NCBI RefSeq assembly: GCF_032191465.1
Contig: NZ_JAQOUE010000001.1
Location: 744,001-808,000, forward strand
Direction: 5' to 3'
DNA length: 64,000 nt
Origin: Candidatus Nitronereus thalassa
GTDB taxonomy: Bacteria; Nitrospirota; Nitrospiria; Nitrospirales; UBA8639
Under the pieces are notes generated by a model that worked only from the letters and a program-made list of their open reading frames with translations, searched no databases and had not been told where the DNA came from. This document shows, one piece after another, positions 1 through 64,000 of the stretch. Both the position numbers and the translations under genes were made by a program. Positions within the stretch are counted from its first letter, which is position 1; each line of letters opens with the position of its first letter.

Positions 1-1257
1 GACTCTCGCCTCTTTTCGAGGGGTCTGAGGGGAACAAATCATGACACAGGGCTTCGTTCGCTCCTCAGAATTTACCCCGGTGACCAAGCCGACCGAACCA
101 TTAGTTAATTCAACCAAACTTCCCGGAGGATACACCCCAAGGGCTCGAACCATATAGACAACCACTTCTTCAGACAATTCTGCCTTGCTACTTATGGAAT
201 TGTCATCCTCTCCACCATCCTGAGCAGTTCCTACGGAAGCGGCTTCCTCATTCAACATCGTCTCAATGGAGTCACTCACCGCCATGAGCTTTTCAACGAT
301 ATAATGATCATATAGGTACGATAAAGCTTCAGCAGGAGTAAAATTTTTGGAGGGATCAGGTTGATGACATAAATGGTCGTACTCATCGGCCGCCATGATG
401 ATTTTGGCAAAGAATGAAATGTCATCCCCCTTTAACCCTAAGGGAAATCCAGACCCATCTAACCGTTCATGATGTTGGTAGATGGCTTGGACCGTAGACG
501 CGGGGATTGAGGGAAATCTTTCGACCGCAGCTTTTCCTAATTCAGATTGCCTCAGCCAGTCTTGCTGTTCGGCTTTCGTCAAACCCGATCGCTTCATCCG
601 CAGCATTACAGGAAAATTCTGTTTTCCAATATCATGCAGAAGTGCGGCAAGAGCCAAAGCATACAACTCGTCATCGTTAAGGTCATATTCCTTCCCCACC
701 AACAAGGATACGATACACACATTAAGCGAATGAGCTAAAAATGGATCCTCTGCCTGCGTGGAAGTCAAAATATCAATCATAGCCATACTTGTTTCAGGTT
801 TACTCAATGAATGGATAAGAGTGGAGACGACTTGATCGGCCGATTTGATTCCAGCAGCATGCCCATCACTGATTCTTTTCAATGCAATTTTGGTTTGAGC
901 CACTACCTGTTGATATAAATAAGCGGCTTTTTGTAATTCTGCGCCATGGTCCTGACATGCCTGAATTTGACCTATCCGAATCTCTTCCTGTTTCTGCTCC
1001 TCCGCAGCTTGCACCACCTCCCTAGGTACGGATTCAGGACTATCCGGACCATCTTTAACTTCGCTGCCCTCTTCTGGGTCCGACAAGTCAGGATCATAAA
1101 ATATCTTAACTTTGGGAATAGCCTTAAGGGTTTTTATTTCTTTTGCGGAGGTAATTTTAAACTTACTTTTGGCAAATGGATGGTTCCACCAAGAACATTC
1201 TAACTTAATGTATAATCCAATTCGCAGTTCATTGAGAGGCATTGGAATAAAAGGCAT
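1..1257 (-). CDS. HD-GYP domain phosphodiesterase-like protein (3' end cut off by the window)
   Basis: The reading frame is open from an ATG at 1257 to position 1, giving 419 residues, and runs off the left edge. An in-frame TGA lies just upstream of the start and a GAGG ribosome site lies 8 bases before the ATG. The N-terminus (NELRIGLYIKLECSWW) matches the DUF3391-type region that precedes many HD-GYP domains. The HD-GYP core is visible as LLHDIGK and HHERLDGSGFP, so the GYP triplet is GFP here. HD-GYP proteins usually hydrolyse cyclic di-GMP; that role is inferred from the family. It is a divergent paralogue of the gene starting at 1872, which is 462 residues, so perhaps 40 residues are missing beyond the window. 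Confidence 0.85.
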   Translation of the reverse strand, partial: MPFIPMPLNELRIGLYIKLECSWWNHPFAKSKFKITSAKEIKTLKAIPKVKIFYDPDLSDPEEGSEVKDGPDSPESVPREVVQAAEEQKQEEIRIGQIQACQDHGAELQKAAYLYQQVVAQTKIALKRISDGHAAGIKSADQVVSTLIHSLSKPETSMAMIDILTSTQAEDPFLAHSLNVCIVSLLVGKEYDLNDDELYALALAALLHDIGKQNFPVMLRMKRSGLTKAEQQDWLRQSELGKAAVERFPSIPASTVQAIYQHHERLDGSGFPLGLKGDDISFFAKIIMAADEYDHLCHQPDPSKNFTPAEALSYLYDHYIVEKLMAVSDSIETMLNEEAASVGTAQDGGEDDNSISSKAELSEEVVVYMVRALGVYPPGSLVELTNGSVGLVTGVNSEERTKPCVMICSPQTPRKEARV

Positions 1258-1871
1258 TCGTCAGAACCTCACTGTATCAATTGAAGAAAGAGCTCCAGCC
1301 CTATTCAAAAATCCCATGTATATTTTGGACTTAGCAATACTATAGTTGCCGTGTTTCCTGACGACATTTCGGTCCCACGAGAATTCTCTTAGGGGTTTTT
1401 CGGATGACAAACCTCAAAACTTCAGAGATAGCACCATTTTTTTTGTTAAATTGTTTTCCTTTGATGCGAGTGGCGAGGTGTTCTGACTTTATATTCAACT
1501 TGTTCAGGAAGACAATTTTTAAAAATTATCGAACTCCGAGCCTGGCATTGAAACGTCGACTTTTTGTGGAAAATCGCTGAATTTTCAAATGCCTGCATCA
1601 AAACAATTTCGCACGGATTGAATAGATCTCTACCAAATGGCCACATTTGGGAGAAAATATGTGCATCATGACCAATGGGGTTTAGATCTATGGAGATAGA
1701 CCGAAACTAAAGAGAAGAGGAGGATCGCATTATAACGTCCACCGGCTTACGAGTAGAAGAACTTCACGCCGGAGACTTAAGTATTCTCCAGAATTCGGAT
1801 CATAAATAAAATGGAATCCCTCTTATTGAATTGGACAATCTCATCCCTTCCTCGTACGGAGTTTCACCCCC
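1258..1871. other. Divergent intergenic region between two HD-GYP genes
   Basis: This 614-base spacer separates the two divergent HD-GYP paralogues and should hold both promoters. I see no convincing gene. A strong-looking GAGGAGG near 1719-1725 is not followed by a normal start codon. An imperfect inverted repeat (CCGGCTT ... GCCGG) lies around 1742-1773. No confident -35/-10 pair stands out. Confidence 0.4.
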
Positions 1872-3260
1872 GTGGCCTATAAACTTCTTGAGAATCTCGA
1901 CGAACTCCGAATCGGAATGTACGTGAAGCTCGATTGCTCCTGGTGGGCTCACCCTTTCGCCACTAGCCGATTCAAAATTGCCTCCCAGCAGGATATTGAA
2001 ACCATCCGCGGCATCCGAAGACTCAAGCTCTATATTGATCAAGACCTTTCTGACCCCCCTGCCGTCGAAGAACCCGAACCAGAAAATCTTGAATCTCTCG
2101 AGATACCCCCCATTTTTGCGAGTGAAGAGTTTCTAGAAGAAGACCCACTCCTGGTCTTTGAGAATGATGAGGAACAGGAAGAGGAGCCAATCCAATTGAT
2201 GGAGGCTCCAGACCCTGAAGAAATAAAGAAAAATCGAAAACAGCTCTACCACGAACGACGGACGCATCTCAAAAAAGTTGAAGATGCCTATTGGAAAGTC
2301 CTAGGCAAAAGCAAAGATATATTTAAGCGTATCGGCACCGGACACCATGCCGCTGTGAAAAATGCGGTTCAATTAGTTGCAAATGTCGAATCGGTGTTAA
2401 AACATGAACAAGCCACCATGACGTTGATGGACATTGTCAGTTCCACCGGGATGGCAGAAGGACTGTCTTCTCATGCCCTGAATGTCTGCATTATGTCACA
2501 AATCATCGGGAAGGAGATGGGCTTGAGCTCAGATGAACTTCACATGTTGGGCCTTGGCGCCCTTTTTCATGACATGGGCAAGCGAATGCTCCCAATGAAA
2601 GTGAAATTTCATGCGACAGGGATCACCATGGAGCCTGACCAAGAATCCATTAAGCTTCACCCTGAAAAAGGGAAAGAATTGATGGAAAAGTTTAAGGATT
2701 TTCCACCACAAAGTCTTGAGGCCATTGTTCAGCATCATGAACGGCTTGACGGATCTGGATACCCACAAGGATTAACGAAAGACCAAATATCCCTTTGGGC
2801 CCAAATCGTGATGGTAGCCGACGAATACGATGAACTCTGCAATGCCGCGGAAATTGAAAAAAGCCTAACCCCGCATGAGGCCCTGTCTCAATTATATCGA
2901 TACGTGGATTCGAATCAGCAAAAATTTTCCAAAGATGTCATTCTAACGCTAATTCGAACAATGACAGTCTTTCCTCCTGGCACCCTGGTTGAATTATCCG
3001 ATGGAACGATTGGCCAGGTCATTAGTGTCAATTTGAAGAATCCCACACGGCCGCTCTTACTCTCTTCTCATTTTGAAGGTACCAGACAAGAAGCCCTTAT
3101 GATTGACCTTTCCGAAGAAATAAATCTCACCATTACTCAAAGCCTTCGTCCCAAAGATGTTCCCTCAAAAATTTTGGAATTTCTGAGCCCTCGCCGCAAC
3201 AGCATATTTATTCACCAAGCGGAAAACGTTCCCCAGTTAGCTTCAAAAAAACTGACGTAA
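1872..3260 (+). CDS. HD-GYP domain phosphodiesterase-like protein
   Basis: This 462-residue protein has a DUF3391-like N-terminus (DELRIGMYVKLDCSWW, residues 10-25), an acidic low-complexity linker (about 60-120), then an HD-GYP domain. Visible motifs are His201, the HD pair at 233-234 followed by GK, His262, HHE at 287-289 and GYP at 295-297. These are the metal-binding and signature residues of the family, whose known members degrade cyclic di-GMP. The start is a GTG preceded by GGAG about 10 bases upstream, and it aligns with the start of the divergent paralogue. No receiver or membrane segment is present, so it is probably cytoplasmic. The input signal is unknown. Confidence 0.85.
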   Translation: MAYKLLENLDELRIGMYVKLDCSWWAHPFATSRFKIASQQDIETIRGIRRLKLYIDQDLSDPPAVEEPEPENLESLEIPPIFASEEFLEEDPLLVFENDEEQEEEPIQLMEAPDPEEIKKNRKQLYHERRTHLKKVEDAYWKVLGKSKDIFKRIGTGHHAAVKNAVQLVANVESVLKHEQATMTLMDIVSSTGMAEGLSSHALNVCIMSQIIGKEMGLSSDELHMLGLGALFHDMGKRMLPMKVKFHATGITMEPDQESIKLHPEKGKELMEKFKDFPPQSLEAIVQHHERLDGSGYPQGLTKDQISLWAQIVMVADEYDELCNAAEIEKSLTPHEALSQLYRYVDSNQQKFSKDVILTLIRTMTVFPPGTLVELSDGTIGQVISVNLKNPTRPLLLSSHFEGTRQEALMIDLSEEINLTITQSLRPKDVPSKILEFLSPRRNSIFIHQAENVPQLASKKLT

Positions 3261-3289
3261 ACTCCAGCAGTGAACTAGACTCCCCCTTC

Positions 3290-4789
3290 TTATGTAGCCT
3301 CGCCAGACTCTGCATAATATGCATCTAGTAAATGTCCCCTCTTTTCTTCCATCACCACGAGTTGGCGTTGGTCTAAGGTATTCGCCCAGTATAAATAGGC
3401 CAACTGTCCTGCACAGCGCCCTCGTTCAACATGATATTGCTGACCATCAGTATTGGTGTGAGTCGTTTCATGGAGAAGGACTCGTCCCGCAAGTTGTTGC
3501 CAAACATTTTGTGCACAGGCCGAATGATTTTCATACAATGGGGTCATATTGGGATCCGCAGAATCTTTCAGCCCCCATATTTTCCTCACAGCCTGTTCAA
3601 AAGCCGTCTCTTGATATTCTTGATTACTAAGCTCGTCCATAAGACTTTGCAAAAGTTTCTCATCCCCTTCACTTCCGACGAGCACTCCAGAAAAAAGTCC
3701 TGGAACTAGGATTCGCCCGCACATGAGCCCAGAGGCATTCCGACAGATTTGCCATTGACATTCCAGAACACCCATCTGAATTTTAATGGGTTCTTCCGAA
3801 GATCCAAGATGGGTAAAGGTTGACCAGATCAGTTCGGCATGATTACCCAGACATCGATAGATCCCTCCTAAAGGCTCCACAAAAGGACTCTCATCGAAAG
3901 GATATGAAGAGGTTTCAATAGTCAAAGAATACAACGGGCCATCGCGAAGTTGTTCTCCAAATGAGGTATAGCAAAGATATGCTGGCTCTTGTTCATTCCC
4001 CAATCCACGCGAAGTTAACGCCCGTTGAAAGAGGACACGACGCCCAAGATGACTGGCTTTTTCGAATATGAGCAATCGTCCCATTGGACTCAGTCTGGCT
4101 AACAACCAATCCAATCGCTCGCCAATTCCGGTCCGTGCCTCATAACGGCTCTGACGTTCGGTATCATCCTCACGCTCAAAATTGTGCCAAGATCGGCTTG
4201 GCAAACCCGGATCTGTTTCAGACTGAAAAAGCGCCTGCGTAGAAATAATTACATCATATGTTCCTGGCACATCGTCTAGCGGGATAATCGCCGATTGGAA
4301 AGAGACATTGTGCAACTGAAAAACCTGACTTTGTTGCTGCGCCACGGCAATAGATTGTGAAGAACGATCAACCCCCATAAATATGCAATCCGGAAACAGC
4401 GAAGCATACCATGTTGTCAGAATGCCAACCCCACATCCAAAATCCAACACTGTTTGGCCGGGCTTCAGGTATTGGCTGATGGTGGCACCCACTGCCCGAA
4501 AGTAATTAAATCGTTGGCTATATAATATGGGCAGGATGGTCGAGGAGGAGGCGAGGTCATAGAACTGGCAGTCGGCTTCAGCATCCGTTCCGCCTTGACG
4601 TTTTACAGATAAATCATTAAGCCGGGACAAGACTTGACTAGGGAGGGATTTCCGCTGCCAAGCATAATAATCATCTTCATGAAAAAATTCACGAAGACCC
4701 CATTTTGCTAAATGCTCAGCAAGGCGCGCTTCGACGGACAAGAAAGGGTAATCCTTTACAAACTGAAAAATTGTCCACGGGATTCTCAA
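3290..4789 (-). CDS. Class I SAM-dependent methyltransferase, large, unknown substrate
   Basis: This 499-residue protein carries a Rossmann methyltransferase core with motif I VLDFGCGVG at about residues 114-122 and an acidic residue after the second strand (MGVDRSS, about 138-144). Post-motif ISTQALFQ resembles motif IV. The N-terminal 100 residues and the C-terminal 250 residues are not recognised, making it much larger than a minimal methyltransferase. The first available start is a TTG at 4789 just after an in-frame stop at 4807, and no clear ribosome site precedes it, so the start is uncertain. It lies downstream of the ProA homologue, separated by an inverted-repeat element. The substrate cannot be told from the sequence. 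Confidence 0.7.
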   Translation of the reverse strand: MRIPWTIFQFVKDYPFLSVEARLAEHLAKWGLREFFHEDDYYAWQRKSLPSQVLSRLNDLSVKRQGGTDAEADCQFYDLASSSTILPILYSQRFNYFRAVGATISQYLKPGQTVLDFGCGVGILTTWYASLFPDCIFMGVDRSSQSIAVAQQQSQVFQLHNVSFQSAIIPLDDVPGTYDVIISTQALFQSETDPGLPSRSWHNFEREDDTERQSRYEARTGIGERLDWLLARLSPMGRLLIFEKASHLGRRVLFQRALTSRGLGNEQEPAYLCYTSFGEQLRDGPLYSLTIETSSYPFDESPFVEPLGGIYRCLGNHAELIWSTFTHLGSSEEPIKIQMGVLECQWQICRNASGLMCGRILVPGLFSGVLVGSEGDEKLLQSLMDELSNQEYQETAFEQAVRKIWGLKDSADPNMTPLYENHSACAQNVWQQLAGRVLLHETTHTNTDGQQYHVERGRCAGQLAYLYWANTLDQRQLVVMEEKRGHLLDAYYAESGEAT

Positions 4790-4802
4790 ACAAGATGTAA
4801 CG

Positions 4803-4875
4803 CGTCAGCCGTAAAGCATGAGACAAAAATTCATGCAGTTTTTTTTCACGCATCACATTTCACGAGGGAACATCT
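4803..4875. repeat. Interspersed inverted-repeat element, copy 1
   Basis: Between two minus-strand genes the sequence contains arms related to GCGTGAAACGTGA-type motifs (AAAGCATGAGAC on the left, ACGCATCACATTTCACG on the right) around a T-rich centre. Read on the minus strand, CGTGAAATGTGATGCGTGAA followed by an A run matches closely the segment CGTGAGACGTGATGCGTTGAA at 43547-43567. The shared motif and intergenic position suggest a dispersed short repeat family that forms a hairpin. Confidence 0.5.
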
Positions 4876-4877
4876 CG

Positions 4878-6233
4878 CTAAAACTTGGCGGAAAGCATCA
4901 TGGCATCTTGATATTCCGTTGGGACTGGATGTGGATGGCGAAGTTGTCCCGTGCCGAGACCAACAACTTTTTCTACCGTCAGCGACTGCAACGTCAATGG
5001 CCCACGTATATGAAAATGGGTGGTATTCATGCCAATCTCTGGGCCTAACCCCAGTTCAGACCCTGAATGTAGACGCGTCGAGGCATTTACCAAAACCCCA
5101 CTCGAATCAACTTCCCGGACAAACCGCATGGCCGTTTCATAATCACGAGTCACAATCGTATCGGTATGGCCTGGCCCATACGCACCAATATGCTCAATGG
5201 CTTCATCCAAACTCGCCACGACCTTAATTGCCAAGGTTAAGGATTGAACCTTTTGTCCCCAGTCTTCTTCCTTTGCGAGTTCAATCCCTTTATGACCCGT
5301 CATTTCCATGATACCCATTAATGAGGTAGTTTTGGGACATCCTTTCAAATCGACTTTGAATTCACTGAGCAGCCGCCGAAGAAGCCCCGGCAATAGTTGC
5401 CGCGAAATACCTTGATGTACCAACAGCGTGTCGGCCGAATTGGATGCCAGGGGATCTTGAATTTTTGAATTCACCACCACCCCTTGAGCCAGAGGAAGAT
5501 CCGCATCACGATCAATGTAAACATGACAAAGGCCACCATCATATCCGAGGACCGGAACACGAGATTGCTCCATCACCGCTTTTCGCAACCCGGTTTTCCC
5601 GCGAGGAATCACCCCATTGACTAGCTTAGTCAGGCGAGTTAGCTCCAATACTCCTTCCCGTTCCGGACGATCAATAAAGGTAATGGCACCCTCGGGTATC
5701 CCCTGAGTTTGTGCCGCTTCTTTGAGAACTCGCACCAGGGCTGAGTTGGTTAAAAACCATTCTTTGCCTCCTCGCAAAATACAGACATTTCCAGAGCGCA
5801 AACACATCGCAATCGATTCCGCTGAAACATCAGGCCCAAGTTCAGAAATAATCCCGATAACCCCCATGGGAACGCGAATGCGACTCACCTGTAATCCATC
5901 CACAGACATCCACCCTTGGGTTTCCTGTCCAATAGGGTCAGGTTCAGCACAGACCCGGCGAATCGTCTCTACAATCTCTAGCACATCATCTTTGGTTACG
6001 GTAACCCGGTCACGGATTTTGCGATATTCCTCCGTCCCAAGATCCTTGGGGATAGCATCAAGATCCTTCCGATTGCCAGCTACAACCTCATCAACCCGCA
6101 ATTCAAGCTGTTCAGCCATCGCTTCTAACGCCAATGTCCTCTGCTGACTCGAAAGGAACGACAATGGACGCGCCGCCAGATTAGCTTGCCGCGCCAAATT
6201 TTGAATATGCATTTTTATTGGAACTTCAAGCAT
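4878..6233 (-). CDS. proA: Glutamate-5-semialdehyde dehydrogenase (ProA) family protein, catalytic Cys replaced by Ser
   Basis: This 451-residue protein matches gamma-glutamyl phosphate reductase along its length: an N-terminal Q-LARQANLAARPL region, RIPMGVIG-like RVPMGVIGIISE, SGNVCILRGGKE, GGLCHVYID, and the C-terminal NASTR and GLG-EIG motifs. ProA reduces gamma-glutamyl phosphate to glutamate semialdehyde in proline synthesis. Aligned on flanking residues with the E. coli enzyme as I remember it (RPSTCNTVETLLV), the catalytic Cys falls on Ser264 (DPLASNSADTLLV, codon TCC). The frame could start earlier at 6287, but GGAGG five bases before the ATG at 6233 fixes the start. No proB lies nearby. 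It may be a ProA paralogue with altered or lost dehydrogenase activity rather than the housekeeping enzyme. Confidence 0.85.
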   Translation of the reverse strand: MLEVPIKMHIQNLARQANLAARPLSFLSSQQRTLALEAMAEQLELRVDEVVAGNRKDLDAIPKDLGTEEYRKIRDRVTVTKDDVLEIVETIRRVCAEPDPIGQETQGWMSVDGLQVSRIRVPMGVIGIISELGPDVSAESIAMCLRSGNVCILRGGKEWFLTNSALVRVLKEAAQTQGIPEGAITFIDRPEREGVLELTRLTKLVNGVIPRGKTGLRKAVMEQSRVPVLGYDGGLCHVYIDRDADLPLAQGVVVNSKIQDPLASNSADTLLVHQGISRQLLPGLLRRLLSEFKVDLKGCPKTTSLMGIMEMTGHKGIELAKEEDWGQKVQSLTLAIKVVASLDEAIEHIGAYGPGHTDTIVTRDYETAMRFVREVDSSGVLVNASTRLHSGSELGLGPEIGMNTTHFHIRGPLTLQSLTVEKVVGLGTGQLRHPHPVPTEYQDAMMLSAKF

Positions 6234-6438
6234 TTTTCCTCCAATTTGAGAAATCACCCGCATCATAGCCCACCCAGGCCCTGACACTGACGTGGCCCCA
6301 GACGGATCTTGACTGTACCTACATTAATTTTTCCAAGTCAAAAGCCCCTTGTTTTAGGAACAGGACCTTTGCTTGAAACCCCACACTATCAAACACACTT
6401 CGTCAAAAACTCCAGAAAAATCAAAACCATCAACACTT

Positions 6439-6467
6439 TTGCTTGCATTAAAAACGCTGCATATGCT
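6439..6467 (+). promoter_or_regulatory. Predicted sigma-70 promoter of the rpsB operon
   Basis: TTGCTT at 6439-6444 and TATGCT at 6462-6467 are separated by exactly 17 bases. Transcription would start near 6474 and leave a leader of about 155 bases before rpsB. The leader may carry autoregulation by S2, as in some other bacteria, but I could not assign a specific structure. Confidence 0.55.
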
Positions 6468-6628
6468 AGTTTTTCAAGGTTTTAGGCGATAAACAACTAT
6501 TTCACAACAACCAGACAGATGTCACAATGCAGGGCTTTCGGGTCAACAATTGGGGTTTGTTCAAACCATTAACCTGTCAGTTCTCACTGAAAAACCATGA
6601 CGTCACGGGAGGGGGTGGCTAAGCAAGT

Positions 6629-7396
6629 ATGGTGACCATTAAAGATATGTTGGAAGCGGGTGTTCATTTTGGGCATCAAACCAATCGATGGAACCCCAAA
6701 ATGAAATCCTACATTTTCGGTGAAAAGAACGGCATATACATCATTGACCTGAAACAATCAGCCCAACTGTTTCAGCGCGCCTACGATTTTGTCCGAGATA
6801 CCGTGGCTGCGGGGGAAACAGTGCTCTTTGTCGGAACCAAACGTCAGGCAATTAATATTGTCGAGGAAGAGGCCAAGCGTTGTAACATGTTTTATGTCAC
6901 CCAGCGATGGTTGGGCGGGATGCTAACCAATTTCCAAACCATTCGTAAAAGCATTAACCAATTAAAAAAGTTTGAAGCTGCCCAAACTGATGGCACCTAC
7001 GAGCGGCTCAAGAAAAAAGAAATCCTGCTGATGGAGAAAGAGCGCGGTAAGCTAGAGAAATACCTGAGTGGAATTAAGGGAATGGAAAATCTTCCTGGCT
7101 GCGTCTACGTACTAGACACTAGAATTCAGCACATAACCATTAAAGAAGCCAATCGCCTGGGAATTCCGGTTGTGGCCATTGTCGACAGCAATTGCGACCC
7201 TGATGGAATTGACTATCCCATTCCCGGGAACGATGACGCAATCCGCGCATTAAAACTCTTTACGACGAAAATTGCCGATGCCTGCCTTGAGGGTCAATCT
7301 ATGATTGACAAACAGGATGCCCCTGTTGTCCCAGAAGAAGACAATATCATGGCCGAGATGATTTCCGCCCGAACCTCAGAAAATGAACCAGCGTGA
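6629..7396 (+). CDS. rpsB: 30S ribosomal protein S2
   Basis: This 255-residue protein is full length for S2. Diagnostic segments include [16 protein letters not shown] near the N-terminus, FVGTKRQA, and [13 protein letters not shown], followed by [25 protein letters not shown]2 binds the small-subunit head/body junction together with S1. A purine-rich GGGAGGGGG run precedes the ATG by about 13 bases. It heads the classic rpsB-tsf-pyrH-frr order, with a good promoter upstream at 6439-6467. Confidence 0.98.
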
Positions 7397-7487
7397 ATGG
7401 AAACACGGCACTAGGATCATGATTCGATTTTAATTCTATTGACCTTTAGATTATTTGCACGATAGGAAAAAGGGAGAACGCAAGACT

Positions 7488-8081
7488 ATGAGTATGAGTG
7501 CCTTGGTGAAGGAACTTCGAGCAAAAACAGGAGCGGGCATTCTCGACTGCCAGGGCGCGCTCAAAGAAACCAACAGCGACATTGAAAAAGCCATTGACCT
7601 CCTTCGCCAAAAAGGCCTGGCTGCCGCCGCTAAAAAGGCAGGACGCGAAACCAAAGAAGGCGTCATTTCGTCTTACATACATGCAGGAAGCAAGATTGGC
7701 GTTCTCGTGGAAATCAATTGTGAAACAGACTTTGTCGCGCGAAATGAAGAATTTCAAAGTTTAGTCAAGGATGTTGCCCTTCAAATCGCCGCAGCCAACC
7801 CTACCTATGTGCAACGCGAAGAAGTCCCGGCAGAGCAAGTCGAACGCGAAAAAGCCGTGTATATAGGTCAAGCCAAAGAATTAGGAAAACCAGAAGCCGC
7901 TTGGGAAAAAATCGTTCAGGGAAAGTTGGAAAAATTCTTTCAAGAACAATGTCTCCTTGAGCAAAGTTTCATCAAGGATCCCAATATCACTATTAAAGAA
8001 ATTTTGACTCAAAAAATTGCCAAACTTGGAGAAAATATCTCCATCGCGAGATTTACTCGGTATCAACTAGGCCAGGAATGA
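7488..8081 (+). CDS. tsf: Elongation factor Ts
   Basis: This is a 197-residue EF-Ts, the guanine nucleotide exchange factor for EF-Tu. The N-terminal UBA-like module ([23 protein letters not shown]) and the core motif [12 protein letters not shown] are clear. It is the short form, with one compact C-terminal region. The frame extends upstream to 7455, but ATG 7488 gives the normal N-terminus and has GGGAGA about 10 bases before it; ATG 7494 is also possible. Its stop codon overlaps the pyrH start in an ATGA, which supports translational coupling. Confidence 0.96.
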
Positions 8082-8809
8082 CGCCCTCCAGATACCGTCG
8101 TATCCTATTAAAAATTAGTGGTGAAATGTTGGCGGGCACACAAGCCTACGGCATTCAACCCGATATCCTCCATACGTTAGCCGAAGAAATCTCAGAAGTC
8201 GTCAAGATGGAGGTGGAAGTGGCTTTGGTGATCGGTGGCGGCAATATTTTTCGTGGCATAGCCGCTAGCGCAACCGGGATGGAACGAGCTTCGGCAGATT
8301 ATATGGGCATGTTAGCCACCATGCTCAATGCCCTCGCTCTTCAAAATGCCCTTGAGAAACGTGAGATCACCACACGCGTGCTCTCCGCCATTGAGATGCG
8401 TCAATTAGCCGAGGGATATATTCGTCGGCGAGCCATTCGCCATTTGGAAAAAAAACGAGTCGTCATTTTTGCTGCCGGCACAGGAAACCCGTATTTTACC
8501 ACCGATACCGCTGCCGCGCTTCGGGCCATGGAAATTGGGGCGGACGTCATATTAAAAGGTACCAAGGTTAATGGTATTTATGATTCAGATCCCGTAACAA
8601 ATCCAAAGGCCACAATGTTCGAGGAAGTATCATTTTTGACGGTTTTGAATAAACGATTAAAAGTTATGGATTCCACAGCGATCACTTTGTGCATGGACAA
8701 CAAGCTTCCCTTGATTGTCTTTAATTTATCTGAAACAGGAAACCTGAAACGTGTGGTCAACAAAGAAAAAATTGGCACACTCGTCACCACCACCCCCAAA
8801 CATCCATAA
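8078..8809 (+). CDS. pyrH: UMP kinase
   Basis: This 243-residue amino-acid-kinase-family protein phosphorylates UMP to UDP in pyrimidine nucleotide synthesis. Visible motifs are [11 protein letters not shown] at the N-terminus, [10 protein letters not shown], the [15 protein letters not shown] nucleotide-binding loop, and [13 protein letters not shown]. Length is typical. The ATG at 8078 overlaps the tsf stop codon by four bases. The final residues are slightly extended (VTTTPKHP). Confidence 0.97.
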
Positions 8810-8825
8810 CACGAGGTAATTGGTT

Positions 8826-9386
8826 ATGGCCTATCAACCTACTCTAGACAAAATCCAAAAAAAAATGGAAGGGGCGCTTGAGCACCTAAAAAAGGAACTC
8901 TCTGGTCTTCGAGGTGGTCGAGCCTCGCTGTCCATCTTAGACCAAATCAAAGTGGATTATTACGGTACCCCCACGCCCCTCAAACAGGTGGGAAATCTCG
9001 CCATGCCGGACGGACGGCTCATTACCATTCAACCCTGGGACACATCACTGATTAAAGAAATTGAAAAGGCCATTACCTGTTCGGACATTGGCATCACACC
9101 TTCCAATGATGGCAAACTCATTCGCCTTCCCATTCCGCCACTGAGTGAGGAACGCCGAAGAGATCTGGTGAAGGTCAGTAAAAAATATGGCGAGGATACC
9201 AAAGTCCATATCCGTGGAATTCGGCGAGAAGGCAATGACGAACTCAAAAAATTACAGAAAGATTCAACCATTACCGAAGACGAATTACGTCGCGGTGAAG
9301 CCGAAATTCAGAAATTCACCGATGCCGAAATTAAAAAAGTGGATGAATTGTTGAAAAAGAAGGAGGAGGAGATACTCGAAATTTAA
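8826..9386 (+). CDS. frr: Ribosome recycling factor
   Basis: This 186-residue protein splits post-termination 70S ribosomes together with EF-G. The sequence has the expected LSGLRGGRASLSILD segment, YYGTPTPLKQVGNL, IQPWD, and the C-terminal helical DELRRGE---Q--TD--IKK--EL. The frame can begin two codons earlier at a TTG (8820), but ATG 8826 with GAGG nine bases upstream is the better start. It follows pyrH by 16 bases and precedes alr by 7, so all are likely one operon. Confidence 0.96.
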   Translation: MAYQPTLDKIQKKMEGALEHLKKELSGLRGGRASLSILDQIKVDYYGTPTPLKQVGNLAMPDGRLITIQPWDTSLIKEIEKAITCSDIGITPSNDGKLIRLPIPPLSEERRRDLVKVSKKYGEDTKVHIRGIRREGNDELKKLQKDSTITEDELRRGEAEIQKFTDAEIKKVDELLKKKEEEILEI

Positions 9387-9393
9387 GGATATT

Positions 9394-10557
9394 ATGACAG
9401 CATCGCTCTCTCTCTTCCCACCACCGGTCTCCTCCTATCTCTCTCCAACGACCGCGATCATTCACCTTCATGCCTTGGCACACAACCTTTCCGCCCTACG
9501 AACATTCTTAGCACCACGCTGTGAAATATTGGCTGTCGTCAAAGCCGATGGATACGGGCATGGGAGTATCGTCATCGCCAAAACCTTGGCCCAGCTGGGC
9601 ATTACCAAATTTGGTGTTGCCACCATTCAAGAAGGAGTTGCCCTCCGAGAAGCAGGATTAACAGGATCTATTATTGTTTTAGGCGCAACATTTTCTTGGC
9701 AACTTCCAGACCTGATTCACTACCAACTCACGCCGGTCATTTCCGACGCCGACACTGCCCATCAATTCGCCAAAGAGCTCTCCCCGGACCAAACACCCTA
9801 TCCGGTTCACATTAAAGTAGATACGGGCATGAGAAGACTCGGCCTCTCACCTGATGCGCTCACCTCCCTCCTGGACTCGCCTCTTTTCCAAGGGTCTTTG
9901 GTTCTGGAAAGCCTTATGACGCATTTAGCCGATGCCGATAGTGTTGATCCGGCCTTTACTCATTACCAACTTGACCAATTTCAATCCATGGTCGACCAAC
10001 TCCGCCTCAAAGGCATCATGATCCCCAGCCTTCATGCTGCGAATACCGCCGGCATCGTAGCGCACCCGCAATCTCATTTGGACATGGTCAGACCAGGGTT
10101 GCTGCTCTATGGCTACCAACCCGTGCTTCCTTTTGCCACCGCCTTGGATCTAAAACCCGTACTGAGCCTCGTGACAAAACTCGCACAAACCAAATCCGTC
10201 GGAGCAGGGGAACCACTAAGCTATAACGGGATATTTCGGACGGCCCGCCCTTCTCAAATTGGCATTCTTCCCATTGGATATGCGCACGGATACCACCGCC
10301 GACTCTCGAACCAAGGAAAAGTACTCATTGGAAATACACGCGTGCCAATTGTTGGACGAATTTGCATGGATATGACGCTCATCGATATCACCGATGTGCC
10401 AAATGCGAAGGTTGGCGACGAGGTCGTATTGCTAGGAACGCAGGGCAAAGAATCTATTTCGGCTACTGACATCGCTCAGTGGCAGGACTCAATTCCCTAT
10501 GAGGTCTTGTGTAGCATCGGCCCAAGAGTGAATCGGAAGTATGAACCACTCTCATAA
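9394..10557 (+). CDS. alr: Alanine racemase
   Basis: This 387-residue PLP enzyme interconverts L- and D-alanine for peptidoglycan. The PLP lysine motif VKADGYGHG is present near residue 50, and the second-domain motif ICMDMTLIDITDV near residue 325. VRPGLLLYGYQP and PIGYAHGYHRRL are also typical. The N-terminus has a short Pro/Ser-rich lead before the TIM barrel. It begins 7 bases after frr with AGGA before the ATG, so it probably belongs to the rpsB operon. A hairpin follows at 10583-10610. Confidence 0.95.
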   Translation: MTASLSLFPPPVSSYLSPTTAIIHLHALAHNLSALRTFLAPRCEILAVVKADGYGHGSIVIAKTLAQLGITKFGVATIQEGVALREAGLTGSIIVLGATFSWQLPDLIHYQLTPVISDADTAHQFAKELSPDQTPYPVHIKVDTGMRRLGLSPDALTSLLDSPLFQGSLVLESLMTHLADADSVDPAFTHYQLDQFQSMVDQLRLKGIMIPSLHAANTAGIVAHPQSHLDMVRPGLLLYGYQPVLPFATALDLKPVLSLVTKLAQTKSVGAGEPLSYNGIFRTARPSQIGILPIGYAHGYHRRLSNQGKVLIGNTRVPIVGRICMDMTLIDITDVPNAKVGDEVVLLGTQGKESISATDIAQWQDSIPYEVLCSIGPRVNRKYEPLS

Positions 10558-10582
10558 ATCATGAGGCCTAATCAGTGACAGG

Positions 10583-10610
10583 TGAAGCGAAAAATTCATT
10601 TTTCGGTTCA
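10583..10610. terminator. Hairpin between convergent genes, possible bidirectional terminator
   Basis: TGAAGCGAAAAA and TTTTTCGGTTCA flank a TTCA loop, giving an 11-pair stem with one mismatch. It sits between the stop codons of alr (+) and the thiamine-binding gene (-), where a shared terminator is expected. The stem is A/T rich and there is no long separate T tract, so support is moderate. Confidence 0.45.
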
Positions 10611-10614
10611 TCTA

Positions 10615-10923
10615 TCACGTCTTCAATTTTTTCTTCAGTCGTTTTTCCACACTGGCCACTTTGCCACTTAAACGCCCCTTTTTACCTTTTCGATAGTCCA
10701 CCTTCATCGTACAGGAGATTCGATTACAATCTTTTTTCATCCGTTCATAACATTGGCGAACCACATCCATCACTTCATCCCACTCACCTTCCAGAACTGT
10801 CCCCATCGGATTCAAGCGGTACTCCACACCACTGCGATCAATAATTTCCAATGAGCGAGAGACATACTTGCCAACACTTTCACTTTTCCCTAACGGAGAC
10901 ATACTAAATTCTAGCAACACCAT
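10615..10923 (-). CDS. MTH1187-family thiamine-binding protein
   Basis: This 102-residue protein matches the MTH1187/YkoF-like thiamine-binding family (former DUF77): an N-terminal strand MVLLEFSMSPLG, then SVGKYVSRSLEIIDRSGVEYRLNPMGTVLEGEWDEVM. Family members fold as a small ferredoxin-like domain and bind thiamine or related compounds. The last 25 residues are a Lys/Arg-rich tail (YRKGKKGRLSG ... KRLKKKLKT). It ends close to the convergent alr gene. Confidence 0.85.
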   Translation of the reverse strand: MVLLEFSMSPLGKSESVGKYVSRSLEIIDRSGVEYRLNPMGTVLEGEWDEVMDVVRQCYERMKKDCNRISCTMKVDYRKGKKGRLSGKVASVEKRLKKKLKT

Positions 10924-10944
10924 TGGTCTACCTTCCTTGTGTGA

Positions 10945-11580
10945 TTACGAAGCCGAGAGCTTCTTTTGCGCCTCCCATGATGCAGGATAGGTGATCGTCC
11001 CGGTGAACCGAAAGCCTTCCACGGCTTCCTTGAGTCGTTCCCGGCGACGCGCATCATTGGGTTCGCTTTTCTTCAATTCTTCACGCAGGGCGCTTAATGA
11101 ATCGAGAAACTGTCCGAACTCTTCATCAAAGATCGACTCACCGTACCGACGTAACTCACTCGCCAAGGCCGGCGAGGCTCCACTCGTACTAATCGCCACT
11201 CGGAGGGGCCCTGACTTAATCAACGCCGGCATCATGAAATGCGATCGATCCGGCTGATCAATCGACCACACCAAGAAACGCTCTGTCTTGGCCAACTCAA
11301 ATAACGATTTGGATAAGTCCGTATCCTCACGCAACAAATTAAGAACTAGGAACGCATCCTGCGCATCGGTGGATCGAAAATGTCGCCCTCGATGAATGAT
11401 CTTTCCTGACGCAGTGAGTTTTTTAAGAGCAGTTGTCAGTGTCGGATTCACCACAATGACTTTCGCGCCAACATCCAATAACCGTGAAACCTTTTCAAAG
11501 GTTTCATCATCTCCACCAATTGCCACACAAAGCCGACCCTGAATATCCAGAGAAATTTGGAACCCCGCATTTTCACTCAT
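10945..11580 (-). CDS. Precorrin-2 dehydrogenase / siroheme synthase N-terminal-type protein
   Basis: This protein of about 211 residues resembles the NAD-dependent dehydrogenase/ferrochelatase half of CysG (Met8/SirC type). It has a Rossmann start (LDIQGRLCVAIGGDDETFEKVSRLLDVGAKVIVVNPTLT), the DLSKSLFELAKTERFLVWSIDQPDRSHFMMPALIKSGPLRVAISTSGASPALA region, and a helical C-terminus. The role is oxidation of precorrin-2 to sirohydrochlorin for siroheme. No methyltransferase half is fused. The ATG at 11580 is chosen over a GTG at 11586 because AGGAG lies 7 bases upstream. The glycine-rich loop (GGDDETF) is slightly unusual. Confidence 0.82.
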   Translation of the reverse strand: MSENAGFQISLDIQGRLCVAIGGDDETFEKVSRLLDVGAKVIVVNPTLTTALKKLTASGKIIHRGRHFRSTDAQDAFLVLNLLREDTDLSKSLFELAKTERFLVWSIDQPDRSHFMMPALIKSGPLRVAISTSGASPALASELRRYGESIFDEEFGQFLDSLSALREELKKSEPNDARRRERLKEAVEGFRFTGTITYPASWEAQKKLSAS

Positions 11581-11777
11581 ACCCACTCCTTATTCATTCA
11601 TGCTCAAATCCATGTGCCGCGCAAGAAAGTTCCAGAAAGGGCCGACAGCCTCTCTACAGCGAGGGCATCTAGACTGTTCTTTACCATGTGGAAAAAATTG
11701 AAAAACGTTGGCAGGAGCACAGAGAGGGAAACTCCCCCTATCGCCTCTCAGGCAACCACGATGATATTACCCAAACT

Positions 11778-12314
11778 CTAGTCGTCTGAATCTAACTCCA
11801 TATGCCAATAGAGATAATCTCTCCAACTATCTGGCGCATTTCGAATTCCAATCATGATAGTTAACGTAGGGTTCCAGCGCGGCTTTTCCGGTTTCTTCTT
11901 TAACCGCATATGCGCTTCACCTGGTGTTCGACCACTCTTTCGATTATTACAACGCCAGCAAGCCGTGACAATATTCTCCCAGGTCTTCTTTCCACCCTTT
12001 GCAATCGGAAGCACGTGGTCGAAGGTCAGCTCCTCCGTTCGAAACTTCTTGCAACAATATTGGCAGGTATATTTATCGCGGGTAAAAATATTAATTCGAG
12101 AAAACTTCACCGAACGGTGCGTGGCTTTTAACTTTACCACATTGAGAAGCCGCATCACCGAGGGCAGCTTGAAGGTGATTGCCACACCGCGAATATCCTT
12201 ATCATAAAATTCAAGGACTTCGACTTTCTCTTGGCACAAGAGGGTAATGGCCTTTTTCCAATCAACGACCCGCAACGGTTCATAGGTCGCATTCAAGAGC
12301 AGGGTCATTTCCAT
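11778..12314 (-). CDS. HNH endonuclease family protein
   Basis: This 178-residue protein contains an HNH module: CQYCCKKF, then LTFDHVLPIAKGGKKTWENIVTACWRCNNRK, so both zinc-type CxxC pairs and the DH...N...N pattern are intact. The N-terminal LLLNATYEPLRVVDWKKAI motif marks a chromosomal HNH family that is widespread and not tied to mobile elements. Its biological role is not established. A second ATG lies two codons inside. GGAGG is 12 bases before ATG 12314, a slightly long spacing. Confidence 0.85.
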   Translation of the reverse strand: MEMTLLLNATYEPLRVVDWKKAITLLCQEKVEVLEFYDKDIRGVAITFKLPSVMRLLNVVKLKATHRSVKFSRINIFTRDKYTCQYCCKKFRTEELTFDHVLPIAKGGKKTWENIVTACWRCNNRKSGRTPGEAHMRLKKKPEKPRWNPTLTIMIGIRNAPDSWRDYLYWHMELDSDD

Positions 12315-12486
12315 TAGCTATAAGGACCTCCAGGTTCGTGAACACCCCAGGATTGAATGGTGTGTGTATAGCATCAGCCCCTATTGGGAATCAACAACCA
12401 CCCTCGGGAAATTCTCTTGCAGCACCTGCCCACCCTTGTTAAAATCCGCCCTTTCTCGGGGAAATTATCAATTGGGAGCCATCCGC

Positions 12487-12822
12487 GTGAAGTTTATTGA
12501 TGCTGCAAAACTCTCGGATCTTCCTCCAGGATCTTGCCTATCAGTTGAAGTAGATCCGGAAGGTCGAGGTGTGGCCCTCTTCAACGTGGATGGAGAAATT
12601 TTTGCCCTCGATAATACATGTCCCCATGCGGGTGGCCCCTTGGGAGAAGGTATTTTGCACGGAGACACCGTGCGATGTCCTTGGCATGGCTGGAAATTTA
12701 ATGTCCGCACCGGACAATGTCTCAAAAACCCGGTGGACGATTGGGCTGTGGCCTGTTTTCCTCTCCGAGTTGAAAACGGCACTATACAAATTGCGCTGAA
12801 AGATCAGGATTGCCCTTCCTAA
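12487..12822 (+). CDS. Rieske [2Fe-2S] ferredoxin-like protein (NirD/BphF type)
   Basis: This protein of about 111 residues carries both Rieske motifs, CPHAGGPLGEG and CPWHGWKF, which ligand a [2Fe-2S] cluster through two Cys and two His. The size and lack of a membrane anchor fit a soluble electron-transfer ferredoxin or a NirD-like subunit. The GTG start at 12487 has GGGAG eight bases upstream and gives a normal N-terminus (VKFIDAAKLSDLPPG); the frame is open to 12364 but the extra residues are not conserved-looking. Its 3' end overlaps the convergent gene by about 41 bases. The partner enzyme is not evident nearby. Confidence 0.83.
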   Translation: MKFIDAAKLSDLPPGSCLSVEVDPEGRGVALFNVDGEIFALDNTCPHAGGPLGEGILHGDTVRCPWHGWKFNVRTGQCLKNPVDDWAVACFPLRVENGTIQIALKDQDCPS

Positions 12823-13267
12823 AAGATATTTGATCCTGATGCGGCAGCGGCGGCAATTCATGAAAAGGCATAAAATGAATCGCAGCCAAAGAGATCACGC
12901 GAATGGTTTTATCTTTCAAGGTCACCCGCCATGCGAACTCTCGCTGAATCCATTCATTAAAACCTTTTTCTCGAACTAACACCCTTACAGCATAAACACC
13001 AGGTTGCTCTTCTCCCACCTGCCACTCACCTTTATGATACTGAATACCCTTCGTCTCTAAATCTTGGACATAGCGATTCACCGCCTCCTCAAGAGTTGGG
13101 GCATTTCGAGCAGGATGATTCCGCACCAACTCCAAAGCCTCTTCAGCCTTGGGATCATTAGGAACAGGAGGTGCGGTTGCTTTGGGTTGGGAATACAAAA
13201 ACCCCACAATAGCCAGAAGCACCAACAACCCCAAACCAATTATTTGCCGGGAACTGATCGATCCCAT
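12782..13267 (-). CDS. Single-pass membrane-anchored protein, unknown function
   Basis: I do not recognise this protein of about 161 residues. An N-terminal hydrophobic segment (IIGLGLLVLLAIVGFLY, residues about 7-23) is followed by a Pro-rich linker and a soluble domain (VNRYVQDLETKGIQYHKGEWQVGEEQPGVYAVRVLVREKG). It is probably anchored in the inner membrane with the domain outside. The preferred start is ATG 13267, with AGGAG 13 bases upstream, inside the 3' end of the adenosyltransferase gene. Overlap with that gene suggests co-transcription. Confidence 0.6.
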   Translation of the reverse strand: MGSISSRQIIGLGLLVLLAIVGFLYSQPKATAPPVPNDPKAEEALELVRNHPARNAPTLEEAVNRYVQDLETKGIQYHKGEWQVGEEQPGVYAVRVLVREKGFNEWIQREFAWRVTLKDKTIRVISLAAIHFMPFHELPPLPHQDQISFRKGNPDLSAQFV

Positions 13268-13830
13268 AAGAATTCTGGCTCTCCTGTGTGATGTCCAATC
13301 CAACGCGCAAACACAAAAAACGCATCGCTCAATCGATTTAAAAAAGGAATGATATGTTCGGGGACAGATTCCTCATGAATCAAAGTCACGCACATCCGTT
13401 CAGCCCGACGAGACACAGTCCGGGCCTGATGTAAAAAACCAGAAACCTTTCCACCCCCAGGCAACAAAAATTCCTTTAAGGGAGCTAGGTCTTCCTGGCA
13501 CTGATCGATCCAACGCTCTAACTGTTCTACATCCTTTTCAGTCACGGTTGGCATATTGGTAAAAACTTGACCAGGAGGGGTTGCGAGAAGGCCACCAACA
13601 TCAAATAGTTTATTTTGAATCCACTTCAAAAATCCTTCTAACTTCGCAGAGGCCTCATCTCGTTTAACCAAATCTTGGTTAAACACACGGGCCAATCCAA
13701 TAATGGAATTCAACTCATCCACAGTTCCGTAGGCCTCAACTCGAATCGCATTTTTCGCAACTTCCTGTCCTCCGGCTAATCGGGTGCGACCGCCATCACC
13801 GGTCTTGGTGTAAACCTTAGAAATTCTCAC
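13240..13830 (-). CDS. PduO-type cob(I)alamin adenosyltransferase
   Basis: This 196-residue protein matches PduO/MMAB-type ATP:corrinoid adenosyltransferases: N-terminal KVYTKTGDGGRTRLAGGQ (ATP binding), YGTVDELNSIIGLAR, and ARTVSRRAERMCVTL with FLNRLSDAFFVFAR at the C-terminus. It attaches the 5'-deoxyadenosyl group to cob(I)alamin. The start is GTG 13830 with GAGGAG five bases upstream. It lies downstream of the cobalamin uptake and cbiA genes on the same strand, which fits B12 salvage. Confidence 0.93.
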   Translation of the reverse strand: MRISKVYTKTGDGGRTRLAGGQEVAKNAIRVEAYGTVDELNSIIGLARVFNQDLVKRDEASAKLEGFLKWIQNKLFDVGGLLATPPGQVFTNMPTVTEKDVEQLERWIDQCQEDLAPLKEFLLPGGGKVSGFLHQARTVSRRAERMCVTLIHEESVPEHIIPFLNRLSDAFFVFARWIGHHTGEPEFLWDRSVPGK

Positions 13831-13878
13831 AATTTCTCCTCATGACACATTCCCAAAAGTTCCCCACAAATGAGTTTG

Positions 13879-14043
13879 CTAGGCGGATTGACTAATTTGA
13901 TCTAAACAGGTTTGACAGAGGCAATCCTGAAACTGGGAAGAGACCATCTCTCGCTTGCCATCGGCTAGAATCCTCTCATAGCACCAGCAAGAATAGACGG
14001 GCCCACAAGAAAAAGTTTGCCCACAACGCTCACAGGCTTTCAT
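13879..14043 (-). CDS. Cysteine-rich CWC family small protein
   Basis: This is a 54-residue protein with seven cysteines: CERCGQTFSCG near the start, SCWCYERI in the centre (the CWC signature), and CLCQTCLDQI at the end. The pattern suggests zinc binding. The family has no established function. The start at ATG 14043 places the first CxxC at residue 4, as expected; an upstream GTG at 14109 would add 22 residues and has no ribosome site. It sits between cbiA and the adenosyltransferase on the same strand. Confidence 0.7.
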   Translation of the reverse strand: MKACERCGQTFSCGPVYSCWCYERILADGKREMVSSQFQDCLCQTCLDQISQSA

Positions 14044-14329
14044 CAAGCCTTGGCCATTTTGAGATATTGCCACTGTATTCGCAACCTTTCTCGTTTCAAT
14101 GGGAGGCACAAATCAGATTACGACTGCAAACCACCCGGCTTTCGTAGCTCCGCCATCTTATGGCGCTTCTAACACATGAATGAGCAGAATGAGAAACTGC
14201 ATTTACGAAAAGACGCTAACTCCAAAACAAGTCAATCAAAGATTCCCTTTACTCCTCAGAAACCAATGACACATGTGGGTTGCAGAGGAAAATGGCTCTC
14301 GGCTTTCCACAAAATTTTGGATTGATCCA

Positions 14330-15742
14330 TCAAATTATCCCTGATCGAGTTTGCGCGGAAAAATCAACGAGATTTTTGGCAAGAGCCGCCTGACTACCAA
14401 AATGAAGGTGTGTATATAACGCAAGCGTATTCTGAAATTTCAACCCATCCGGCCCCTTATGTGATCGAGATGCATCTGAAATCTGACACACAAACTCACC
14501 CTCAAATTCCTCATCAAGGGGAACCAGCGTCGAATAGTGAAACTCATGTCCACGGGCCTGCAGTCCTGAAGGCCCAAGCATACAAGATTCAATCAGTTCA
14601 AGATGGCGATACCCGATCATCATGTGGGAACGAGACATCTTCGCCACATAAGGAAACACACCGACCATAGGAAATTTCTGCCCCTCAAAATCTTCAATCG
14701 AGTTCATCAAATACATCAGACCACCACACTCCGCATAGACCGCTCCACCTCGACAAGCAAAATCTTTAATGGCCTGGCGCATGCGAATATTTTCGGATAA
14801 TCCTTTTTCATGGAGTTCGGGATACCCGCCCCCAAGATAGAGTAAATCTACTTTTGGCATCTCAACATCCACTAAGGGGGAAAAGAAAATTAACTCCGCA
14901 CCTTGGTCACGCATCGCAGAAAAGTTTTCCTGATAGTAAAAACAGAATGCTGAATCGTAGGCAATGCCGATCTTCACAGTTTTATTGGGACCACCAATCG
15001 TTTTTGGAATTTCTTGAAGAATTTTTACAGGTGGAGACGAAGGAACATTATGAGAAGCAGCTAGATCTTCGACCAATGCCAGGTCAATCGTCTCTATAGC
15101 CGATTCTCCCAATTTGTCGTATACATCCGTTCCCATCTGCTCAAACGCCACCCGCAATCCTAAATGTCGGTCCTCAATGGTCACCACTGGATCAGATTTC
15201 AAATATCCAACGACCTTTACACTACAACTATTTTCAACAGAATCTCTAAGCAACACAAAATGTCCCTTGCTATTCACTCGATTGAACACCACCCCTACCA
15301 CACGAATGTCAGGGTCAAAAGTCGCATAGCCACATACCATAGCCGCCACAGAACGAGCCATCGCACTCCCATCAACAACTAGCAATACTGGGGCGCTGAG
15401 ATGCTTTGCCATCTGAGCAGTACTGCCAGAATCATCAACAGCCGAGGCTCCATCAAACAATCCCATCATCCCTTCGATGATCGAAAGATCTGCTTCACGA
15501 GCAGCCTGTTCAAAGGCATATTTGTTAGCGGAAGCATCAAGCATCCACCCATCCAAGTTATAGGAATGTCGCCCAGTCACGGCGTTGTGATGCATGGGAT
15601 CAAGGAAATCAGGGCCAATCTTAAACGGTTGCACACGACGACCTTGGGCCGTCAACGCTGCCATTAGGGCAAGAGAAACAGTAGTCTTCCCTACTCCACT
15701 ATGTGTTCCGGCAATGATGAGTCGAGGGTAATTTCTAAACAT
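14330..15742 (-). CDS. cbiA: Cobyrinate a,c-diamide synthase
   Basis: This 470-residue protein has the CobB/CbiA layout: an N-terminal P-loop domain (IIAGTHSGVGKTTVSLALMAAL), GMMGLFDGA, and a C-terminal glutamine-amidotransferase-like domain with the nucleophile region GGAVYAECGGLMYL and the catalytic His region HEFHYS. It amidates the a and c side chains of cobyrinate using glutamine and ATP. It starts 16 bases after the receptor gene, so it is likely co-transcribed with it under the riboswitch. No full corrin-ring pathway is visible here, so salvage or remodelling is possible. Confidence 0.94.
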   Translation of the reverse strand: MFRNYPRLIIAGTHSGVGKTTVSLALMAALTAQGRRVQPFKIGPDFLDPMHHNAVTGRHSYNLDGWMLDASANKYAFEQAAREADLSIIEGMMGLFDGASAVDDSGSTAQMAKHLSAPVLLVVDGSAMARSVAAMVCGYATFDPDIRVVGVVFNRVNSKGHFVLLRDSVENSCSVKVVGYLKSDPVVTIEDRHLGLRVAFEQMGTDVYDKLGESAIETIDLALVEDLAASHNVPSSPPVKILQEIPKTIGGPNKTVKIGIAYDSAFCFYYQENFSAMRDQGAELIFFSPLVDVEMPKVDLLYLGGGYPELHEKGLSENIRMRQAIKDFACRGGAVYAECGGLMYLMNSIEDFEGQKFPMVGVFPYVAKMSRSHMMIGYRHLELIESCMLGPSGLQARGHEFHYSTLVPLDEEFEGEFVCQISDASRSHKGPDGLKFQNTLALYTHLHFGSQAALAKNLVDFSAQTRSGII

Positions 15743-15758
15743 AAAAGGGCATCAGGGG

Positions 15759-17888
15759 TTACCGAGGAAAGGCATTAAATTGGTAGCTTATCCCACCAAA
15801 CATTGCAAAGCCGGGCTCCGGCACAACGAACTGTACTGTGGATCCATCACCACCGGGAATGCGATCCGCCGCATAAATTCCTCTAGAAAAATTGTTAGCA
15901 TCTAAAATATTATTGAATTGCAAAAAGGCTGTAAAAATACCTCCAGGGACGTCGCGCTCATATGCGGCCTTACCATTAAGTACAAAATATCCTGGCAGAC
16001 TTGAAGAAGTGTTCCCTTCATCGTTCTGCAAGAATTGTGAACCGACATACAAACCCATAACTGAAAGAGTTACGCCTTCTACCGGCCGCAAATTTCCAAT
16101 TACACTCAAGCGATGTTTGGGAACCAGAGGCAAGGTGTCTCCCACATCCGCAACTCGCATGTTATTAGTACCAGATCCAAAATTAATTGGGCTGCGGAAT
16201 TGTGCTTCTGTAAACGTATAGTTGATTTGGCCATCGAAATAGGTTACGGGCCGTACGCTTATCGTCATTTCCACACCCCTTCGCCTCGTCTTATCTAGGT
16301 TCCGATTAATCCCATCAAATGCTGAAAAATCGCAAAGAATGCATGTCAGAAAAATTTCATCCTTAATGTCCGACTGGTAAAAAGTAATAGCAACATCCCC
16401 CCAGGTGCCAATTTTAGCATTTCCCCCGACCTCGTAGTTCTTCGAGCGTACAGGGCTGAGATTCGGATTGGACGTAAAGGCACTGGCGAACATTTCCTGG
16501 ACGGTAGGAGTTCTAAATCCCTGGGAGAATGTGAAATATACACTTGAAGTCGGCGTCACCAGATAAGTGATCCCTGCTCGGGGAGTAACTCGATCAAAAT
16601 CTATGTCTGCATTTAAAGAAGGATTCGTCTTTTCCATAAAGTCAATGTCGCTCTTGTCAAATCGCAATCCACCAGAAAGTATGACTTGTGATGACACATG
16701 AACGGAGTCTTGAACGTAGAGACCCAAGACATCTTCACTGGAATCGGAAAAGCTTGATGAGAAGGCTGAAACCGCCTGACTATCAAAGTCGTTCCACGTC
16801 ACCTCAACTCCCATTACCGCTTCATTTTTAAAACCAAACGGAGATGATTGTTGAGCCAATTGAAAAGTTCCAGACCAACTCTCGGTATCCGCGGCAGTTG
16901 TGCTGGTTGGGAAACTACCTCCCAAGGCAAAAGGGTTACTGACCAAGAACGAAGCTTGTTGAAGATTCCGATAAGTGCCATTTGCAGAAAAAGTGAATCC
17001 CTCAGGTAAAATCTGTTTAAGATTTATTCGCACCACGTTATTCTCACGGTCAAAAAAGTCTCCCGGTGATACATTGGCTTTCGGGTTATTTTCCGCAATT
17101 CGAATAGGACTAGCACCTGCTTGACTAAAATGACTTTTGACATAGGTATATGAAATATTGACGTCCGTATTGTCTGTAGGTCGATATCCTAATTTACTAA
17201 AAAATCGTTGAACATCCCCACCACCCTCATCCCGAAATCCAGCTTCTGATTCCTGTGTAAAATTGAAATAGTAATTAAAATCTCCGACTGGGCCACTTGC
17301 ATTCATATTATATCGTTCACGGTCAAAGCTTCCCCGAGCAACTTCTCCAGATACCTGACGTTTCGTGGTGCCTGTTTTTGTCACGATGTTGATGGTTCCC
17401 CCCAAAGTGTTTTTTCCAAAGATGGCATTGGGGCCTGGAATAACCTCAATTCGTTCAATCGTTTCAAAGGGGATGAGATCAAAGTTTATTGTGTTGAAGC
17501 TAGGCTCATTGGCCCGCATACCATCCACAAAAACAGAAATTGAAGAAACAGGAGTGGAATTAAATCCACGCATATCTACCCGATGTTCAAATGCATTACC
17601 GACTTCGTTATACATGACGATTCCCGTTGCGTATTGGAGAGCTTCCTGAACTGTCTTTGCGCCAAATTTCTGGATATCCTCCGCCGTAATGACGGTGATT
17701 TTTGCTGGGACGGAATATTTGTCTGTCTGGATGGCAGGCAACCGTGAATCACTAATCACGTATTCTTTCATTTGCTGAACATTCTGAATCTCGGTGTCAG
17801 AAATATCCGTTGTAGCGTAAACTATCAAACTAGGAGAAGAAGCGGTGAGAAGAAAAAGCAGGAAAAGATAATAAACAATTGCAGACAT
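15759..17888 (-). CDS. TonB-dependent outer-membrane receptor, probable cobalamin/corrinoid receptor
   Basis: This 709-residue protein starts with a signal peptide (YYLFLLFLLTASSPSLIVYA), then a plug domain (ITVITAEDIQKFGAKTVQEALQYATGIV, VDMRGFNSTPVSSISVFVDGMRA, IERIEVIPGPNAIFGKNTLGGTINIVTK) and a beta-barrel ending in an aromatic-rich strand (FAMFGGISYQFNAFPR). The cobalamin riboswitch directly upstream is the main reason to assign corrinoid uptake. The start ATG has GGGAGG six bases before it, and that ribosome site lies in a hairpin (17894-17919) likely to form the riboswitch output. Confidence 0.9.
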   Translation of the reverse strand: MSAIVYYLFLLFLLTASSPSLIVYATTDISDTEIQNVQQMKEYVISDSRLPAIQTDKYSVPAKITVITAEDIQKFGAKTVQEALQYATGIVMYNEVGNAFEHRVDMRGFNSTPVSSISVFVDGMRANEPSFNTINFDLIPFETIERIEVIPGPNAIFGKNTLGGTINIVTKTGTTKRQVSGEVARGSFDRERYNMNASGPVGDFNYYFNFTQESEAGFRDEGGGDVQRFFSKLGYRPTDNTDVNISYTYVKSHFSQAGASPIRIAENNPKANVSPGDFFDRENNVVRINLKQILPEGFTFSANGTYRNLQQASFLVSNPFALGGSFPTSTTAADTESWSGTFQLAQQSSPFGFKNEAVMGVEVTWNDFDSQAVSAFSSSFSDSSEDVLGLYVQDSVHVSSQVILSGGLRFDKSDIDFMEKTNPSLNADIDFDRVTPRAGITYLVTPTSSVYFTFSQGFRTPTVQEMFASAFTSNPNLSPVRSKNYEVGGNAKIGTWGDVAITFYQSDIKDEIFLTCILCDFSAFDGINRNLDKTRRRGVEMTISVRPVTYFDGQINYTFTEAQFRSPINFGSGTNNMRVADVGDTLPLVPKHRLSVIGNLRPVEGVTLSVMGLYVGSQFLQNDEGNTSSSLPGYFVLNGKAAYERDVPGGIFTAFLQFNNILDANNFSRGIYAADRIPGGDGSTVQFVVPEPGFAMFGGISYQFNAFPR

Positions 17889-17893
17889 GAACG

Positions 17894-17919
17894 ACCTCCC
17901 TTTGGCTCGAAGGGTGGGT
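17894..17919 (-). promoter_or_regulatory. Hairpin that would sequester the receptor gene's ribosome-binding site
   Basis: On the minus strand, ACC..CCCTT pairs with AAGGG..GGT around a short loop, and the AAGGGAGG arm is the ribosome site 6 bases upstream of the ATG at 17888. With the cobalamin aptamer just upstream, this is a plausible translation-blocking expression platform. No long T tract follows, so termination seems less likely here. Confidence 0.5.
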
Positions 17920-17924
17920 TGAGA

Positions 17925-18160
17925 AGGTAGCGGCAGCTGGGTTTCCTGACTTGCGGATCACGACTTCTCTGCGCCTTCCCAGCCAATGCGCGAGTCGTTA
18001 GAACAACGACTCACTCATTATTTCCCTGGCCAGTGGCTTTCTTGCAGAGTTATTCCCCGCTTACAGTGGCGGCACCGTGATGGATTTACACCATCTTCCC
18101 CGACACATGCCGAAATTTTTCCTCGATCCCGTTCCTTTCGTTACGGGGCAGTAACCAAAA
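17925..18160 (-). ncRNA. Cobalamin riboswitch upstream of the TonB-dependent receptor
   Basis: Read on the minus strand, the conserved cobalamin aptamer parts appear in order: GGGGAAGATGGTGTAAATCC, then CGGTGCCGCCACTGTAA (B12 box region), then AAGCCACTGGCC, GGGAAGG, GATCCGCAAGTCAGGAAACCC. This matches the classical B12-element consensus. GGTT near the 5' side and AACC at the 3' side could close P1. Adenosylcobalamin or a related corrinoid binding would repress the receptor-cbiA transcript. Outer boundaries are approximate. Confidence 0.93.
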
Positions 18161-18206
18161 GACCACCCCTGATTGGTGAACAAACATGTGAGAGGTCAAT
18201 TCCTCC

Positions 18207-19025
18207 TCACACGGACAACGTCACTCGTGGCGCATGCGAATGCGGATGTTCATCCACGAGGATCTGACACCGGTACACCGGCTCAAGGACTTCAGGTCTA
18301 ATAACCTCTGAGGGGGTGCCATGTGTGATGATTTTCCCCTGGTGCAATAAAAATAATTGATCGCAGCATTGACTCGCGAGATTTAAATCATGCGAAACCA
18401 TCACCACCGTCAGCCCACGACTCTGATTCAACTGTCGCAGCTTCCGAACAATATCTAATTGATGGTGAAGATCTAAAAATGCCGTGGGTTCATCCAATAA
18501 TAAGATCCGGGGATCTTGCGTTAAGGCGCGAGCAATCATGGCACGTTGGCGTTCCCCGCCTGACACCTCGGACATCATGCGATCCGCTAAGGTGCGAACC
18601 TCCATATCCGCCATGGCTTGAGTCGCCAGGTGAACATCGGCAGACGAATCCCATCCCCACCCATCAAATGGCTGATGAAACGGAAATCGTCCCATCAGCA
18701 CTAATTCACCAATGGTAAAGGGAAATACCTGAGACGTCTCCTGAGGCACCAAGGCAATCTGTTGCGCAATCGTTGCCGGCCGCATCGTCCTCAGCTCTTG
18801 CCCAAACAAAGAAATCGCTCCGGATTCCGGCTGCAACAGGCCCATAAATAACTTGAGCAAAGATGTCTTCCCCGATCCATTGGGCCCAATGATCCCAACA
18901 ATCGAACCTGTACGAATTGAACAATGAATATCCTTAAGAGCCCATCCACGATCCTGAGTACGATCATATCGAAAGGACAATCCTTGAACCTCAAAAGCCA
19001 AAGACTGATCAGATGTCCTTTTCAC
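18207..19025 (-). CDS. btuD: Cobalamin-type ABC transporter ATP-binding protein
   Basis: This 272-residue ATPase has Walker A GPNGSGKTSLL, the Q-loop region, the signature SGGERQRAMIARALTQ, Walker B ILLLDEPTAFLDL and an H-switch VMVSHDLNLA. It belongs to the FepC/BtuD/HmuV class that drives metal-chelate and B12 import. The ATG overlaps the permease stop in an ATGA. The C-terminus has His-rich HPHSHAPR. Assignment to cobalamin rests on the upstream riboswitch and neighbouring genes. Confidence 0.9.
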   Translation of the reverse strand: MKRTSDQSLAFEVQGLSFRYDRTQDRGWALKDIHCSIRTGSIVGIIGPNGSGKTSLLKLFMGLLQPESGAISLFGQELRTMRPATIAQQIALVPQETSQVFPFTIGELVLMGRFPFHQPFDGWGWDSSADVHLATQAMADMEVRTLADRMMSEVSGGERQRAMIARALTQDPRILLLDEPTAFLDLHHQLDIVRKLRQLNQSRGLTVVMVSHDLNLASQCCDQLFLLHQGKIITHGTPSEVIRPEVLEPVYRCQILVDEHPHSHAPRVTLSV

Positions 19026-20155
19026 AAGGCCACTCCCGCGCGTCGCTTAACCAGTAAATAGATAAAGACTGGTCCTCCAACAAGCGCCGTCACCACTCCT
19101 ACTGGCAATTCGGTTGGAGCCAACACGGTACGAGCGAGGGTATCAGCAATCATCAGAAATATGCCGCCAACCAAGGCAGAAGCTGGTAGCAGCAACCGAT
19201 GATCAGCCCCGACGATCATGCGAACGGTGTGCGGCACCACCATTCCCACAAACCCAATGAGCCCGGCAATCGATACCACGGCCCCGGTCATGAGAGCGGC
19301 TATCACAAAAATCAATTTTTTCACCCGTTCGATTTCAACCCCTAACGCCCTGGCCGTTTCTTCTCCCATGGTTAAAATGTTGAGCGGTCGGGCGGCCCAA
19401 AACAACCACAAGCCACCGACACTTAAAAACATCACCAACCAAGCCAAGGTGGAATATTCGGGAGAACCCAACGTGCCCATCAACCACATCATCATTTTGA
19501 AGGCCCGACTGGGATCAGCAATGGAAACAGTAAACATGATCAGCGCGGAAAACAGTGCATTTAGAATCACTCCAGCCAATAACAGCGTATGGACCGATAA
19601 CATTCGATACGTGATGCTAATCCGATACACCACGAGAATAGAGAGCAGACCACCCACAAACGCCCAAAGCGGCAACACCGAAAGCCCCATCACCGTTCCA
19701 CCGATACCAAGCAAAATGCCCAGCGTCGCGCCAAAGGCCGCACCACTGGAGATCCCAAGCACATAGGGATCGGCTAACGGGTTTCGCAGCAGCGCTTGCA
19801 ACGCCACTCCAACGGCAGCCAGCGAACTGCCAACAAGGAAAGCTAATACGACCCGTGGTAGCCGGACTTGCAACAGAATCACTCCGGACACTCCAACGGA
19901 CTCAACATCTGCTTGGCCTTCTTTTAGAGCCATCCCCAAGGACTGAAGGACAGCGGTCACTCCAAGAGATTCCGCGCCTATCATTAAACATCCCACTCCG
20001 ACCAATACACTCAGAATTCCCAACACAGAAAGGCTTGTGAGCCAACGAATTGCTGACAAGTAGGTAATAGCTGTACCAGCCGTTGCCTCACCCTGAATTC
20101 GCAGGGCATCCGCTGATTGATGAGAAGCCTGGCTATTCACGGGCATATCAGGCAT
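19022..20155 (-). CDS. btuC: FecCD-family ABC permease (BtuC-like)
   Basis: This 377-residue multi-pass membrane protein matches the FecCD/BtuC family: LQVRLPRVVLAFLVGSSLAAVGVALQALLRNPLADPYVLGISSGAAFGA in the first half, and the coupling-helix region with GFVGMVVPHTVRMIVGADHRLLLPASALVGG in the second. About ten membrane helices are expected. A 40-residue N-terminal polar extension precedes the first helix. It starts three bases after the btuF stop and overlaps btuD. Together these form a type II importer. Confidence 0.92.
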   Translation of the reverse strand: MPDMPVNSQASHQSADALRIQGEATAGTAITYLSAIRWLTSLSVLGILSVLVGVGCLMIGAESLGVTAVLQSLGMALKEGQADVESVGVSGVILLQVRLPRVVLAFLVGSSLAAVGVALQALLRNPLADPYVLGISSGAAFGATLGILLGIGGTVMGLSVLPLWAFVGGLLSILVVYRISITYRMLSVHTLLLAGVILNALFSALIMFTVSIADPSRAFKMMMWLMGTLGSPEYSTLAWLVMFLSVGGLWLFWAARPLNILTMGEETARALGVEIERVKKLIFVIAALMTGAVVSIAGLIGFVGMVVPHTVRMIVGADHRLLLPASALVGGIFLMIADTLARTVLAPTELPVGVVTALVGGPVFIYLLVKRRAGVAL

Positions 20156-20158
20156 TGA

Positions 20159-21184
20159 TCAGCTCTCTCGAAAAAGTTCAGGATGAATAGCCTTGGCAAG
20201 GGATTCGAGGCCTTGCACCAAACGAGGACCAGGCCTGCTGATGAGTCCCCACGGCACCAGGTGCAAACGCTCGTGCTTCACCGCACTCATCGTGGTCCAC
20301 CTCTTCCATTGTGCCAAATCCGTCTCAGGGGTATTCTGCCCCTCCATCGTGGGGAATAAAATGATCTCCGGATCTTTTTGCAACACCACTTCCATACTCA
20401 AACGAGGATAAGCATTTCCCGCATCCTTTGCCACATTGTCTCCCCCAGCAAGTTCTAAAAGCTGATGAATGAAACTCCCTTCACCAACAGTAATGAAGGG
20501 CTGTGGATAGACCACATATAAAACGCGCGGCTTCGGTAACGAGCGCGTTTGTTCCGCAATACCCTGAATCTCTTGTCGCATGTTATGAGCCAGGGTATTG
20601 GCCTCTGGAACTCGTCCCAACATACGCCCCAGCGTCTGGATATGAGAATACACATGCTCCAAGGATTTGGCTTCTAAAATAAACAGCGGAATCTTGAGTT
20701 GTTGAAGGGTTTTTAGGACATCATCCCGAATGACTTCCATGGCTAACACAAGGTCAGGCTCTAAGGCCAAAACCCCTTCAAGGTTGGGACGAGAATCCCC
20801 TACCACCGTTCGGGTCATCGCCTCTGGTGGATAATCACAAAACTCCGTGACTCCGACCACGGAGTCTCCCGCCCCAATAGCAAATAAAATTTCCGTAATA
20901 CTGGGAGCCAGGGATACCACCCTCTTGGGAGTCTTCGCTAAATAAATCTTCCGCCCGGTATCATCGACAAACGTCCGAGGGGCCACATTGGCCATAAACG
21001 GCATGCCGGTAAGAATTCCTTGTTGACGACGCTTCATGGCAGTTGAATCATCGGAAAAACCAAAAAAAGGGCTACTTGAAAATAAGATAAGCAGAGTCAG
21101 AGGCAGGCTTGCAAGAAAAAGGCGCAGAACACAATGCCGTTTTCCAGAAAAGGAGAAGCGGAGCGGATCATGACCACCAACCAT
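20159..21184 (-). CDS. btuF: Periplasmic cobalamin-binding protein of the ABC importer (BtuF-like)
   Basis: This 341-residue protein has an N-terminal signal segment (LRLFLASLPLTLLILFSSSPFFGF) followed by a class III substrate-binding fold: TPKRVVSLAPSITEILFAIGAGDSVVGVTEFCDYPPEA, PNLEGVLALEPDLVLA, and GGDNVAKDAGNAYPRLSMEVVLQKDPEIILF. It should deliver corrinoid to BtuCD in the periplasm. The ATG at 21184 directly abuts the T run of a terminator-like hairpin, beneath a cobalamin riboswitch. The N-terminal 16 residues before the hydrophobic segment are long for a signal peptide. Confidence 0.88.
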   Translation of the reverse strand: MVGGHDPLRFSFSGKRHCVLRLFLASLPLTLLILFSSSPFFGFSDDSTAMKRRQQGILTGMPFMANVAPRTFVDDTGRKIYLAKTPKRVVSLAPSITEILFAIGAGDSVVGVTEFCDYPPEAMTRTVVGDSRPNLEGVLALEPDLVLAMEVIRDDVLKTLQQLKIPLFILEAKSLEHVYSHIQTLGRMLGRVPEANTLAHNMRQEIQGIAEQTRSLPKPRVLYVVYPQPFITVGEGSFIHQLLELAGGDNVAKDAGNAYPRLSMEVVLQKDPEIILFPTMEGQNTPETDLAQWKRWTTMSAVKHERLHLVPWGLISRPGPRLVQGLESLAKAIHPELFRES

Positions 21185-21219
21185 AAAAAAATCCCCAAGG
21201 CCTTAACGACCTTGAGGAT
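21185..21219 (-). terminator. Riboswitch expression-platform terminator directly before btuF
   Basis: On the minus strand ATCCTCAAGG and CCTTGGGGAT form a 10-pair stem (one U-G wobble) around a 9-base loop, followed at once by TTTTT and then the ATG of btuF. This is an intrinsic-terminator shape and it also buries GGGGA, the only ribosome-site-like run. It lies about 100 bases downstream of the cobalamin aptamer, so it is the likely off-state. Confidence 0.75.
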
Positions 21220-21311
21220 TGCACCCGCGTCTTCATCCTCACCCGCTCCCCAGCCCCGAGGGATCGAAGGTCGTGAATCCCGTGTCCACATAAAAAATGG
21301 AACACAGCATT

Positions 21312-21480
21312 CGTAGCTCGGGTAGGTCTTCTGGCTCCTGGATACTAACCTACTTCCCGCGCCTTCCCATCAAAACCGTGGTAGTGACAGTGGCCTCTGC
21401 GGGGTTCGTTTCCAGTTACAGCGGCGGGACCGCGAAGGAGTTACACCTTCTTCCCTGCACCCGTGCTCTATTTGTCAATG
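21312..21480 (-). ncRNA. Cobalamin riboswitch upstream of btuF-btuC-btuD
   Basis: Minus-strand reading shows GCAGGGAAGAAGGTGTAACTCC, the B12-box segment CGGTCCCGCCGCTGTAACT, AGAGGCCACTG, GATGGGAAGGCG and TATCCAGGAGCCAGAAGACC. The order and sequences match the B12-element consensus. It is an independent copy from the one at 17925-18160 and controls the importer operon. Outer limits are approximate. Confidence 0.92.
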
Positions 21481-21756
21481 TTAAGGCAACACTCTAGGGA
21501 AGCAAAAATATGTTGTCAAGCAAGACATGACCTCGAGCAAGAGAAGAATCAACAACGAAAACCTCCCCGGCATATTTTGTGTAGCTGCACGATCTCATCG
21601 TGCCCTCTTCGGCCTTTTAAATGTTGGGGAGAAACCAAACTAGAGGCGGCATAAGATTCCGCGGCAACAAAGTGCATATAATATCCAAATTCCAAGAACG
21701 GCAAACCAATAAGGTTAGAGTGAACGGAAGGACGGCCACACTTTAAAAAAGAAAAA

Positions 21757-21790
21757 ACTCTGACTGTATTCAGATGAATACAGCCAGAGC
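21757..21790 (-). terminator. Intrinsic terminator of the OsmC gene
   Basis: On the minus strand CTCTGGCTGTATT and AATACAGTCAGAG pair with one mismatch around a short loop, followed by a TTTTTTCTTTTTT tract (21744-21756). It lies about 35 bases past the OsmC stop codon. Confidence 0.85.
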
Positions 21791-21824
21791 CCAGCTCTAT
21801 CGGCAAGAAAGTTTCTGTACGCCC

Positions 21825-22385
21825 TTACACCGTTTCGACCGAAACAGTTACAGGAACGGGGTTCGACACAATGTCAAACACCGGGGATTGATTGCACAAT
21901 TCACGAAGCAATTCAGGATCGGCATCGGACTTCACCTGAAATTTCACATTAATGTTTTGATAGCCTTTGCGGACATCTTTCGACAGCCCTAAAAACCCAT
22001 GCAAATCAATATCCCCTTCGAGCTTCGACTCTACGCCCTCGATTTTAATCCCACGCGCGGCCGCATGATACACCAATGAAGTCGTCAAACAGCTAGCTAA
22101 CGAATGCAGTATAAACTCAGCTGGGTTCGCCCCGTTATCACTTCCCAACAACACCGGAGGTTCATCAGCATCGAGTTCAAAGGGCTCCGTCCGCGTGGCG
22201 TCTTCCTGGCCTGCCCCATAAAACTCCTTAATGGTTGAACGATTGTGTCCTCCAGAGATCCATTTGTTCGTAGCCCGAAACGTAAATTTGGCGATTTCTG
22301 GCGTTTGTTGTATCGCATCAATCGTAGTTTCCAACTGACCAACATCCACGCCGTTGACTTTTGTTTGTTTAATCACCTGTTCCAT
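21825..22385 (-). CDS. OsmC/Ohr-family peroxiredoxin-like protein
   Basis: This 186-residue protein has the OsmC fold signature ANPAEFILHSLASCLTTSLVYHAAARG, and the second cysteine region LRELCNQSP. The two cysteines are those used by OsmC proteins to reduce organic peroxides. The frame extends to 22535, but GGAGG eight bases before ATG 22385 fixes the start. A sigma-54-type promoter at 22548-22563 precedes it and a sigma-54 activator gene lies just upstream, implying regulated expression. A terminator follows. Confidence 0.9.
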   Translation of the reverse strand: MEQVIKQTKVNGVDVGQLETTIDAIQQTPEIAKFTFRATNKWISGGHNRSTIKEFYGAGQEDATRTEPFELDADEPPVLLGSDNGANPAEFILHSLASCLTTSLVYHAAARGIKIEGVESKLEGDIDLHGFLGLSKDVRKGYQNINVKFQVKSDADPELLRELCNQSPVFDIVSNPVPVTVSVETV

Positions 22386-22547
22386 GGCACATCCTCCTTT
22401 TGAAGGGTTAATTATTTGTTTGAAAAGTAATTGATCTGCGACTTGGCACATGGCGGGCCAGGTTTCAGATTTTTGGGAATCTCTGGAACGAAAACTGCCA
22501 TCCCAGTGCTCAATGTTGTGTTCATCACTTCGCATACGAATTGATTT

Positions 22548-22563
22548 TGCACACCATGTGCCA
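22548..22563 (-). promoter_or_regulatory. Sigma-54 (-24/-12) promoter of the OsmC gene
   Basis: The minus strand reads TGGCACATGGTGTGCA, matching the consensus TGGCAC-r-N4-TTGCa except for one base in the -12 half. Transcription would start near 22536, giving a 150-base leader before ATG 22385. Tandem palindromes and a sigma-54 activator gene lie upstream. Confidence 0.75.
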
Positions 22564-22630
22564 TTCTTTTATTTTTCAATATTTATTTATACTTTCAATG
22601 AGTTATATGTAAATCAATTCAATCAACCAT

Positions 22631-22663
22631 TTGCGAATTTTCGCAATTTGCGAATTTTCGAAA
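22631..22663 (-). promoter_or_regulatory. Tandem palindromic activator sites upstream of the sigma-54 promoter
   Basis: Two copies of a near-palindrome, TTGCGAATTTTCGCAA (22631-22646) and TTGCGAATTTTCGAAA (22648-22663), are spaced 17 bases start to start. They lie about 70-115 bases upstream of the -24/-12 element, the usual distance for an enhancer-binding protein site. The likely binder is the product of the gene ending at 22703. Confidence 0.65.
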
Positions 22664-22702
22664 AAGAAATTATGCCATTTTTCAAAAAGGAGAAAGAGAG
22701 AA

Positions 22703-24640
22703 TTAGGAAGGGCGCTGAATACCCAGGGTTTTCATTCGAGAGGCGAGTGTCGATTGATTCATGCCGAGAAGTTTGGCAGCTCCGTTTTCTCCGGAAACGC
22801 GGCCATCGGTGACTTTTAACGCGCGAAGGATATTTTGACGTTCGATTTCTTGAAGCTCTTGTACTGTGTGAATTCGGTCATTGGAAAGTGCCACCGTCGT
22901 CCCACCTTGAATACCAGTATCCTTCTTTTGTTCAGGCAGGGCTCGCTCTAAATTCAGCTGGCCATTGATCGAAGTAATGACAGCGCGCTCAATCACATTT
23001 TGCAATTCCCGCACATTACCTGGCCAGGAGTAGGCTTGTAAGCGTTGCACACAGTCGGCGGATAACGGTTGAATTGATCGCCCCATTTGCTTAGCGAATT
23101 TTGTGGCAAAGTTTGAGGCGAGAAGTCCGATATCCTTGCCCCGTTCTCGTAATGGAGGCACGGTAATGGGAAAGACATTCAACCGATAATACAAATCTTC
23201 TCGAAATGTCCCGGCCTTTGCTTCTTTTTCCAAATCACGATTGGTAGCAGCAAGCACACGCACATTCACTTTGCGTGTCTGGGAACTCCCTACTGGATCG
23301 AACTCTCCCTCCTGCAACACCCGAAGCAATTTGCTTTGTAGATCAAGTGGCAACTCACCAATTTCATCTAAAAATATCGTCCCACCATCGGCAAGCGTAA
23401 AGCGACCATCACGTTTTTTTGTCGCCCCCGTAAAGGCTCCTGGCTCATGCCCAAAAAATTCGCTTTCAATGAGCGTGGCAGGAATGGCAGCGCAGTTGAC
23501 TTTAACGAAAGGTTTGTCTTTTCTCCGACTAGCCGCATGAATCGCTCGAGCCATGACTTCTTTGCCCGTACCCGTCTCACCTTGAATGAGCACAGTGGCT
23601 TCGGTCTCGGCGACTTGTCTAATGTCCCGTAACGTCCGCAGTAATGCCTCACTTTCCCCAACGATGGAGTCAAAGTGTTGGAGTTCCTGCAATTCTTTTT
23701 TGAGATATTCTGCTTCTTCGGTAAGCGTGCGGATTTTTTGTTCGGCTTCTAAACGATCATGCACATTTCGCAGAATAAGGGTGTGAAAGGTTTGGCGGTG
23801 GACTTGAAACCGGGACAAGGTCGCTTCAGCTGGAAATTCATTGCCATCAGTGCGCAGAGCCGTGAGGCCTCCGGGAATCCACAAATATTGTTGGTCAACC
23901 GGATGGGCATCTAACTCCTCGATTAAGGTCTTGACGCGAGCCCGATCTCCGATGGATAAAAACTTGAAAAAGGGTTGCCCTTGCATATCCGTCATTTTAC
24001 AAAGAAACACTTTTTCAGCTGCGGGATTGACGCGAGTCACACAGAGAGTCGAGTTAAGTTCAATGATGGCATCCATCGCGCTGTCCACTAGGCGCCCGAG
24101 CTTTTCTTCTCGTTCCCGCACCTGGGTTTCCGCTTGAAGACGTTGAAGCTCTGCAGCTGCCCGCGCAGCAAAAATTCGAAAAAGCGCATGGACGCGCGGC
24201 TCATCCGGAATAGGGCGCCTATCCAACACGGCCACATGCCCCAACACCGTCCCGTCGACATCCAAAAGCGGGGCCCCCAAGTAACTGACGGCCTTGGCTT
24301 TAATTAGATCAACTTCATCGGGATAGATCGACAATATATTATCCGGAAAATGAACGAGCTCTTTACTATCAATCGCTTCTCCACAGGGAGTCCCGTCGAT
24401 CGGCGTTTCATAGCCATGAATCCATTCTCCCCCCATCCAAAATGCCAAGGCTTTCAATCGTCGGGTCTCGGGAAAATATTCCGTGACCCAAGCACCATGT
24501 GTACCTAATGCCTTTGATAAATTTTGTACCAGCGCCTGAAAGAACCGCTCCCCAGTTTCCGTAGCAGTTCCTTCCAGGATTGTGTGGAGCGCAGCTTCCT
24601 CATCCAGATCATGGATGGGCAAAGGTTGATCAGATTTCAT
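22703..24640 (-). CDS. Sigma-54-dependent transcriptional activator (GAF-PAS-AAA+-Fis HTH)
   Basis: This 645-residue regulator has an N-terminal GAF-like sensor (about 10-180), a PAS-like domain (about 185-310), a short coiled linker (TEEAEYLKKELQELQ), a sigma-54 AAA+ domain (about 330-570) and a Fis-type HTH at the C-terminus (GENGAAKLLGMNQSTLASRMKTLGI). Walker A is GETGTGKE, and the sigma-54 contact loop GAFTGA is intact, so it should activate sigma-54 polymerase. No receiver domain is present; the GAF/PAS part probably senses a ligand or redox state. Its likely target is the adjacent OsmC gene. The signal is unknown. Confidence 0.93.
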   Translation of the reverse strand: MKSDQPLPIHDLDEEAALHTILEGTATETGERFFQALVQNLSKALGTHGAWVTEYFPETRRLKALAFWMGGEWIHGYETPIDGTPCGEAIDSKELVHFPDNILSIYPDEVDLIKAKAVSYLGAPLLDVDGTVLGHVAVLDRRPIPDEPRVHALFRIFAARAAAELQRLQAETQVREREEKLGRLVDSAMDAIIELNSTLCVTRVNPAAEKVFLCKMTDMQGQPFFKFLSIGDRARVKTLIEELDAHPVDQQYLWIPGGLTALRTDGNEFPAEATLSRFQVHRQTFHTLILRNVHDRLEAEQKIRTLTEEAEYLKKELQELQHFDSIVGESEALLRTLRDIRQVAETEATVLIQGETGTGKEVMARAIHAASRRKDKPFVKVNCAAIPATLIESEFFGHEPGAFTGATKKRDGRFTLADGGTIFLDEIGELPLDLQSKLLRVLQEGEFDPVGSSQTRKVNVRVLAATNRDLEKEAKAGTFREDLYYRLNVFPITVPPLRERGKDIGLLASNFATKFAKQMGRSIQPLSADCVQRLQAYSWPGNVRELQNVIERAVITSINGQLNLERALPEQKKDTGIQGGTTVALSNDRIHTVQELQEIERQNILRALKVTDGRVSGENGAAKLLGMNQSTLASRMKTLGIQRPS

Positions 24641-24703
24641 GGAATTAGATTACTACAAATGAAAGGGAAAAGGCACGTGGACAGGCAAGGATAGACACAG
24701 GAC

Positions 24704-25198
24704 TTAGGATAGAGTTCGCTCTTCGAATTCAGCTTCTTGAAACGTGAGAAGCTGCTCGGTAGCGACTTCCCACGATTGATTAACCAGCTTACTCCAGACC
24801 ATGTTCAACGAAAAACAGGGTTCCGTTCCTCCAGTTTCATTCACACGAGTTCCAGCGATTACTTCCACATTTTTTATAGGCCATTCGCAGGATTTCCTCG
24901 AACGTAAATCGAGACAAAAGTCTTGGACATTTCTAAAAAATCCCCGCACGATTCGATCATGCGGCTGGGTCCCCTGGCCATAATTGTAATGCGCGATATC
25001 AATGCGAACATCGAACTGACCGGAACATCGATGAGCGATATCCGTCACCTCCGGCCCGTTTTTTGTAAAAACATCGTGCGATCGAAGCAGGAGTTTATGG
25101 ATAAACCCATCGTGGAACCCATTGAACCTCTCCAAGATTCTGGCCGAATCTTCTTGGGTCCTGAGATATTCCACAACACCGTCCACGATCTTTCCCAA
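24704..25198 (-). CDS. Conserved-looking hypothetical protein
   Basis: I do not recognise this protein of about 160 residues. It has no signal peptide or membrane segment. The centre has FDVRIDIAHYNYGQGTQPHDRIVRGFFRNVQDF and a basic CEWPIKNVEVIAG region. The first possible start is TTG 25198; GTG 25186 is more plausible, because a GGGA run lies about 6 bases before it. It ends just downstream of the activator gene's start, on the same strand. Codon use looks normal for the window. Confidence 0.5.
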   Translation of the reverse strand: MGKIVDGVVEYLRTQEDSARILERFNGFHDGFIHKLLLRSHDVFTKNGPEVTDIAHRCSGQFDVRIDIAHYNYGQGTQPHDRIVRGFFRNVQDFCLDLRSRKSCEWPIKNVEVIAGTRVNETGGTEPCFSLNMVWSKLVNQSWEVATEQLLTFQEAEFEERTLS

Positions 25199-25279
25199 AT
25201 TTAAAGAGCACTATGAACAACTGAAATCTCGCCATGAGTGCCGAAACTAAAAAGCTACCTGAAGAATTTCAATCAAGAG

Positions 25280-25453
25280 TTATTTCCCTAGATCCAACAA
25301 ACAGTGCTTAGCAAAATCCGCAGCTTCAGTGGCCGTCCAATCTCCTTTGGGTTTTTCTTTCATGCTTTCACACCAGGCTGTGCTTCCCACTTCCGGAGAG
25401 CACGCCCCCAAGAACACCATCATCACGAACAAACAGATCTTCATGCCACTCAT
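25280..25453 (-). CDS. Small lipoprotein with DUF3012-like motif
   Basis: This 57-residue protein begins with a lipoprotein signal (MSGMKICLFVMMVFLGAC, lipobox LGAC). The mature part carries WCESMKEKPKGDWTATEAADFAKHC, which matches the short DUF3012 pattern (Cys-Met-KPKGDW ... DFA-HC). The function is unknown. The ATG at 25453 has AAGGAG about 10 bases upstream; an in-frame ATG also lies upstream at 25492 and is less likely. Confidence 0.72.
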   Translation of the reverse strand: MSGMKICLFVMMVFLGACSPEVGSTAWCESMKEKPKGDWTATEAADFAKHCLLDLGK

Positions 25454-25631
25454 GGTCCATTTCTCCTTATATTGTGAGAACTCCCGCGACATTCACCGAA
25501 GGTCGATTCTGCCAGAGGCTAAGGTGAATTGAGGAGTCATGGTCCGTATACCCATCAGGGAAATTTGTCAATTTAAGACCTTTTCCAGGCCAATCTTCGG
25601 ACACATCTCTAGGGCCTACCTCGGCATTCTA

Positions 25632-25700
25632 CTACCATATCTGGTAGATCACACCAGTTGACCTACCACATTTGACAGGCCAATATCCCAATGCTACCTT
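25632..25700 (+). promoter_or_regulatory. Predicted promoter with an upstream palindrome
   Basis: TTGACA (25672-25677) and TACCTT (25695-25700) are separated by 17 bases. A perfect inverted repeat, CTACCATATCTGGTAG, lies at 25632-25647, about 25 bases before the -35, with a related CTACCACA just before it. It could be an activator or repressor site for the small gene at 25818. Confidence 0.45.
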
Positions 25701-25817
25701 CAGAAGGAAGGGTTCACATTCAATTTTCTCTGGAATCTACGGGGAAAATGGGGGTAATAATCCCATTCCGCCCCGGTCGAACCTAGGCCCACGAAAAACT
25801 GCTCAGAGAGGAGGATT

Positions 25818-26012
25818 ATGGGAAGACCATCAAAAACGACGGCTGCCAAACGAAACCGGGAACGCGCCTTGCAGATGAAGCAGCAGGAAAAGCAAGAAAA
25901 AAAGGCGTATCGAAAAATCCAAAATGAAGAACAGCGTCCTACGACCCTCGAAGGGGAAGATCCCGATTTAGCCGGACTCCACGTCGGCCCACAACCCCCA
26001 CCATTCGACTAG
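25818..26012 (+). CDS. Small basic/charged hypothetical protein
   Basis: This 64-residue protein begins MGRPSKTTAAKRNRERALQMKQQEKQEKKAYRK, strongly basic and predicted helical, and ends in an acidic then Pro-rich tail (LHVGPQPPPFD). GAGGAGG lies five bases before the ATG, one of the strongest ribosome sites in the window, so it is very probably translated. I recall similar small proteins in other bacteria without a known role. The basic helix could bind RNA or ribosomes; that is a guess. Confidence 0.7.
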   Translation: MGRPSKTTAAKRNRERALQMKQQEKQEKKAYRKIQNEEQRPTTLEGEDPDLAGLHVGPQPPPFD

Positions 26013-26197
26013 ACCAAAGCCTTCACGGGTGCGAGCAAGGCCTGTCCGGATCTCCCATCTTGCCCTCAAATTAGACTCGAGCCTCTTCCTCACGAAAATT
26101 AAGGGGAATTGTTCTTCCCAATAGCTGTTGGAATACGGCACTGATCTCTTCATTATCCTGTGTGCAAAATTAAATCAGCGCATCATCATCCATCATT

Positions 26198-27595
26198 CTA
26201 GTGATGAATAAGAAAAGCGGACCCATTCGCCATTTTCTTCTCGGCCTCCCCACCTAGAGCTACCTGCAAGGCAGATTCCGTCAGCCGGTATTGCCGAAGA
26301 GCATGCAAATACCCACGACGAGCGTTGAGATTTCGCTGTCGTGCTTGAATGAGATAAATGCTATTGAATTGCATCGACGCATAAAACTGCTTCACATAGT
26401 TTTCCGCCTGTTCTTGAACTACTAACATATTTTTTCGAAATAATTCGACATGAGTATCATGATAGTTCAATTCCGCTAATAACCGTTTCAATTCGAGTTT
26501 GGCTGCAAATTCGGTAGCCACCATCCGTTTCTCTGCCTGACGGACTTGAAATTCCGCGCGTGCGATCCCACCCTGGTTTTGATTCAACACGGGGATCTCT
26601 AAGGCAATCACCAACCCGGGATTGTCAACTTTTCCCAATGACCGCGTATAGTTTCCTCCAAGTCCCACGTCGCCAAAAATTTTTGCTTTTTGCAAGGATA
26701 GCAATCGCTGGGATTGAGTAATTTGCAACCGAGTCAAGGCTAAATCGACTCGTTGGTCCTGGGCAAATGTCCACGCTTGATCAAGGGAAATATCGCGATG
26801 CGGGATATCCTCCAAATTTCCCTGAATGGGCACATCCTCAGACAAGAGAGGGTCCAAGCCAAGGGTTCCCAGCAGTTGCGCGCGCGCACGCTTGAGTTGG
26901 GCCTTCACCGAAGCCAATTCCAATTGGGATTCATACAGCACATTCTGGGCCAAAAAAATATCCAATTGGTTCACGAGTCCTGACTCAAACCGAATTTGTA
27001 CTTGCTCGAGGGTCGCCTCAAACAACGAGACGTTTTCCATCACGAAGGCATAAAGAGCTTGTTGCAGCAGCACCTCATCAAACGCATTCCTGGCATTCGC
27101 CGCCGCCTCAAGAATTTCCTGAACAATCAGATTCGTGGTGCGCAACACTTCTACAGTTGCCAAATTTCTCCTAAGCGGAACGTTCCATAAATCCGAAACG
27201 AGAAACAACACATCGCTTTCTGTGTTGATCACTGCTCCAGGCATTCCTCCTGGAAATCGAATCAAAGATCCAAGTCTTGGATTCGTATAAAGACCCGCCT
27301 GAATAAGATCAGCCTTGGCCATTCCCAGCATTTCAAATTGGACTTGCAGTTGGCGGTTATTGATTAAAGCCAAACGCACGGCTTCCTCACGAGTCAACCC
27401 ATCCTGAAGTAATTGCTGAACCGTCTCCTGTGTCCAAGCCACATCTTCTGGGGTTTGCTCCCAAGCCACGGTCTCTCCCGTTCGTGACAATGCCTCCTGC
27501 GAGACCTGTGAAAACTCTTCATCCACGGTCACGGTGGCACAACCACTCACCAATACCCATCCGCCAAGGAGGAGCAGCAACCGTTGTTTTTTCAT
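26198..27595 (-). CDS. TolC-family outer-membrane efflux lipoprotein
   Basis: This protein of about 465 residues has a lipoprotein signal (KKQRLLLLLGGWVLVSGC) and long helical repeats of the TolC/CusC type: LTREEAVRLALINNRQLQVQFEMLGMAKADLIQAGLYTNPRL, and the second-half counterpart SLDQAWTFAQDQRVDLALTRLQITQSQRLLSLQKAKIFGDVGLGGNY. It would form an outer-membrane and periplasmic channel. The start at ATG 27595 overlaps the multicopper oxidase stop by four bases (ATGA), so both are co-translated and probably serve copper detoxification. No inner-membrane RND or adaptor gene lies nearby, so the partner pump is elsewhere. Confidence 0.9.
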   Translation of the reverse strand: MKKQRLLLLLGGWVLVSGCATVTVDEEFSQVSQEALSRTGETVAWEQTPEDVAWTQETVQQLLQDGLTREEAVRLALINNRQLQVQFEMLGMAKADLIQAGLYTNPRLGSLIRFPGGMPGAVINTESDVLFLVSDLWNVPLRRNLATVEVLRTTNLIVQEILEAAANARNAFDEVLLQQALYAFVMENVSLFEATLEQVQIRFESGLVNQLDIFLAQNVLYESQLELASVKAQLKRARAQLLGTLGLDPLLSEDVPIQGNLEDIPHRDISLDQAWTFAQDQRVDLALTRLQITQSQRLLSLQKAKIFGDVGLGGNYTRSLGKVDNPGLVIALEIPVLNQNQGGIARAEFQVRQAEKRMVATEFAAKLELKRLLAELNYHDTHVELFRKNMLVVQEQAENYVKQFYASMQFNSIYLIQARQRNLNARRGYLHALRQYRLTESALQVALGGEAEKKMANGSAFLIHH

Positions 27596-28839
27596 GGTTG
27601 GCCCTTTCGAGAAACCTGGGCAGGATGCTGCCACACCCCATCAGGATCTTTGGGAATCACGCGTACCAGGGTAAACATGCCGCCATGGGGAGCCACCCCC
27701 ATCGGCATGTCCGCCATCGCATTCATCACGTGATGCAATCGATGACAATGCAATCGCCACACCCCGGGATTCCACGCGACAAATTCTACATCACGCGTCG
27801 TTCCTGGCGGAACATTTACCGTAGCTCCAGGCCATTGCGCATTCTCAGGAATCGGCCCCCCTTCAGTCCCGACCACATTCCAGGTATACCCATGGATATG
27901 GATAGGATGGCTTTGCATACTAAGATTGCCAAACCGTAATCGGACTCGATCACCCTGCTGCACCGTGATCACCTCGATACTTGGCGCGGCCTTGCCATTA
28001 AACGTAAACCAATTAAAATCCATTGACACAATATTTGGATTGGGGTTACCCGGAGCAAACGTCCACTCTTGCATCAAAATGGCAATCTCTTTATCCGGTT
28101 TATTCAAGGAAGATTTGGGATGCACCACGACGAATCCCCCTAACCCCAGCGCGTCCTGCTTCATCACGTTGTACCCCGTGTGATACATAAACGTGCCGCT
28201 TTGATAGAGCGTGAACTCATACACATGGGTCCCGCCCGGTGGTGTCGGCGCTTCGGTCACCCCGGCGGCACCATCTTGGCCATTCGGAACTTCCAAACCA
28301 TGCCAGTGAACGGAGGTAGGCTCAGGTAATTCATTTTTAAACATCACGCGAATGGTATCCCCTTCATTCGCTTCAATCGTTGGACCAGGCATCGACCCGT
28401 TATAACCCCAGACAACCCCACTTTGGGACGTGCTCTTCATATGGGAAGCCATATGTCCAAATGCCCGATTCATCAAGGGAATTATCGATTCATCCATCGG
28501 CTGCCCATCCGTAAATTCATGCTCCATAGGTTGAGCAATCAGTGTGAATACTTTGACATCGCCATCCAGCTCGTATCCTAACGCCGGAACATTGAGTGTA
28601 TGCACGACGCCACGCTGCTGGCCCATAGACGGCGGCGGTGGGGAGTATGATTTCCCACGCTCAATTCGAGGAGAAGAACTTTGGCCAAGTCCCGTCATCT
28701 TCCCCTCAACACTCGGCCCCTTGGGGTCATCGTCATGGGGTATCCCCAAGTCATGGGAATACCCTGGCGTCGTTAAGCCCCCGCCACTCAGCCCTAGGAC
28801 CAGAACCGCTGACATCACCCTGGTCATTCGATTGGTCAT
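27592..28839 (-). CDS. Multicopper oxidase, one expected copper ligand changed
   Basis: This protein of about 415 residues has a signal peptide and cupredoxin domains. Copper motifs seen are HWHGLEVPNG, HPIHIHGY and HCHRLHHVMNAM. The motif expected as HxH between them reads MYHTGYNVMKQ, so the second His is Gly. Multicopper oxidases oxidise Cu(I) or other substrates and reduce oxygen at a trinuclear site; loss of a ligand could alter that. ATG 28839 (GAGGAAG six bases upstream) is preferred over ATG 28863. It is coupled to the TolC-like gene. The periplasmic His/Pro-rich N-terminus is also notable. Confidence 0.88.
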   Translation of the reverse strand: MTNRMTRVMSAVLVLGLSGGGLTTPGYSHDLGIPHDDDPKGPSVEGKMTGLGQSSSPRIERGKSYSPPPPSMGQQRGVVHTLNVPALGYELDGDVKVFTLIAQPMEHEFTDGQPMDESIIPLMNRAFGHMASHMKSTSQSGVVWGYNGSMPGPTIEANEGDTIRVMFKNELPEPTSVHWHGLEVPNGQDGAAGVTEAPTPPGGTHVYEFTLYQSGTFMYHTGYNVMKQDALGLGGFVVVHPKSSLNKPDKEIAILMQEWTFAPGNPNPNIVSMDFNWFTFNGKAAPSIEVITVQQGDRVRLRFGNLSMQSHPIHIHGYTWNVVGTEGGPIPENAQWPGATVNVPPGTTRDVEFVAWNPGVWRLHCHRLHHVMNAMADMPMGVAPHGGMFTLVRVIPKDPDGVWQHPAQVSRKGQP

Positions 28840-29135
28840 GATCTTCCTCAAATTACGAATCATCCTTAAGTTAAAATGGTGTTTCCTTTTGGCTTTTTGC
28901 TCATTTGAACATTACCCAGACAAATACGGTAACACTCCTTATTTTCTATTCGATTCCTACATGGGACTTATGTCAACGTCGAATATCAATCCCCTCAGTC
29001 CTCTATACAGACGGCAACATTTGGGTTACATTACACGGGATCATTTGAGGACTCCTCCACAGAAATACCGCCGGACGCCTCATCGCGCCGGTTGCGCCCA
29101 TCTATTCACCTACGTGATCTAAGAATTTCTTTTTC

Positions 29136-31100
29136 ATGGAAACAGCCCAGGTTGGTTTTACAATTGCCATTGCGTTGGCTGCCGGTGTACTTGCTCAATC
29201 AATAGCTAGGCAATTGCACATCCCTGGCATTTTGCTGCTCCTCGCAGTGGGATTTGGCCTCGGACAGAGCGGCCTCGCTTGGATTGATCCCAATACCCTT
29301 GGAGCCGGACTCTTCGGGATCGTGGATTTTGCGGTTGCCATCATTCTCTTTGAAGGTGGACTGAACCTTGAAAAATCCAGACTTCGACGCCAAGAACTTC
29401 CCATCCTTCAATTAATTACCATCGGGGCGTTGGTCACCCTCTTCGGCAGTTCGCTTGCCGTCAAATTATTTCTCGGTTGGTCCTGGTCCTTGTCTCTTCT
29501 CTTTGGCAGTCTCGTGGTTGTTACTGGGCCAACGGTGATTGCGCCGCTCATTAGGGACATGCGGCTTCGCCCCAATCTTAAAACGATTTTAGAAGCCGAA
29601 GGAGTGCTCATCGATCCCATTGGAGCCGTCCTTGCCATTTTAGTGTTGAATCTCACCCTAACCACGCAGACGGCTACCGTGGTTCATGAAATGGTAGATC
29701 TCACCTATCGCTTGGGATTCGGCATTCTGATGGGAACGTTGGGGGGATTTCTATTGGGAGGTATTTTAAGTGTCCGATACCTCGTTCCCTCAGGCTATAC
29801 GAATATTTTTACACTCGCCACAGTCTTTCTCCTCTTTCACGCGTCAGACCATTTTATTTCCCAAAGCGGCATCTTGGCTGTGACCGTAGCCGGTATGGTC
29901 GTCGGCAACTTACGCACTCCAGTCGATCGAGATCTCCGCGAGTTTAAAGACCAACTCACGATTCTCCTCGTCGGTATGCTCTTTATCCTTCTGGCGGCCG
30001 ATGTGCATTGGGAAGACGTGATGGGGTTAGGGCCAGGGGCCTTGATCGTAGTGGGGGCGTTAGTTTTTATTATCCGCCCATTGAACGTTTGGCTTTCAAC
30101 GAGGAATGCCTCCCTGTCCTGGCAGGAACGAGCATTCATCGGGTGGGTCGCCCCACGAGGTATTGTCGCAGCAGCCATCGCGGCGCTCACCGCCGGAGTG
30201 CTAGAGGAACGAGGAATGGAAGGAGGGGCCGAGCTTCGCGCTCTTGTCTTTTTAACTATTGCCCTGACCGTTGGACTGGCCGGACTCACGGCCCGCCCCA
30301 TGGCATCGTTCCTCAAACTTCGTCTCGGCAAACGAGACCGTGTGGCCATTTTGGGTGTCGAGGGACTAGGATTAATGCTGGGAAAAGAGTTTCGTGAACG
30401 TGGCGTCAATGTGATTTTTTTTGATTCCGATCCCAAACGATGTAGCGAGGCTGAAAAAGAGGGATTTCCCGTGGTGTTTGGTGATGCCCTTCAAGAACGC
30501 ACTCTCCTTCGAGCGCAATTGGAATTTGTTGGAACCACCATTGGGGTCACCACCAATGAACATTTGAATAGTATGTTTGTTCAACAAGCCCATGCCCTTT
30601 TTCAAGTTCCCCAAGGGTATGTGTCATTAGAACCATTCGATGGAGAAAAAATTCCTGAGCACCTTCATCCCCATGATGGGAAGGTATTGTTCGAACGACC
30701 TCATGACATCGAACGCTGGGCCGTGCGTATTCGGCACCATGATGTAACCGTCGAACATTTTCTCTTTCAACCAAAAACCGAGCCTGACGAGGTGTCAACG
30801 GATAGTCCGGAAACCGAGACTCTAGTCAAACCCACCAATGGCAATGCGGAACGTTCAGTGATTCTTACCATTATTCGGAAAAAGACGATCGTCCCTATGC
30901 ACTTCAAGTTTGAACTGAAAAATCTCGATCTCGCCACAGTGGCTATTTACAAACCCGAACGAGAACAGGCCCTGGCTCACCTGGCCAAAGCCGGCTGGAC
31001 GGTCCCGACCCCACTAATATTAGAAGAGTTGCTTCCCCAACCACATCCTCCATCACCTATCGAACCGTCCCATACAAGGCCATCGACTTTACCATCATAA
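29136..31100 (+). CDS. CPA-family cation/proton antiporter with TrkA-N (RCK) domain
   Basis: This 654-residue protein has about 12 membrane helices in residues 1-390 (GFTIAIALAAGVLAQSIARQLHIPGILLLLAVGFGLG, ILFEGGLNL, VVVTGPTVIAPLIRDMRLRP, GWVAPRGIVAAAIAAL), then a Rossmann TrkA-N domain beginning RVAILGVEGLGLMLGKEFRERGVNVIFFDSDP, and a C-terminal cytoplasmic region of about 150 residues. It probably exchanges Na+ or K+ for protons under nucleotide control. The gene is transcribed divergently from the multicopper oxidase. The Pro/His-rich end (PQPHPPSPIEPSHTRPS) is a disordered tail. Confidence 0.9.
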   Translation: METAQVGFTIAIALAAGVLAQSIARQLHIPGILLLLAVGFGLGQSGLAWIDPNTLGAGLFGIVDFAVAIILFEGGLNLEKSRLRRQELPILQLITIGALVTLFGSSLAVKLFLGWSWSLSLLFGSLVVVTGPTVIAPLIRDMRLRPNLKTILEAEGVLIDPIGAVLAILVLNLTLTTQTATVVHEMVDLTYRLGFGILMGTLGGFLLGGILSVRYLVPSGYTNIFTLATVFLLFHASDHFISQSGILAVTVAGMVVGNLRTPVDRDLREFKDQLTILLVGMLFILLAADVHWEDVMGLGPGALIVVGALVFIIRPLNVWLSTRNASLSWQERAFIGWVAPRGIVAAAIAALTAGVLEERGMEGGAELRALVFLTIALTVGLAGLTARPMASFLKLRLGKRDRVAILGVEGLGLMLGKEFRERGVNVIFFDSDPKRCSEAEKEGFPVVFGDALQERTLLRAQLEFVGTTIGVTTNEHLNSMFVQQAHALFQVPQGYVSLEPFDGEKIPEHLHPHDGKVLFERPHDIERWAVRIRHHDVTVEHFLFQPKTEPDEVSTDSPETETLVKPTNGNAERSVILTIIRKKTIVPMHFKFELKNLDLATVAIYKPEREQALAHLAKAGWTVPTPLILEELLPQPHPPSPIEPSHTRPSTLPS

Positions 31101-31227
31101 AACAGTTGCGATTGAAGAGTTCTTCTCATTTCATAAATATTGATCACAACCCACGCAAAAGTGAAATGGTGGGAATTTTATCTCTTGGAGTTTTGCAAAA
31201 AGGGTAAACAAGAAAAGGCAACCCGAT

Positions 31228-31968
31228 TCATATACCAAGTAATTGTTCTCTTTTCTGAATAATCGGGGAAGTTTGTCTGGCAAAGAGAAGATCCACTTGC
31301 AGTAAAAAATCTTGCCGAATTTGACAGGTGGACACATCGAAGACGCCATACCCAAGACTGGCCATATGATGAATATACGCTTCAAAGTCTGGCGCATTGC
31401 GATTGTACTGAATGATCGGCATTTCTAGATAAACAAAATCCACATCTGAAAGGACTTGCTTGGCGCCCTTCAGGATATCCAATTCTGCGCCTTGGGCATC
31501 GATCTTGAGTAAGGAGGACGGGCTTAAAGCAAATCCGGTTTCGGCAATCACCTCATCTAGCGTTTTTGTCTTTCGAGTAGTCTGAGTTTTTTGCACATTG
31601 GTATTTTCTTCATAGTACGACGACCCTGTCTCACATTCAAAAAATGTTTTTTCCAAGCCCGTCTCCGAACCCAACAAATGGATGCCATAGGACACGCCAG
31701 GCAGATTTTCTTGAACCTTGCGCAAATAGTCTTCCTTGGCCAAGGCATCGATCATATGCACCTTGGATTCAGGAAAAATAGATTTAATGTTTCGCGTCCA
31801 TTCCCCCTGGTATGCTCCCACATCAATAATGGTCGCGGGAACAAACCCATGCCTTCGGAGTTTATGAAAGACATGACTTTCTATTTCTGTTGACAATACA
31901 AAGTTAAGAATTTTTCTTTTCGACCGCTGCGACGCACCTTTTATTAACTTCTTTACCAACCAATACAT
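31228..31968 (-). CDS. FkbM-family methyltransferase
   Basis: This 246-residue protein has a class I SAM methyltransferase core: ATIIDVGAYQGEWTRNIKSIFP (motif I), VHMIDALAKED, and the FkbM signature LLKIDAQGAELDILKGAKQVL. The last part (FVYLEMPIIQYNRNAPDFEAYIHHMASLGYGVFDV) also fits the family. FkbM proteins methylate hydroxyls of sugars or polyketides; the substrate here is unknown. It stands alone between the antiporter and the CopA gene, both facing away or in the same direction without overlap. Confidence 0.88.
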   Translation of the reverse strand: MYWLVKKLIKGASQRSKRKILNFVLSTEIESHVFHKLRRHGFVPATIIDVGAYQGEWTRNIKSIFPESKVHMIDALAKEDYLRKVQENLPGVSYGIHLLGSETGLEKTFFECETGSSYYEENTNVQKTQTTRKTKTLDEVIAETGFALSPSSLLKIDAQGAELDILKGAKQVLSDVDFVYLEMPIIQYNRNAPDFEAYIHHMASLGYGVFDVSTCQIRQDFLLQVDLLFARQTSPIIQKREQLLGI

Positions 31969-32028
31969 GAGAAAGTTTCCCTGGATGAGTGATGGTGGAT
32001 GACAAGGGCCTCGGCAAGGCCATCATTC

Positions 32029-34524
32029 CTACTTGTCCAACCCAACGTATCGGAGTCGAAGAGCATTCGTAATCACCGACACCGAGCTAAATGTCATGGC
32101 CACGCTGGCAATCATAGGACTCAATAAAAGACCAAATATGGGAAAAAGGATACCAGCTGCCACCGGAACCCCAAGCAGGTTATAGAAAAACGCAAAAAAC
32201 AAATTCTGGCGAATGTTGCCCATTGTGGCCCGGCTAAGATTGCGTGCACGAGCCACCCCTCGAAGATCGCCTTTCACCAAGGTAATCCCCGCACTTTCGA
32301 TGGCCACGTCCGTACCTGTTCCCATGGCAATCCCTACATCAGCCTCAGCGAGGGCCGGGGCATCATTAATTCCGTCTCCAGCCATAGCCACCACATGCCC
32401 TTTTTTCTTTAATTGTTTCACCACCTGATGTTTATGCTCCGGCAATACCTCAGCTTGAATATGTTTTAACCCAAGTTGCTTCCCGACAGCCTCCGCCGTT
32501 TGCCGATTGTCACCGGTCACCATCACAATGTTCAGCCCTTCACGCTTCAACGACTGAAGCGCTTCAATTGTAGTTGCCTTGATGGGGTCCACCACACCAA
32601 TCACACCAGCCGGTTGCCCATCCACAGCAACAAACACCACCGTCTGCCCTTCGTTTCGTAAGGTCTCACTTTGCTTATTGAGCTCGATCAGCTCTTTTGC
32701 CGATACTCCCACATCACGTTCAAGAAATTGTCGATTTCCCAAAGCCACTAATTTTCCATCGACTTTTCCCTCGACCCCCGCCCCGGTTTGCGAACGAAAC
32801 GCCTCCACGACGCCCAAGACTAGATTCTGTTCTCTCGCGCCATTCACAATGGCAGAGGCGAGTGGATGCTCACTCGCTCGCTCAATGCTTGCCGCCAATT
32901 GAAGCAGGGCGGCTTCACTAAATGCTGGCGTGGGCACGACGGATTGCAACACGGGCTTGCCCTCGGTTAACGTGCCGGTTTTATCCACCACGAGAGTATC
33001 AACTTTTTCCAAGCGTTCGAGAGTTTCTGCATTTCTAATCAGGATTCCTGCGGTCGCTCCGCGCCCCGTCCCCACCATGATGGACATAGGGGTTGCCAAT
33101 CCGATGGCACACGGACAGGCAATAATCAGCACAGCAACAGCATTGACCAACGCATAGGCAAGTCGAGGTTCAGGCCCAATGGTGGCCCACACACTAAACG
33201 CCACAGCCGCGACCAACACGACAATCGGGACAAAATACCCAGCGACAACATCAGCGACGCGCTGAATGGGCGCTCGACTTCGTTGCGCTTCGCTCACCAT
33301 CTGGACAATTTGCGCTAACATGGTCTCTTGCCCCACACGTTTGGCCTGCATGAGGATCATGCCTGTCCCATTGATAGTCCCGCCCATGACCCAATTCCCT
33401 CTCCGCTTTTCAACTGGAATTGGCTCGCCGGTCACCATGGATTCATCGATGGACGTCGAGCCTTCGAGCACCTCTCCATCCACGGGAATTTTTTCGCCAG
33501 GCCGAATGCGCAAACGATCATCCACGGATACCTTCTCGATGGGAATATCCTCTTCCTTGCCATTGCTCCACACGATCCGCGCGGTTTTAGGCGCTAGCCC
33601 CAGCAAAGCTTTCAACGCACTCGTGGTTTGACTGCGGGCTCGGATTTCCAGCACTTGACCTAAAGCGACCAACACAGTGATGACAGCGGCGGCCTCAAAA
33701 TATACGGGCACTTCGCCACTTGCCAGACGAAAAGCTTCTGGAAACAGTCCAGGCAGAATCGTGGCCACCGCACTGTACCCGTAGGCCGTCCCCGTTCCCA
33801 TTGCGATAAGCGTAAACATATTGAGACTACGATTGACTAGCGAGGCCCATCCTCGCTGAAAGAACGGAAATCCCACCCACAGTACCACTGGGGTCGCCAG
33901 GACGAATTGCAGCCAGTTCGTAAGTTTCGCAGATAAAATTCCTTTCAACGGCTGCCCGGGAATCATATCGGACATGGCCAACAGAAATACTGGTAAGGCC
34001 AGAACTAATCCAAGCCAAAAACGGCGGGTCATATCGATCAGCTCAGGATTGACTTCTTCGAGCGCGACAGTTCGTGGCTCCAATGACATTCCACACTTGG
34101 GACAATCGCCCGGATGGTCTTGGACAACCTCGGGATGCATGGGACACACGTATTCGGTTTTGGTAGTAGACAATTGGATGGATGCCGGTTCAAGAGCCAT
34201 CCCACATGAAGGGCAGGCCGCTGGAACGTCCGATTTCACTTCCGGACACATGGGACAAATATATTTCGTTCCCGGCTTAGCCGGGACATCTTCCATTCCT
34301 TGCTTATACCTTCCACTTACATAGCCATCGGGATCTCGACGAAATCTTTCTTCACAGCGGGGATTACAGAAATAATATGTCGTCCCGGCATACTCATAGT
34401 TTCCCGCCGCCGAAAGCGGATCGACCTTCATGCCACAGACTGGGTCCACGACCTTGGCGACGGTGGCCATCATGAGTTCTCGACGCTTCCGTGGGGGTTT
34501 GGGGCTTTCAGCTTCAGATTCCAT
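32029..34524 (-). CDS. copA: Copper-translocating P1B-type ATPase with YHS and two heavy-metal-binding domains
   Basis: This 831-residue pump has an N-terminal YHS domain ([10 protein letters not shown] ... [11 protein letters not shown]), then two short metal-binding domains ([10 protein letters not shown] ... [10 protein letters not shown] and [10 protein letters not shown] ... [10 protein letters not shown]), and a P1B core: CPC in [13 protein letters not shown], phosphorylation site DKTGTLTEG, and [20 protein letters not shown]. It should export Cu(I) to the periplasm. Classical HMA CxxC domains are absent. GGAGG lies five bases before the ATG. The upstream palindrome at 34576-34587 may be its operator. 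It is divergent from the TonB gene. Confidence 0.93.
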
Positions 34525-34566
34525 AAACCCTCCAGGTCCTCAGGCCAATTATTGACACTCCACTTA

Positions 34567-34587
34567 ATTATAGCGACTTGCGCAAGT
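34567..34587 (-). promoter_or_regulatory. Predicted copA promoter with palindromic operator
   Basis: On the minus strand, TATAAT (34572-34567) is a perfect -10. A perfect 12-base palindrome ACTTGCGCAAGT (34576-34587) lies three bases upstream, inside the -35/-10 spacer, where MerR-family copper regulators bind. No good -35 is visible, which suits an activator-dependent promoter. The regulator gene is not in the window. Confidence 0.5.
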
Positions 34588-34828
34588 TTTCTCAGGCCCA
34601 AATGCCTTTTAGACGTATTTCCTGATCGGGCACCATGTTCGCATATTCTCCCATTTTCCTTAAGAGTAGACTAGGCAATAATTACCTCTCCATTATCTAT
34701 TCTATTTTTGCGATGAAAGAGTTAACGCCAAAAAATGAAAAAGGTTGAAGATCACGCCTCAACAACAGTATTCTTAGAATTCAACCCTTTAGTTGTGGCA
34801 TACGAATCCTTTTGAACGATGCGTGAAA

Positions 34829-35593
34829 ATGACATTCCATAAAAAAAGATCACGCTACTTTGGAGTATTTAGTTCATACTCTCTCGTGGTTCATTTAGCC
34901 GTATTCGTCGCGATTTTTATTTTCTCGACGACCCCTCCTCCCAAGGTTTCTTCCCCGACAATCAACGTCAGATTGGTGGATGAACCAACATCCCCCCCAC
35001 AAAACCAGGCCGTACCTCGCGTCTCGAATTTTCAGAAGGTTGACCATAAAGCGAGTGCTGAAAAAACGGCAATACCGCCTGCCACACCAACTCCAACACT
35101 TTTTCAAGTCTTACGACCAGATCTTGTTTCTACCTCCTTGCCCCAGAAGGATGGAGATAGGTCTCGACTGTCAACACAGGCATTCGCCCCTGTTGCGGTC
35201 AATGGGTTAACCCCAGTCAGGATCATTCCCACTGGAACTGGATTTGAACACGAACCCGAGATCACATCACACTTCTCTCGAACCCTTCTCGATCACAAGG
35301 CAAGGAGTTCCCTCCTGGCAACCACACCGGCGAAAATCCTCTTTAAACAGCCTCCTCCCTATCCCAGAGTCGCCAGAGAATTGGGCTTAGAAGGAAAAAC
35401 CCTTCTGCGAGTGGAGGTATTGCAGGATGGACGTCCAGGCAGTGTGAAGGTGAGAGAAAGCTGTGGACATGCGGTCCTCGATGAAGCCGCAGCCCAAGCC
35501 ATTAAAAACTGGAAATTTGCACCTGCTCAAGACGGACTCTTTACGGTTCGAAGTATCGTCGATCTTCCGATTCGGTTTTCCCTCCAATCGTAA
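34829..35593 (+). CDS. TonB-family energy transducer
   Basis: This protein of about 254 residues has one N-terminal membrane anchor (FSSYSLVVHLAVFVAIFIFS), a Pro/Thr-rich periplasmic spacer, and a C-terminal TonB domain (PPPYPRVARELGLEGKTLLRVEVLQDGRPGSVKVRESCGHAVLDEAAAQAIKNWKFAPA). TonB couples inner-membrane energy from ExbBD to outer-membrane receptors such as the one at 15759. No exbB/exbD lies here. The ATG at 34829 is chosen because it puts the anchor at residues 14-33; an upstream non-ATG start at 34793 is possible and ribosome sites are weak for both. Confidence 0.88.
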   Translation: MTFHKKRSRYFGVFSSYSLVVHLAVFVAIFIFSTTPPPKVSSPTINVRLVDEPTSPPQNQAVPRVSNFQKVDHKASAEKTAIPPATPTPTLFQVLRPDLVSTSLPQKDGDRSRLSTQAFAPVAVNGLTPVRIIPTGTGFEHEPEITSHFSRTLLDHKARSSLLATTPAKILFKQPPPYPRVARELGLEGKTLLRVEVLQDGRPGSVKVRESCGHAVLDEAAAQAIKNWKFAPAQDGLFTVRSIVDLPIRFSLQS

Positions 35594-35671
35594 CCATTCC
35601 TACAAAATTGGCATTCCCATTTTACGGGAGTACAATAAACCATTACCTTACCTTTCTTATGGAAAGTCTTT

Positions 35672-36238
35672 ATGCAAATTCTCCGTATAACCCTCCTCGG
35701 CCTTCCCCTTCTCTTTGGCTGTGCCACAGGGTATCATGAGGATTGGCTTCCCCAAGAAACGCTCGCCAAAATTGACCCCACCCTGAACTTCGACCACCTC
35801 AAAGATGCACCAGAGTCCCACGAAGGAAAAACCCTCGTGTTGGGGGGAGAAATCCTAGAAGCCAAACGCATGAAAGAATATACGCGACTGGTCATTTTGC
35901 AATTGCCTTTGGATAACGACTATGAACCTGTCACCGATCGCATGAAATCCCAAGGAAGATTTGTGGCGCTAGAACGAGACTTTTTGGATCCGGCCATTGT
36001 TCCGGCCGGCACTCGCGTGACGATTGTTGGCTCGGTCTCCGGCAGCCTCACAGAACCGCTGGACGAAATGGAGTACACCTATCCCACGATTGCCATTGAC
36101 CACCTAAAAACGTGGCCCAAAGCCCACGATTACCCATACGGTCCGTACTCGTATCGATACCGACCCTATTGGTACGGCCCATACTTTTGGGATCCTTACT
36201 ATTTTGGTCCATACGGCCGGCCTTATTATTTTTGGTGA
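35672..36238 (+). CDS. slp: Slp-family outer-membrane lipoprotein with Tyr-rich tail
   Basis: This 188-residue lipoprotein has lipobox LLFGC (Cys17) and matches the Slp family: FDHLKDAPESHEGKTLVLGGEILEAKRMKEYTRLVILQLPLD, then GRFVALERDFLDPAIVPAGTRVTIVGSVSG and YPTIAIDHLKTWP. Slp-type proteins are starvation- or stress-linked outer-membrane lipoproteins of unknown biochemical role. The last 37 residues are extremely aromatic, with 13 Tyr plus Trp and Phe, in PY/GPY repeats, ending in Trp. The gene follows the TonB gene by 78 bases. Confidence 0.88.
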   Translation: MQILRITLLGLPLLFGCATGYHEDWLPQETLAKIDPTLNFDHLKDAPESHEGKTLVLGGEILEAKRMKEYTRLVILQLPLDNDYEPVTDRMKSQGRFVALERDFLDPAIVPAGTRVTIVGSVSGSLTEPLDEMEYTYPTIAIDHLKTWPKAHDYPYGPYSYRYRPYWYGPYFWDPYYFGPYGRPYYFW

Positions 36239-36343
36239 ATTACGCTTCTCCAAGGATCACGAATGGTGTATCTTTGTTTCTACCAACCAGCATCAGCATG
36301 AATAGGTAGCGCCTCATCTTTCATAGCGAAAAGGAGTGCTCTC

Positions 36344-36961
36344 ATGAATATGACATCACGGCATCTCGCGTTTGGCCTTTCAGCCATGCTCGTTCTCGGG
36401 CTCACCCTTAGCTGCAAACAAGGATACTCAATGGAATCTCATGAGACGTCACAAACTGCTAACCAGCAGGCATCCATGGCTCCGGTCTATAAATTTACTC
36501 TCAATGACATTGATGGCCATCCGGTAGATCTCAAGCGTTTTCAGGGAAAAGTATTACTACTTGTCAACACCGCGAGTTTTTGTGGCAACACTCCTCAATA
36601 TGATGGATTGCAAACGCTGTATGAACAATACCGGGAACAAGGTTTCGAGATTTTGGCGTTTCCCGCCAATAATTTTGGACAGCAAGAGCCGGGCACCGAT
36701 GAGGAAATTAAATCCTTCTGCTATACGAAGTATGCCTTGGATTTTCCGCTGTTTAGTAAAATCAGTGTGAAAGGCGATGATACCCATCCGCTCTATCAGT
36801 ACCTCACGCAACGGAGCCCATTCCCAGGCGACATTGAATGGAACTTTCAAAAATTTTTAGTGGATCGACAAGGTCAAGTGATTGCCCGATATCGCCCAGG
36901 GCTCAAACCGTTATCCGATCAGATTGTCACCGGGATAAAACAGGCCTTGACCAAAAGTTAG
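36344..36961 (+). CDS. Glutathione peroxidase-type (thiol peroxidase) lipoprotein
   Basis: This 205-residue protein has a lipoprotein signal ending LTLSC (Cys24) and a glutathione-peroxidase fold: NTASFCGNTPQYDGLQTLYEQYREQGFEILAFPANNFGQQEPG and WNFQKFLVDRQGQVIARY. The peroxidatic residue is Cys in SFCGNT (a Cys homologue, not selenocysteine), with Gln and Trp of the catalytic set visible. Many bacterial members use thioredoxin rather than glutathione. The lipobox suggests it protects the envelope. AAGGAG precedes the ATG by about 7 bases. Confidence 0.9.
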   Translation: MNMTSRHLAFGLSAMLVLGLTLSCKQGYSMESHETSQTANQQASMAPVYKFTLNDIDGHPVDLKRFQGKVLLLVNTASFCGNTPQYDGLQTLYEQYREQGFEILAFPANNFGQQEPGTDEEIKSFCYTKYALDFPLFSKISVKGDDTHPLYQYLTQRSPFPGDIEWNFQKFLVDRQGQVIARYRPGLKPLSDQIVTGIKQALTKS

Positions 36962-37032
36962 GAAGGATGAAGCCGATAGCTTTCTATGAGAACAGGGCCT
37001 AGCAGGAAGGATTTAAAAAGATTCTTTCGGAG

Positions 37033-37428
37033 TTAGGTCCCCACTTCCAGGCTATTTTCCTCATCTGACACTTCGAATTGCACGAGCATTTCGTATTCAA
37101 TCACCCAATCTTCCAGACGCATGCGAATGCCAGTATTCCCAAACATACCCCATTTTTCGCCTACGGCTTGGCGATAATAAAATTCCACGAGGCCTTGAAA
37201 CACCGGAATATTCAAGGGCCCCTCATATCCCTCGGGACGCGACACCAACAGCGGTTCAGTCTCTGCCCCTTCACGAACTAATTGCCGGACATCTACACAA
37301 AGATTGGCATACGCAGCATCTCTGACTTGCAAATCGAAGAAAATGCGCGTGATGACATGCTCTTCATCACTGCCATAGGACGGTGAATTGACCACACACC
37401 GCCGAAACGCCATGGTCGCAATTGGCAT
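37033..37428 (-). CDS. Conserved hypothetical cytoplasmic protein
   Basis: I do not recognise this 131-residue protein. It has no signal or membrane segment, and shows a strand-rich middle (EEHVITRIFFDLQVRDAAYANLCVDVRQLV, LNIPVFQGLVEFYYRQAVG) and an acidic tail (FEVSDEENSLEVGT). GAGG precedes the ATG at 37428 closely; ATG 37413 is an alternative start. It stands alone between the glutathione peroxidase and the bactofilin gene. Confidence 0.6.
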   Translation of the reverse strand: MPIATMAFRRCVVNSPSYGSDEEHVITRIFFDLQVRDAAYANLCVDVRQLVREGAETEPLLVSRPEGYEGPLNIPVFQGLVEFYYRQAVGEKWGMFGNTGIRMRLEDWVIEYEMLVQFEVSDEENSLEVGT

Positions 37429-37814
37429 GAACCTCGTCCTCGCCTGCTTGCAAGCCTCACAATCCCAATAGCGTTAACATAGCCCTCCAAACAATCAGAT
37501 TTTCGAAAGATACCATCTACCTCTACCCCGACCAAGTCAAGCTACCTGACTAACACCGATGCTCCTACATTCCTTTCCCATTGAAGAAAATCAGAACCAG
37601 CCAAATTAGAAAAAAATGGACTATCTACTCCCGACCACAGAAAATATCTCAAAATTGTAAAGAGGTTGAGCGAAAGAAGCAGAAGGGGGAAAAATTTAAT
37701 ATATATTGACAAACTTCCGATAAAGGAATGCTGGGGATACCGCTTTGCCTAGGCCAAAGGGTATTCAACCCCACGCAATGCGAACACCATTCATCGGAGA
37801 ACAAATTATTACGC
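37429..37814. other. Intergenic region upstream of the bactofilin gene
   Basis: This 386-base region is rather A/T rich. TTGACA occurs at about 37707, but no matching -10 at standard spacing follows, so I do not call a promoter. An in-frame ATG at 37728 gives a longer bactofilin reading frame; the extra 29 residues do not look domain-like. No other gene is seen. Confidence 0.35.
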
Positions 37815-38345
37815 ATGAGTACTTCAAGCGAAATTAAAAATCCGTCTTTCCTCAGGCAAAACCAGGCCCGAGGTCGGTCAGTGAACCGGACCGCCAAGGG
37901 GTCTAAGGGTGCGCCACGCCGACGATCGGCCGATGAAATCGTGGCGTTTTTTGGGGAAGGGGTCGAATGCAAAGGCACGATCGTCAATCATGGAAACATC
38001 CGCGTTGACGGTCGCTTTGAAGGGAAGATTACGACTAAAGGTTCGTTGCTCGTTGGAAATCACGCCATGATTGAAGCCCGAGTGAAAGCTCGGTCAGTTG
38101 AAAGCGAAGGAACAATCATTGGCGACATCACCGCCAAAGACAATGTCAAACTCCGGAGCACGGCAAAGGTAGACGGGGAATTGAGAACTCCGCAATTGTT
38201 TATTGAGGAAGGGGCAATTCTGAATACTCCTTGGACCTTACGGATGAAAAACGCCAAAATCAGCGGCCGCCTTGTTGATGCCAAGGGTCTCAACGTCGTC
38301 GAAACCCACGGCGTGGATCAGGCACATTTATTTTCAAAGACTTAA
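37815..38345 (+). CDS. Bactofilin-family cytoskeletal protein
   Basis: This protein of about 176 residues has the bactofilin core: EIVAFFGEGVECKGTIVNHGNIRVDGRFEGKITTKGSLLVGNHAMIEARVKARSVESEGTIIGDITAKDNVKLRSTAKVDGEL, a right-handed beta-helix repeat of about 80 residues. Bactofilins polymerise into filaments linked to shape, envelope or organelle position. A basic, disordered N-terminal tail (RGRSVNRTAKGSKGAPRRRSADE) precedes it. Start at 37815 (ATG) is favoured; an upstream ATG at 37728 is possible. A partner peptidase gene is not adjacent. Confidence 0.85.
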   Translation: MSTSSEIKNPSFLRQNQARGRSVNRTAKGSKGAPRRRSADEIVAFFGEGVECKGTIVNHGNIRVDGRFEGKITTKGSLLVGNHAMIEARVKARSVESEGTIIGDITAKDNVKLRSTAKVDGELRTPQLFIEEGAILNTPWTLRMKNAKISGRLVDAKGLNVVETHGVDQAHLFSKT

Positions 38346-38420
38346 TTACTTTCATTTAATCCCCAGCACAATTCACCCAATCCTCATAACCTAAATCCCT
38401 GCCTCAGGTTATTTGGAATT

Positions 38421-39365
38421 TTATCCTAAATGGTCTCGGCCATGAGGCGACCAGAGGTCTTGTTCAGGACCTAATGGAACAATGCGGGTAGGATTGATGT
38501 CATGGTGGGTGACGTAATAGTGCCGTTTGATATGATCAAAATTCACGGTTTCGGCTACGCCATCGTGTTGGTATAAATCTTTAATGTATCCGAAAAGATT
38601 GGGGTAATCGACGATGCGTCGGAGGTTACATTTAAAGTGTCCATGGTACACAGCGTCGAACCGAATCAACGTCACAAACAATCGCCAATCTGATTCGAGA
38701 GGCGTTGGGCCGAACAGATAGCGTTGATTTGCCAGGCGAGATTCCAGTCGATCTAGGGCATCGAACAGTCTTCTCACTGCAGATTCGTAGATGGCCTGAG
38801 AAGTCGAAAACCCGGCTCGATACACACCATCATTCACATTTTCGTAAATATCCTCATTAAGACGGTCGATTTCTTCACGCTGCGGTTCTGGATACAAATC
38901 CAGATTCTCGTTGGTAAATTGGTTAAAGGCGCTATTGAGCATGCGCATTAAGTCATCGTCGGAATTACTCACAATCCGCTTCGTGTTCGTATCCCATAAC
39001 ACGGGAACCGTCACACGCCCACGATAGTGGGGATCTGTCGCAAGATAGGCCTCACGCAAAAATTGAAATCCGTTGATCGGATCTTTGGTATGGACCGGGC
39101 CCTCCCTAAAGGCCCACCCGCTTTCATCGTCACGAATGGGGTCGACCACTGTCATCCCGATCACATCTTCGAGACCTTTCAATTTTCGCACGATAATCGT
39201 GCGGTGGGCCCAGGGACAGGCCAAAGATACATATAAATGATATCGCCCCTTTTCTGCGCAGTACCCGGAACTCTTATCCGCCGTCACCCAATCACGAAAG
39301 GCATCGTTCTGACGTTTGAAGGCCCCTTCTTCAGTTTGTTCATCTGGAAATTGAGCTTGTGTCAT
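38421..39365 (-). CDS. Glutathionyl-hydroquinone reductase (GST omega/Xi type)
   Basis: This protein of about 314 residues matches the YqjG/ECM4 class: RYHLYVSLACPWAHRTIIVRKLKGLEDVIGMTVVDPIRDDESGWAF with the catalytic CPWA cysteine, then ETVPVLWDT-like VTVPVLWDTNTKRIVSNSDDDLMRMLNSAF and the C-terminal GST fold (FGPTPLESDWRLFVTLIRFDAVYHGHFKCNLRRI). It reduces glutathionyl-hydroquinones or similar conjugates. The gene runs divergently from the Mo-oxidoreductase. The start at 39365 is an ATG; an upstream TTG at 39371 is less likely. The dependence on glutathione in this organism is not shown here. Confidence 0.9.
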   Translation of the reverse strand: MTQAQFPDEQTEEGAFKRQNDAFRDWVTADKSSGYCAEKGRYHLYVSLACPWAHRTIIVRKLKGLEDVIGMTVVDPIRDDESGWAFREGPVHTKDPINGFQFLREAYLATDPHYRGRVTVPVLWDTNTKRIVSNSDDDLMRMLNSAFNQFTNENLDLYPEPQREEIDRLNEDIYENVNDGVYRAGFSTSQAIYESAVRRLFDALDRLESRLANQRYLFGPTPLESDWRLFVTLIRFDAVYHGHFKCNLRRIVDYPNLFGYIKDLYQHDGVAETVNFDHIKRHYYVTHHDINPTRIVPLGPEQDLWSPHGRDHLG

Positions 39366-39531
39366 GTTCAATTTTTCTAAAAATAAGAAAAGGTACCCCC
39401 TTCATTTCAACAATGGAATAATTTCAAACGCCCCTGACTTCATTAAAACTTCACCAATGGTCAAGACAATTGAAAACCTCTTGGTTCGGGTGCCTTCCTT
39501 GTGGGATACTGCCATTCACGGAGGCAATATC

Positions 39532-40179
39532 ATGGAATATAATGAAAAAACCATTCAAGCCAAACAAAAGATGGCCCAACATCGACGAGAATTTAGTTGT
39601 CGTGAGGTTGATGAATACTCCGATGACCCTCGTCTTCCACCAGGTCAACATATCGTCAACAACTGGCCAGTATTAGATTTAGGATACAAACCTGACGTAA
39701 AGCTCGAGGATTGGAAACTTACCGTAGATGGATTAGTGACCAACCCCATCACGTGGAACTGGGATGAGTATCAAGCCCAACCCCAACAACCATTTACTTC
39801 GGATTTTCATTGCGTCACCTCCTGGAGTCAGTTCGATATGGAATGGCTGGGGGTGAGTTTCCGGCATTTGCTCAGTGTAGTACAGCCGAAACCCGAAGCC
39901 AAATATGTGCTCTTTGAATCGTATGATGATTACACCACCAACCTTCCCCTTTCCGTATGCAATGACGATGACGTCTTTCTCGTGCATACCTGGAACCATC
40001 GCCCACTAACCCGTAACCATGGCGGGCCCGTTCGGATGATTATTCCAAAACGGTATGCCTGGAAGGGTGCGAAATGGATCAAGAAGATCTCCTTCGCGCA
40101 GAAAGATCAAAAGGGGTTTTGGGAAGTGCGCGGCTACTCCAATACGGCTCTACCTTGGGAAAATGATCGGCATGGCTGA
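39532..40179 (+). CDS. Molybdopterin-dependent sulfite-oxidase-like oxidoreductase
   Basis: This protein of about 215 residues matches the small sulfite oxidase-like family (YuiH/MsrP-catalytic-like): DWKLTVDGLVTNPITWNWDEYQAQPQQPFTSDFHCVTSWSQFDMEWLGVSF, containing the Mo-ligand Cys in FHCVTSWS, then HGGPVRMIIPKRYAWKGAKWIKKI. It has no signal peptide, so it is likely cytoplasmic. GGAGG seven bases before ATG 39532 defines the start; upstream codons to 39364 are not coding-like. The substrate is unknown. Confidence 0.85.
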   Translation: MEYNEKTIQAKQKMAQHRREFSCREVDEYSDDPRLPPGQHIVNNWPVLDLGYKPDVKLEDWKLTVDGLVTNPITWNWDEYQAQPQQPFTSDFHCVTSWSQFDMEWLGVSFRHLLSVVQPKPEAKYVLFESYDDYTTNLPLSVCNDDDVFLVHTWNHRPLTRNHGGPVRMIIPKRYAWKGAKWIKKISFAQKDQKGFWEVRGYSNTALPWENDRHG

Positions 40180-40194
40180 TCGACTGATATTTTA

Positions 40195-41304
40195 ATGACC
40201 TCCCTCGACCGCACGGCCATCACAAAAATCCAACTCTGGACTCTGGACATTCCCACGACTGATCCCTTTGTTGTAGCAACTGGGCAGTTGAATACGGCTC
40301 AAAATATAATTGTCAAACTTACCTTGCGCGATGGGTCGGTAGGCTTCGGCGAAATCGCGCCGTTTACGGATATCACAGGTGAAACGGTCACCGACAGCTT
40401 GAAAACGGCGCAATCATTGGCCAACTCACTCCTTGGTACCTCGGTTTATCAATACCGGCGTCTAGCACAGCAGTTTCAGAATTATGCACCCAATTTTCCC
40501 GCAACACGTTGTGGGATGGAAACTGCCGTTTTGGATGCCCTATGTCGATCAGCGGGTATTCCACTGTGGACCTTGTGGGGTGGCGCGGATGTTCGAGAGC
40601 GGGAAACCGACATCACGATTCCCATCTGCAATCCAGCACGAACGTTGACTCTTGGACAAGAGTGGTATGAACGTGGCTTTCGCCTATTCAAAATGAAAGT
40701 GGGCCATGACGTGGATAAAGATATTCAACGCATAGAAACCCTTCACCAATCGCTCCCGGATGTCACGTTTTTGGTTGATCCCAATCAGGGGTTTACTCGG
40801 GACGCCGCTGCCACGTTTATTGAAGGTGTGAAAAAAGTTGGCGGAATCATTGAAATCTTAGAACAACCACTCCCCAAAGACGACCTCGAAGGCGCTGCCT
40901 GGTTAAGCCAAACGTACCATATTCCCATAGCAGCTGATGAATCTGTGCAAACGGTGTCCGATGCGCAACTCGTTATTCAGCACAAGGCCGCCAACTTCAT
41001 TAATTTAAAAATCACAAAAAGTGGAGTCCTGGAAACCTTGGACATTGTGACTCTGGCAAAACAATCTGATCTAAAGCTGATGATAGGTGGGATGTTAGAA
41101 ACCCGGATTACCATGGGATGCTCGTTCAGCTTGGTACTAGGATTTGGCGGGATCGAATACTTGGACCTTGACACACCCTTACTCTTGGAAACCGATCCGG
41201 TGAAAGGCGGCTATACTTACCGTTGCTCCTACTTGCAACCCTGGTACAACCCAGGGTTAGGCGTCAGCCTACCTCCTCCTGCAAATTCCGAAGTAATCCA
41301 GTAA
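40195..41304 (+). CDS. Dipeptide epimerase-like enolase-superfamily enzyme
   Basis: This 369-residue protein has the mandelate racemase/muconate lactonizing fold: N-terminal alpha/beta cap, then FKMKVGHD (catalytic Lys), FLVDPNQGF (metal Asp), ILEQPLPKDDLEGAAWLSQTYHIPIAADES (metal Glu/Asp) and NLKITKSG (second Lys). That motif set fits the L-Ala-D/L-Glu epimerase group, which recycles peptidoglycan dipeptides. Substrate assignment within the superfamily is uncertain. It begins 15 bases after the Mo-oxidoreductase gene, so both may share a transcript. Confidence 0.85.
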   Translation: MTSLDRTAITKIQLWTLDIPTTDPFVVATGQLNTAQNIIVKLTLRDGSVGFGEIAPFTDITGETVTDSLKTAQSLANSLLGTSVYQYRRLAQQFQNYAPNFPATRCGMETAVLDALCRSAGIPLWTLWGGADVRERETDITIPICNPARTLTLGQEWYERGFRLFKMKVGHDVDKDIQRIETLHQSLPDVTFLVDPNQGFTRDAAATFIEGVKKVGGIIEILEQPLPKDDLEGAAWLSQTYHIPIAADESVQTVSDAQLVIQHKAANFINLKITKSGVLETLDIVTLAKQSDLKLMIGGMLETRITMGCSFSLVLGFGGIEYLDLDTPLLLETDPVKGGYTYRCSYLQPWYNPGLGVSLPPPANSEVIQ

Positions 41305-41566
41305 AATGCAGAAAAAAGGACGATGGCGTGACTAGGCAAGGATTAGCCTATTTAGTCAATTTACTTAATGCGATAATGGTGACACATATCACGGCGCCCA
41401 CGTGAGGGTTTTCCCTTGACGAAATGGAGACCAAGCTCTATGCTCCCAGCAACGTCATCTGCTAAATAGCCCTTCGTACAATCGATTTCCGCAATGTGCA
41501 AAATTCCGCACGTTTCTGATTTTCAACAATTACCCGAATCGACCATTGACTAGTCCAATATCCTAC

Positions 41567-42493
41567 ATGCGTCTTCCTGTTTTTCTTTTGCTCCTCATTT
41601 CGATGTCCTTGGGAGGTCCTAATTCTTCGCTGAATGCGCAGACTCTCCCAAACCTTGCAGATGTTGATAATCCGGAAGTCGTGATTCGACTCTTGGTCGA
41701 AGCCAATGCGAAGAAGGATCTGGCCACGATGAAACGATTCATGGGGGGAGATCCTCATGCACTCGGCTATACTATTGGCGGGCGTAAGTTTATCGGCTGG
41801 GAAGAGTTTGCCAAAGTCATGGAAACAGAGTTTCGTGATACGGTAGAAATTAAAATTCCCATTACGCATCTTCAGGTCACCCAACGAGGTGACATTGCGT
41901 GGTTTGCCTTAGAATTAGATTACACTCGTGTCACTCGCACCCAAGACGGCCTTGCCACCAAGGTCATTCCCTTGCGAGAAACTGGCGTCCTGGAACGACA
42001 ACAGGGTACGTGGCAATTGGTCAATTGGCATGAGAGCATGCAAAAACCTCTTCAAACCACCTCGCCAATCCCCGCGAATTTGCCTGCAACGCCGAAATCC
42101 CAGGAGCCACCAAAACCGCTGACCCTAGCTGGGATCTGGGAAATTCAAGAAGAAGACAAAACCTATCAGGCCACACTCGACGAACAAGGTAACGGCCCCT
42201 ATACCCATGAACAAGGAACGTTCACTACGACAGAACTCGATGGTCGGCTGTGGTCTGGGACCTGGGCACAAAAAGGCAATGACCGCGAAGGGGAATTTGA
42301 AGTGCTCCTGTCAGAAGATTTCATGACCGCTGAAGGAGTGTGGTGGTACACCCGAGTTGAAGAACATAAAAACATCCCACCGCGGATGCATGGTGGTTCA
42401 TACCTGTTTACCCGCATTGGACCGACGGTAGGGCATGCCCCACAATCAGAACCACTGAGTACACCAACCCATGACCAACATCAGAATCAATAA
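41567..42493 (+). CDS. Secreted SnoaL-like/DUF4440-like protein, unknown function
   Basis: This protein of about 308 residues has a signal peptide (RLPVFLLLLISMSLGGPNSSLNAQ) and a central NTF2/SnoaL-like domain (DVDNPEVVIRLLVEANAKKDLATMKRFMGGD ... IGWEEFAKVMETEFRDTVEIKIPITHLQVTQRGDIAWFALEL). The C-terminal half (LAGIWEIQEEDKTYQATLDEQGNGPYTHEQGTFTTTELDGRLWSGTW) is a beta-rich domain that I do not recognise. It is probably periplasmic. ATG 41567 is preferred to a TTG at 41546. The next gene starts 34 bases later and may be co-transcribed. Confidence 0.7.
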   Translation: MRLPVFLLLLISMSLGGPNSSLNAQTLPNLADVDNPEVVIRLLVEANAKKDLATMKRFMGGDPHALGYTIGGRKFIGWEEFAKVMETEFRDTVEIKIPITHLQVTQRGDIAWFALELDYTRVTRTQDGLATKVIPLRETGVLERQQGTWQLVNWHESMQKPLQTTSPIPANLPATPKSQEPPKPLTLAGIWEIQEEDKTYQATLDEQGNGPYTHEQGTFTTTELDGRLWSGTWAQKGNDREGEFEVLLSEDFMTAEGVWWYTRVEEHKNIPPRMHGGSYLFTRIGPTVGHAPQSEPLSTPTHDQHQNQ

Positions 42494-42527
42494 GTTTCTT
42501 TACATTCCGTCAAGAAGGAGAATTTGA

Positions 42528-43526
42528 ATGCGTCAACTCATAATCGGGCTCACCTGCCTGTTCCTCACAAACTCTATTGCCGTGGCACACGAAAAAAGCC
42601 ACGACCATCATCAGGTTCCCACGTTAAATAAAGCCAACACTGTGGTGTCCATGGAAAAAGATCAGGTGACCATCACCTTCGGACCAATTGATTTGCCTGC
42701 CGGCCATGAAGGTGACTTGGCTGCCAGTATGCCTAAACACTTTTTCAATATGCCGGAACTTCGGTATATGACGGGGTACAAAGCCGAAGTCTTTACCAAA
42801 GAAGGCGGGGCCCTCCCCAAAGAGTACCTTCATCACTTGTTATTGTTGGATATGGATGAACCGAGCATCTCTTGCCCGGGGGAACCGTTATTCATGGCTG
42901 GCGCTGGCATGGAAATGACGGATACGCGTTTCCCAACCGGCCATGGTGTGAAACTTGATCCCGCTCATAAACTTATGACGCTGGTCGCGTTTTATCATAA
43001 GGTCCCACCAACAAAGAATGTGTACGCACGATTTACCATGTATACCGCCCCTCAGGGTGCCAACATGGCGCCCCTCGAAGTCTACCAAGTCGGGGTCAAC
43101 GTGGTGTGCTTTAGCAAATTCGATCAACGACCAGTCAACCAAAGTGATGAAGGCATCAGCATCCAACCAGGCGTGCAAGTGAATACCTCCCCGTTGCGAT
43201 TCTTAGTCGATGGATGCGTGAAGTTCGCCTACCCCCATGGCCATAATGGTGCGCTTCTCATCGCCTTAGAAAATCGAACGCAAAATAAAACGTTATTGCG
43301 GACCGTGCCAAAGGTTACCCAAGACGGCACCCTGATTGAGTTCCCCATGCATCAGGTCTATGCCGATGAGCAAGGCTTTTCAGTCAGTACCAAAGAGGAT
43401 TACGAGATGGTCTTGGTTCATCACCGACCACTCCAACAGAAAACCGAAGCCTGGGGCATGGGCAATTACTTGCTCTACATGACCCGCGGGGAATGTCAAT
43501 CCCTCGCGAAAAACTCTACGCCATAA
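42528..43526 (+). CDS. Secreted protein with His-rich N-terminus, unknown function
   Basis: This 332-residue protein has a signal peptide (RQLIIGLTCLFLTNSIAVA) and a mature start EKSHDHHQV rich in His. The rest is beta-rich with scattered His, Met and four or more Cys; I recognise no family. AAGGAG lies seven bases before the ATG. The His/Met content and the copper-related genes elsewhere make a metal-binding role possible, but this is a guess. It follows the SnoaL-like gene closely. Confidence 0.65.
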   Translation: MRQLIIGLTCLFLTNSIAVAHEKSHDHHQVPTLNKANTVVSMEKDQVTITFGPIDLPAGHEGDLAASMPKHFFNMPELRYMTGYKAEVFTKEGGALPKEYLHHLLLLDMDEPSISCPGEPLFMAGAGMEMTDTRFPTGHGVKLDPAHKLMTLVAFYHKVPPTKNVYARFTMYTAPQGANMAPLEVYQVGVNVVCFSKFDQRPVNQSDEGISIQPGVQVNTSPLRFLVDGCVKFAYPHGHNGALLIALENRTQNKTLLRTVPKVTQDGTLIEFPMHQVYADEQGFSVSTKEDYEMVLVHHRPLQQKTEAWGMGNYLLYMTRGECQSLAKNSTP

Positions 43527-43540
43527 ATATGCGTCACACC

Positions 43541-43612
43541 TGAAGCGTGAGACGTGATGCGTTGAAAAAAAGAGGTGAATTTCTTCTCCGCTTCACGTTT
43601 CACGAATCAGGT
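43541..43612. repeat. Interspersed inverted-repeat element, copy 2
   Basis: Arms GAAGCGTGAGACGTGATGCG and CGCTTCACGTTTCACGAATC form an imperfect hairpin with an A-rich loop. The left arm matches the minus strand of the element at 4803-4875 nearly base for base over about 25 bases. Both copies lie in non-coding gaps. Confidence 0.6.
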
Positions 43613-43699
43613 ATGACCAGTGACTTCTCAACAAAACACCGGACTCTACCTTCTACTCGATCTCTTGCAACTCCCCTAGGTGCTGGTTAGGATAAGATC

Positions 43700-45274
43700 A
43701 TGATGACTACAACAACTCAAAATCGTTCAACGTACAAAATTCTCCGCGCCTCGTGCATCAATGTTTTCAAATATGGCCTTCTCTTCTTTACCCTTCTGAC
43801 TGTCCCTGCCTCGGCATGGAGTCAAAGCCTCGAAGCATTTGAACAGCGAGTGACAGAACATACCCTAAAAAATGGGTGGAAATTTATTCTGGTCGAACGT
43901 CCGGTGGCACCAGTCTTTGCCTTCATGACGAGGGTAGATGTCGGGTCGGCTCAAGAAGGCGCCGGGGTGACCGGACTGGCCCATATGTTCGAACATATGG
44001 CGTTTAAAGGCACCCCGCGACTCGGCACCAAGGATTACGAAAAAGAAAAGCTCGCATTAAAACAACTGGAGGAAGCCTACCTCATCTATCAGCAAGCCAA
44101 GTTCGATCCACAAGCCGACCCAGCCCACGTTGCACAACTCTTCAATGCGTTTAAAGATAAACAAAAAGCCGCCTCACAATACGTCAAGAAAAATGAGTTT
44201 GGTGATATCATCGAACGCGAAGGCGGAGTCTCGCTTAATGCCTTCACGAGCGCCGACGTCACCGGATATTTTTACGCACTACCCTCAAACAAAGTCGAAT
44301 TATTCGCGTATCTTGAATCCGAACGTTTTCTAGAGCCCGTCTTTCGGGAATTTTACGAAGAACGGGATGTCGTCATGGAGGAGCGCCGCATGCGCACCGA
44401 AAGCCGCCCCGTAGGCCGTCTGCTCGAGCAATTCACGGCGACTTCCTTCACCGCACATCCGTATCATCATCCCGTGATTGGGTACGCGAGCGATATTCAA
44501 TCGTACACGATGACCGATGCCCGGGATTTTTATCGCACCTATTATGTCCCCACGAATATGGTAACCGCCATTGTCGGCGACATTCATCCAAAGACGTTAA
44601 TCCCACTTTTGGAAAAATATTTTGGACGAATCCCTGCCGCCCCCCCATCACCGAAGCTTCGTACCGTAGAGCCCCCGTCCATTGCTGAAAAAATTATTAC
44701 TCTTCAAGATCCCTCTCAGCCCTTTTACCTAGAAGGCTATCATAAGCCATCCATTACCCATGAGGACCAACCCGTATTTGACGCCATCGATGACATTCTG
44801 ACCAACGGGCGAACCTCCCGGTTTTATCGTTCGTTGGTTCGCGATAAAAAGATTGCCGTGGCTGCCGGCGCCTATGGTGCATACCCTGGCGAAAAATACC
44901 CACATCTTTGGGTGGCCTATGCCGTGCCGGGTCGAGGTGTTGAGAATGTTACCATTCAACAAGCCATCCGAGAAGAACTCGAACGGTTAAAAAACGAAGA
45001 TGTTACGGATGAAGAATTGTCCAAATTTAGAACACGCGCCAAGGCCAATTTAATTTATTCCTTAAAAAGTAACTTAGGACTCGCCATGAGCTTGACCGAC
45101 TATCACACACTTTTCGGGGATTGGCGTGAACTGTTTCGATATATCGAACGTTTTGACAAAGTCACCAAGGAAGATATTCGCCGGGTTGCGAAGCAAACCT
45201 TTCACGCCTCCAACCGAGTGGTGGCACAAATCGAAACGGCCGAACCACCCTCCCCGGCCACTCAAACCCATTAG
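43700..45274 (+). CDS. M16-family zinc metallopeptidase (catalytic subunit)
   Basis: This 524-residue protein has an N-terminal hydrophobic segment (VFKYGLLFFTLLTVPASAWS) then an M16 peptidase fold: HTLKNGWKFILVERPVAPVFAFMTRVDVGSAQE and the inverted zinc motif H95-M-F-E98-H99. A long charged helix (KEKLALKQLEEAYLIYQQAK ... ADPAHVAQLF) is inserted after it, and AEGGVSLNAFTSAD-like ERE GGVSLNAFTSADVTGYF follows. It is likely periplasmic. The next gene is an M16 homologue lacking the zinc motif, so the pair should form a heterodimeric processing peptidase. AGGA lies six bases before the ATG. Confidence 0.92.
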   Translation: MMTTTTQNRSTYKILRASCINVFKYGLLFFTLLTVPASAWSQSLEAFEQRVTEHTLKNGWKFILVERPVAPVFAFMTRVDVGSAQEGAGVTGLAHMFEHMAFKGTPRLGTKDYEKEKLALKQLEEAYLIYQQAKFDPQADPAHVAQLFNAFKDKQKAASQYVKKNEFGDIIEREGGVSLNAFTSADVTGYFYALPSNKVELFAYLESERFLEPVFREFYEERDVVMEERRMRTESRPVGRLLEQFTATSFTAHPYHHPVIGYASDIQSYTMTDARDFYRTYYVPTNMVTAIVGDIHPKTLIPLLEKYFGRIPAAPPSPKLRTVEPPSIAEKIITLQDPSQPFYLEGYHKPSITHEDQPVFDAIDDILTNGRTSRFYRSLVRDKKIAVAAGAYGAYPGEKYPHLWVAYAVPGRGVENVTIQQAIREELERLKNEDVTDEELSKFRTRAKANLIYSLKSNLGLAMSLTDYHTLFGDWRELFRYIERFDKVTKEDIRRVAKQTFHASNRVVAQIETAEPPSPATQTH

Positions 45275-45305
45275 GAATTAAAGTACATAGAAGGCCAACA
45301 CAACC

Positions 45306-46745
45306 ATGAAAAAACGTCAATCCCATATCCTCGGCTTGGTGCTAGTCACCGTTGCCCTTCTGGCAGCACCTGCCTGGGCCCAAGTGGAACGAGTCGAACA
45401 GCTTAATTATCCTCCCCTCCCTGAAATCAAGATCCCGACCCCAACGCGCGTCGTCTTAGATAATGGCCTCGTCGTTCTGCTGTTGGAAGATCATGAATTG
45501 CCCATTGTTTCCCTCTCGGCAAGAATCCGGACTGGAGCGAGACTTGAACCCAAAGAGAAAATTGGATTAGCCGGATTGACGGGAACCGTCATGCGGAGTG
45601 GCGGAACTAAAACGCGGCCAGGCGATGAATTGGATGATTACCTTGAAGGCAAGGCCGCATCCATCGAAACTGCCATTAACACCACCGCCGGAACCGCATC
45701 GATGAATTGCCTTATTGAGGATTTTGAAGAAGTTCTGCAAGTCTTTGTCGATGTCTTACGAAACCCCAGTTTTGCTGAGGATAAATTGGCCATTGCCAAA
45801 AATCAGCTTATGGCCGGGATCGCCAGACAGAACGACAATCCTGATGGGATTGTCAGGCGGGAATTTGCCAAACTGATCTATGGCAAGGACTCCCCCTATG
45901 CCACTCAAGAAACGTACGCCACGGTCGGAGGCATTACTCGAGAAGACCTTCTGAACTGGCATCAACAATACTATCACCCCAATCGAATGATCCTCGGGCT
46001 CGTGGGCGATTTCAAGACATCCGAAGCCCTTAACCTTGTGAAACAGGTATTTGGCCAGTGGCCCAAGGGACCCGAATTCACGGCCCCCGAAGTGCCTTAT
46101 CAAACCACCATTGAGCCTGGTGTCTACTATGTGGAAAAGAACGACATGACCCAAGCCAAAATCATCATGGGCCACATGGGACTTATTCGCATGCATCCCG
46201 ATTACCATTCGGTGGTCATTACCAACCAAATCTTATCCGGATCATTCGGTGCACGGTTGTTTTCCAACATCCGTTCAAAGAAAGGACTTGCCTACGATGT
46301 GCATGGCGGCGTCGGCTTTGGATGGGACTATCCTGCATCTGCTAATTTCTCGATGTCGACAAAAACCGAAACCACTCAGGCGGGCATCGAGGCCCTAATC
46401 AAAGAAGCCCATAAAATCAGAAAAACCGAGCCTCCGACAGAAGAAGAGGTCCGAAACGCGAAAGCAAGCCTCCTCAACTCCTTCGTCTTTTCGGTGGATT
46501 CGCCCAGCAAGGTGATGGGAAAACTTCTCACATATGAATACTATGATTATCCCGCAGACTGGATGACCCGATTCCGCAATGGTATCGAACGCGTCACGAC
46601 CGAACAGGTGCGACGGGCCACACAACAGCATATTAAGCCTGAGCAATTTGTTATCTTAGTGGTCGGTCCTCGGCAAGGCACGGCCCCAGCGTTGGCCAGT
46701 TATGACAAGGTTCAGGAACTCGACATTTCCATTCCAGAATCGTAA
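45306..46745 (+). CDS. M16-family peptidase, non-catalytic partner subunit
   Basis: This 479-residue protein has a signal peptide (ILGLVLVTVALLAAPAWA) and the M16 double-domain fold (LDNGLVVLLLEDHELPIVSLSARIRTGARLEPKEKIGLAGLTGTVMRSGG). The HxxEH zinc motif is absent at the expected place, so it is the inactive partner of the preceding peptidase, as in mitochondrial processing peptidase alpha/beta pairs. The conserved FSNIRSKKGLAYDVHGGV region and C-terminal YDYPADWMTRFRNGIERVT are present. The gap to the first gene is 31 bases. Confidence 0.9.
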   Translation: MKKRQSHILGLVLVTVALLAAPAWAQVERVEQLNYPPLPEIKIPTPTRVVLDNGLVVLLLEDHELPIVSLSARIRTGARLEPKEKIGLAGLTGTVMRSGGTKTRPGDELDDYLEGKAASIETAINTTAGTASMNCLIEDFEEVLQVFVDVLRNPSFAEDKLAIAKNQLMAGIARQNDNPDGIVRREFAKLIYGKDSPYATQETYATVGGITREDLLNWHQQYYHPNRMILGLVGDFKTSEALNLVKQVFGQWPKGPEFTAPEVPYQTTIEPGVYYVEKNDMTQAKIIMGHMGLIRMHPDYHSVVITNQILSGSFGARLFSNIRSKKGLAYDVHGGVGFGWDYPASANFSMSTKTETTQAGIEALIKEAHKIRKTEPPTEEEVRNAKASLLNSFVFSVDSPSKVMGKLLTYEYYDYPADWMTRFRNGIERVTTEQVRRATQQHIKPEQFVILVVGPRQGTAPALASYDKVQELDISIPES

Positions 46746-46785
46746 AGTGGGCCGATAGACAAAGCAAACCCCAATTCCTTAAAAG

Positions 46786-47664
46786 ATGATACCCTCCGCC
46801 ACATCTCGTATTAGCATCGTTCTTTCGGCAGTATTTTTGGTGACAACGGGATGTGCCAGTAACCCCTACACCGACCGTTCACAGTTTCTCATGATTTCCG
46901 AAGGCCAGGAAGTCCAGATGGGCGAACAATCGTACGCTCAAGTTCTTGGCGATCCAAAAGTTCAAATATCCAACAATCCGGATGAAGTGGATCCGGTGCG
47001 ACGGGTCGCTCACCGAATTATTGCAGCAGCAAAGAAATCAAAATACGCTGAACGGGCCAAAAGCTTTAACTGGGAAGTAAACGTCATCAAAGATGATGGA
47101 ACCAAAAATGCCTGGGCACTACCCGGCGGGAAAATTGCCTTTTATACTGGTATTTTCCCCGAGGCTAAAAATGAAAATGGGCTCGCAGCCATTATGGGTC
47201 ACGAAGTGGTTCACGCTTTGGCCCGACATGGAGCTGAGAGAATGAGCCAAAACTTAGCGGCTCAGGTTGGTCTGCAAACTGCCTCCATACTTCTCGGTGG
47301 AGGTGGTGTCTCGGGCCAATTGGCCATGCAAGCTTTAGGTCTTGGTACTCAAGTAGGAGTCTTACTTCCTTTTAGCCGGAGTCATGAATCGGAGGCAGAC
47401 TATATTGGATTGCTTTTGGCAGCGGAAGCTGGCTATGACCCTCGGGAATCCGTCCGACTCTGGCAACGAATGGCACAGGCATCGCAGGGCGCGCCGCCTG
47501 AATTTCTCTCTACCCATCCTGCCAATGAAACCCGCATCAAGGATTTACAGGAATGGATGCCCGAAGCCATGGCCATCTATGAACGTTCAGCAAAAGCTTC
47601 TGTCTCCGAACTACCAACCATCACTCCACCGCCACCTCCAGTGAAGAAGCCTGCAGAACAATAA
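46786..47664 (+). CDS. M48-family metallopeptidase lipoprotein
   Basis: This 292-residue protein is a lipoprotein (VFLVTTGC, Cys23) with an M48 protease domain: H139-E-V-V-H143 zinc motif, downstream Glu in SHESEADYIGLLLAAEAGYDPRESVRLWQRM, and a Gly-rich stretch (LLGGGGVSGQLAMQ) between. It resembles the periplasmic LoiP/BepA type that degrades misfolded outer-membrane proteins. The C-terminus is Pro-rich (TPPPPPVKKP). It follows the M16 pair by 40 bases and fits an envelope quality-control set. Confidence 0.93.
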   Translation: MIPSATSRISIVLSAVFLVTTGCASNPYTDRSQFLMISEGQEVQMGEQSYAQVLGDPKVQISNNPDEVDPVRRVAHRIIAAAKKSKYAERAKSFNWEVNVIKDDGTKNAWALPGGKIAFYTGIFPEAKNENGLAAIMGHEVVHALARHGAERMSQNLAAQVGLQTASILLGGGGVSGQLAMQALGLGTQVGVLLPFSRSHESEADYIGLLLAAEAGYDPRESVRLWQRMAQASQGAPPEFLSTHPANETRIKDLQEWMPEAMAIYERSAKASVSELPTITPPPPPVKKPAEQ

Positions 47665-47857
47665 AAATTCCTCCCGTCCAACCAAGTCATCGATGGCCCT
47701 TTGCGAGGAATAAACGGGCCACTTGATGCTCTTTGGGGGTCGCTAGCGACGAGAACTACAGTAACCAATTGTTTTCCGCATTTTTCAGCAAACGAGCAAT
47801 CTGCAATAAGTGACTGGAGTTGAGTTTGCCCCCTGTGCCCGCTATGCTCGGGCCGCT

Positions 47858-48895
47858 ATGTTCGCCACGCGCTTAATGACCACAATAGTTGGCCTACTCT
47901 TTTTTCTCCTTCTCAACGCATGTGGGAGCGGAGAGGCCGTAGTTGAGATTGCCCTTCACCCGACGAAGCCCAATATCATTTACCTGGCGACCAACGACTA
48001 TATTTTCAAATCCCGCGATGAAGGGAAGACCTGGGAAAACATTTCGCAAGGCATGACCCACTCCCGCGTGATTTCTTTAGCCGTCGATCCGTTGCTCCCC
48101 GCCAATGTCTATGCAGGGACCAAAGGCGATGCCGTCTTCAAAAGTTTCAGTGGTGGGCAAGAATGGCGCTCCATGAGCACGGGATTAGGCGGTGTGACCA
48201 TTACTTCAGTCGTCCATGAACTGAAATTTGTTCCGGGATCAAGCGAGCATCTGTTTGCCGCCACCTCGATGGGTGTGTTTGAAACAGAAAATGGAGGGCA
48301 CAATTGGATCAAACGGATGGAAGGGATGATCGAAGTGCTGATGGTGGTATCCGTGGATATTGATCCGAATCAACCGCAAACCCTGTTTGCAGGAACGAGC
48401 GGCGGCGTCTACCGATCGATAGATGGCGCCAAAATTTGGACCAAAGTCAATAATGGGCTCGTCCCCCCGGATGTTCTGAAATCATCCCGAGCCTTGAGTG
48501 TGGTCAAAATAAAAATCGACCCCCATCACCCCAAGACGGTGTACACCGCTACACTCAAAGGTCTGTACAAAACGACGGACGGTGGGGACTCGTGGAAACG
48601 TATTGCCGAATCCCTCCCCGATCAATTTTTGAGTGACCTCGTGTTGGATTCCGCCCGGCCCGATGTTCTGTATGTGGCGAGTCGTGAAGGCATTCACAAA
48701 AGCCTGGACGGCGGTACGACCTGGCAGGCCATGAATACCGGCCTCACCAATTTAAATATTCGCGCCCTCACGATCAGCACACAAAACCCTCAAGTGTTGT
48801 ATCTTGGAACCAACCGCGACGGCCTCTTCCGATCACAAAACGGAGGCCAATCCTGGGAACCTATTCCACTCACCCCAATCCCACCGGCAACCTAG
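47858..48895 (+). CDS. Asp-box (BNR-repeat) beta-propeller lipoprotein, Ycf48-like
   Basis: This protein of about 345 residues has a lipoprotein signal ending LLNACGSG. The mature part has about seven Asp-box repeats (such as RDEGKTWE, ENGGHNWI, TDGGDSWKR, LDGGTTWQ, QNGGQSWE), which form a beta-propeller like sialidase or Ycf48/HCF136. Such propellers bind proteins or glycans and some assist membrane complex assembly. The substrate here is unknown. The start is one of two close Met codons (47858 or 47876). It lies near the protease genes. Confidence 0.82.
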   Translation: MFATRLMTTIVGLLFFLLLNACGSGEAVVEIALHPTKPNIIYLATNDYIFKSRDEGKTWENISQGMTHSRVISLAVDPLLPANVYAGTKGDAVFKSFSGGQEWRSMSTGLGGVTITSVVHELKFVPGSSEHLFAATSMGVFETENGGHNWIKRMEGMIEVLMVVSVDIDPNQPQTLFAGTSGGVYRSIDGAKIWTKVNNGLVPPDVLKSSRALSVVKIKIDPHHPKTVYTATLKGLYKTTDGGDSWKRIAESLPDQFLSDLVLDSARPDVLYVASREGIHKSLDGGTTWQAMNTGLTNLNIRALTISTQNPQVLYLGTNRDGLFRSQNGGQSWEPIPLTPIPPAT

Positions 48896-49015
48896 TCTTC
48901 GCGATTCCCGTTGATTGCAAAAGCTGGATGAGGACGTTACATTGCACGACACGCAATGAATACAAACATTTTCATGTCCATCTCTTTATTAACTCTTGAC
49001 CGAAGGAGCGCGATT

Positions 49016-49294
49016 ATGGCTAAAGCCAGAGCTCGACATATTTTAGTATCATCCGAAGAAACCTGTAAGAATTTGAAGACCCAAATTGAAGGTGGTGCGG
49101 ACTTTGCGGCCTTGGCCAAAGAACATTCCTCTTGCCCATCAGGCAAACAGGGTGGTGACCTCGGAGAATTTGGTCCAGGCCAAATGGTTCCGGAATTTGA
49201 CAAAGTGGTCTTTAATGATGAAGTGGGAAAAGTCCACGGCCCGGTGAAGACCCAATTCGGGTACCATCTCTTAGAAGTTACCAGCCGAACATAG
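49016..49294 (+). CDS. ppiC: Parvulin-type peptidyl-prolyl cis-trans isomerase
   Basis: This 92-residue protein is a minimal Ppi[86 protein letters not shown]. Parvulins catalyse proline isomerisation. There is no signal peptide, so it is cytoplasmic. AAGGAG seven bases before ATG 49016 fixes the start; a longer frame to 48956 is not supported. A strong intrinsic terminator follows. Confidence 0.95.
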
Positions 49295-49353
49295 GCCACC
49301 TGCTTTGGGTTTGTATTCTTTTCATTAGGAACCGTACTGACCATTCAAGTTAG

Positions 49354-49397
49354 GAGGAAAGGCTTGGTCCGATATTCCCAAGTCTTTCCTCTTTTTC
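49354..49397 (+). terminator. Intrinsic terminator after ppiC
   Basis: GAGGAAAGGCTTGG and CCAAGTCTTTCCTC pair with one mismatch around a loop of about 10 bases, followed by TTTTTCTCTT. It is the best intrinsic terminator in the window. Confidence 0.9.
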
Positions 49398-49442
49398 TCT
49401 TGACCTTTCTACCAGTCTCGATCACGCTTTATCCATTTTCCT

Positions 49443-50555
49443 ATGCGTGATCATCTGCCGAATGCCCTCAAATTTCTCCTTGTGCCTATGGCCTTGCTTG
49501 GACTCCCATTTCTGGGATTTCTCCTTTCTGGGAAACCGCTCGACCCTCTATGGGAAATTCCTCCCACGACCTCCACGGTCATTCACGCATCGTTTTCATG
49601 GCCGATCTTTGGCATATTCAGTACAATCATTTTGGGATTGGTCGTGGCTTTGCTGATTTTACTATTCAAAGGGGGTAAGGCCCACACAACATCTAAGCCT
49701 CTATCTCCAATCCTTCGATTTCCCTGGTGGGGTTGGGTCAGCTTTGGCTCTCTTCTTCTCTTTTGGGTATTGGCTTGGACTCGCTTCCCTTGGTTTTCAG
49801 ATTTCCAGGGACTTACGTTCACCCCACTCTGGATTTCGTTCATCTTTCTTCTCAACGCCCTCACCTATCAGCGAAGTGGCCGATGCCTCATCCTTGACCA
49901 CCCGAGGTTTTTTCTTTCCCTGCTTCTGTGGAGTGCTCTTTTTTGGTGGTACTTCGAATACCTCAATCGATTCGTCCAAAACTGGCGCTATGTGGGGTTA
50001 GAACCGATGACTGCCACCTTCTATGTTGTTCACAGCACACTCGCCTTTTCTACGGTGCTTCCGGCCGTGCTGAGTGTATGCGATCTTTTGTATACCTTCT
50101 CGATATTTACGAAATGTCGGTACCTGAACCCTTTGCATATTTCCCAACCAAAAAAGTTTTCCTGGATTTTGGGAAGCATTGGCAGTTCTAGTTTGGTGGG
50201 CCTCGCAGTCTGGCCCAATTACCTGTTTCCCATGCTATGGATAGGACCGCTGTTTATTCTACTGACCTTTCAGATTCTGTGGAGTCAGAGCAGGGTCATG
50301 TCGGCCTTAAACGCAGGACATTGGCAAGTTCTGACGATTCCACCCTGTGCGGGATTATTCTGTGGTTTTTTCTGGGAACTCTGGAATATCTACAGTGCGG
50401 CACAGTGGGAGTATGCAATTCCCTTTGTCGATCGATTTCATCTATTCGCCATGCCCATCCTGGGCTATGCAGGTTACCTAACGTTTGGATTGGAATGTGT
50501 CGTAGCGGTGGACCTCTTGACCAACGGACGACATCGCTTCGCCTTCATGGGTTGA
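49443..50555 (+). CDS. Polytopic membrane protein, unknown function
   Basis: I do not recognise this 370-residue protein. It has about eight to ten hydrophobic segments (for example LLVPMALLGLPFLGFLL, FGIFSTIILGLVVALLILLF, GWVSFGSLLLFWVLAW), unusually many Trp and Phe, and few charged residues. It is an inner-membrane protein. A weakly conserved-looking WELWN and WPNYLFPMLW are notable. No neighbours suggest a role; the downstream gene is on the other strand. Confidence 0.7.
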   Translation: MRDHLPNALKFLLVPMALLGLPFLGFLLSGKPLDPLWEIPPTTSTVIHASFSWPIFGIFSTIILGLVVALLILLFKGGKAHTTSKPLSPILRFPWWGWVSFGSLLLFWVLAWTRFPWFSDFQGLTFTPLWISFIFLLNALTYQRSGRCLILDHPRFFLSLLLWSALFWWYFEYLNRFVQNWRYVGLEPMTATFYVVHSTLAFSTVLPAVLSVCDLLYTFSIFTKCRYLNPLHISQPKKFSWILGSIGSSSLVGLAVWPNYLFPMLWIGPLFILLTFQILWSQSRVMSALNAGHWQVLTIPPCAGLFCGFFWELWNIYSAAQWEYAIPFVDRFHLFAMPILGYAGYLTFGLECVVAVDLLTNGRHRFAFMG

Positions 50556-50659
50556 TCACGCAATTGAGGGTAGTTTTGGCTTTTGATGACCGATGCGCGG
50601 AGCAAACTCGTCATAATCGCTGGGATAATTCCTGGATGCATTGGGGCCTCCTACATACC

Positions 50660-51586
50660 TTAGGTCGTCGTGTGGCACAATTGGGCCAAAACACGATCCT
50701 GATGAGCCATGTATAACAGCAACCGTTGCATGATTTGATCTAATGCCATGGCGGCGGAACTCTTTGGGGCCAGATCAACCACGGGTTGAAAAATTCGGAT
50801 CGATTGCTCGACCGATTCATCGGCCGGAATTTCTCCCAACATCAGCAATTCGCTACCGATAAACTTACTCACGACTTGCTGCAGATACGCAATGGATACC
50901 CGACTTTTCGGGGTAGTCCGGTTGAGAACAAACAAGGGACTGAATTCTCGAAGGGCTTGCTCTGCGGATTGCTTGGTTGCCGGATCATCATCACCAATGG
51001 CGGCAAGGACTTCTTCAATACTTACAAACTCTTCTTCCATCAGTGAAGTTTTCGTTCCGCTATGGTCTCGTGATAATACCCGTGTAAGAACTTTTCGAAT
51101 CGCTGCGAGCTTTAAGAATCGATACAGTTCGATGACTGAAGTCGGATCAGGATTGGCCACAACGATCTGTGCTTGCCCCTGCAAAAAGAAATCGAGCGCT
51201 TGATAGCTGGTGCCAGGGGGACAATCCAACAACACAATATCTGCATCAAGAAGTTGAAGGTGCCGAATCAGTCGTTGTTTTTTGGCGTAAGGCATATTCG
51301 CCGTCGCCAATGTTTCTCCTGTTCCCGGAATGAGGCGAAGGCCAGCCCCCCATTCCACTTCTAGGGTAATCTCATCCAGGGAATGAACTTTACGCGACAC
51401 AAAATCAGACAACGATTTTTGAGGCTGGAGAAGACCGAACAATATATGAAGGTTCGCGCCCCCAATATCCAAATCCACCAGGACCACGCGTTTTCCTTGA
51501 CGAGCCAGCAATAACCCCAAGTTGCTCGCCACCATACTTTTCCCAACGCCACCCTTTCCGGAAGCGATAGAGACTATCATGGCCAT
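50660..51586 (-). CDS. MinD/ParA-family ATPase (FleN/MinD-like)
   Basis: This protein of about 308 residues has a deviant Walker A (SIASGKGGVGKSMVASNLGLLLARQGKRVVLVDLDIGGANLHILFG), switch regions (IVLLDCPPGTS) and a helical C-terminal half that differs from MinD. It is an ATP-dependent dimerising switch used in positioning or regulation. The isolated gene is not next to minC/minE or flagellar genes, so its cargo is unknown. The start is ATG 51586 with AAAGGA upstream; a longer frame to 51616 exists. Confidence 0.85.
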   Translation of the reverse strand: MAMIVSIASGKGGVGKSMVASNLGLLLARQGKRVVLVDLDIGGANLHILFGLLQPQKSLSDFVSRKVHSLDEITLEVEWGAGLRLIPGTGETLATANMPYAKKQRLIRHLQLLDADIVLLDCPPGTSYQALDFFLQGQAQIVVANPDPTSVIELYRFLKLAAIRKVLTRVLSRDHSGTKTSLMEEEFVSIEEVLAAIGDDDPATKQSAEQALREFSPLFVLNRTTPKSRVSIAYLQQVVSKFIGSELLMLGEIPADESVEQSIRIFQPVVDLAPKSSAAMALDQIMQRLLLYMAHQDRVLAQLCHTTT

Positions 51587-51827
51587 GAATGAAACAATCC
51601 TTTCTATTCCCGACAATGCTTTCTGACGCGATTAGCACTACATCGAAAGGGAGCTTCACTGGGTGTTCGCCTAGGTTCTTTTCTTCTTCGGAATATTCAT
51701 TTCAGTAATTAAGGTATTCTTGAAGTTGAGACCCTGAGGGTCTTTCCGTATGATTTATTTGATTCTCCGGCTAAGTATCCGAGACAGAAGATTTTTCCGA
51801 TGGCTTCACCTCTGAGATTCCTTCCTC

Positions 51828-52556
51828 ATGAACATTGAAAACACGTTCGCTGAAATTCGAGCCCGAATAGCCCAAGCAAAATCGATCACCGTATTAACCG
51901 GAGCCGGCATTTCCGCGGACAGCGGCGTCCCAACATTTCGAGGTGCGGAAGGCTTATGGAAAAATTTTCGGCCCGAAGAACTGGCCTCCCCTGAAGCCTT
52001 TGAACGCGACCCCATGTTGGTCTGGCAATGGTACAATTGGCGGCGAGAATTGCTGGCCACCAAAAGCCCGAACCCAGGACATCATGCGTTGGCAGAATTA
52101 GAACAACGAGCTAAAAATTTTTGGCTAATTACTCAAAACGTCGATGGTCTCCATGCCGCTGCTGGAATTCAAAAGCTTTCTGAAATTCACGGCAACATTT
52201 GGAAAGTGAGATGTACATCATGTCGGATTGTGACTGATAATCATGATGTCCCAATTGAAATCCTACCCTACTGTCCCTCATGTCAGGGTTTGTTGCGCCC
52301 ACATATTGTGTGGTTTGGGGAATCACTCAATCCTGAGGATCTTCGAAACAGTTACGATGCCTTGCAGTCATGCGAAATCTTGATTATCATCGGCACCTCC
52401 GGCGCTGTCTACCCGGCCGCCTCTTTTGGATCCGTCGCGAAAGACCATGGGGCCTATGTTATCGAACTCAACCTTGATCCCACGCCTAACTCCGACCTCG
52501 TGGATGTGGCTATTCAGGGAAGGGCCAAAGACCTCGTCCCACGTTTACTGTCGTAA
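51828..52556 (+). CDS. cobB: Sirtuin-type NAD-dependent protein deacylase
   Basis: This 242-residue protein is a class III sirtuin: GAGISADSGVPTFRG (residues 25-39), QNVDGLH (103-109), His121 in EIHG, and zinc Cys pairs CTSC and CPSC. The YxxR signature of class III enzymes is present (Y69, R72), which in other sirtuins allows removal of succinyl and malonyl groups. The rest of the fold is normal. It lies directly upstream of the sulfur-carrier cluster but has its own spacing of 91 bases, so it may be a separate transcript. Confidence 0.92.
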   Translation: MNIENTFAEIRARIAQAKSITVLTGAGISADSGVPTFRGAEGLWKNFRPEELASPEAFERDPMLVWQWYNWRRELLATKSPNPGHHALAELEQRAKNFWLITQNVDGLHAAAGIQKLSEIHGNIWKVRCTSCRIVTDNHDVPIEILPYCPSCQGLLRPHIVWFGESLNPEDLRNSYDALQSCEILIIIGTSGAVYPAASFGSVAKDHGAYVIELNLDPTPNSDLVDVAIQGRAKDLVPRLLS

Positions 52557-52578
52557 GCTATTGTAATTCCACATCTTC

Positions 52579-52608
52579 TTGACTAGATCCCGCCTAGTTT
52601 GTTACCGT
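52579..52608 (+). promoter_or_regulatory. Candidate promoter of the sulfur-carrier operon with spacer palindrome
   Basis: TTGACT (52579-52584) and TACCGT (52603-52608) are 18 bases apart. An inverted repeat ACTAG-N7-CTAGT (52582-52598) overlaps the -35 and spacer, a typical repressor position. Weak -10, so the call is tentative. Confidence 0.4.
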
Positions 52609-52647
52609 GATTTGTTTATCGCCAATGCGTGACGAATGGAGCATATT

Positions 52648-52848
52648 ATGCAAGTGACAATTAATGGTAAACCCGAAGATATCCAGGCTACAAACGTTAT
52701 GGAGGTGCTGAAGCACAAAGAAGTTGATCCCCATATGGTCGCTGTGGAACTAAACACACAGATTGTGGAACGGGATCAACTGGAGTCCACCCCAGTGAAA
52801 GATGGAGATAAATTGGAATTTCTCTTTTACATGGGTGGAGGCCGGTGA
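52648..52848 (+). CDS. thiS: ThiS/MoaD-like sulfur carrier protein with C-terminal Arg
   Basis: This 66-residue ubiquitin-fold protein has the ThiS layout (MQVTINGKPEDIQATNVMEVLKHKEVDPHMVAVELN ... VKDGDKLEFLFYMGGG). Sulfur carriers are activated at a terminal Gly-Gly by an E1-like enzyme and receive sulfur as a thiocarboxylate. Here one Arg (R66) follows G63-G65, so it is not in its usual mature form. The stop codon overlaps the next gene's GTG. GGAG is six bases before ATG 52648. It may supply sulfur for cysteine rather than only thiazole. Confidence 0.88.
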   Translation: MQVTINGKPEDIQATNVMEVLKHKEVDPHMVAVELNTQIVERDQLESTPVKDGDKLEFLFYMGGGR

Positions 52849-53774
52849 GCACTTCTTTCCTTTCACAAATCACTGACGGCATCGGAAACACACCTTTGGT
52901 CCGATTGAATCGACTGTCTCCTGAGGGCGGCGCCACCATTTTCGGGAAAGTGGAATTTCATAACCCTGGAGGAAGCGTCAAAGACCGTATCTGCCTTAAT
53001 ATGGTTGATGAGGCCGAGCGACAGGGACGACTCAAACCTGGAGGCACCATTGTCGAGCCCACGAGTGGGAATACGGGAATCGGGCTGGCCTTGGTTTCCG
53101 CAGTTCGAGGTTATAAACTAATCTTGGTTATGCCGGAAAGCATGAGTTTGGAACGAGCTAGCCTGCTGTCTTCTTATGGGGCACAGCTCATTTTAACTCC
53201 AGCCTGGGAAGGGATGAAGGGCTCTATAAAGGAAGCGGAAAGCATTATTTCCCAAAACCCTGACTATTTTATGCCGAACCAATTTTCGAATCCAGCAAAC
53301 CCTGCCATGCATAAAAAAACCACTGCGATCGAGTTGTGGGAGGCCATGGATGGGAAAATCGATGCCTTTGTTGTCGCTGTCGGAACGGGCGGTACCATCA
53401 CGGGATGTGGGGAGGTATTTAAAGAACGAAATCCAGGTATTAAAATTATGGCTGTTGAACCCGCAGGGTCTCCAGTTCTTTCTGGGGGGGAGCCCGGCCC
53501 TCATAAAATTCAAGGCATAGGGGCAGGATTCGTGCCGAAAGTGCTGAATCGTTCGGTTTTAGATGATATCATTCGTGTGACTGACGACCAGGCATATCAG
53601 ACCACAAAGCTTCTGGCAAAAAAAGAAGGCCTGATGGTGGGCATCTCTTCTGGGGCAAACGTTTTTGCCGCACAGCATGTGGCCAAAGAACTGGGTCCTG
53701 GGAAAAACGTCGTCACAGTCCTGTGTGATACCGGCGAGCGTTATTTGAGTATTGAGAAATATTTCAATATTTAG
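52845..53774 (+). CDS. cysM: Cysteine synthase family (CysM/CysK)
   Basis: This 309-residue PLP enzyme has the active-site Lys in NPGGSVKDRI (K46), the substrate loop EPTSGNTGIG, and GTGGTITGCGEVF for the phosphate of PLP. It adds sulfide or a protein thiocarboxylate to O-acetyl- or O-phosphoserine. Translational overlap (GTGA) with the sulfur carrier supports the thiocarboxylate route known for CysO/CysM in mycobacteria; this is inference. A hairpin follows. Confidence 0.93.
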   Translation: MSTSFLSQITDGIGNTPLVRLNRLSPEGGATIFGKVEFHNPGGSVKDRICLNMVDEAERQGRLKPGGTIVEPTSGNTGIGLALVSAVRGYKLILVMPESMSLERASLLSSYGAQLILTPAWEGMKGSIKEAESIISQNPDYFMPNQFSNPANPAMHKKTTAIELWEAMDGKIDAFVVAVGTGGTITGCGEVFKERNPGIKIMAVEPAGSPVLSGGEPGPHKIQGIGAGFVPKVLNRSVLDDIIRVTDDQAYQTTKLLAKKEGLMVGISSGANVFAAQHVAKELGPGKNVVTVLCDTGERYLSIEKYFNI

Positions 53775-53797
53775 ACAATCGGCCATAACTCCTCCAA

Positions 53798-53869
53798 TGT
53801 CATCCTGAACAGAGTGAAGGATCTAAGCATCTCAAACCTCTAGATTCTTCGCTTTACTCAGAATGACAA
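53798..53869. repeat. Intergenic hairpin repeat, GTCATCCTGA type
   Basis: GTCATCCTGAACAGAGTGAAGGATCT and AGATTCTTCGCTTTACTCAGAATGAC-type arms pair over most of their length (arms given by position 53799-53824 and 53842-53867), with a loop of about 16 bases and a following T run. This resembles a dispersed repeat I recall from many bacteria. It could end the cysM transcript or only be a selfish element. Confidence 0.6.
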
Positions 53870-53900
53870 ATGTTTTTTATTATTTGGATTTTTTAAACTT

Positions 53901-54728
53901 ATGAATTTTTCAGAAGACCAAATTACCCGCTATAGCCGACATATTCTGCTTCCGGAAGTCGGGGGCAAAGGGCAAAAGAAAATCTCCCAGGCCAAAGTGT
54001 TTGTGGTTGGAGCAGGTGGGTTAGGCTCACCTGTAGCCTTGTATTTGGCTGCGGCTGGAATTGGCACCATCGGGTTGATTGATAGCGATGTGGTCGATAT
54101 GTCCAATCTGCAGAGGCAAGTATTGCATCACACGCCAGACGTTGGCCGTCCTAAAGTACTTTCGGCAAAGGAAAAAATACTCGCGATTAATCCTGACGTG
54201 AAGGTTGAAACCCATGAGGCTCGGTTCACCGCGGACAATGCCCTGGAGTTAATTAAGCCTTATGACATTGTGATTGATGGAGTGGATAACTTTCCGGCAA
54301 AATTTTTAATTAATGATGCCTGCTACTTTGCAGACAAACCATTAGTCCATGGCGGCATTTTACGGTTTGATGGGCGAGTGTTTTCCATCATCCCAAAAAA
54401 ATCCGCATGTTACCGCTGCATCTTTAAAGAACCGCCCCCTTCGGGACTGGTCCCCAGCTGCCAGGAAGCTGGAATTATTGGCGTTGTAGCCGGGATTATT
54501 GGTACGATTCAAGCTACAGAAGCGCTCAAAATTATTTTAGGCATCGGTCAACCGCTCACGGATCGTATTTTGGATTTCGATGCCCGGACGACGAATTTCC
54601 GTGAAATCAAAACAAAACGAAACCCCAATTGTAAATTGTGTGGGGACAGACCAGAGATCACGGCCCTTTTTGAACATGAACAGGAAGTCTGCGAACTTCG
54701 CACGCCTGGCACCGTAGGCATCAAGTAA
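53901..54728 (+). CDS. moeB: MoeB/ThiF-type E1-like adenylyltransferase, copy 1
   Basis: This 275-residue E1-like enzyme has the Rossmann loop GAGGLGSPVALYLAAAGIG (residues 37-55), DSDVVDMSNLQRQVLH, NAND-like DGVDNFPAKFLINDACY, and two CxxC pairs for zinc (YRCIF region and CKLC). No C-terminal rhodanese domain. It adenylates the C-terminal Gly of a sulfur carrier. A close paralogue lies 2.6 kb away (56567), so each may serve its own carrier. Confidence 0.93.
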   Translation: MNFSEDQITRYSRHILLPEVGGKGQKKISQAKVFVVGAGGLGSPVALYLAAAGIGTIGLIDSDVVDMSNLQRQVLHHTPDVGRPKVLSAKEKILAINPDVKVETHEARFTADNALELIKPYDIVIDGVDNFPAKFLINDACYFADKPLVHGGILRFDGRVFSIIPKKSACYRCIFKEPPPSGLVPSCQEAGIIGVVAGIIGTIQATEALKIILGIGQPLTDRILDFDARTTNFREIKTKRNPNCKLCGDRPEITALFEHEQEVCELRTPGTVGIK

Positions 54729-54787
54729 ATGTATCGTTTTCAACATATCGAAGTCTCCAAGACGACAGCGCCAGGAGGGATAGCACC

Positions 54788-56026
54788 ATGGCCAAGATGA
54801 AAGCATTAGTCTGTCGAGAATGTGGGAAAGAATACCCCACTGAAGCCATTCATGTTTGCGAGCTGTGCTTTGGCCCCTTAGAGGTCAAATATAATTATGA
54901 TGAGATTAAAACCAAAGTCTCACGACAATCGATCGAAGCTGGCCCAAAAAGTTTATGGCGTTACCAAGATTTCCTGCCCATTGAAGGCAAGCCCACGGTG
55001 GGCCTGTACGCAGGGTTTACTCCCTTGGTCCGAGCCCATAATTTGGGCGCCTATTTAGGGATTGATGAGCTCTACATCAAAAATGACTGTGTCAATCACC
55101 CAACGCTTTCCTTTAAAGATCGTGTGGTTGCGGTGGCACTCACACGAGCCCGTGAACTCGGATTCGAAACCGCGGCCTGCGCCTCAACAGGAAACTTAGC
55201 CAATTCCGTCGCTGCCCATGCGGCGCAAGCCGGCATGCAATGCTATGTATTTATCCCCGGGGATTTGGAAGCAGCCAAGGTTTTAGGGAACCTCATTTAT
55301 CGTCCCAAGGTTATTGAGATCGAAGGCACCTATGATGATGTCAATCGACTTTGCAGTGAAATTGCCGGTGAACGCCAATGGGCCTTTGTCAATGTCAATG
55401 TCCGTCCCTATTATGCGGAAGGATCGAAGACCTTGGCATATGAGACCGCCGAGCAACTCGGCTGGCGCGCCCCGGATCAAGTCGTGGTACCCATGGCTTC
55501 AGGTTCGCTGCTCACCAAAATTTGGAAAGGGCTCAACGAGTTTAAAACCGTGGGGCTCCTTGATGCCGTCAACACCAAGGTGAATGGTGCCCAAGCGGAA
55601 GGATGCTCTCCCATTGCCACAGCGTACAAACAAGGGCGGGACTTTTTTAAACCGGTAAAGCCGAGCACCATTGCCAAATCACTCGCCATTGGCAACCCAG
55701 CGGATGGATATTATGCCTTAAAGACTGTAGCCGAAAGCGGTGGGGCCATGGATGCCGTCTCGGATGATGAAGTCGTCGAGGGTATTAAACTTTTAGCCCA
55801 AACTGAGGGCATATTTGCGGAAACCGCCGGAGGCGTGACCATTGGCGTTCTTCAGAAATTAGCGAAACAGGGACTCATAAAGCGAGATGATGTCACCGTT
55901 GCCTATATCACCGGAAATGGGCTCAAGACTCAAGAAGCCGTGGTGGACTCGGTAGGTCGCCCTTATCGGATTCCACCCAGTCTGGCCAAATTTGAACAAA
56001 CTTTTGGACAACAGGGGGAAGCATGA
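54788..56026 (+). CDS. thrC: Threonine synthase or O-phosphohomoserine-using paralogue
   Basis: This 412-residue PLP enzyme has an N-terminal zinc-ribbon-like part (CRECGKEYPTEAIHVCELC), the PLP Lys in HPTLSFKDRVVAVALTRARELG, and a threonine-synthase core with ASTGNLANSVAAHAAQAG. It converts O-phosphohomoserine to threonine. AGGAGG precedes the ATG. It sits inside the sulfur-carrier cluster and overlaps the next carrier gene by four bases (ATGA), so an added or different role in sulfur transfer to O-phosphohomoserine is possible but not shown. Confidence 0.9.
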   Translation: MAKMKALVCRECGKEYPTEAIHVCELCFGPLEVKYNYDEIKTKVSRQSIEAGPKSLWRYQDFLPIEGKPTVGLYAGFTPLVRAHNLGAYLGIDELYIKNDCVNHPTLSFKDRVVAVALTRARELGFETAACASTGNLANSVAAHAAQAGMQCYVFIPGDLEAAKVLGNLIYRPKVIEIEGTYDDVNRLCSEIAGERQWAFVNVNVRPYYAEGSKTLAYETAEQLGWRAPDQVVVPMASGSLLTKIWKGLNEFKTVGLLDAVNTKVNGAQAEGCSPIATAYKQGRDFFKPVKPSTIAKSLAIGNPADGYYALKTVAESGGAMDAVSDDEVVEGIKLLAQTEGIFAETAGGVTIGVLQKLAKQGLIKRDDVTVAYITGNGLKTQEAVVDSVGRPYRIPPSLAKFEQTFGQQGEA

Positions 56027-56304
56027 TTACCGTTCGGATTCCCACGCCCCTTCGCCCCATCACTGGCGGCAAAGGAGAAGTCGAAGGAACTGGGGACAGC
56101 GTGAGTGCTCTTATCGATCAATTAAACGGGACTCACCCCGGACTGAAAGATCGCATCTGTGATGAACAAGGCGAGGTGCGGCGGTTCATTAACATTTACG
56201 TCAATGAAGAAGACATCCGGTTTCTCACAGGAAAAGAAACCCCGCTTAAAGATGGCGATGAAGTTTCCATTGTTCCCGCCATTGCCGGAGGCGCCCATGG
56301 CTAA
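56023..56304 (+). CDS. MoaD/CysO-like sulfur carrier with C-terminal AHG extension
   Basis: This 93-residue ubiquitin-fold protein (ITVRIPTPLRPITGGKGEVEGTGDSVSALIDQLNGTHPGLKDRI ... KDGDEVSIVPAIAGG) ends Gly89-Gly90 followed by Ala-His-Gly. The two glycines are the normal terminus of a carrier, so three residues must be removed for activation. The gene starts within the ATGA overlap with thrC and its stop lies over the start of the next gene, which explains the tail's coding constraint. Best match is the CysO-type cysteine-synthesis carrier. Confidence 0.88.
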   Translation: MITVRIPTPLRPITGGKGEVEGTGDSVSALIDQLNGTHPGLKDRICDEQGEVRRFINIYVNEEDIRFLTGKETPLKDGDEVSIVPAIAGGAHG

Positions 56305-56536
56305 ATTACGATATCATATTCGATTTCCCGAAGATAAGATTCCCGAACCCATCATTTACCAAATCGGGCAGGAGTTTAAAGTCATCACGAGCATTCGCCG
56401 AGCTGACGTTCGAGAAACCACGGGATGGATGGATGTGGAGTTCTCCGGAGACACTGAAGAAATCGAACGAGCCATCGTGGGTTTGCGAACTAAAGGAGTC
56501 CAGGTCGACCCGATTGAGTTGAATGTGGTTGAATAA
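56297..56536 (+). CDS. NIL domain protein
   Basis: This 79-residue protein is a single NIL domain (KLRYHIRFPEDKIPEPIIYQIGQEFKVITSIRRADVRETTGWMDVEFSGDTEEIERAIVGLRTKGVQVDPI). NIL domains bind substrates or effectors such as methionine in ABC transporters and are fused to sulfur-insertion proteins. As a stand-alone gene in a sulfur-carrier cluster it may bind a sulfur-containing amino acid. Its start overlaps the carrier's stop region. Confidence 0.88.
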   Translation: MAKLRYHIRFPEDKIPEPIIYQIGQEFKVITSIRRADVRETTGWMDVEFSGDTEEIERAIVGLRTKGVQVDPIELNVVE

Positions 56537-56566
56537 TGCATTTCCTCGAATCCTGAGTACTTAACA

Positions 56567-57367
56567 ATGGAATTTACAGAAGACCAAATCCAACGGTACA
56601 GCCGCCAAATCATTCTTCCAGAGGTAGGAGGCAAAGGCCAGCAAAAACTCAGAGCTGCCAAAGTCCTTCTGGTTGGGGCAGGAGGATTGGGCTCCCCTAT
56701 CGCGCTGTATTTAGGTGCGGCTGGCATCGGCACCATTGGCCTCATCGATGGTGACGTGGTTGATTTGTCGAATTTGCAACGACAAGTCCTGCATACCACT
56801 GCCACGGTTGGAATCCCAAAAGTTGAGTCGGGTCGTCGTCTGTTAGCGGCCTTGAACCCCGACGTCACCATCAACACCTATCAAGAAAATATTGGCGCGG
56901 ACAACATCATGAAACTCATCGCCGACTATGACATCGTGCTTGATGGTTCGGATAATTTTGGCACGCGCTTTCTTGTTAACGATGCCTGTTTCTTCGCGAA
57001 AAAAACGCTTATCTCTGGAAGCATTTTCCGATTTGAAGGACAGCTGACCACGATCAAACCGCATGAAGGATACCCGTGCTATCGATGCTTGTATCCTGAA
57101 CCACCTCCAGCAGGGTTAGTCCCCAATTGCCAAGAAGCCGGGGTGCTCGGTGTCCTGGCGGGCACCATTGGAATTCTTCAGGCCAATGAAGCTGTGAAAG
57201 AAATCTTAGGTTTGGGTGACACTCTTGCGGATCGCTTACTCATATACGATGCCCTCGACATGAAATTCCGAAAAGTGGGCCGCCCCAAAGACCCGAAATG
57301 CCCATTGTGTAGCGCCAACCCCACGATTACCAAACTCGAAGAACATCACGTCTCTTGTAGTATCTAA
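56567..57367 (+). CDS. moeB: MoeB/ThiF-type E1-like adenylyltransferase, copy 2
   Basis: This 266-residue protein is a close paralogue of the enzyme at 53901: GAGGLGSPIALYLGAAGIGTIGLIDGDVVDLSNLQRQVLH, DGSDNFGTRFLVNDACF, and zinc CxxC at YRCLYPEPPP and CPLC. It should activate the MoaD-like carrier just upstream. Having two E1 copies next to two carriers suggests carrier-specific partners. Confidence 0.92.
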   Translation: MEFTEDQIQRYSRQIILPEVGGKGQQKLRAAKVLLVGAGGLGSPIALYLGAAGIGTIGLIDGDVVDLSNLQRQVLHTTATVGIPKVESGRRLLAALNPDVTINTYQENIGADNIMKLIADYDIVLDGSDNFGTRFLVNDACFFAKKTLISGSIFRFEGQLTTIKPHEGYPCYRCLYPEPPPAGLVPNCQEAGVLGVLAGTIGILQANEAVKEILGLGDTLADRLLIYDALDMKFRKVGRPKDPKCPLCSANPTITKLEEHHVSCSI

Positions 57368-57372
57368 TTCAC

Positions 57373-57882
57373 ATGATTTCTATTCCTGCTCATATTTGGG
57401 ATGACATGATTTCCCATGCTCGCTCCCTGGACCCACATGAATGCTGCGGAGTGCTTGCCGGCAAAGATGGGGAGATCTCCGAGCAATACCGCATCACCAA
57501 TATCTTAGCCACGATGTCCGAAGAAGAGCTGGCCACATTTTTCGAAAAAGGTAAGCTTTCAGATCTCAAGAACCTTTCTCCTGAACAACGCGCAGATATT
57601 GCCTTCATCATGGATATGGGAGATTTCTCTGCGGCCGTCAAAGACATCCGTCAAAAAGAATTTACCCTTCCAATTTTTTATCACTCCCATACTTCGAGCC
57701 CGGCACGTCCTTCAGACACGGACATCCAAAAAGCCATGGACTTTGAAGACATGAGAGACAAATTGAATTTTCCCGAACCCCTCCACCTCATCATCTCCCT
57801 GGAAGACAAAGCCAATCCTGTGCTCCGCGCCTACCGCATACAAAACTCCCTATCCTCCGAAGTCGCCATTCAAAAAAAGTAA
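57373..57882 (+). CDS. JAMM/MPN (M67) metalloprotease, Mec/HcyD-like
   Basis: This 169-residue protease has the full JAMM set: Glu23 (HECCGVLAG), H104-x-H106-x7-S114-x2-D117. In mycobacteria Mec+ releases cysteine from the CysO adduct, and HcyD trims a C-terminal residue from HcyS. Both precedents fit a cluster whose carriers have residues past Gly-Gly. It contains an inserted helical segment (MSEEELATFFEKGKLSDLKNLSPEQRADI) not found in minimal JAMM enzymes. It follows the second E1 by 5 bases. Confidence 0.92.
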   Translation: MISIPAHIWDDMISHARSLDPHECCGVLAGKDGEISEQYRITNILATMSEEELATFFEKGKLSDLKNLSPEQRADIAFIMDMGDFSAAVKDIRQKEFTLPIFYHSHTSSPARPSDTDIQKAMDFEDMRDKLNFPEPLHLIISLEDKANPVLRAYRIQNSLSSEVAIQKK

Positions 57883-58082
57883 CCGTCAAAATCTCCCTCA
57901 GAATTATTGATGCATGCTCCCTCCTCCATACACCATGCGTTCCCCATTCTCCACCGTCGCTAGGCCCAGTTTCTTAGATTCCACCTTTATGGATTCTATG
58001 GTATCAAGGTACTAGACTTCTCATTTCTGGCTTGCAATAATGTTCACTACAGCCTTTATTCTCTCCATATAGGAGTTTCCTC

Positions 58083-58454
58083 ATGAAAATCCTTCGGATT
58101 TCGCTCTGCGCAGGACTTATTGTACTTTTTTCCATTCTGTCTTTTCCTTTCACTGTCAAAGCCTTTACCGATGAGCCTGGGAAAATAGGAAGTTTCTACA
58201 GCCCGATTATTCGGGTTGTCCCAGACAAAGGCTTTATTTTGATTAGCACCAATGGGGGCATTCTCTGGGTCCGCGCCAGTGAAGCCGCATTCCCGCACAT
58301 CGAAAAATTACCCGTGGGAGGGCTTCTGGATGTCGTCGTGGAATTCCAAGGCAAGCCCAATCCCCCCATCATCAAATCATGGAAACTCGCCAGCGGTGAT
58401 TCAGCCTGTAACGTGTTTGATGGAACCGCTTGTGTGACTACAGAAAAAAAGTAA
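58083..58454 (+). CDS. Small secreted protein, unknown function
   Basis: This 123-residue protein has a signal peptide (ILRISLCAGLIVLFSILSFPFTVKA) and a beta-rich mature domain (IIRVVPDKGFILISTNGGILWVRASEAA) ending with a Cys pair region (SACNVFDGTACV) that could form a disulfide in the periplasm. I do not recognise it. AGGAG lies about 8 bases before the ATG. Confidence 0.65.
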   Translation: MKILRISLCAGLIVLFSILSFPFTVKAFTDEPGKIGSFYSPIIRVVPDKGFILISTNGGILWVRASEAAFPHIEKLPVGGLLDVVVEFQGKPNPPIIKSWKLASGDSACNVFDGTACVTTEKK

Positions 58455-58807
58455 CTGGCTTTGGGGGAGTGGCAAGAGTAACGATATCTCATCATACTTG
58501 AGACGAAGTCTCCCCAGGTGCTAAGGCTGGTCTTTTTTCGCGAAATTCACACGGTAAAAATTTGCATAAATTTTCTGCCGCTTTTTCGTCGCAACACGAC
58601 TTGAGAGACGACTCAAACCCAGCCTTTCGTAATATCCATCGCCATCTTTGGTCTAGGCTCTACCCCATAATCCTGTCGGTTTGAATAGATACCTGCTCTT
58701 TTCCCGCCATAACCTTGAAGTGGCATTTACCTTTTGGCTAACTTTACGACTCACCAAAGACCGCATGGGGTTTCATAGACAATTTCGGATGTGTCAAGGT
58801 TCCAATC
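58455..58807. other. Intergenic region without recognised gene
   Basis: This 353-base gap between two plus-strand genes has small hairpins (GAGACGAAGTCTC near 58500 and TTGAGAGACGACTCAA near 58601) but no tRNA shape, no clear promoter and no coding frame. The promoter of the J-domain gene should lie in its right part. Confidence 0.35.
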
Positions 58808-59719
58808 ATGATTAACGGCAAAAATTACTACCAAATTCTCGGTGTGCCCGAAGACGCTCTTCTCAAGGAAGTACAGAGTGCCTGGCGGAGATTAGCCAAA
58901 GAAAATCATGAAGATGTCGTACCCGAATGGGAACGGCAAGCCGCCAAGGAGCGGATGATCGTCATCAACGAAGCCTATGCGGTCCTCAGTGACGAAAACA
59001 AGCGGGCCGACTATGACAATGGGCACATGCTTAATGGTGGATCAAAGATTGAACTGGTGAGGAGTCGAGTCAGAAGGGCAAAAGAAATCATTCAAAAACC
59101 ATGCTCGCTGATTACCGTAGAAGATATCAAAATGATCGAGTCCATCATTGATTACCTTGAAAGAAAAAACCAAGAGGCCTGTTTTGCCAAAATGAGTGAT
59201 TTGCTGCTCGAACAACCTAGCATGGCAAAATATACAGTTTCCCTAGCTTTTGATGAACAGCTCTTAAATGTAGAAACACAATTGCTGGACACCCTACTGG
59301 AAAAGGCGTCGTACGTCATCACGTTTGAAAAAGTCTATCTTTATGGAGAAGACATTATTGGGGTAACCGGCAAAGAAAACAAAGAAAGAAATTACAACCA
59401 ACTGGCCCGAATCCTATTCCATCGTCAGGATTTGGCGAAATACTTTGTGTATCCAGCTTTTCAAGAGCAAGTCTCCGGATGCGAAAGCAGCCTCCTTCGA
59501 ACTTTGCTACGCGTTGCCCCGGAAGTCCTGACGCAAGAGGATTTTGACAACTACGTCAATTCCGTCAACGACATCCGCTGGCATATCCATCACAACTTAA
59601 GAAGCTATAACGAACAAGCCATTGACTGGATTCTTCGGGCCAGACCAAACCTTAAGAGAAAACCAGAAAAGAAAAAATCTAAAAAGGAACTGCCCTTTCC
59701 ATTACGGTCAGGGTCATGA
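58808..59719 (+). CDS. J-domain protein with altered HPD motif and a 70-residue tandem repeat
   Basis: This 303-residue protein begins with a DnaJ-type J domain (NYYQILGVPEDALLKEVQSAWRRLAKENHED, residues 6-36, and INEAYAVLSDENKRADYDNG). The HPD tripeptide that stimulates Hsp70 is H34-E35-D36. From about residue 101 the rest consists of a 70-residue repeat: copy 1 (102-170), copy 2 (171-240) aligned without gaps, and a partial copy 3 from 241. Shared positions include LL---Q-MAKY-V--AF-EQ ... E--LL-TLL--A--V. No known domain is recognised there. The tail is Lys-rich. Function unknown. Confidence 0.8.
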   Translation: MINGKNYYQILGVPEDALLKEVQSAWRRLAKENHEDVVPEWERQAAKERMIVINEAYAVLSDENKRADYDNGHMLNGGSKIELVRSRVRRAKEIIQKPCSLITVEDIKMIESIIDYLERKNQEACFAKMSDLLLEQPSMAKYTVSLAFDEQLLNVETQLLDTLLEKASYVITFEKVYLYGEDIIGVTGKENKERNYNQLARILFHRQDLAKYFVYPAFQEQVSGCESSLLRTLLRVAPEVLTQEDFDNYVNSVNDIRWHIHHNLRSYNEQAIDWILRARPNLKRKPEKKKSKKELPFPLRSGS

Positions 59720-59850
59720 ATACAAGATTTTTTAACTATAACTACCCACTATGACCAGGACATTTAACTTAAGATCATTCTTATCAGACTACGTTGCAAA
59801 TCAATGTGGTTTCACAAGACCCAACCCCCAAACAATGCCCTCATTTCCGC

Positions 59851-60105
59851 TCACCCGGCATTCAGTACCGGTTCTTTTAACCCAAATTCATAACCCTGAT
59901 AATTCCCACTGATATGCGAGTAGCGGCGATTAGCCCATGTACTGACCGCTTCTTTATCCGCACCGTAACGCCGATCTAAGACATCATGGAATTTTGTCAT
60001 ATCCCCGTCAATTTGAAGGATATCCTCATCGGTGATTTTATCCCATTTGGCTTTCAGTGGGTCTTGTAGATTTTTCCAAAATCCTATGAACTGTTGTTGA
60101 TTCAT
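59851..60105 (-). CDS. CsbD-like stress-response protein
   Basis: This 84-residue protein matches the CsbD family: NQQQFIGFWKNLQDPLKAKWDKITDEDILQIDGDMTKFHDVLDRRYGADKEAVSTWANRRYSHI. CsbD-like proteins are stress-induced small helical proteins of unclear function. GAGGAG lies six bases before ATG 60105; the longer frame to 60234 is rejected. A long untranslated upstream region with possible structure precedes it. Confidence 0.8.
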   Translation of the reverse strand: MNQQQFIGFWKNLQDPLKAKWDKITDEDILQIDGDMTKFHDVLDRRYGADKEAVSTWANRRYSHISGNYQGYEFGLKEPVLNAG

Positions 60106-60691
60106 AACGTTCTCCTCATATTGTTGGATGAGTACCGATCCTGCCCATAAAAATGGAGAATCGATTGGTGAGTAAATATGATTGGTTTTTCGGTCATACC
60201 GCGTGTGTATATTGCTGCAAGCATCAAGCATCACTCCAGAGAAGACCTCAGGGGAGTGAACTGATGGACTTAATCACTCCGCTCTTTGACCGTGACGGTC
60301 CGGAAAGACCTCTTCAGAAACCTGACATAATGGTCAGCGTTACAGTCACCGTTGCAAAGCAACAGCAATCCTTGGCCCAAGGTGTGGCGTAGAAGCGACG
60401 GGGACGAGGAAATCAGACGCGCATGATAGGAAATCAAAAAGCGCGTGAGATGAGGATGTCAGCGGGGCTCAATACGTCATGAATATACGCTAAACTCTAT
60501 CATGAGGCCAAGTCAAGGAAAATCAAGCTTCCCCCTGCGATCAGAAGCATAAGACTTCCTAGACACAACACAAAATTCCTGTTTAATATCTCGTTTTCTA
60601 ACTTGAGAATATTCCTCAGCGATACGCCTCTCTAAAAAATTACTCCGGCCACGAATACCGAGTCCACAACCGGCTGAGGCCAATATGATCA
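60106..60691. other. Non-coding region with a possible structured RNA
   Basis: This 586-base gap holds no convincing gene. On either strand, GAAGA (60241-60245) can pair with TCTTC (60311-60315), enclosing hairpins GGAGTGA/TCACTCC (60253-60280) and GACCGT/ACGGTC (60288-60300), a three-way junction. It lies about 135 bases upstream of the CsbD start, so it could be part of its leader on the minus strand. Confidence 0.35.
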
Positions 60692-61456
60692 CTACCAGAC
60701 GTTCCCGGCACCCGGTGTGTAGCTTGAAGCAATCACGCTCTTGGCCTGCATGGTTTCACATTTCACAATCCCATCACAATCAACCAATGCGGCCTTTAAT
60801 TTGACGGTGGCTGCAGAAACATCCAACGTAGAAGCATTGATTTTCACCTTGGCCGAAGAGGAAATTTCAATCCCGCTTGATGTCAATTTGATCACATTAC
60901 CATTCGTATCCATGATGTGAACCTGGCCTCCTGAGCCGTCTTTAATCTCGATCCGCTGTCCAGCAGGCGTGCGTAATTCCATCGACTCCTGCCCTTCTTT
61001 ATCATTGATCCGCAATCGCACGCCGCTTCGGGTCTTCAAAGTTTTAAGGTCGTTGTTCCCTTCCCCGTCCATGGACTCCGGCGGTTGGTCTTGTCCGTTC
61101 CACAAGGCCCCGACGACATAGGGGGCGCCGGGGTTGCCTCCTTCAAACGCCACCAAAACCTCATCCCCAACATCTGGAATCCACCAGGTCCCACGTCCCG
61201 CCCCAGCCATTGGGCAGGCGAGACGAGCCCAAACCTGTAACGGAGGTGCTTTACCGACTCCAGGCAACGTACTACCAGATACCTCCGCAGCAGGGGCCCA
61301 CGGCAACTCGACCTGCACCCGACCGAGTTGATCAGGGTCTTTTACGTCGTTGACCAGCGCCGGGTACACGCCGAACCACCGGTCGGCTGGTATTTCGCGG
61401 ATTCGTGGATATGGGCTTGCGTGGTAGGATTGGTTTCTTTCGAATGGTGTTATCAC
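60692..61456 (-). CDS. Contractile injection system spike / baseplate assembly V-type protein
   Basis: This 254-residue protein has an OB-fold domain like gp5/gpV (DRWFGVYPALVNDVKDPDQLGRVQVELPW ... RLACPMAGAGRGTWWIPDVGDEVLVAFEGGNPGAPYVVGALWNG) followed by a repetitive beta-strand C-terminus (RLRINDKEGQESMELRTPAGQRIEIKDGSGGQVHIMDTNGNVIKLTSSGIEI) resembling a needle shaft. It is the puncturing tip of tail-like injection devices. GGAGG six bases before GTG 61456 fixes the start, within the preceding gene by 125 bases. Confidence 0.88.
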   Translation of the reverse strand: MITPFERNQSYHASPYPRIREIPADRWFGVYPALVNDVKDPDQLGRVQVELPWAPAAEVSGSTLPGVGKAPPLQVWARLACPMAGAGRGTWWIPDVGDEVLVAFEGGNPGAPYVVGALWNGQDQPPESMDGEGNNDLKTLKTRSGVRLRINDKEGQESMELRTPAGQRIEIKDGSGGQVHIMDTNGNVIKLTSSGIEISSSAKVKINASTLDVSAATVKLKAALVDCDGIVKCETMQAKSVIASSYTPGAGNVW

Positions 61457-62576
61457 CTGTGACCTCCTTTTTCGAACGGCGCGGAGCCTTGCGATTCAAC
61501 CAGGCACGTTCGGCTACAAATTCAGTTTGGAAACCTGTGAGCGACGAAAACGAATGAGTGACGGCTATAAGATAATAATCTCCCTCAAAAAATGAACCTA
61601 CTTGTGAAATGTTTACCACCGTACCGACACGCAGCTCGGGATGGTCCAAAGCTTTTCCTGTGGCGCGCACAAACTCACCGGCTTTTTCTCGATAAAATTG
61701 TTTAGCAAGCGTCTGGGCCTGTTCTCCCGAAGTAGGCAGACTCTTCACTTCGTGGATAAGAGTATGACCACCAGTGAATTCTTTCAAAATCTTGGCCGCG
61801 GTTTGGCCCCCTGCGCTCACAGAGCCTCCCAAGCTTGAGTCTTTGCCAACTCCGGTAATGCGTTGTTTCATACCAACATCCCAGCCAGTGACGCGCAACT
61901 CTGTGCCTTGTCCTTGGAGATCTGCCCGCGCGTGAAATTGAATGAGATTTTTACCCATGGCCAGATCAATGGGACCAGACATCCGCTCCTCGCGTGTCAC
62001 GGCATGCAGCGTGTTGTCTTCAATCCACAATTCCCCACCAGCCGCCCGTACACGTTCAAAACAAAACCCCAGATCAGTTTGGTTAAATTGCACCACACGT
62101 TCATGCGTCGGGCCACCAAGCGAAATTTGAGGAGTGAGGCCGTGCTCACCAGCAATGACGTTCAAAATGTCAGCGTCGGTCACGGATTCAAAAATTCGGT
62201 TTCGTATCAGCAGGCCAAAATCCGATAAACGATCCTCTGCGGTAATAACGATTTCCGGCGGATACGAAAGAGTGGTGTGTCCCTCAATGGCAGTAATCTG
62301 CCCGGAAAAAAGAATCAGCGCCGAATCCCCGGATTTGACTCGAAACATGATCTTCCGCCCAAAATCTAGATATGCCTGATCAAAATAGAGAAAATTGGGT
62401 TCCGAACTCGACGATGAACTTCCCCAATTCAGGAATCGAGCGGAAGCCACCGCATGGCCCTGCACGGAAGAGGTCAACTGCATTTCCAGAAGGTGTTCAC
62501 CAAGCTTTTCGACCACCGTACCATCGATCAGAATTTCGGGTCGCAAGCTTACAGAAAAATCCGAGGTCTCTAACAT
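61332..62576 (-). CDS. Contractile injection system hub protein (VgrG/Pvc8, late control D-like)
   Basis: This 414-residue protein matches the phage late control D/VgrG hub half: FSVSLRPEILIDGTVVEKLGEHLLEMQLTSSVQGHAVASARFLNWG, then DILNVIAGEHGLTPQISLGGPTHERVVQFNQTDLGFCFERVRAAGGELWIEDNTLHAV. It should form the baseplate hub that carries the spike encoded next. The C-terminal 55 residues are basic and Pro-rich (KKPILPRKPISTNPRNTSRP) and lie in the overlap with the spike gene. No sheath, tube or ATPase gene lies nearby in the window. Confidence 0.87.
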   Translation of the reverse strand: MLETSDFSVSLRPEILIDGTVVEKLGEHLLEMQLTSSVQGHAVASARFLNWGSSSSSSEPNFLYFDQAYLDFGRKIMFRVKSGDSALILFSGQITAIEGHTTLSYPPEIVITAEDRLSDFGLLIRNRIFESVTDADILNVIAGEHGLTPQISLGGPTHERVVQFNQTDLGFCFERVRAAGGELWIEDNTLHAVTREERMSGPIDLAMGKNLIQFHARADLQGQGTELRVTGWDVGMKQRITGVGKDSSLGGSVSAGGQTAAKILKEFTGGHTLIHEVKSLPTSGEQAQTLAKQFYREKAGEFVRATGKALDHPELRVGTVVNISQVGSFFEGDYYLIAVTHSFSSLTGFQTEFVAERAWLNRKAPRRSKKEVTGDNTIRKKPILPRKPISTNPRNTSRPVVRRVPGAGQRRKRP

Positions 62577-62792
62577 ACAAGGCCTCCTACGTTGTATATG
62601 AAATTATTGAAAAACCAGGCGGTATTATAAGGAAAAAGAACTAACGATTCGAGGATTTATTCAGATAAACATTATTGATGGACTCTTTGGCATTCTCAAA
62701 AAACAAAAAGCCGTTAATTCTGTTCTGTAAAAACTCAATTTACTAATCCTTCGTTCACTCTACCTTTTTATTGAAACAATTGGTTCGTAAAG

Positions 62793-63131
62793 TCACCATT
62801 CCACTTGGATACGATTGTAAGTCCAATCTATGGAAAAGATTCCAAGCCCAATCTGAATAACCGCTGATACAAGGGCGGCCATCGCCAAAACCATGAACCA
62901 GAACTGCGTTTTCCTATTCCTTCTCTCCTGCTCGTCAAGGAGGCGGCGCAGCAATATACTATGAATCGCGTCAGCCATAACAATAGCTTCATGCCTCACG
63001 TTTTCGTTAGGAATTCCTGTGTTCGCTAGCACACCAACAGCGGACTCTAACTCAGCGTTAGTTGCTGAATGGATTGAACGATTTCGAATTGCGTTCCGGA
63101 CGCTATTAAAGTCAACAAAATTGGACATCAT
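62793..63131 (-). CDS. Small tail-anchored membrane protein, unknown function
   Basis: This protein of about 112 residues has a helical soluble N-terminal part (SVRNAIRNRSIHSATNAELESAVGVLANTGIPNENVRHEAIVMADAIHSILLRRLLDEQERRNRK) and one hydrophobic helix near the C-terminus (FWFMVLAMAALVSAVIQIGLGIFSI). The layout fits a tail-anchored inner-membrane protein. AAGGA lies three to six bases before the paired ATGs at 63131/63128. I do not recognise it. The A/T content here is higher than in the rest of the window. Confidence 0.55.
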   Translation of the reverse strand: MMSNFVDFNSVRNAIRNRSIHSATNAELESAVGVLANTGIPNENVRHEAIVMADAIHSILLRRLLDEQERRNRKTQFWFMVLAMAALVSAVIQIGLGIFSIDWTYNRIQVEW

Positions 63132-63314
63132 ATTTCCTTGAAAATTACTTTTCATTCGGATTCTTTTGTTAATAAAAGGCTATAGCTTTACATGGGAAAA
63201 GATCAATATACGAACGGAAACGAAAACCATAATATTAACAAAAGTGGATTCCTGATTATAGATACCCTGTACGACCGAAAGATAGAAAAATTGCTAAATT
63301 ACTCCATTCCTTTT

Positions 63315-64000
63315 TCAAATCAACGCCACCGCTTTGAAGTGGGCATGGACTTTTTGGCCAGCGTGGAGGTTAAGTTCGTGGAAGGATTTTCTGGTGATCA
63401 TGGCGAGGAGCGGGCAGCCAACGTCTAGTTTTACTTCCATGGCGTATTGGTCGATTGGAGATTCTTCGATTTCAAGCACCGTGGCTTCCAAAGAATTGAG
63501 CACGCTGCTGGTTGCTGCGGGAGCGCCGACTACTAAACTGACATCGCGCGCGTGAATTTGCACTCGCAATGGTGCACCTACTCGCATTTCCTGTTTGGGA
63601 ATAAAGAGCGACCGTCCTTCGAACTCCACACGAGTTAATCCAAACTCGGGCTCGTGTTCGGCAACCTTGGTTTCGAGGATTGCGCCAACCATGTTTGGTT
63701 CCACCAAACCTGGTAGATCCAATCGGGCAAACACTTCTTGGATTGGGCCAGTGGCGACAACCTTCCCTTCCTTCAGCAAAACCATGTGATTTGCCAATTG
63801 TAAAATCTCATTGAGATCATGGCTGACATAGAGAACAGGAATTTGCAGATCTTGATTTAGCCGTTGGATGAAGGGAAGAATTTCTTTTTTCCGTTCCTGA
63901 TCAAGAGAGGCTAAGGGTTCATCCATTAACAGCAATTGAGGGCTAATGAGCAGCGCCCTCCCAATCGCCACCCGCTGCTGCTCCCCTCCTGACAACTGAT
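63315..64000 (-). CDS. modC: Molybdate ABC transporter ATPase ModC (5' end beyond window)
   Basis: About 228 C-terminal residues are present and the frame is open to the right edge. The signature LSGGEQQRVAIGRALL, Walker B LLLMDEPLASLD and H-switch VSHDLNEIL are seen, so the Walker A part lies outside. The C-terminal half has a Mop/TOBE-type domain (LEATVLEIEESPIDQYAMEVKLDVGCPLLAMITRKSFHELNLHAGQKVHAHFKAVAL), which binds molybdate and marks ModC among import ATPases. It would support Mo enzymes such as the one at 39532. Confidence 0.9.
   Translation of the reverse strand, partial: QLSGGEQQRVAIGRALLISPQLLLMDEPLASLDQERKKEILPFIQRLNQDLQIPVLYVSHDLNEILQLANHMVLLKEGKVVATGPIQEVFARLDLPGLVEPNMVGAILETKVAEHEPEFGLTRVEFEGRSLFIPKQEMRVGAPLRVQIHARDVSLVVGAPAATSSVLNSLEATVLEIEESPIDQYAMEVKLDVGCPLLAMITRKSFHELNLHAGQKVHAHFKAVALI

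Follow-up and report, generated by a model that had tools for sequence, protein, structure and literature searches.

An HED-bearing J-like domain joined to predicted helical repeats in a family of Nitrospirales

What does a J domain do when its HPD tripeptide reads HED and it is followed by a long tandem repeat? This question is raised by a 303-aa protein encoded in the window, i.e., the whole 64,000-nucleotide stretch of DNA that was analyzed. J proteins of type IV are already known and have mostly been described from eukaryotes. They are defined by a recognizable J domain in which HPD is non-conservatively replaced (PMC13254874). The 303-aa protein falls within this definition, as its J domain is recognized and HED is present in all 20 orthologues. 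We give a slightly better than even chance to the reading that it is a bacterial member of the type IV (pseudo) J-domain proteins, that it combines a J-like docking module with an alpha-solenoid adaptor, and that it would not stimulate DnaK. The features of the gene are collected in Table 1.

Table 1. Features of the pseudo-J gene and its product (window coordinates)
Feature	Position	Strand	Support
Gene for pseudo-J-domain protein, 303 aa, ATG to TGA	58808..59719	+	ORF; 20 orthologue sequences; purifying selection
J-like domain, residues 6-70	58823..59017	+	Pfam PF00226, E 6.7e-16; predicted helices 7-11, 15-32, 40-61, 63-75 (model confidence low here)
Gln23, aligned with E. coli DnaJ R22 (DnaK contact)	58874..58876	+	Q in 13/13 family vs K in 45/45 canonical J domains
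HED tripeptide, residues 34-36, replacing HPD	58907..58915	+	HED in 20/20 orthologues; P in 45/45 canonical J domains
Lys47, helix III charge reversal	58946..58948	+	K in 13/13 family vs E in 45/45 canonical J domains
Ile51 (Phe or Ile in the family), aligned with E. coli DnaJ K48 (DnaK contact)	58958..58960	+	F10/I3 in family vs K35/R10 in canonical J domains
Helix 80-96, linking J domain to repeats, with conserved ELVRxRVR	59045..59095	+	Model; alignment
Repeat copy 1, residues 102-170, helices 104-116, 119-135, 137-142, 144-152, 159-170	59111..59317	+	Model; repeat comparison
Repeat copy 2, residues 172-240, helices 173-184, 189-205, 207-212, 214-222, 229-236	59321..59527	+	Model; repeat comparison
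Possible half copy 3, residues 243-278, helices 243-259 and 262-278	59534..59641	+	Place in model; weak sequence support
C-terminal tail, residues 283-303, basic, probably disordered, conserved ELPxPLRS at end	59654..59716	+	pLDDT about 36-42; conservation

The HED motif and the DnaK-facing surface

The Pfam DnaJ model scored the J domain of the 303-aa protein at 58.6 bits, against a cut-off of 27.8. The codons of residues 34-36 are CAT GAA GAT, and the preliminary description, which had read H34-E35-D36 in place of HPD, was borne out. It had also allowed for HED being a change in one genome whose homologues carry HPD. This was not the case, because HED was found in 20/20 orthologue sequences (a few of them from the same or near-identical genomes), which likewise rules out a one-off mutation or a sequencing error. 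The codon for Glu35 was GAA in 10 of these sequences and GAG in the other 10. This synonymous variation indicates that Glu is maintained by selection at the protein level. The replacement of Pro by Glu takes at least two base changes.

To place the motif in its context, 13 J domains of the family were aligned with 45 canonical J domains from Nitrospirales genomes. The canonical set was drawn from the best-scoring matches with a pattern that allowed HPD, HED, HPE, and QPD equally, and some of the 45 are one gene repeated. Position 35 was Pro in all canonical domains and Glu in all family members. Three further positions differed fully between the two groups, namely 23 (Lys to Gln), 47 (Glu to Lys), and 51 (Lys/Arg to Phe/Ile), whereas Arg27, His34, Asp36, Arg66, and Tyr69 were retained in the family. 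Positions 23 and 51, aligned to the E. coli sequence, presumably correspond to R22 and K48 of DnaJ. Of the basic DnaK-contact set at the DnaJ positions R22, K26, and K48, Arg27 (K26) alone is kept, with Gln23 and Phe/Ile51 replacing Lys or Arg. In the crystal structure, residues R22, K26, R27, K48, and K51 of E. coli DnaJ contact DnaK, and P34 packs on P419 of DnaK (PMC8215388). In simulations of DnaJ P34A, helix II extended into the motif, and H33 and D35 became unsettled (PMC13012618).

The altered J domain is under strong constraint. Residues 1-71 had a median dN/dS of 0.065, against 0.108 in residues 85-288, with the many pairs that were saturated at synonymous sites excluded, and the mean amino-acid identity was 81% in the J part vs 68% in the solenoid. 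As the dN/dS of the J part is below that of the rest, the J part is functional in some sense. The contrary proposal, that a solenoid protein merely carries the J domain as a remnant for which there is no longer selection, draws on the lost motif, on the patchy presence of the gene within the family, and on one damaged-looking copy (G009). It is contradicted by the J part being the most conserved part of the protein and by the many invariant J residues, and we regard it as very improbable. The damaged-looking orthologue (L126 / L016) contains an apparent frameshift out and back at about residues 183-225, to be explained by an error of assembly or by damage at an early stage.

The repeat region and its predicted fold

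The region after the J domain contains a clear internal repeat. An ungapped diagonal at offset 70 (residues 111-174 vs 181-244) reached a BLOSUM62 score of 98, whereas other offsets scored at most 23 and the best diagonal per shuffle averaged 26, with a maximum of 46 (1000 shuffles). When copies 1 and 2 were compared as family profiles by hhalign, the probability was 98% (E 2.7e-13). The offset of 70 without gaps thus agreed with the preliminary description, but the partner of the first copy is 172-240 rather than 171-240 (69 positions, 22 identities). The partial third copy given there had weak sequence support (hhalign probability 8-13%, P 0.002-0.004) yet was compatible with the predicted helix register, since the model helices 243-259 and 262-278 fall about 70 residues beyond helices 173-184 and 189-205. 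Within a protein, the copies share a mean identity of 28%, whereas each copy is 62% and 77% identical between species. The copies therefore diverge more from each other than each does between species, which places the duplication before the spread of the family.

The repeat region had no convincing match to a Pfam, NCBIfam, PHROG, or PADLOC family. With E up to 1 allowed, no HEAT/ARM Pfam model matched the window protein, and none matched consistently across 16 orthologues; one of the 16 had a sub-threshold match to the ARM model of USP9X (E 0.045). In a PDB sequence search the best match was EFHC2 (E 0.00055 over 64 residues), which was judged to be due to chance because the domains of EFHC2 are beta-rich.

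An AlphaFold2 model (AF2), calculated from an alignment of 10 rows and of low confidence in the J part, was all helical over residues 85-280, with pLDDT mostly 84-95 and dips near 57-70. Its helix pattern recurs every 70 residues, with about five helices per unit. Structure comparison of the solenoid model (Foldseek/VIA) returned karyopherins, CLASP and other TOG domains, and armadillo chains at Z 9-11; a Z of about 11 is within reach of unrelated helical repeats, for which the caution line of the tool is about 13. The C-terminal region is thus predicted to be a HEAT/TOG-like alpha-solenoid. Because this arrangement is common, the match points to a kind of fold and to no function. Within the libraries searched, the repeat stands as a new sequence family, and its predicted fold is that of an ordinary HEAT/ARM/TOG alpha-solenoid. 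The earlier suggestion of an undescribed helical repeat family with a repurposed J module is supported by two results: no meaningful Pfam, NCBIfam, or PHROG match was found, and three DnaK-facing positions changed while DnaK remained constant. The suggestion is qualified by the ordinary predicted fold, the restriction to a single bacterial family, and the presence of only two full copies.

Distribution, neighborhood, and Hsp70 partners

Full-length orthologues (59-78% identity) were present in 13/24 genomes of the window's own Nitrospirales family, in 0/16 genomes from three other families of Nitrospirales, and in none of about 275 phylum genomes outside the window's family. A profile of the C-terminal region gave seven matches among 295 phylum genomes, all in the same family, and no relative outside it was found in IMG/VR and plasmid searches. 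The all-species scan returned Nitrospirales/Nitrospirae records, including isolate UBA8639, and one record labelled Alphaproteobacteria. The copy in that record, L040 (JAJFIT010000185.1), is nearly identical to that of the Nitrospirales MAG L043, and the record is probably misbinned. Because isolate UBA8639 itself was among the matches, the carrier family is apparently UBA8639, lineage IV of the nitrite-oxidizing Nitrospirales (PMC12342949). The carriers are some marine-type nitrite-oxidizing bacteria.

Within the family, it is the larger genomes that carry the gene (Mann-Whitney P 0.0003, uncorrected for kinship), and it is missing from every sampled genome of genus g4, all of them small. The small g4 genomes without the gene and the larger carriers resemble the IVa/IVb split (PMC12342949). 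The sister genome G001, of the same genus as the window, also lacks the gene. Relative to G001, gene order breaks at 58456-59833, with the upstream and downstream flanks on separate contigs; the downstream flank in G001 adjoins a transposase-like ORF (L140:185-1147). The gene tree placed the copy from the window together with copies from genus g5, so that transfer or rearrangement is possible. One genome with an intact gene has, on another contig, a lone fragment of the 3' end of the gene (EARPDLMRKPEEKKPAKELPYALR; L125, G015:C39:32337-32408).

The gene is apparently monocistronic. Its start codon was not preceded by an obvious Shine-Dalgarno sequence at window positions 58780-58807, nor were the start codons of those orthologues that were read, and the upstream DNA contained neither a shared promoter block nor an excess of promoters or terminators. 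The neighborhood is not conserved among genera and suggests no partner. Phage/T6SS-type baseplate genes (Phage_base_V, Phage_GPD) adjoin the J gene at 60692-62576 on the minus strand. An operon or system context was rejected, as neighbors vary across genera and the GPD-type baseplate gene had no relative in the four related genomes searched, two of which carry the pseudo-J gene. A TIR-like protein of 757 aa (L042:1815-4088, minus strand) is encoded a few genes away from one orthologue. J proteins of about 300 aa from other Nitrospirales families (L119:1027-1896, L120, L121:1006-1926, L122, L123) were rejected as relatives because they combine an intact HPD with a nuclease-type ERCC4 domain (in L119, Pfam ERCC4 E 3.8e-10). 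The fusion of an HPD J domain to ERCC4 is an unusual pairing.

DnaK and an HscA-like Hsp70 are present in nearly every genome of the family, and in the window's genome the latter adjoins an HscB-like J protein. No additional Hsp70 that tracks the pseudo-J gene was found among the family genomes. Residues R167, E206, E217, L391, P419, and D477 of DnaK (E. coli numbering) are identical in carriers and non-carriers, which confines the change to the J side. Neither a dedicated extra Hsp70 nor a compensating change in DnaK was thus found.

Possible functions and comparison with known systems

That three DnaK-facing positions changed together while DnaK stayed constant fits a repurposed J module. 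We propose that the J fold was retained and constrained while the face that fits DnaK was rebuilt (Pro35 to Glu, loss of the basic residues equivalent to R22 and K48, and charge reversal in helix III). From the sequence, we infer that the protein would no longer stimulate the ATPase of DnaK, that the J-like module would instead dock onto another protein, as an adaptor, and that the two-and-a-half helical repeats may form a second binding surface, holding a client or a structural partner. Against this docking reading, the protein retains His34, Asp36, and Arg27, the key base of helix II, and may therefore still bind Hsp70 weakly or in an altered way. Stimulation of Hsc70 has also been reported for a designed J-like sequence that lacks HPD (PMC13254874), which likewise counts against the reading.

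The same retained residues, along with the J fold and a Pfam score far over the cut-off, would suit a working class C co-chaperone in which HED is tolerated, DnaK or HscA is stimulated, and specific clients reach Hsp70 by way of the solenoid. Both Hsp70s are available in the carriers, and in E. coli DjlB/DjlC an HPE motif is functional with HscC, a divergent Hsp70 (PMC13254874). However, several DnaK-contact changes were fixed together, P419 and the charged contacts of DnaK show no compensating change, and the carriers have no additional Hsp70, so that we consider such a co-chaperone unlikely. We judge it quite unlikely, and a shade less credible, that the pseudo-J domain pairs with an active J domain of DnaJ/CbpA type, or competes for DnaK, and thereby tunes or localizes the chaperone. 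The precedent is Pam16 (DKE), which pairs with and restrains Pam18 (PMC13254874), and the carrier genomes contain several canonical J proteins; yet none is encoded nearby, and the sequence bears no sign of a J-J interface. A broader proposal, which we put somewhat short of even, is that in lineage IV nitrite oxidizers a bacterial J module uncoupled from Hsp70 serves, together with new 70-residue helical repeats, as a dedicated regulator or scaffold that is either Pam16-like or wholly independent of Hsp70.

This family offers a clean bacterial case: HED has become fixed, the remainder of the surface that faces DnaK has shifted along with it, DnaK is constant, and the J domain is strongly constrained. 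The altered Hsp70-driving surface and the helical repeats together probably mean a different job. As the protein is small and soluble, it should lend itself to expression and assay. A literature search found no paper combining "HED motif" with "J-domain".

The canonical DnaJ and CbpA of the same genomes share with the pseudo-J family the J fold, the His and Asp of the motif, Arg27, and the KR..YD of helix IV, and differ from it at the Pro replaced by Glu, at K23 (Gln), E47 (Lys), and K/R51 (Phe/Ile). None of the zinc finger, G/F region, and beta-sandwich of class A/B proteins (DnaJ, CbpA) was seen in the 303-aa protein, where Pfam detected the DnaJ domain only and the model is all helical. The predicted fold of residues 80-290 matched HEAT/ARM/TOG alpha-solenoids (CLASP TOG, karyopherins, beta-catenin) at Z 9-11, under the caution line of the tool; the repeat unit has 70 residues and about five helices, and the window protein has no sequence match to a HEAT/ARM Pfam model. 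E. coli DjlB/DjlC (HPE, partner HscC) are likewise bacterial J proteins that depart from HPD; their change is at the Asp and goes with a divergent Hsp70, whereas the pseudo-J carriers have no extra Hsp70. The type IV (J-like, pseudo-J) proteins Pam16/Tim16, DNAJB13, and those of Plasmodium likewise have a recognizable J domain whose HPD has undergone a non-conservative replacement (PMC13254874). These named proteins are eukaryotic, and in the cited literature none has HED or this solenoid, whereas the pseudo-J family keeps both the His and the Asp of the motif.
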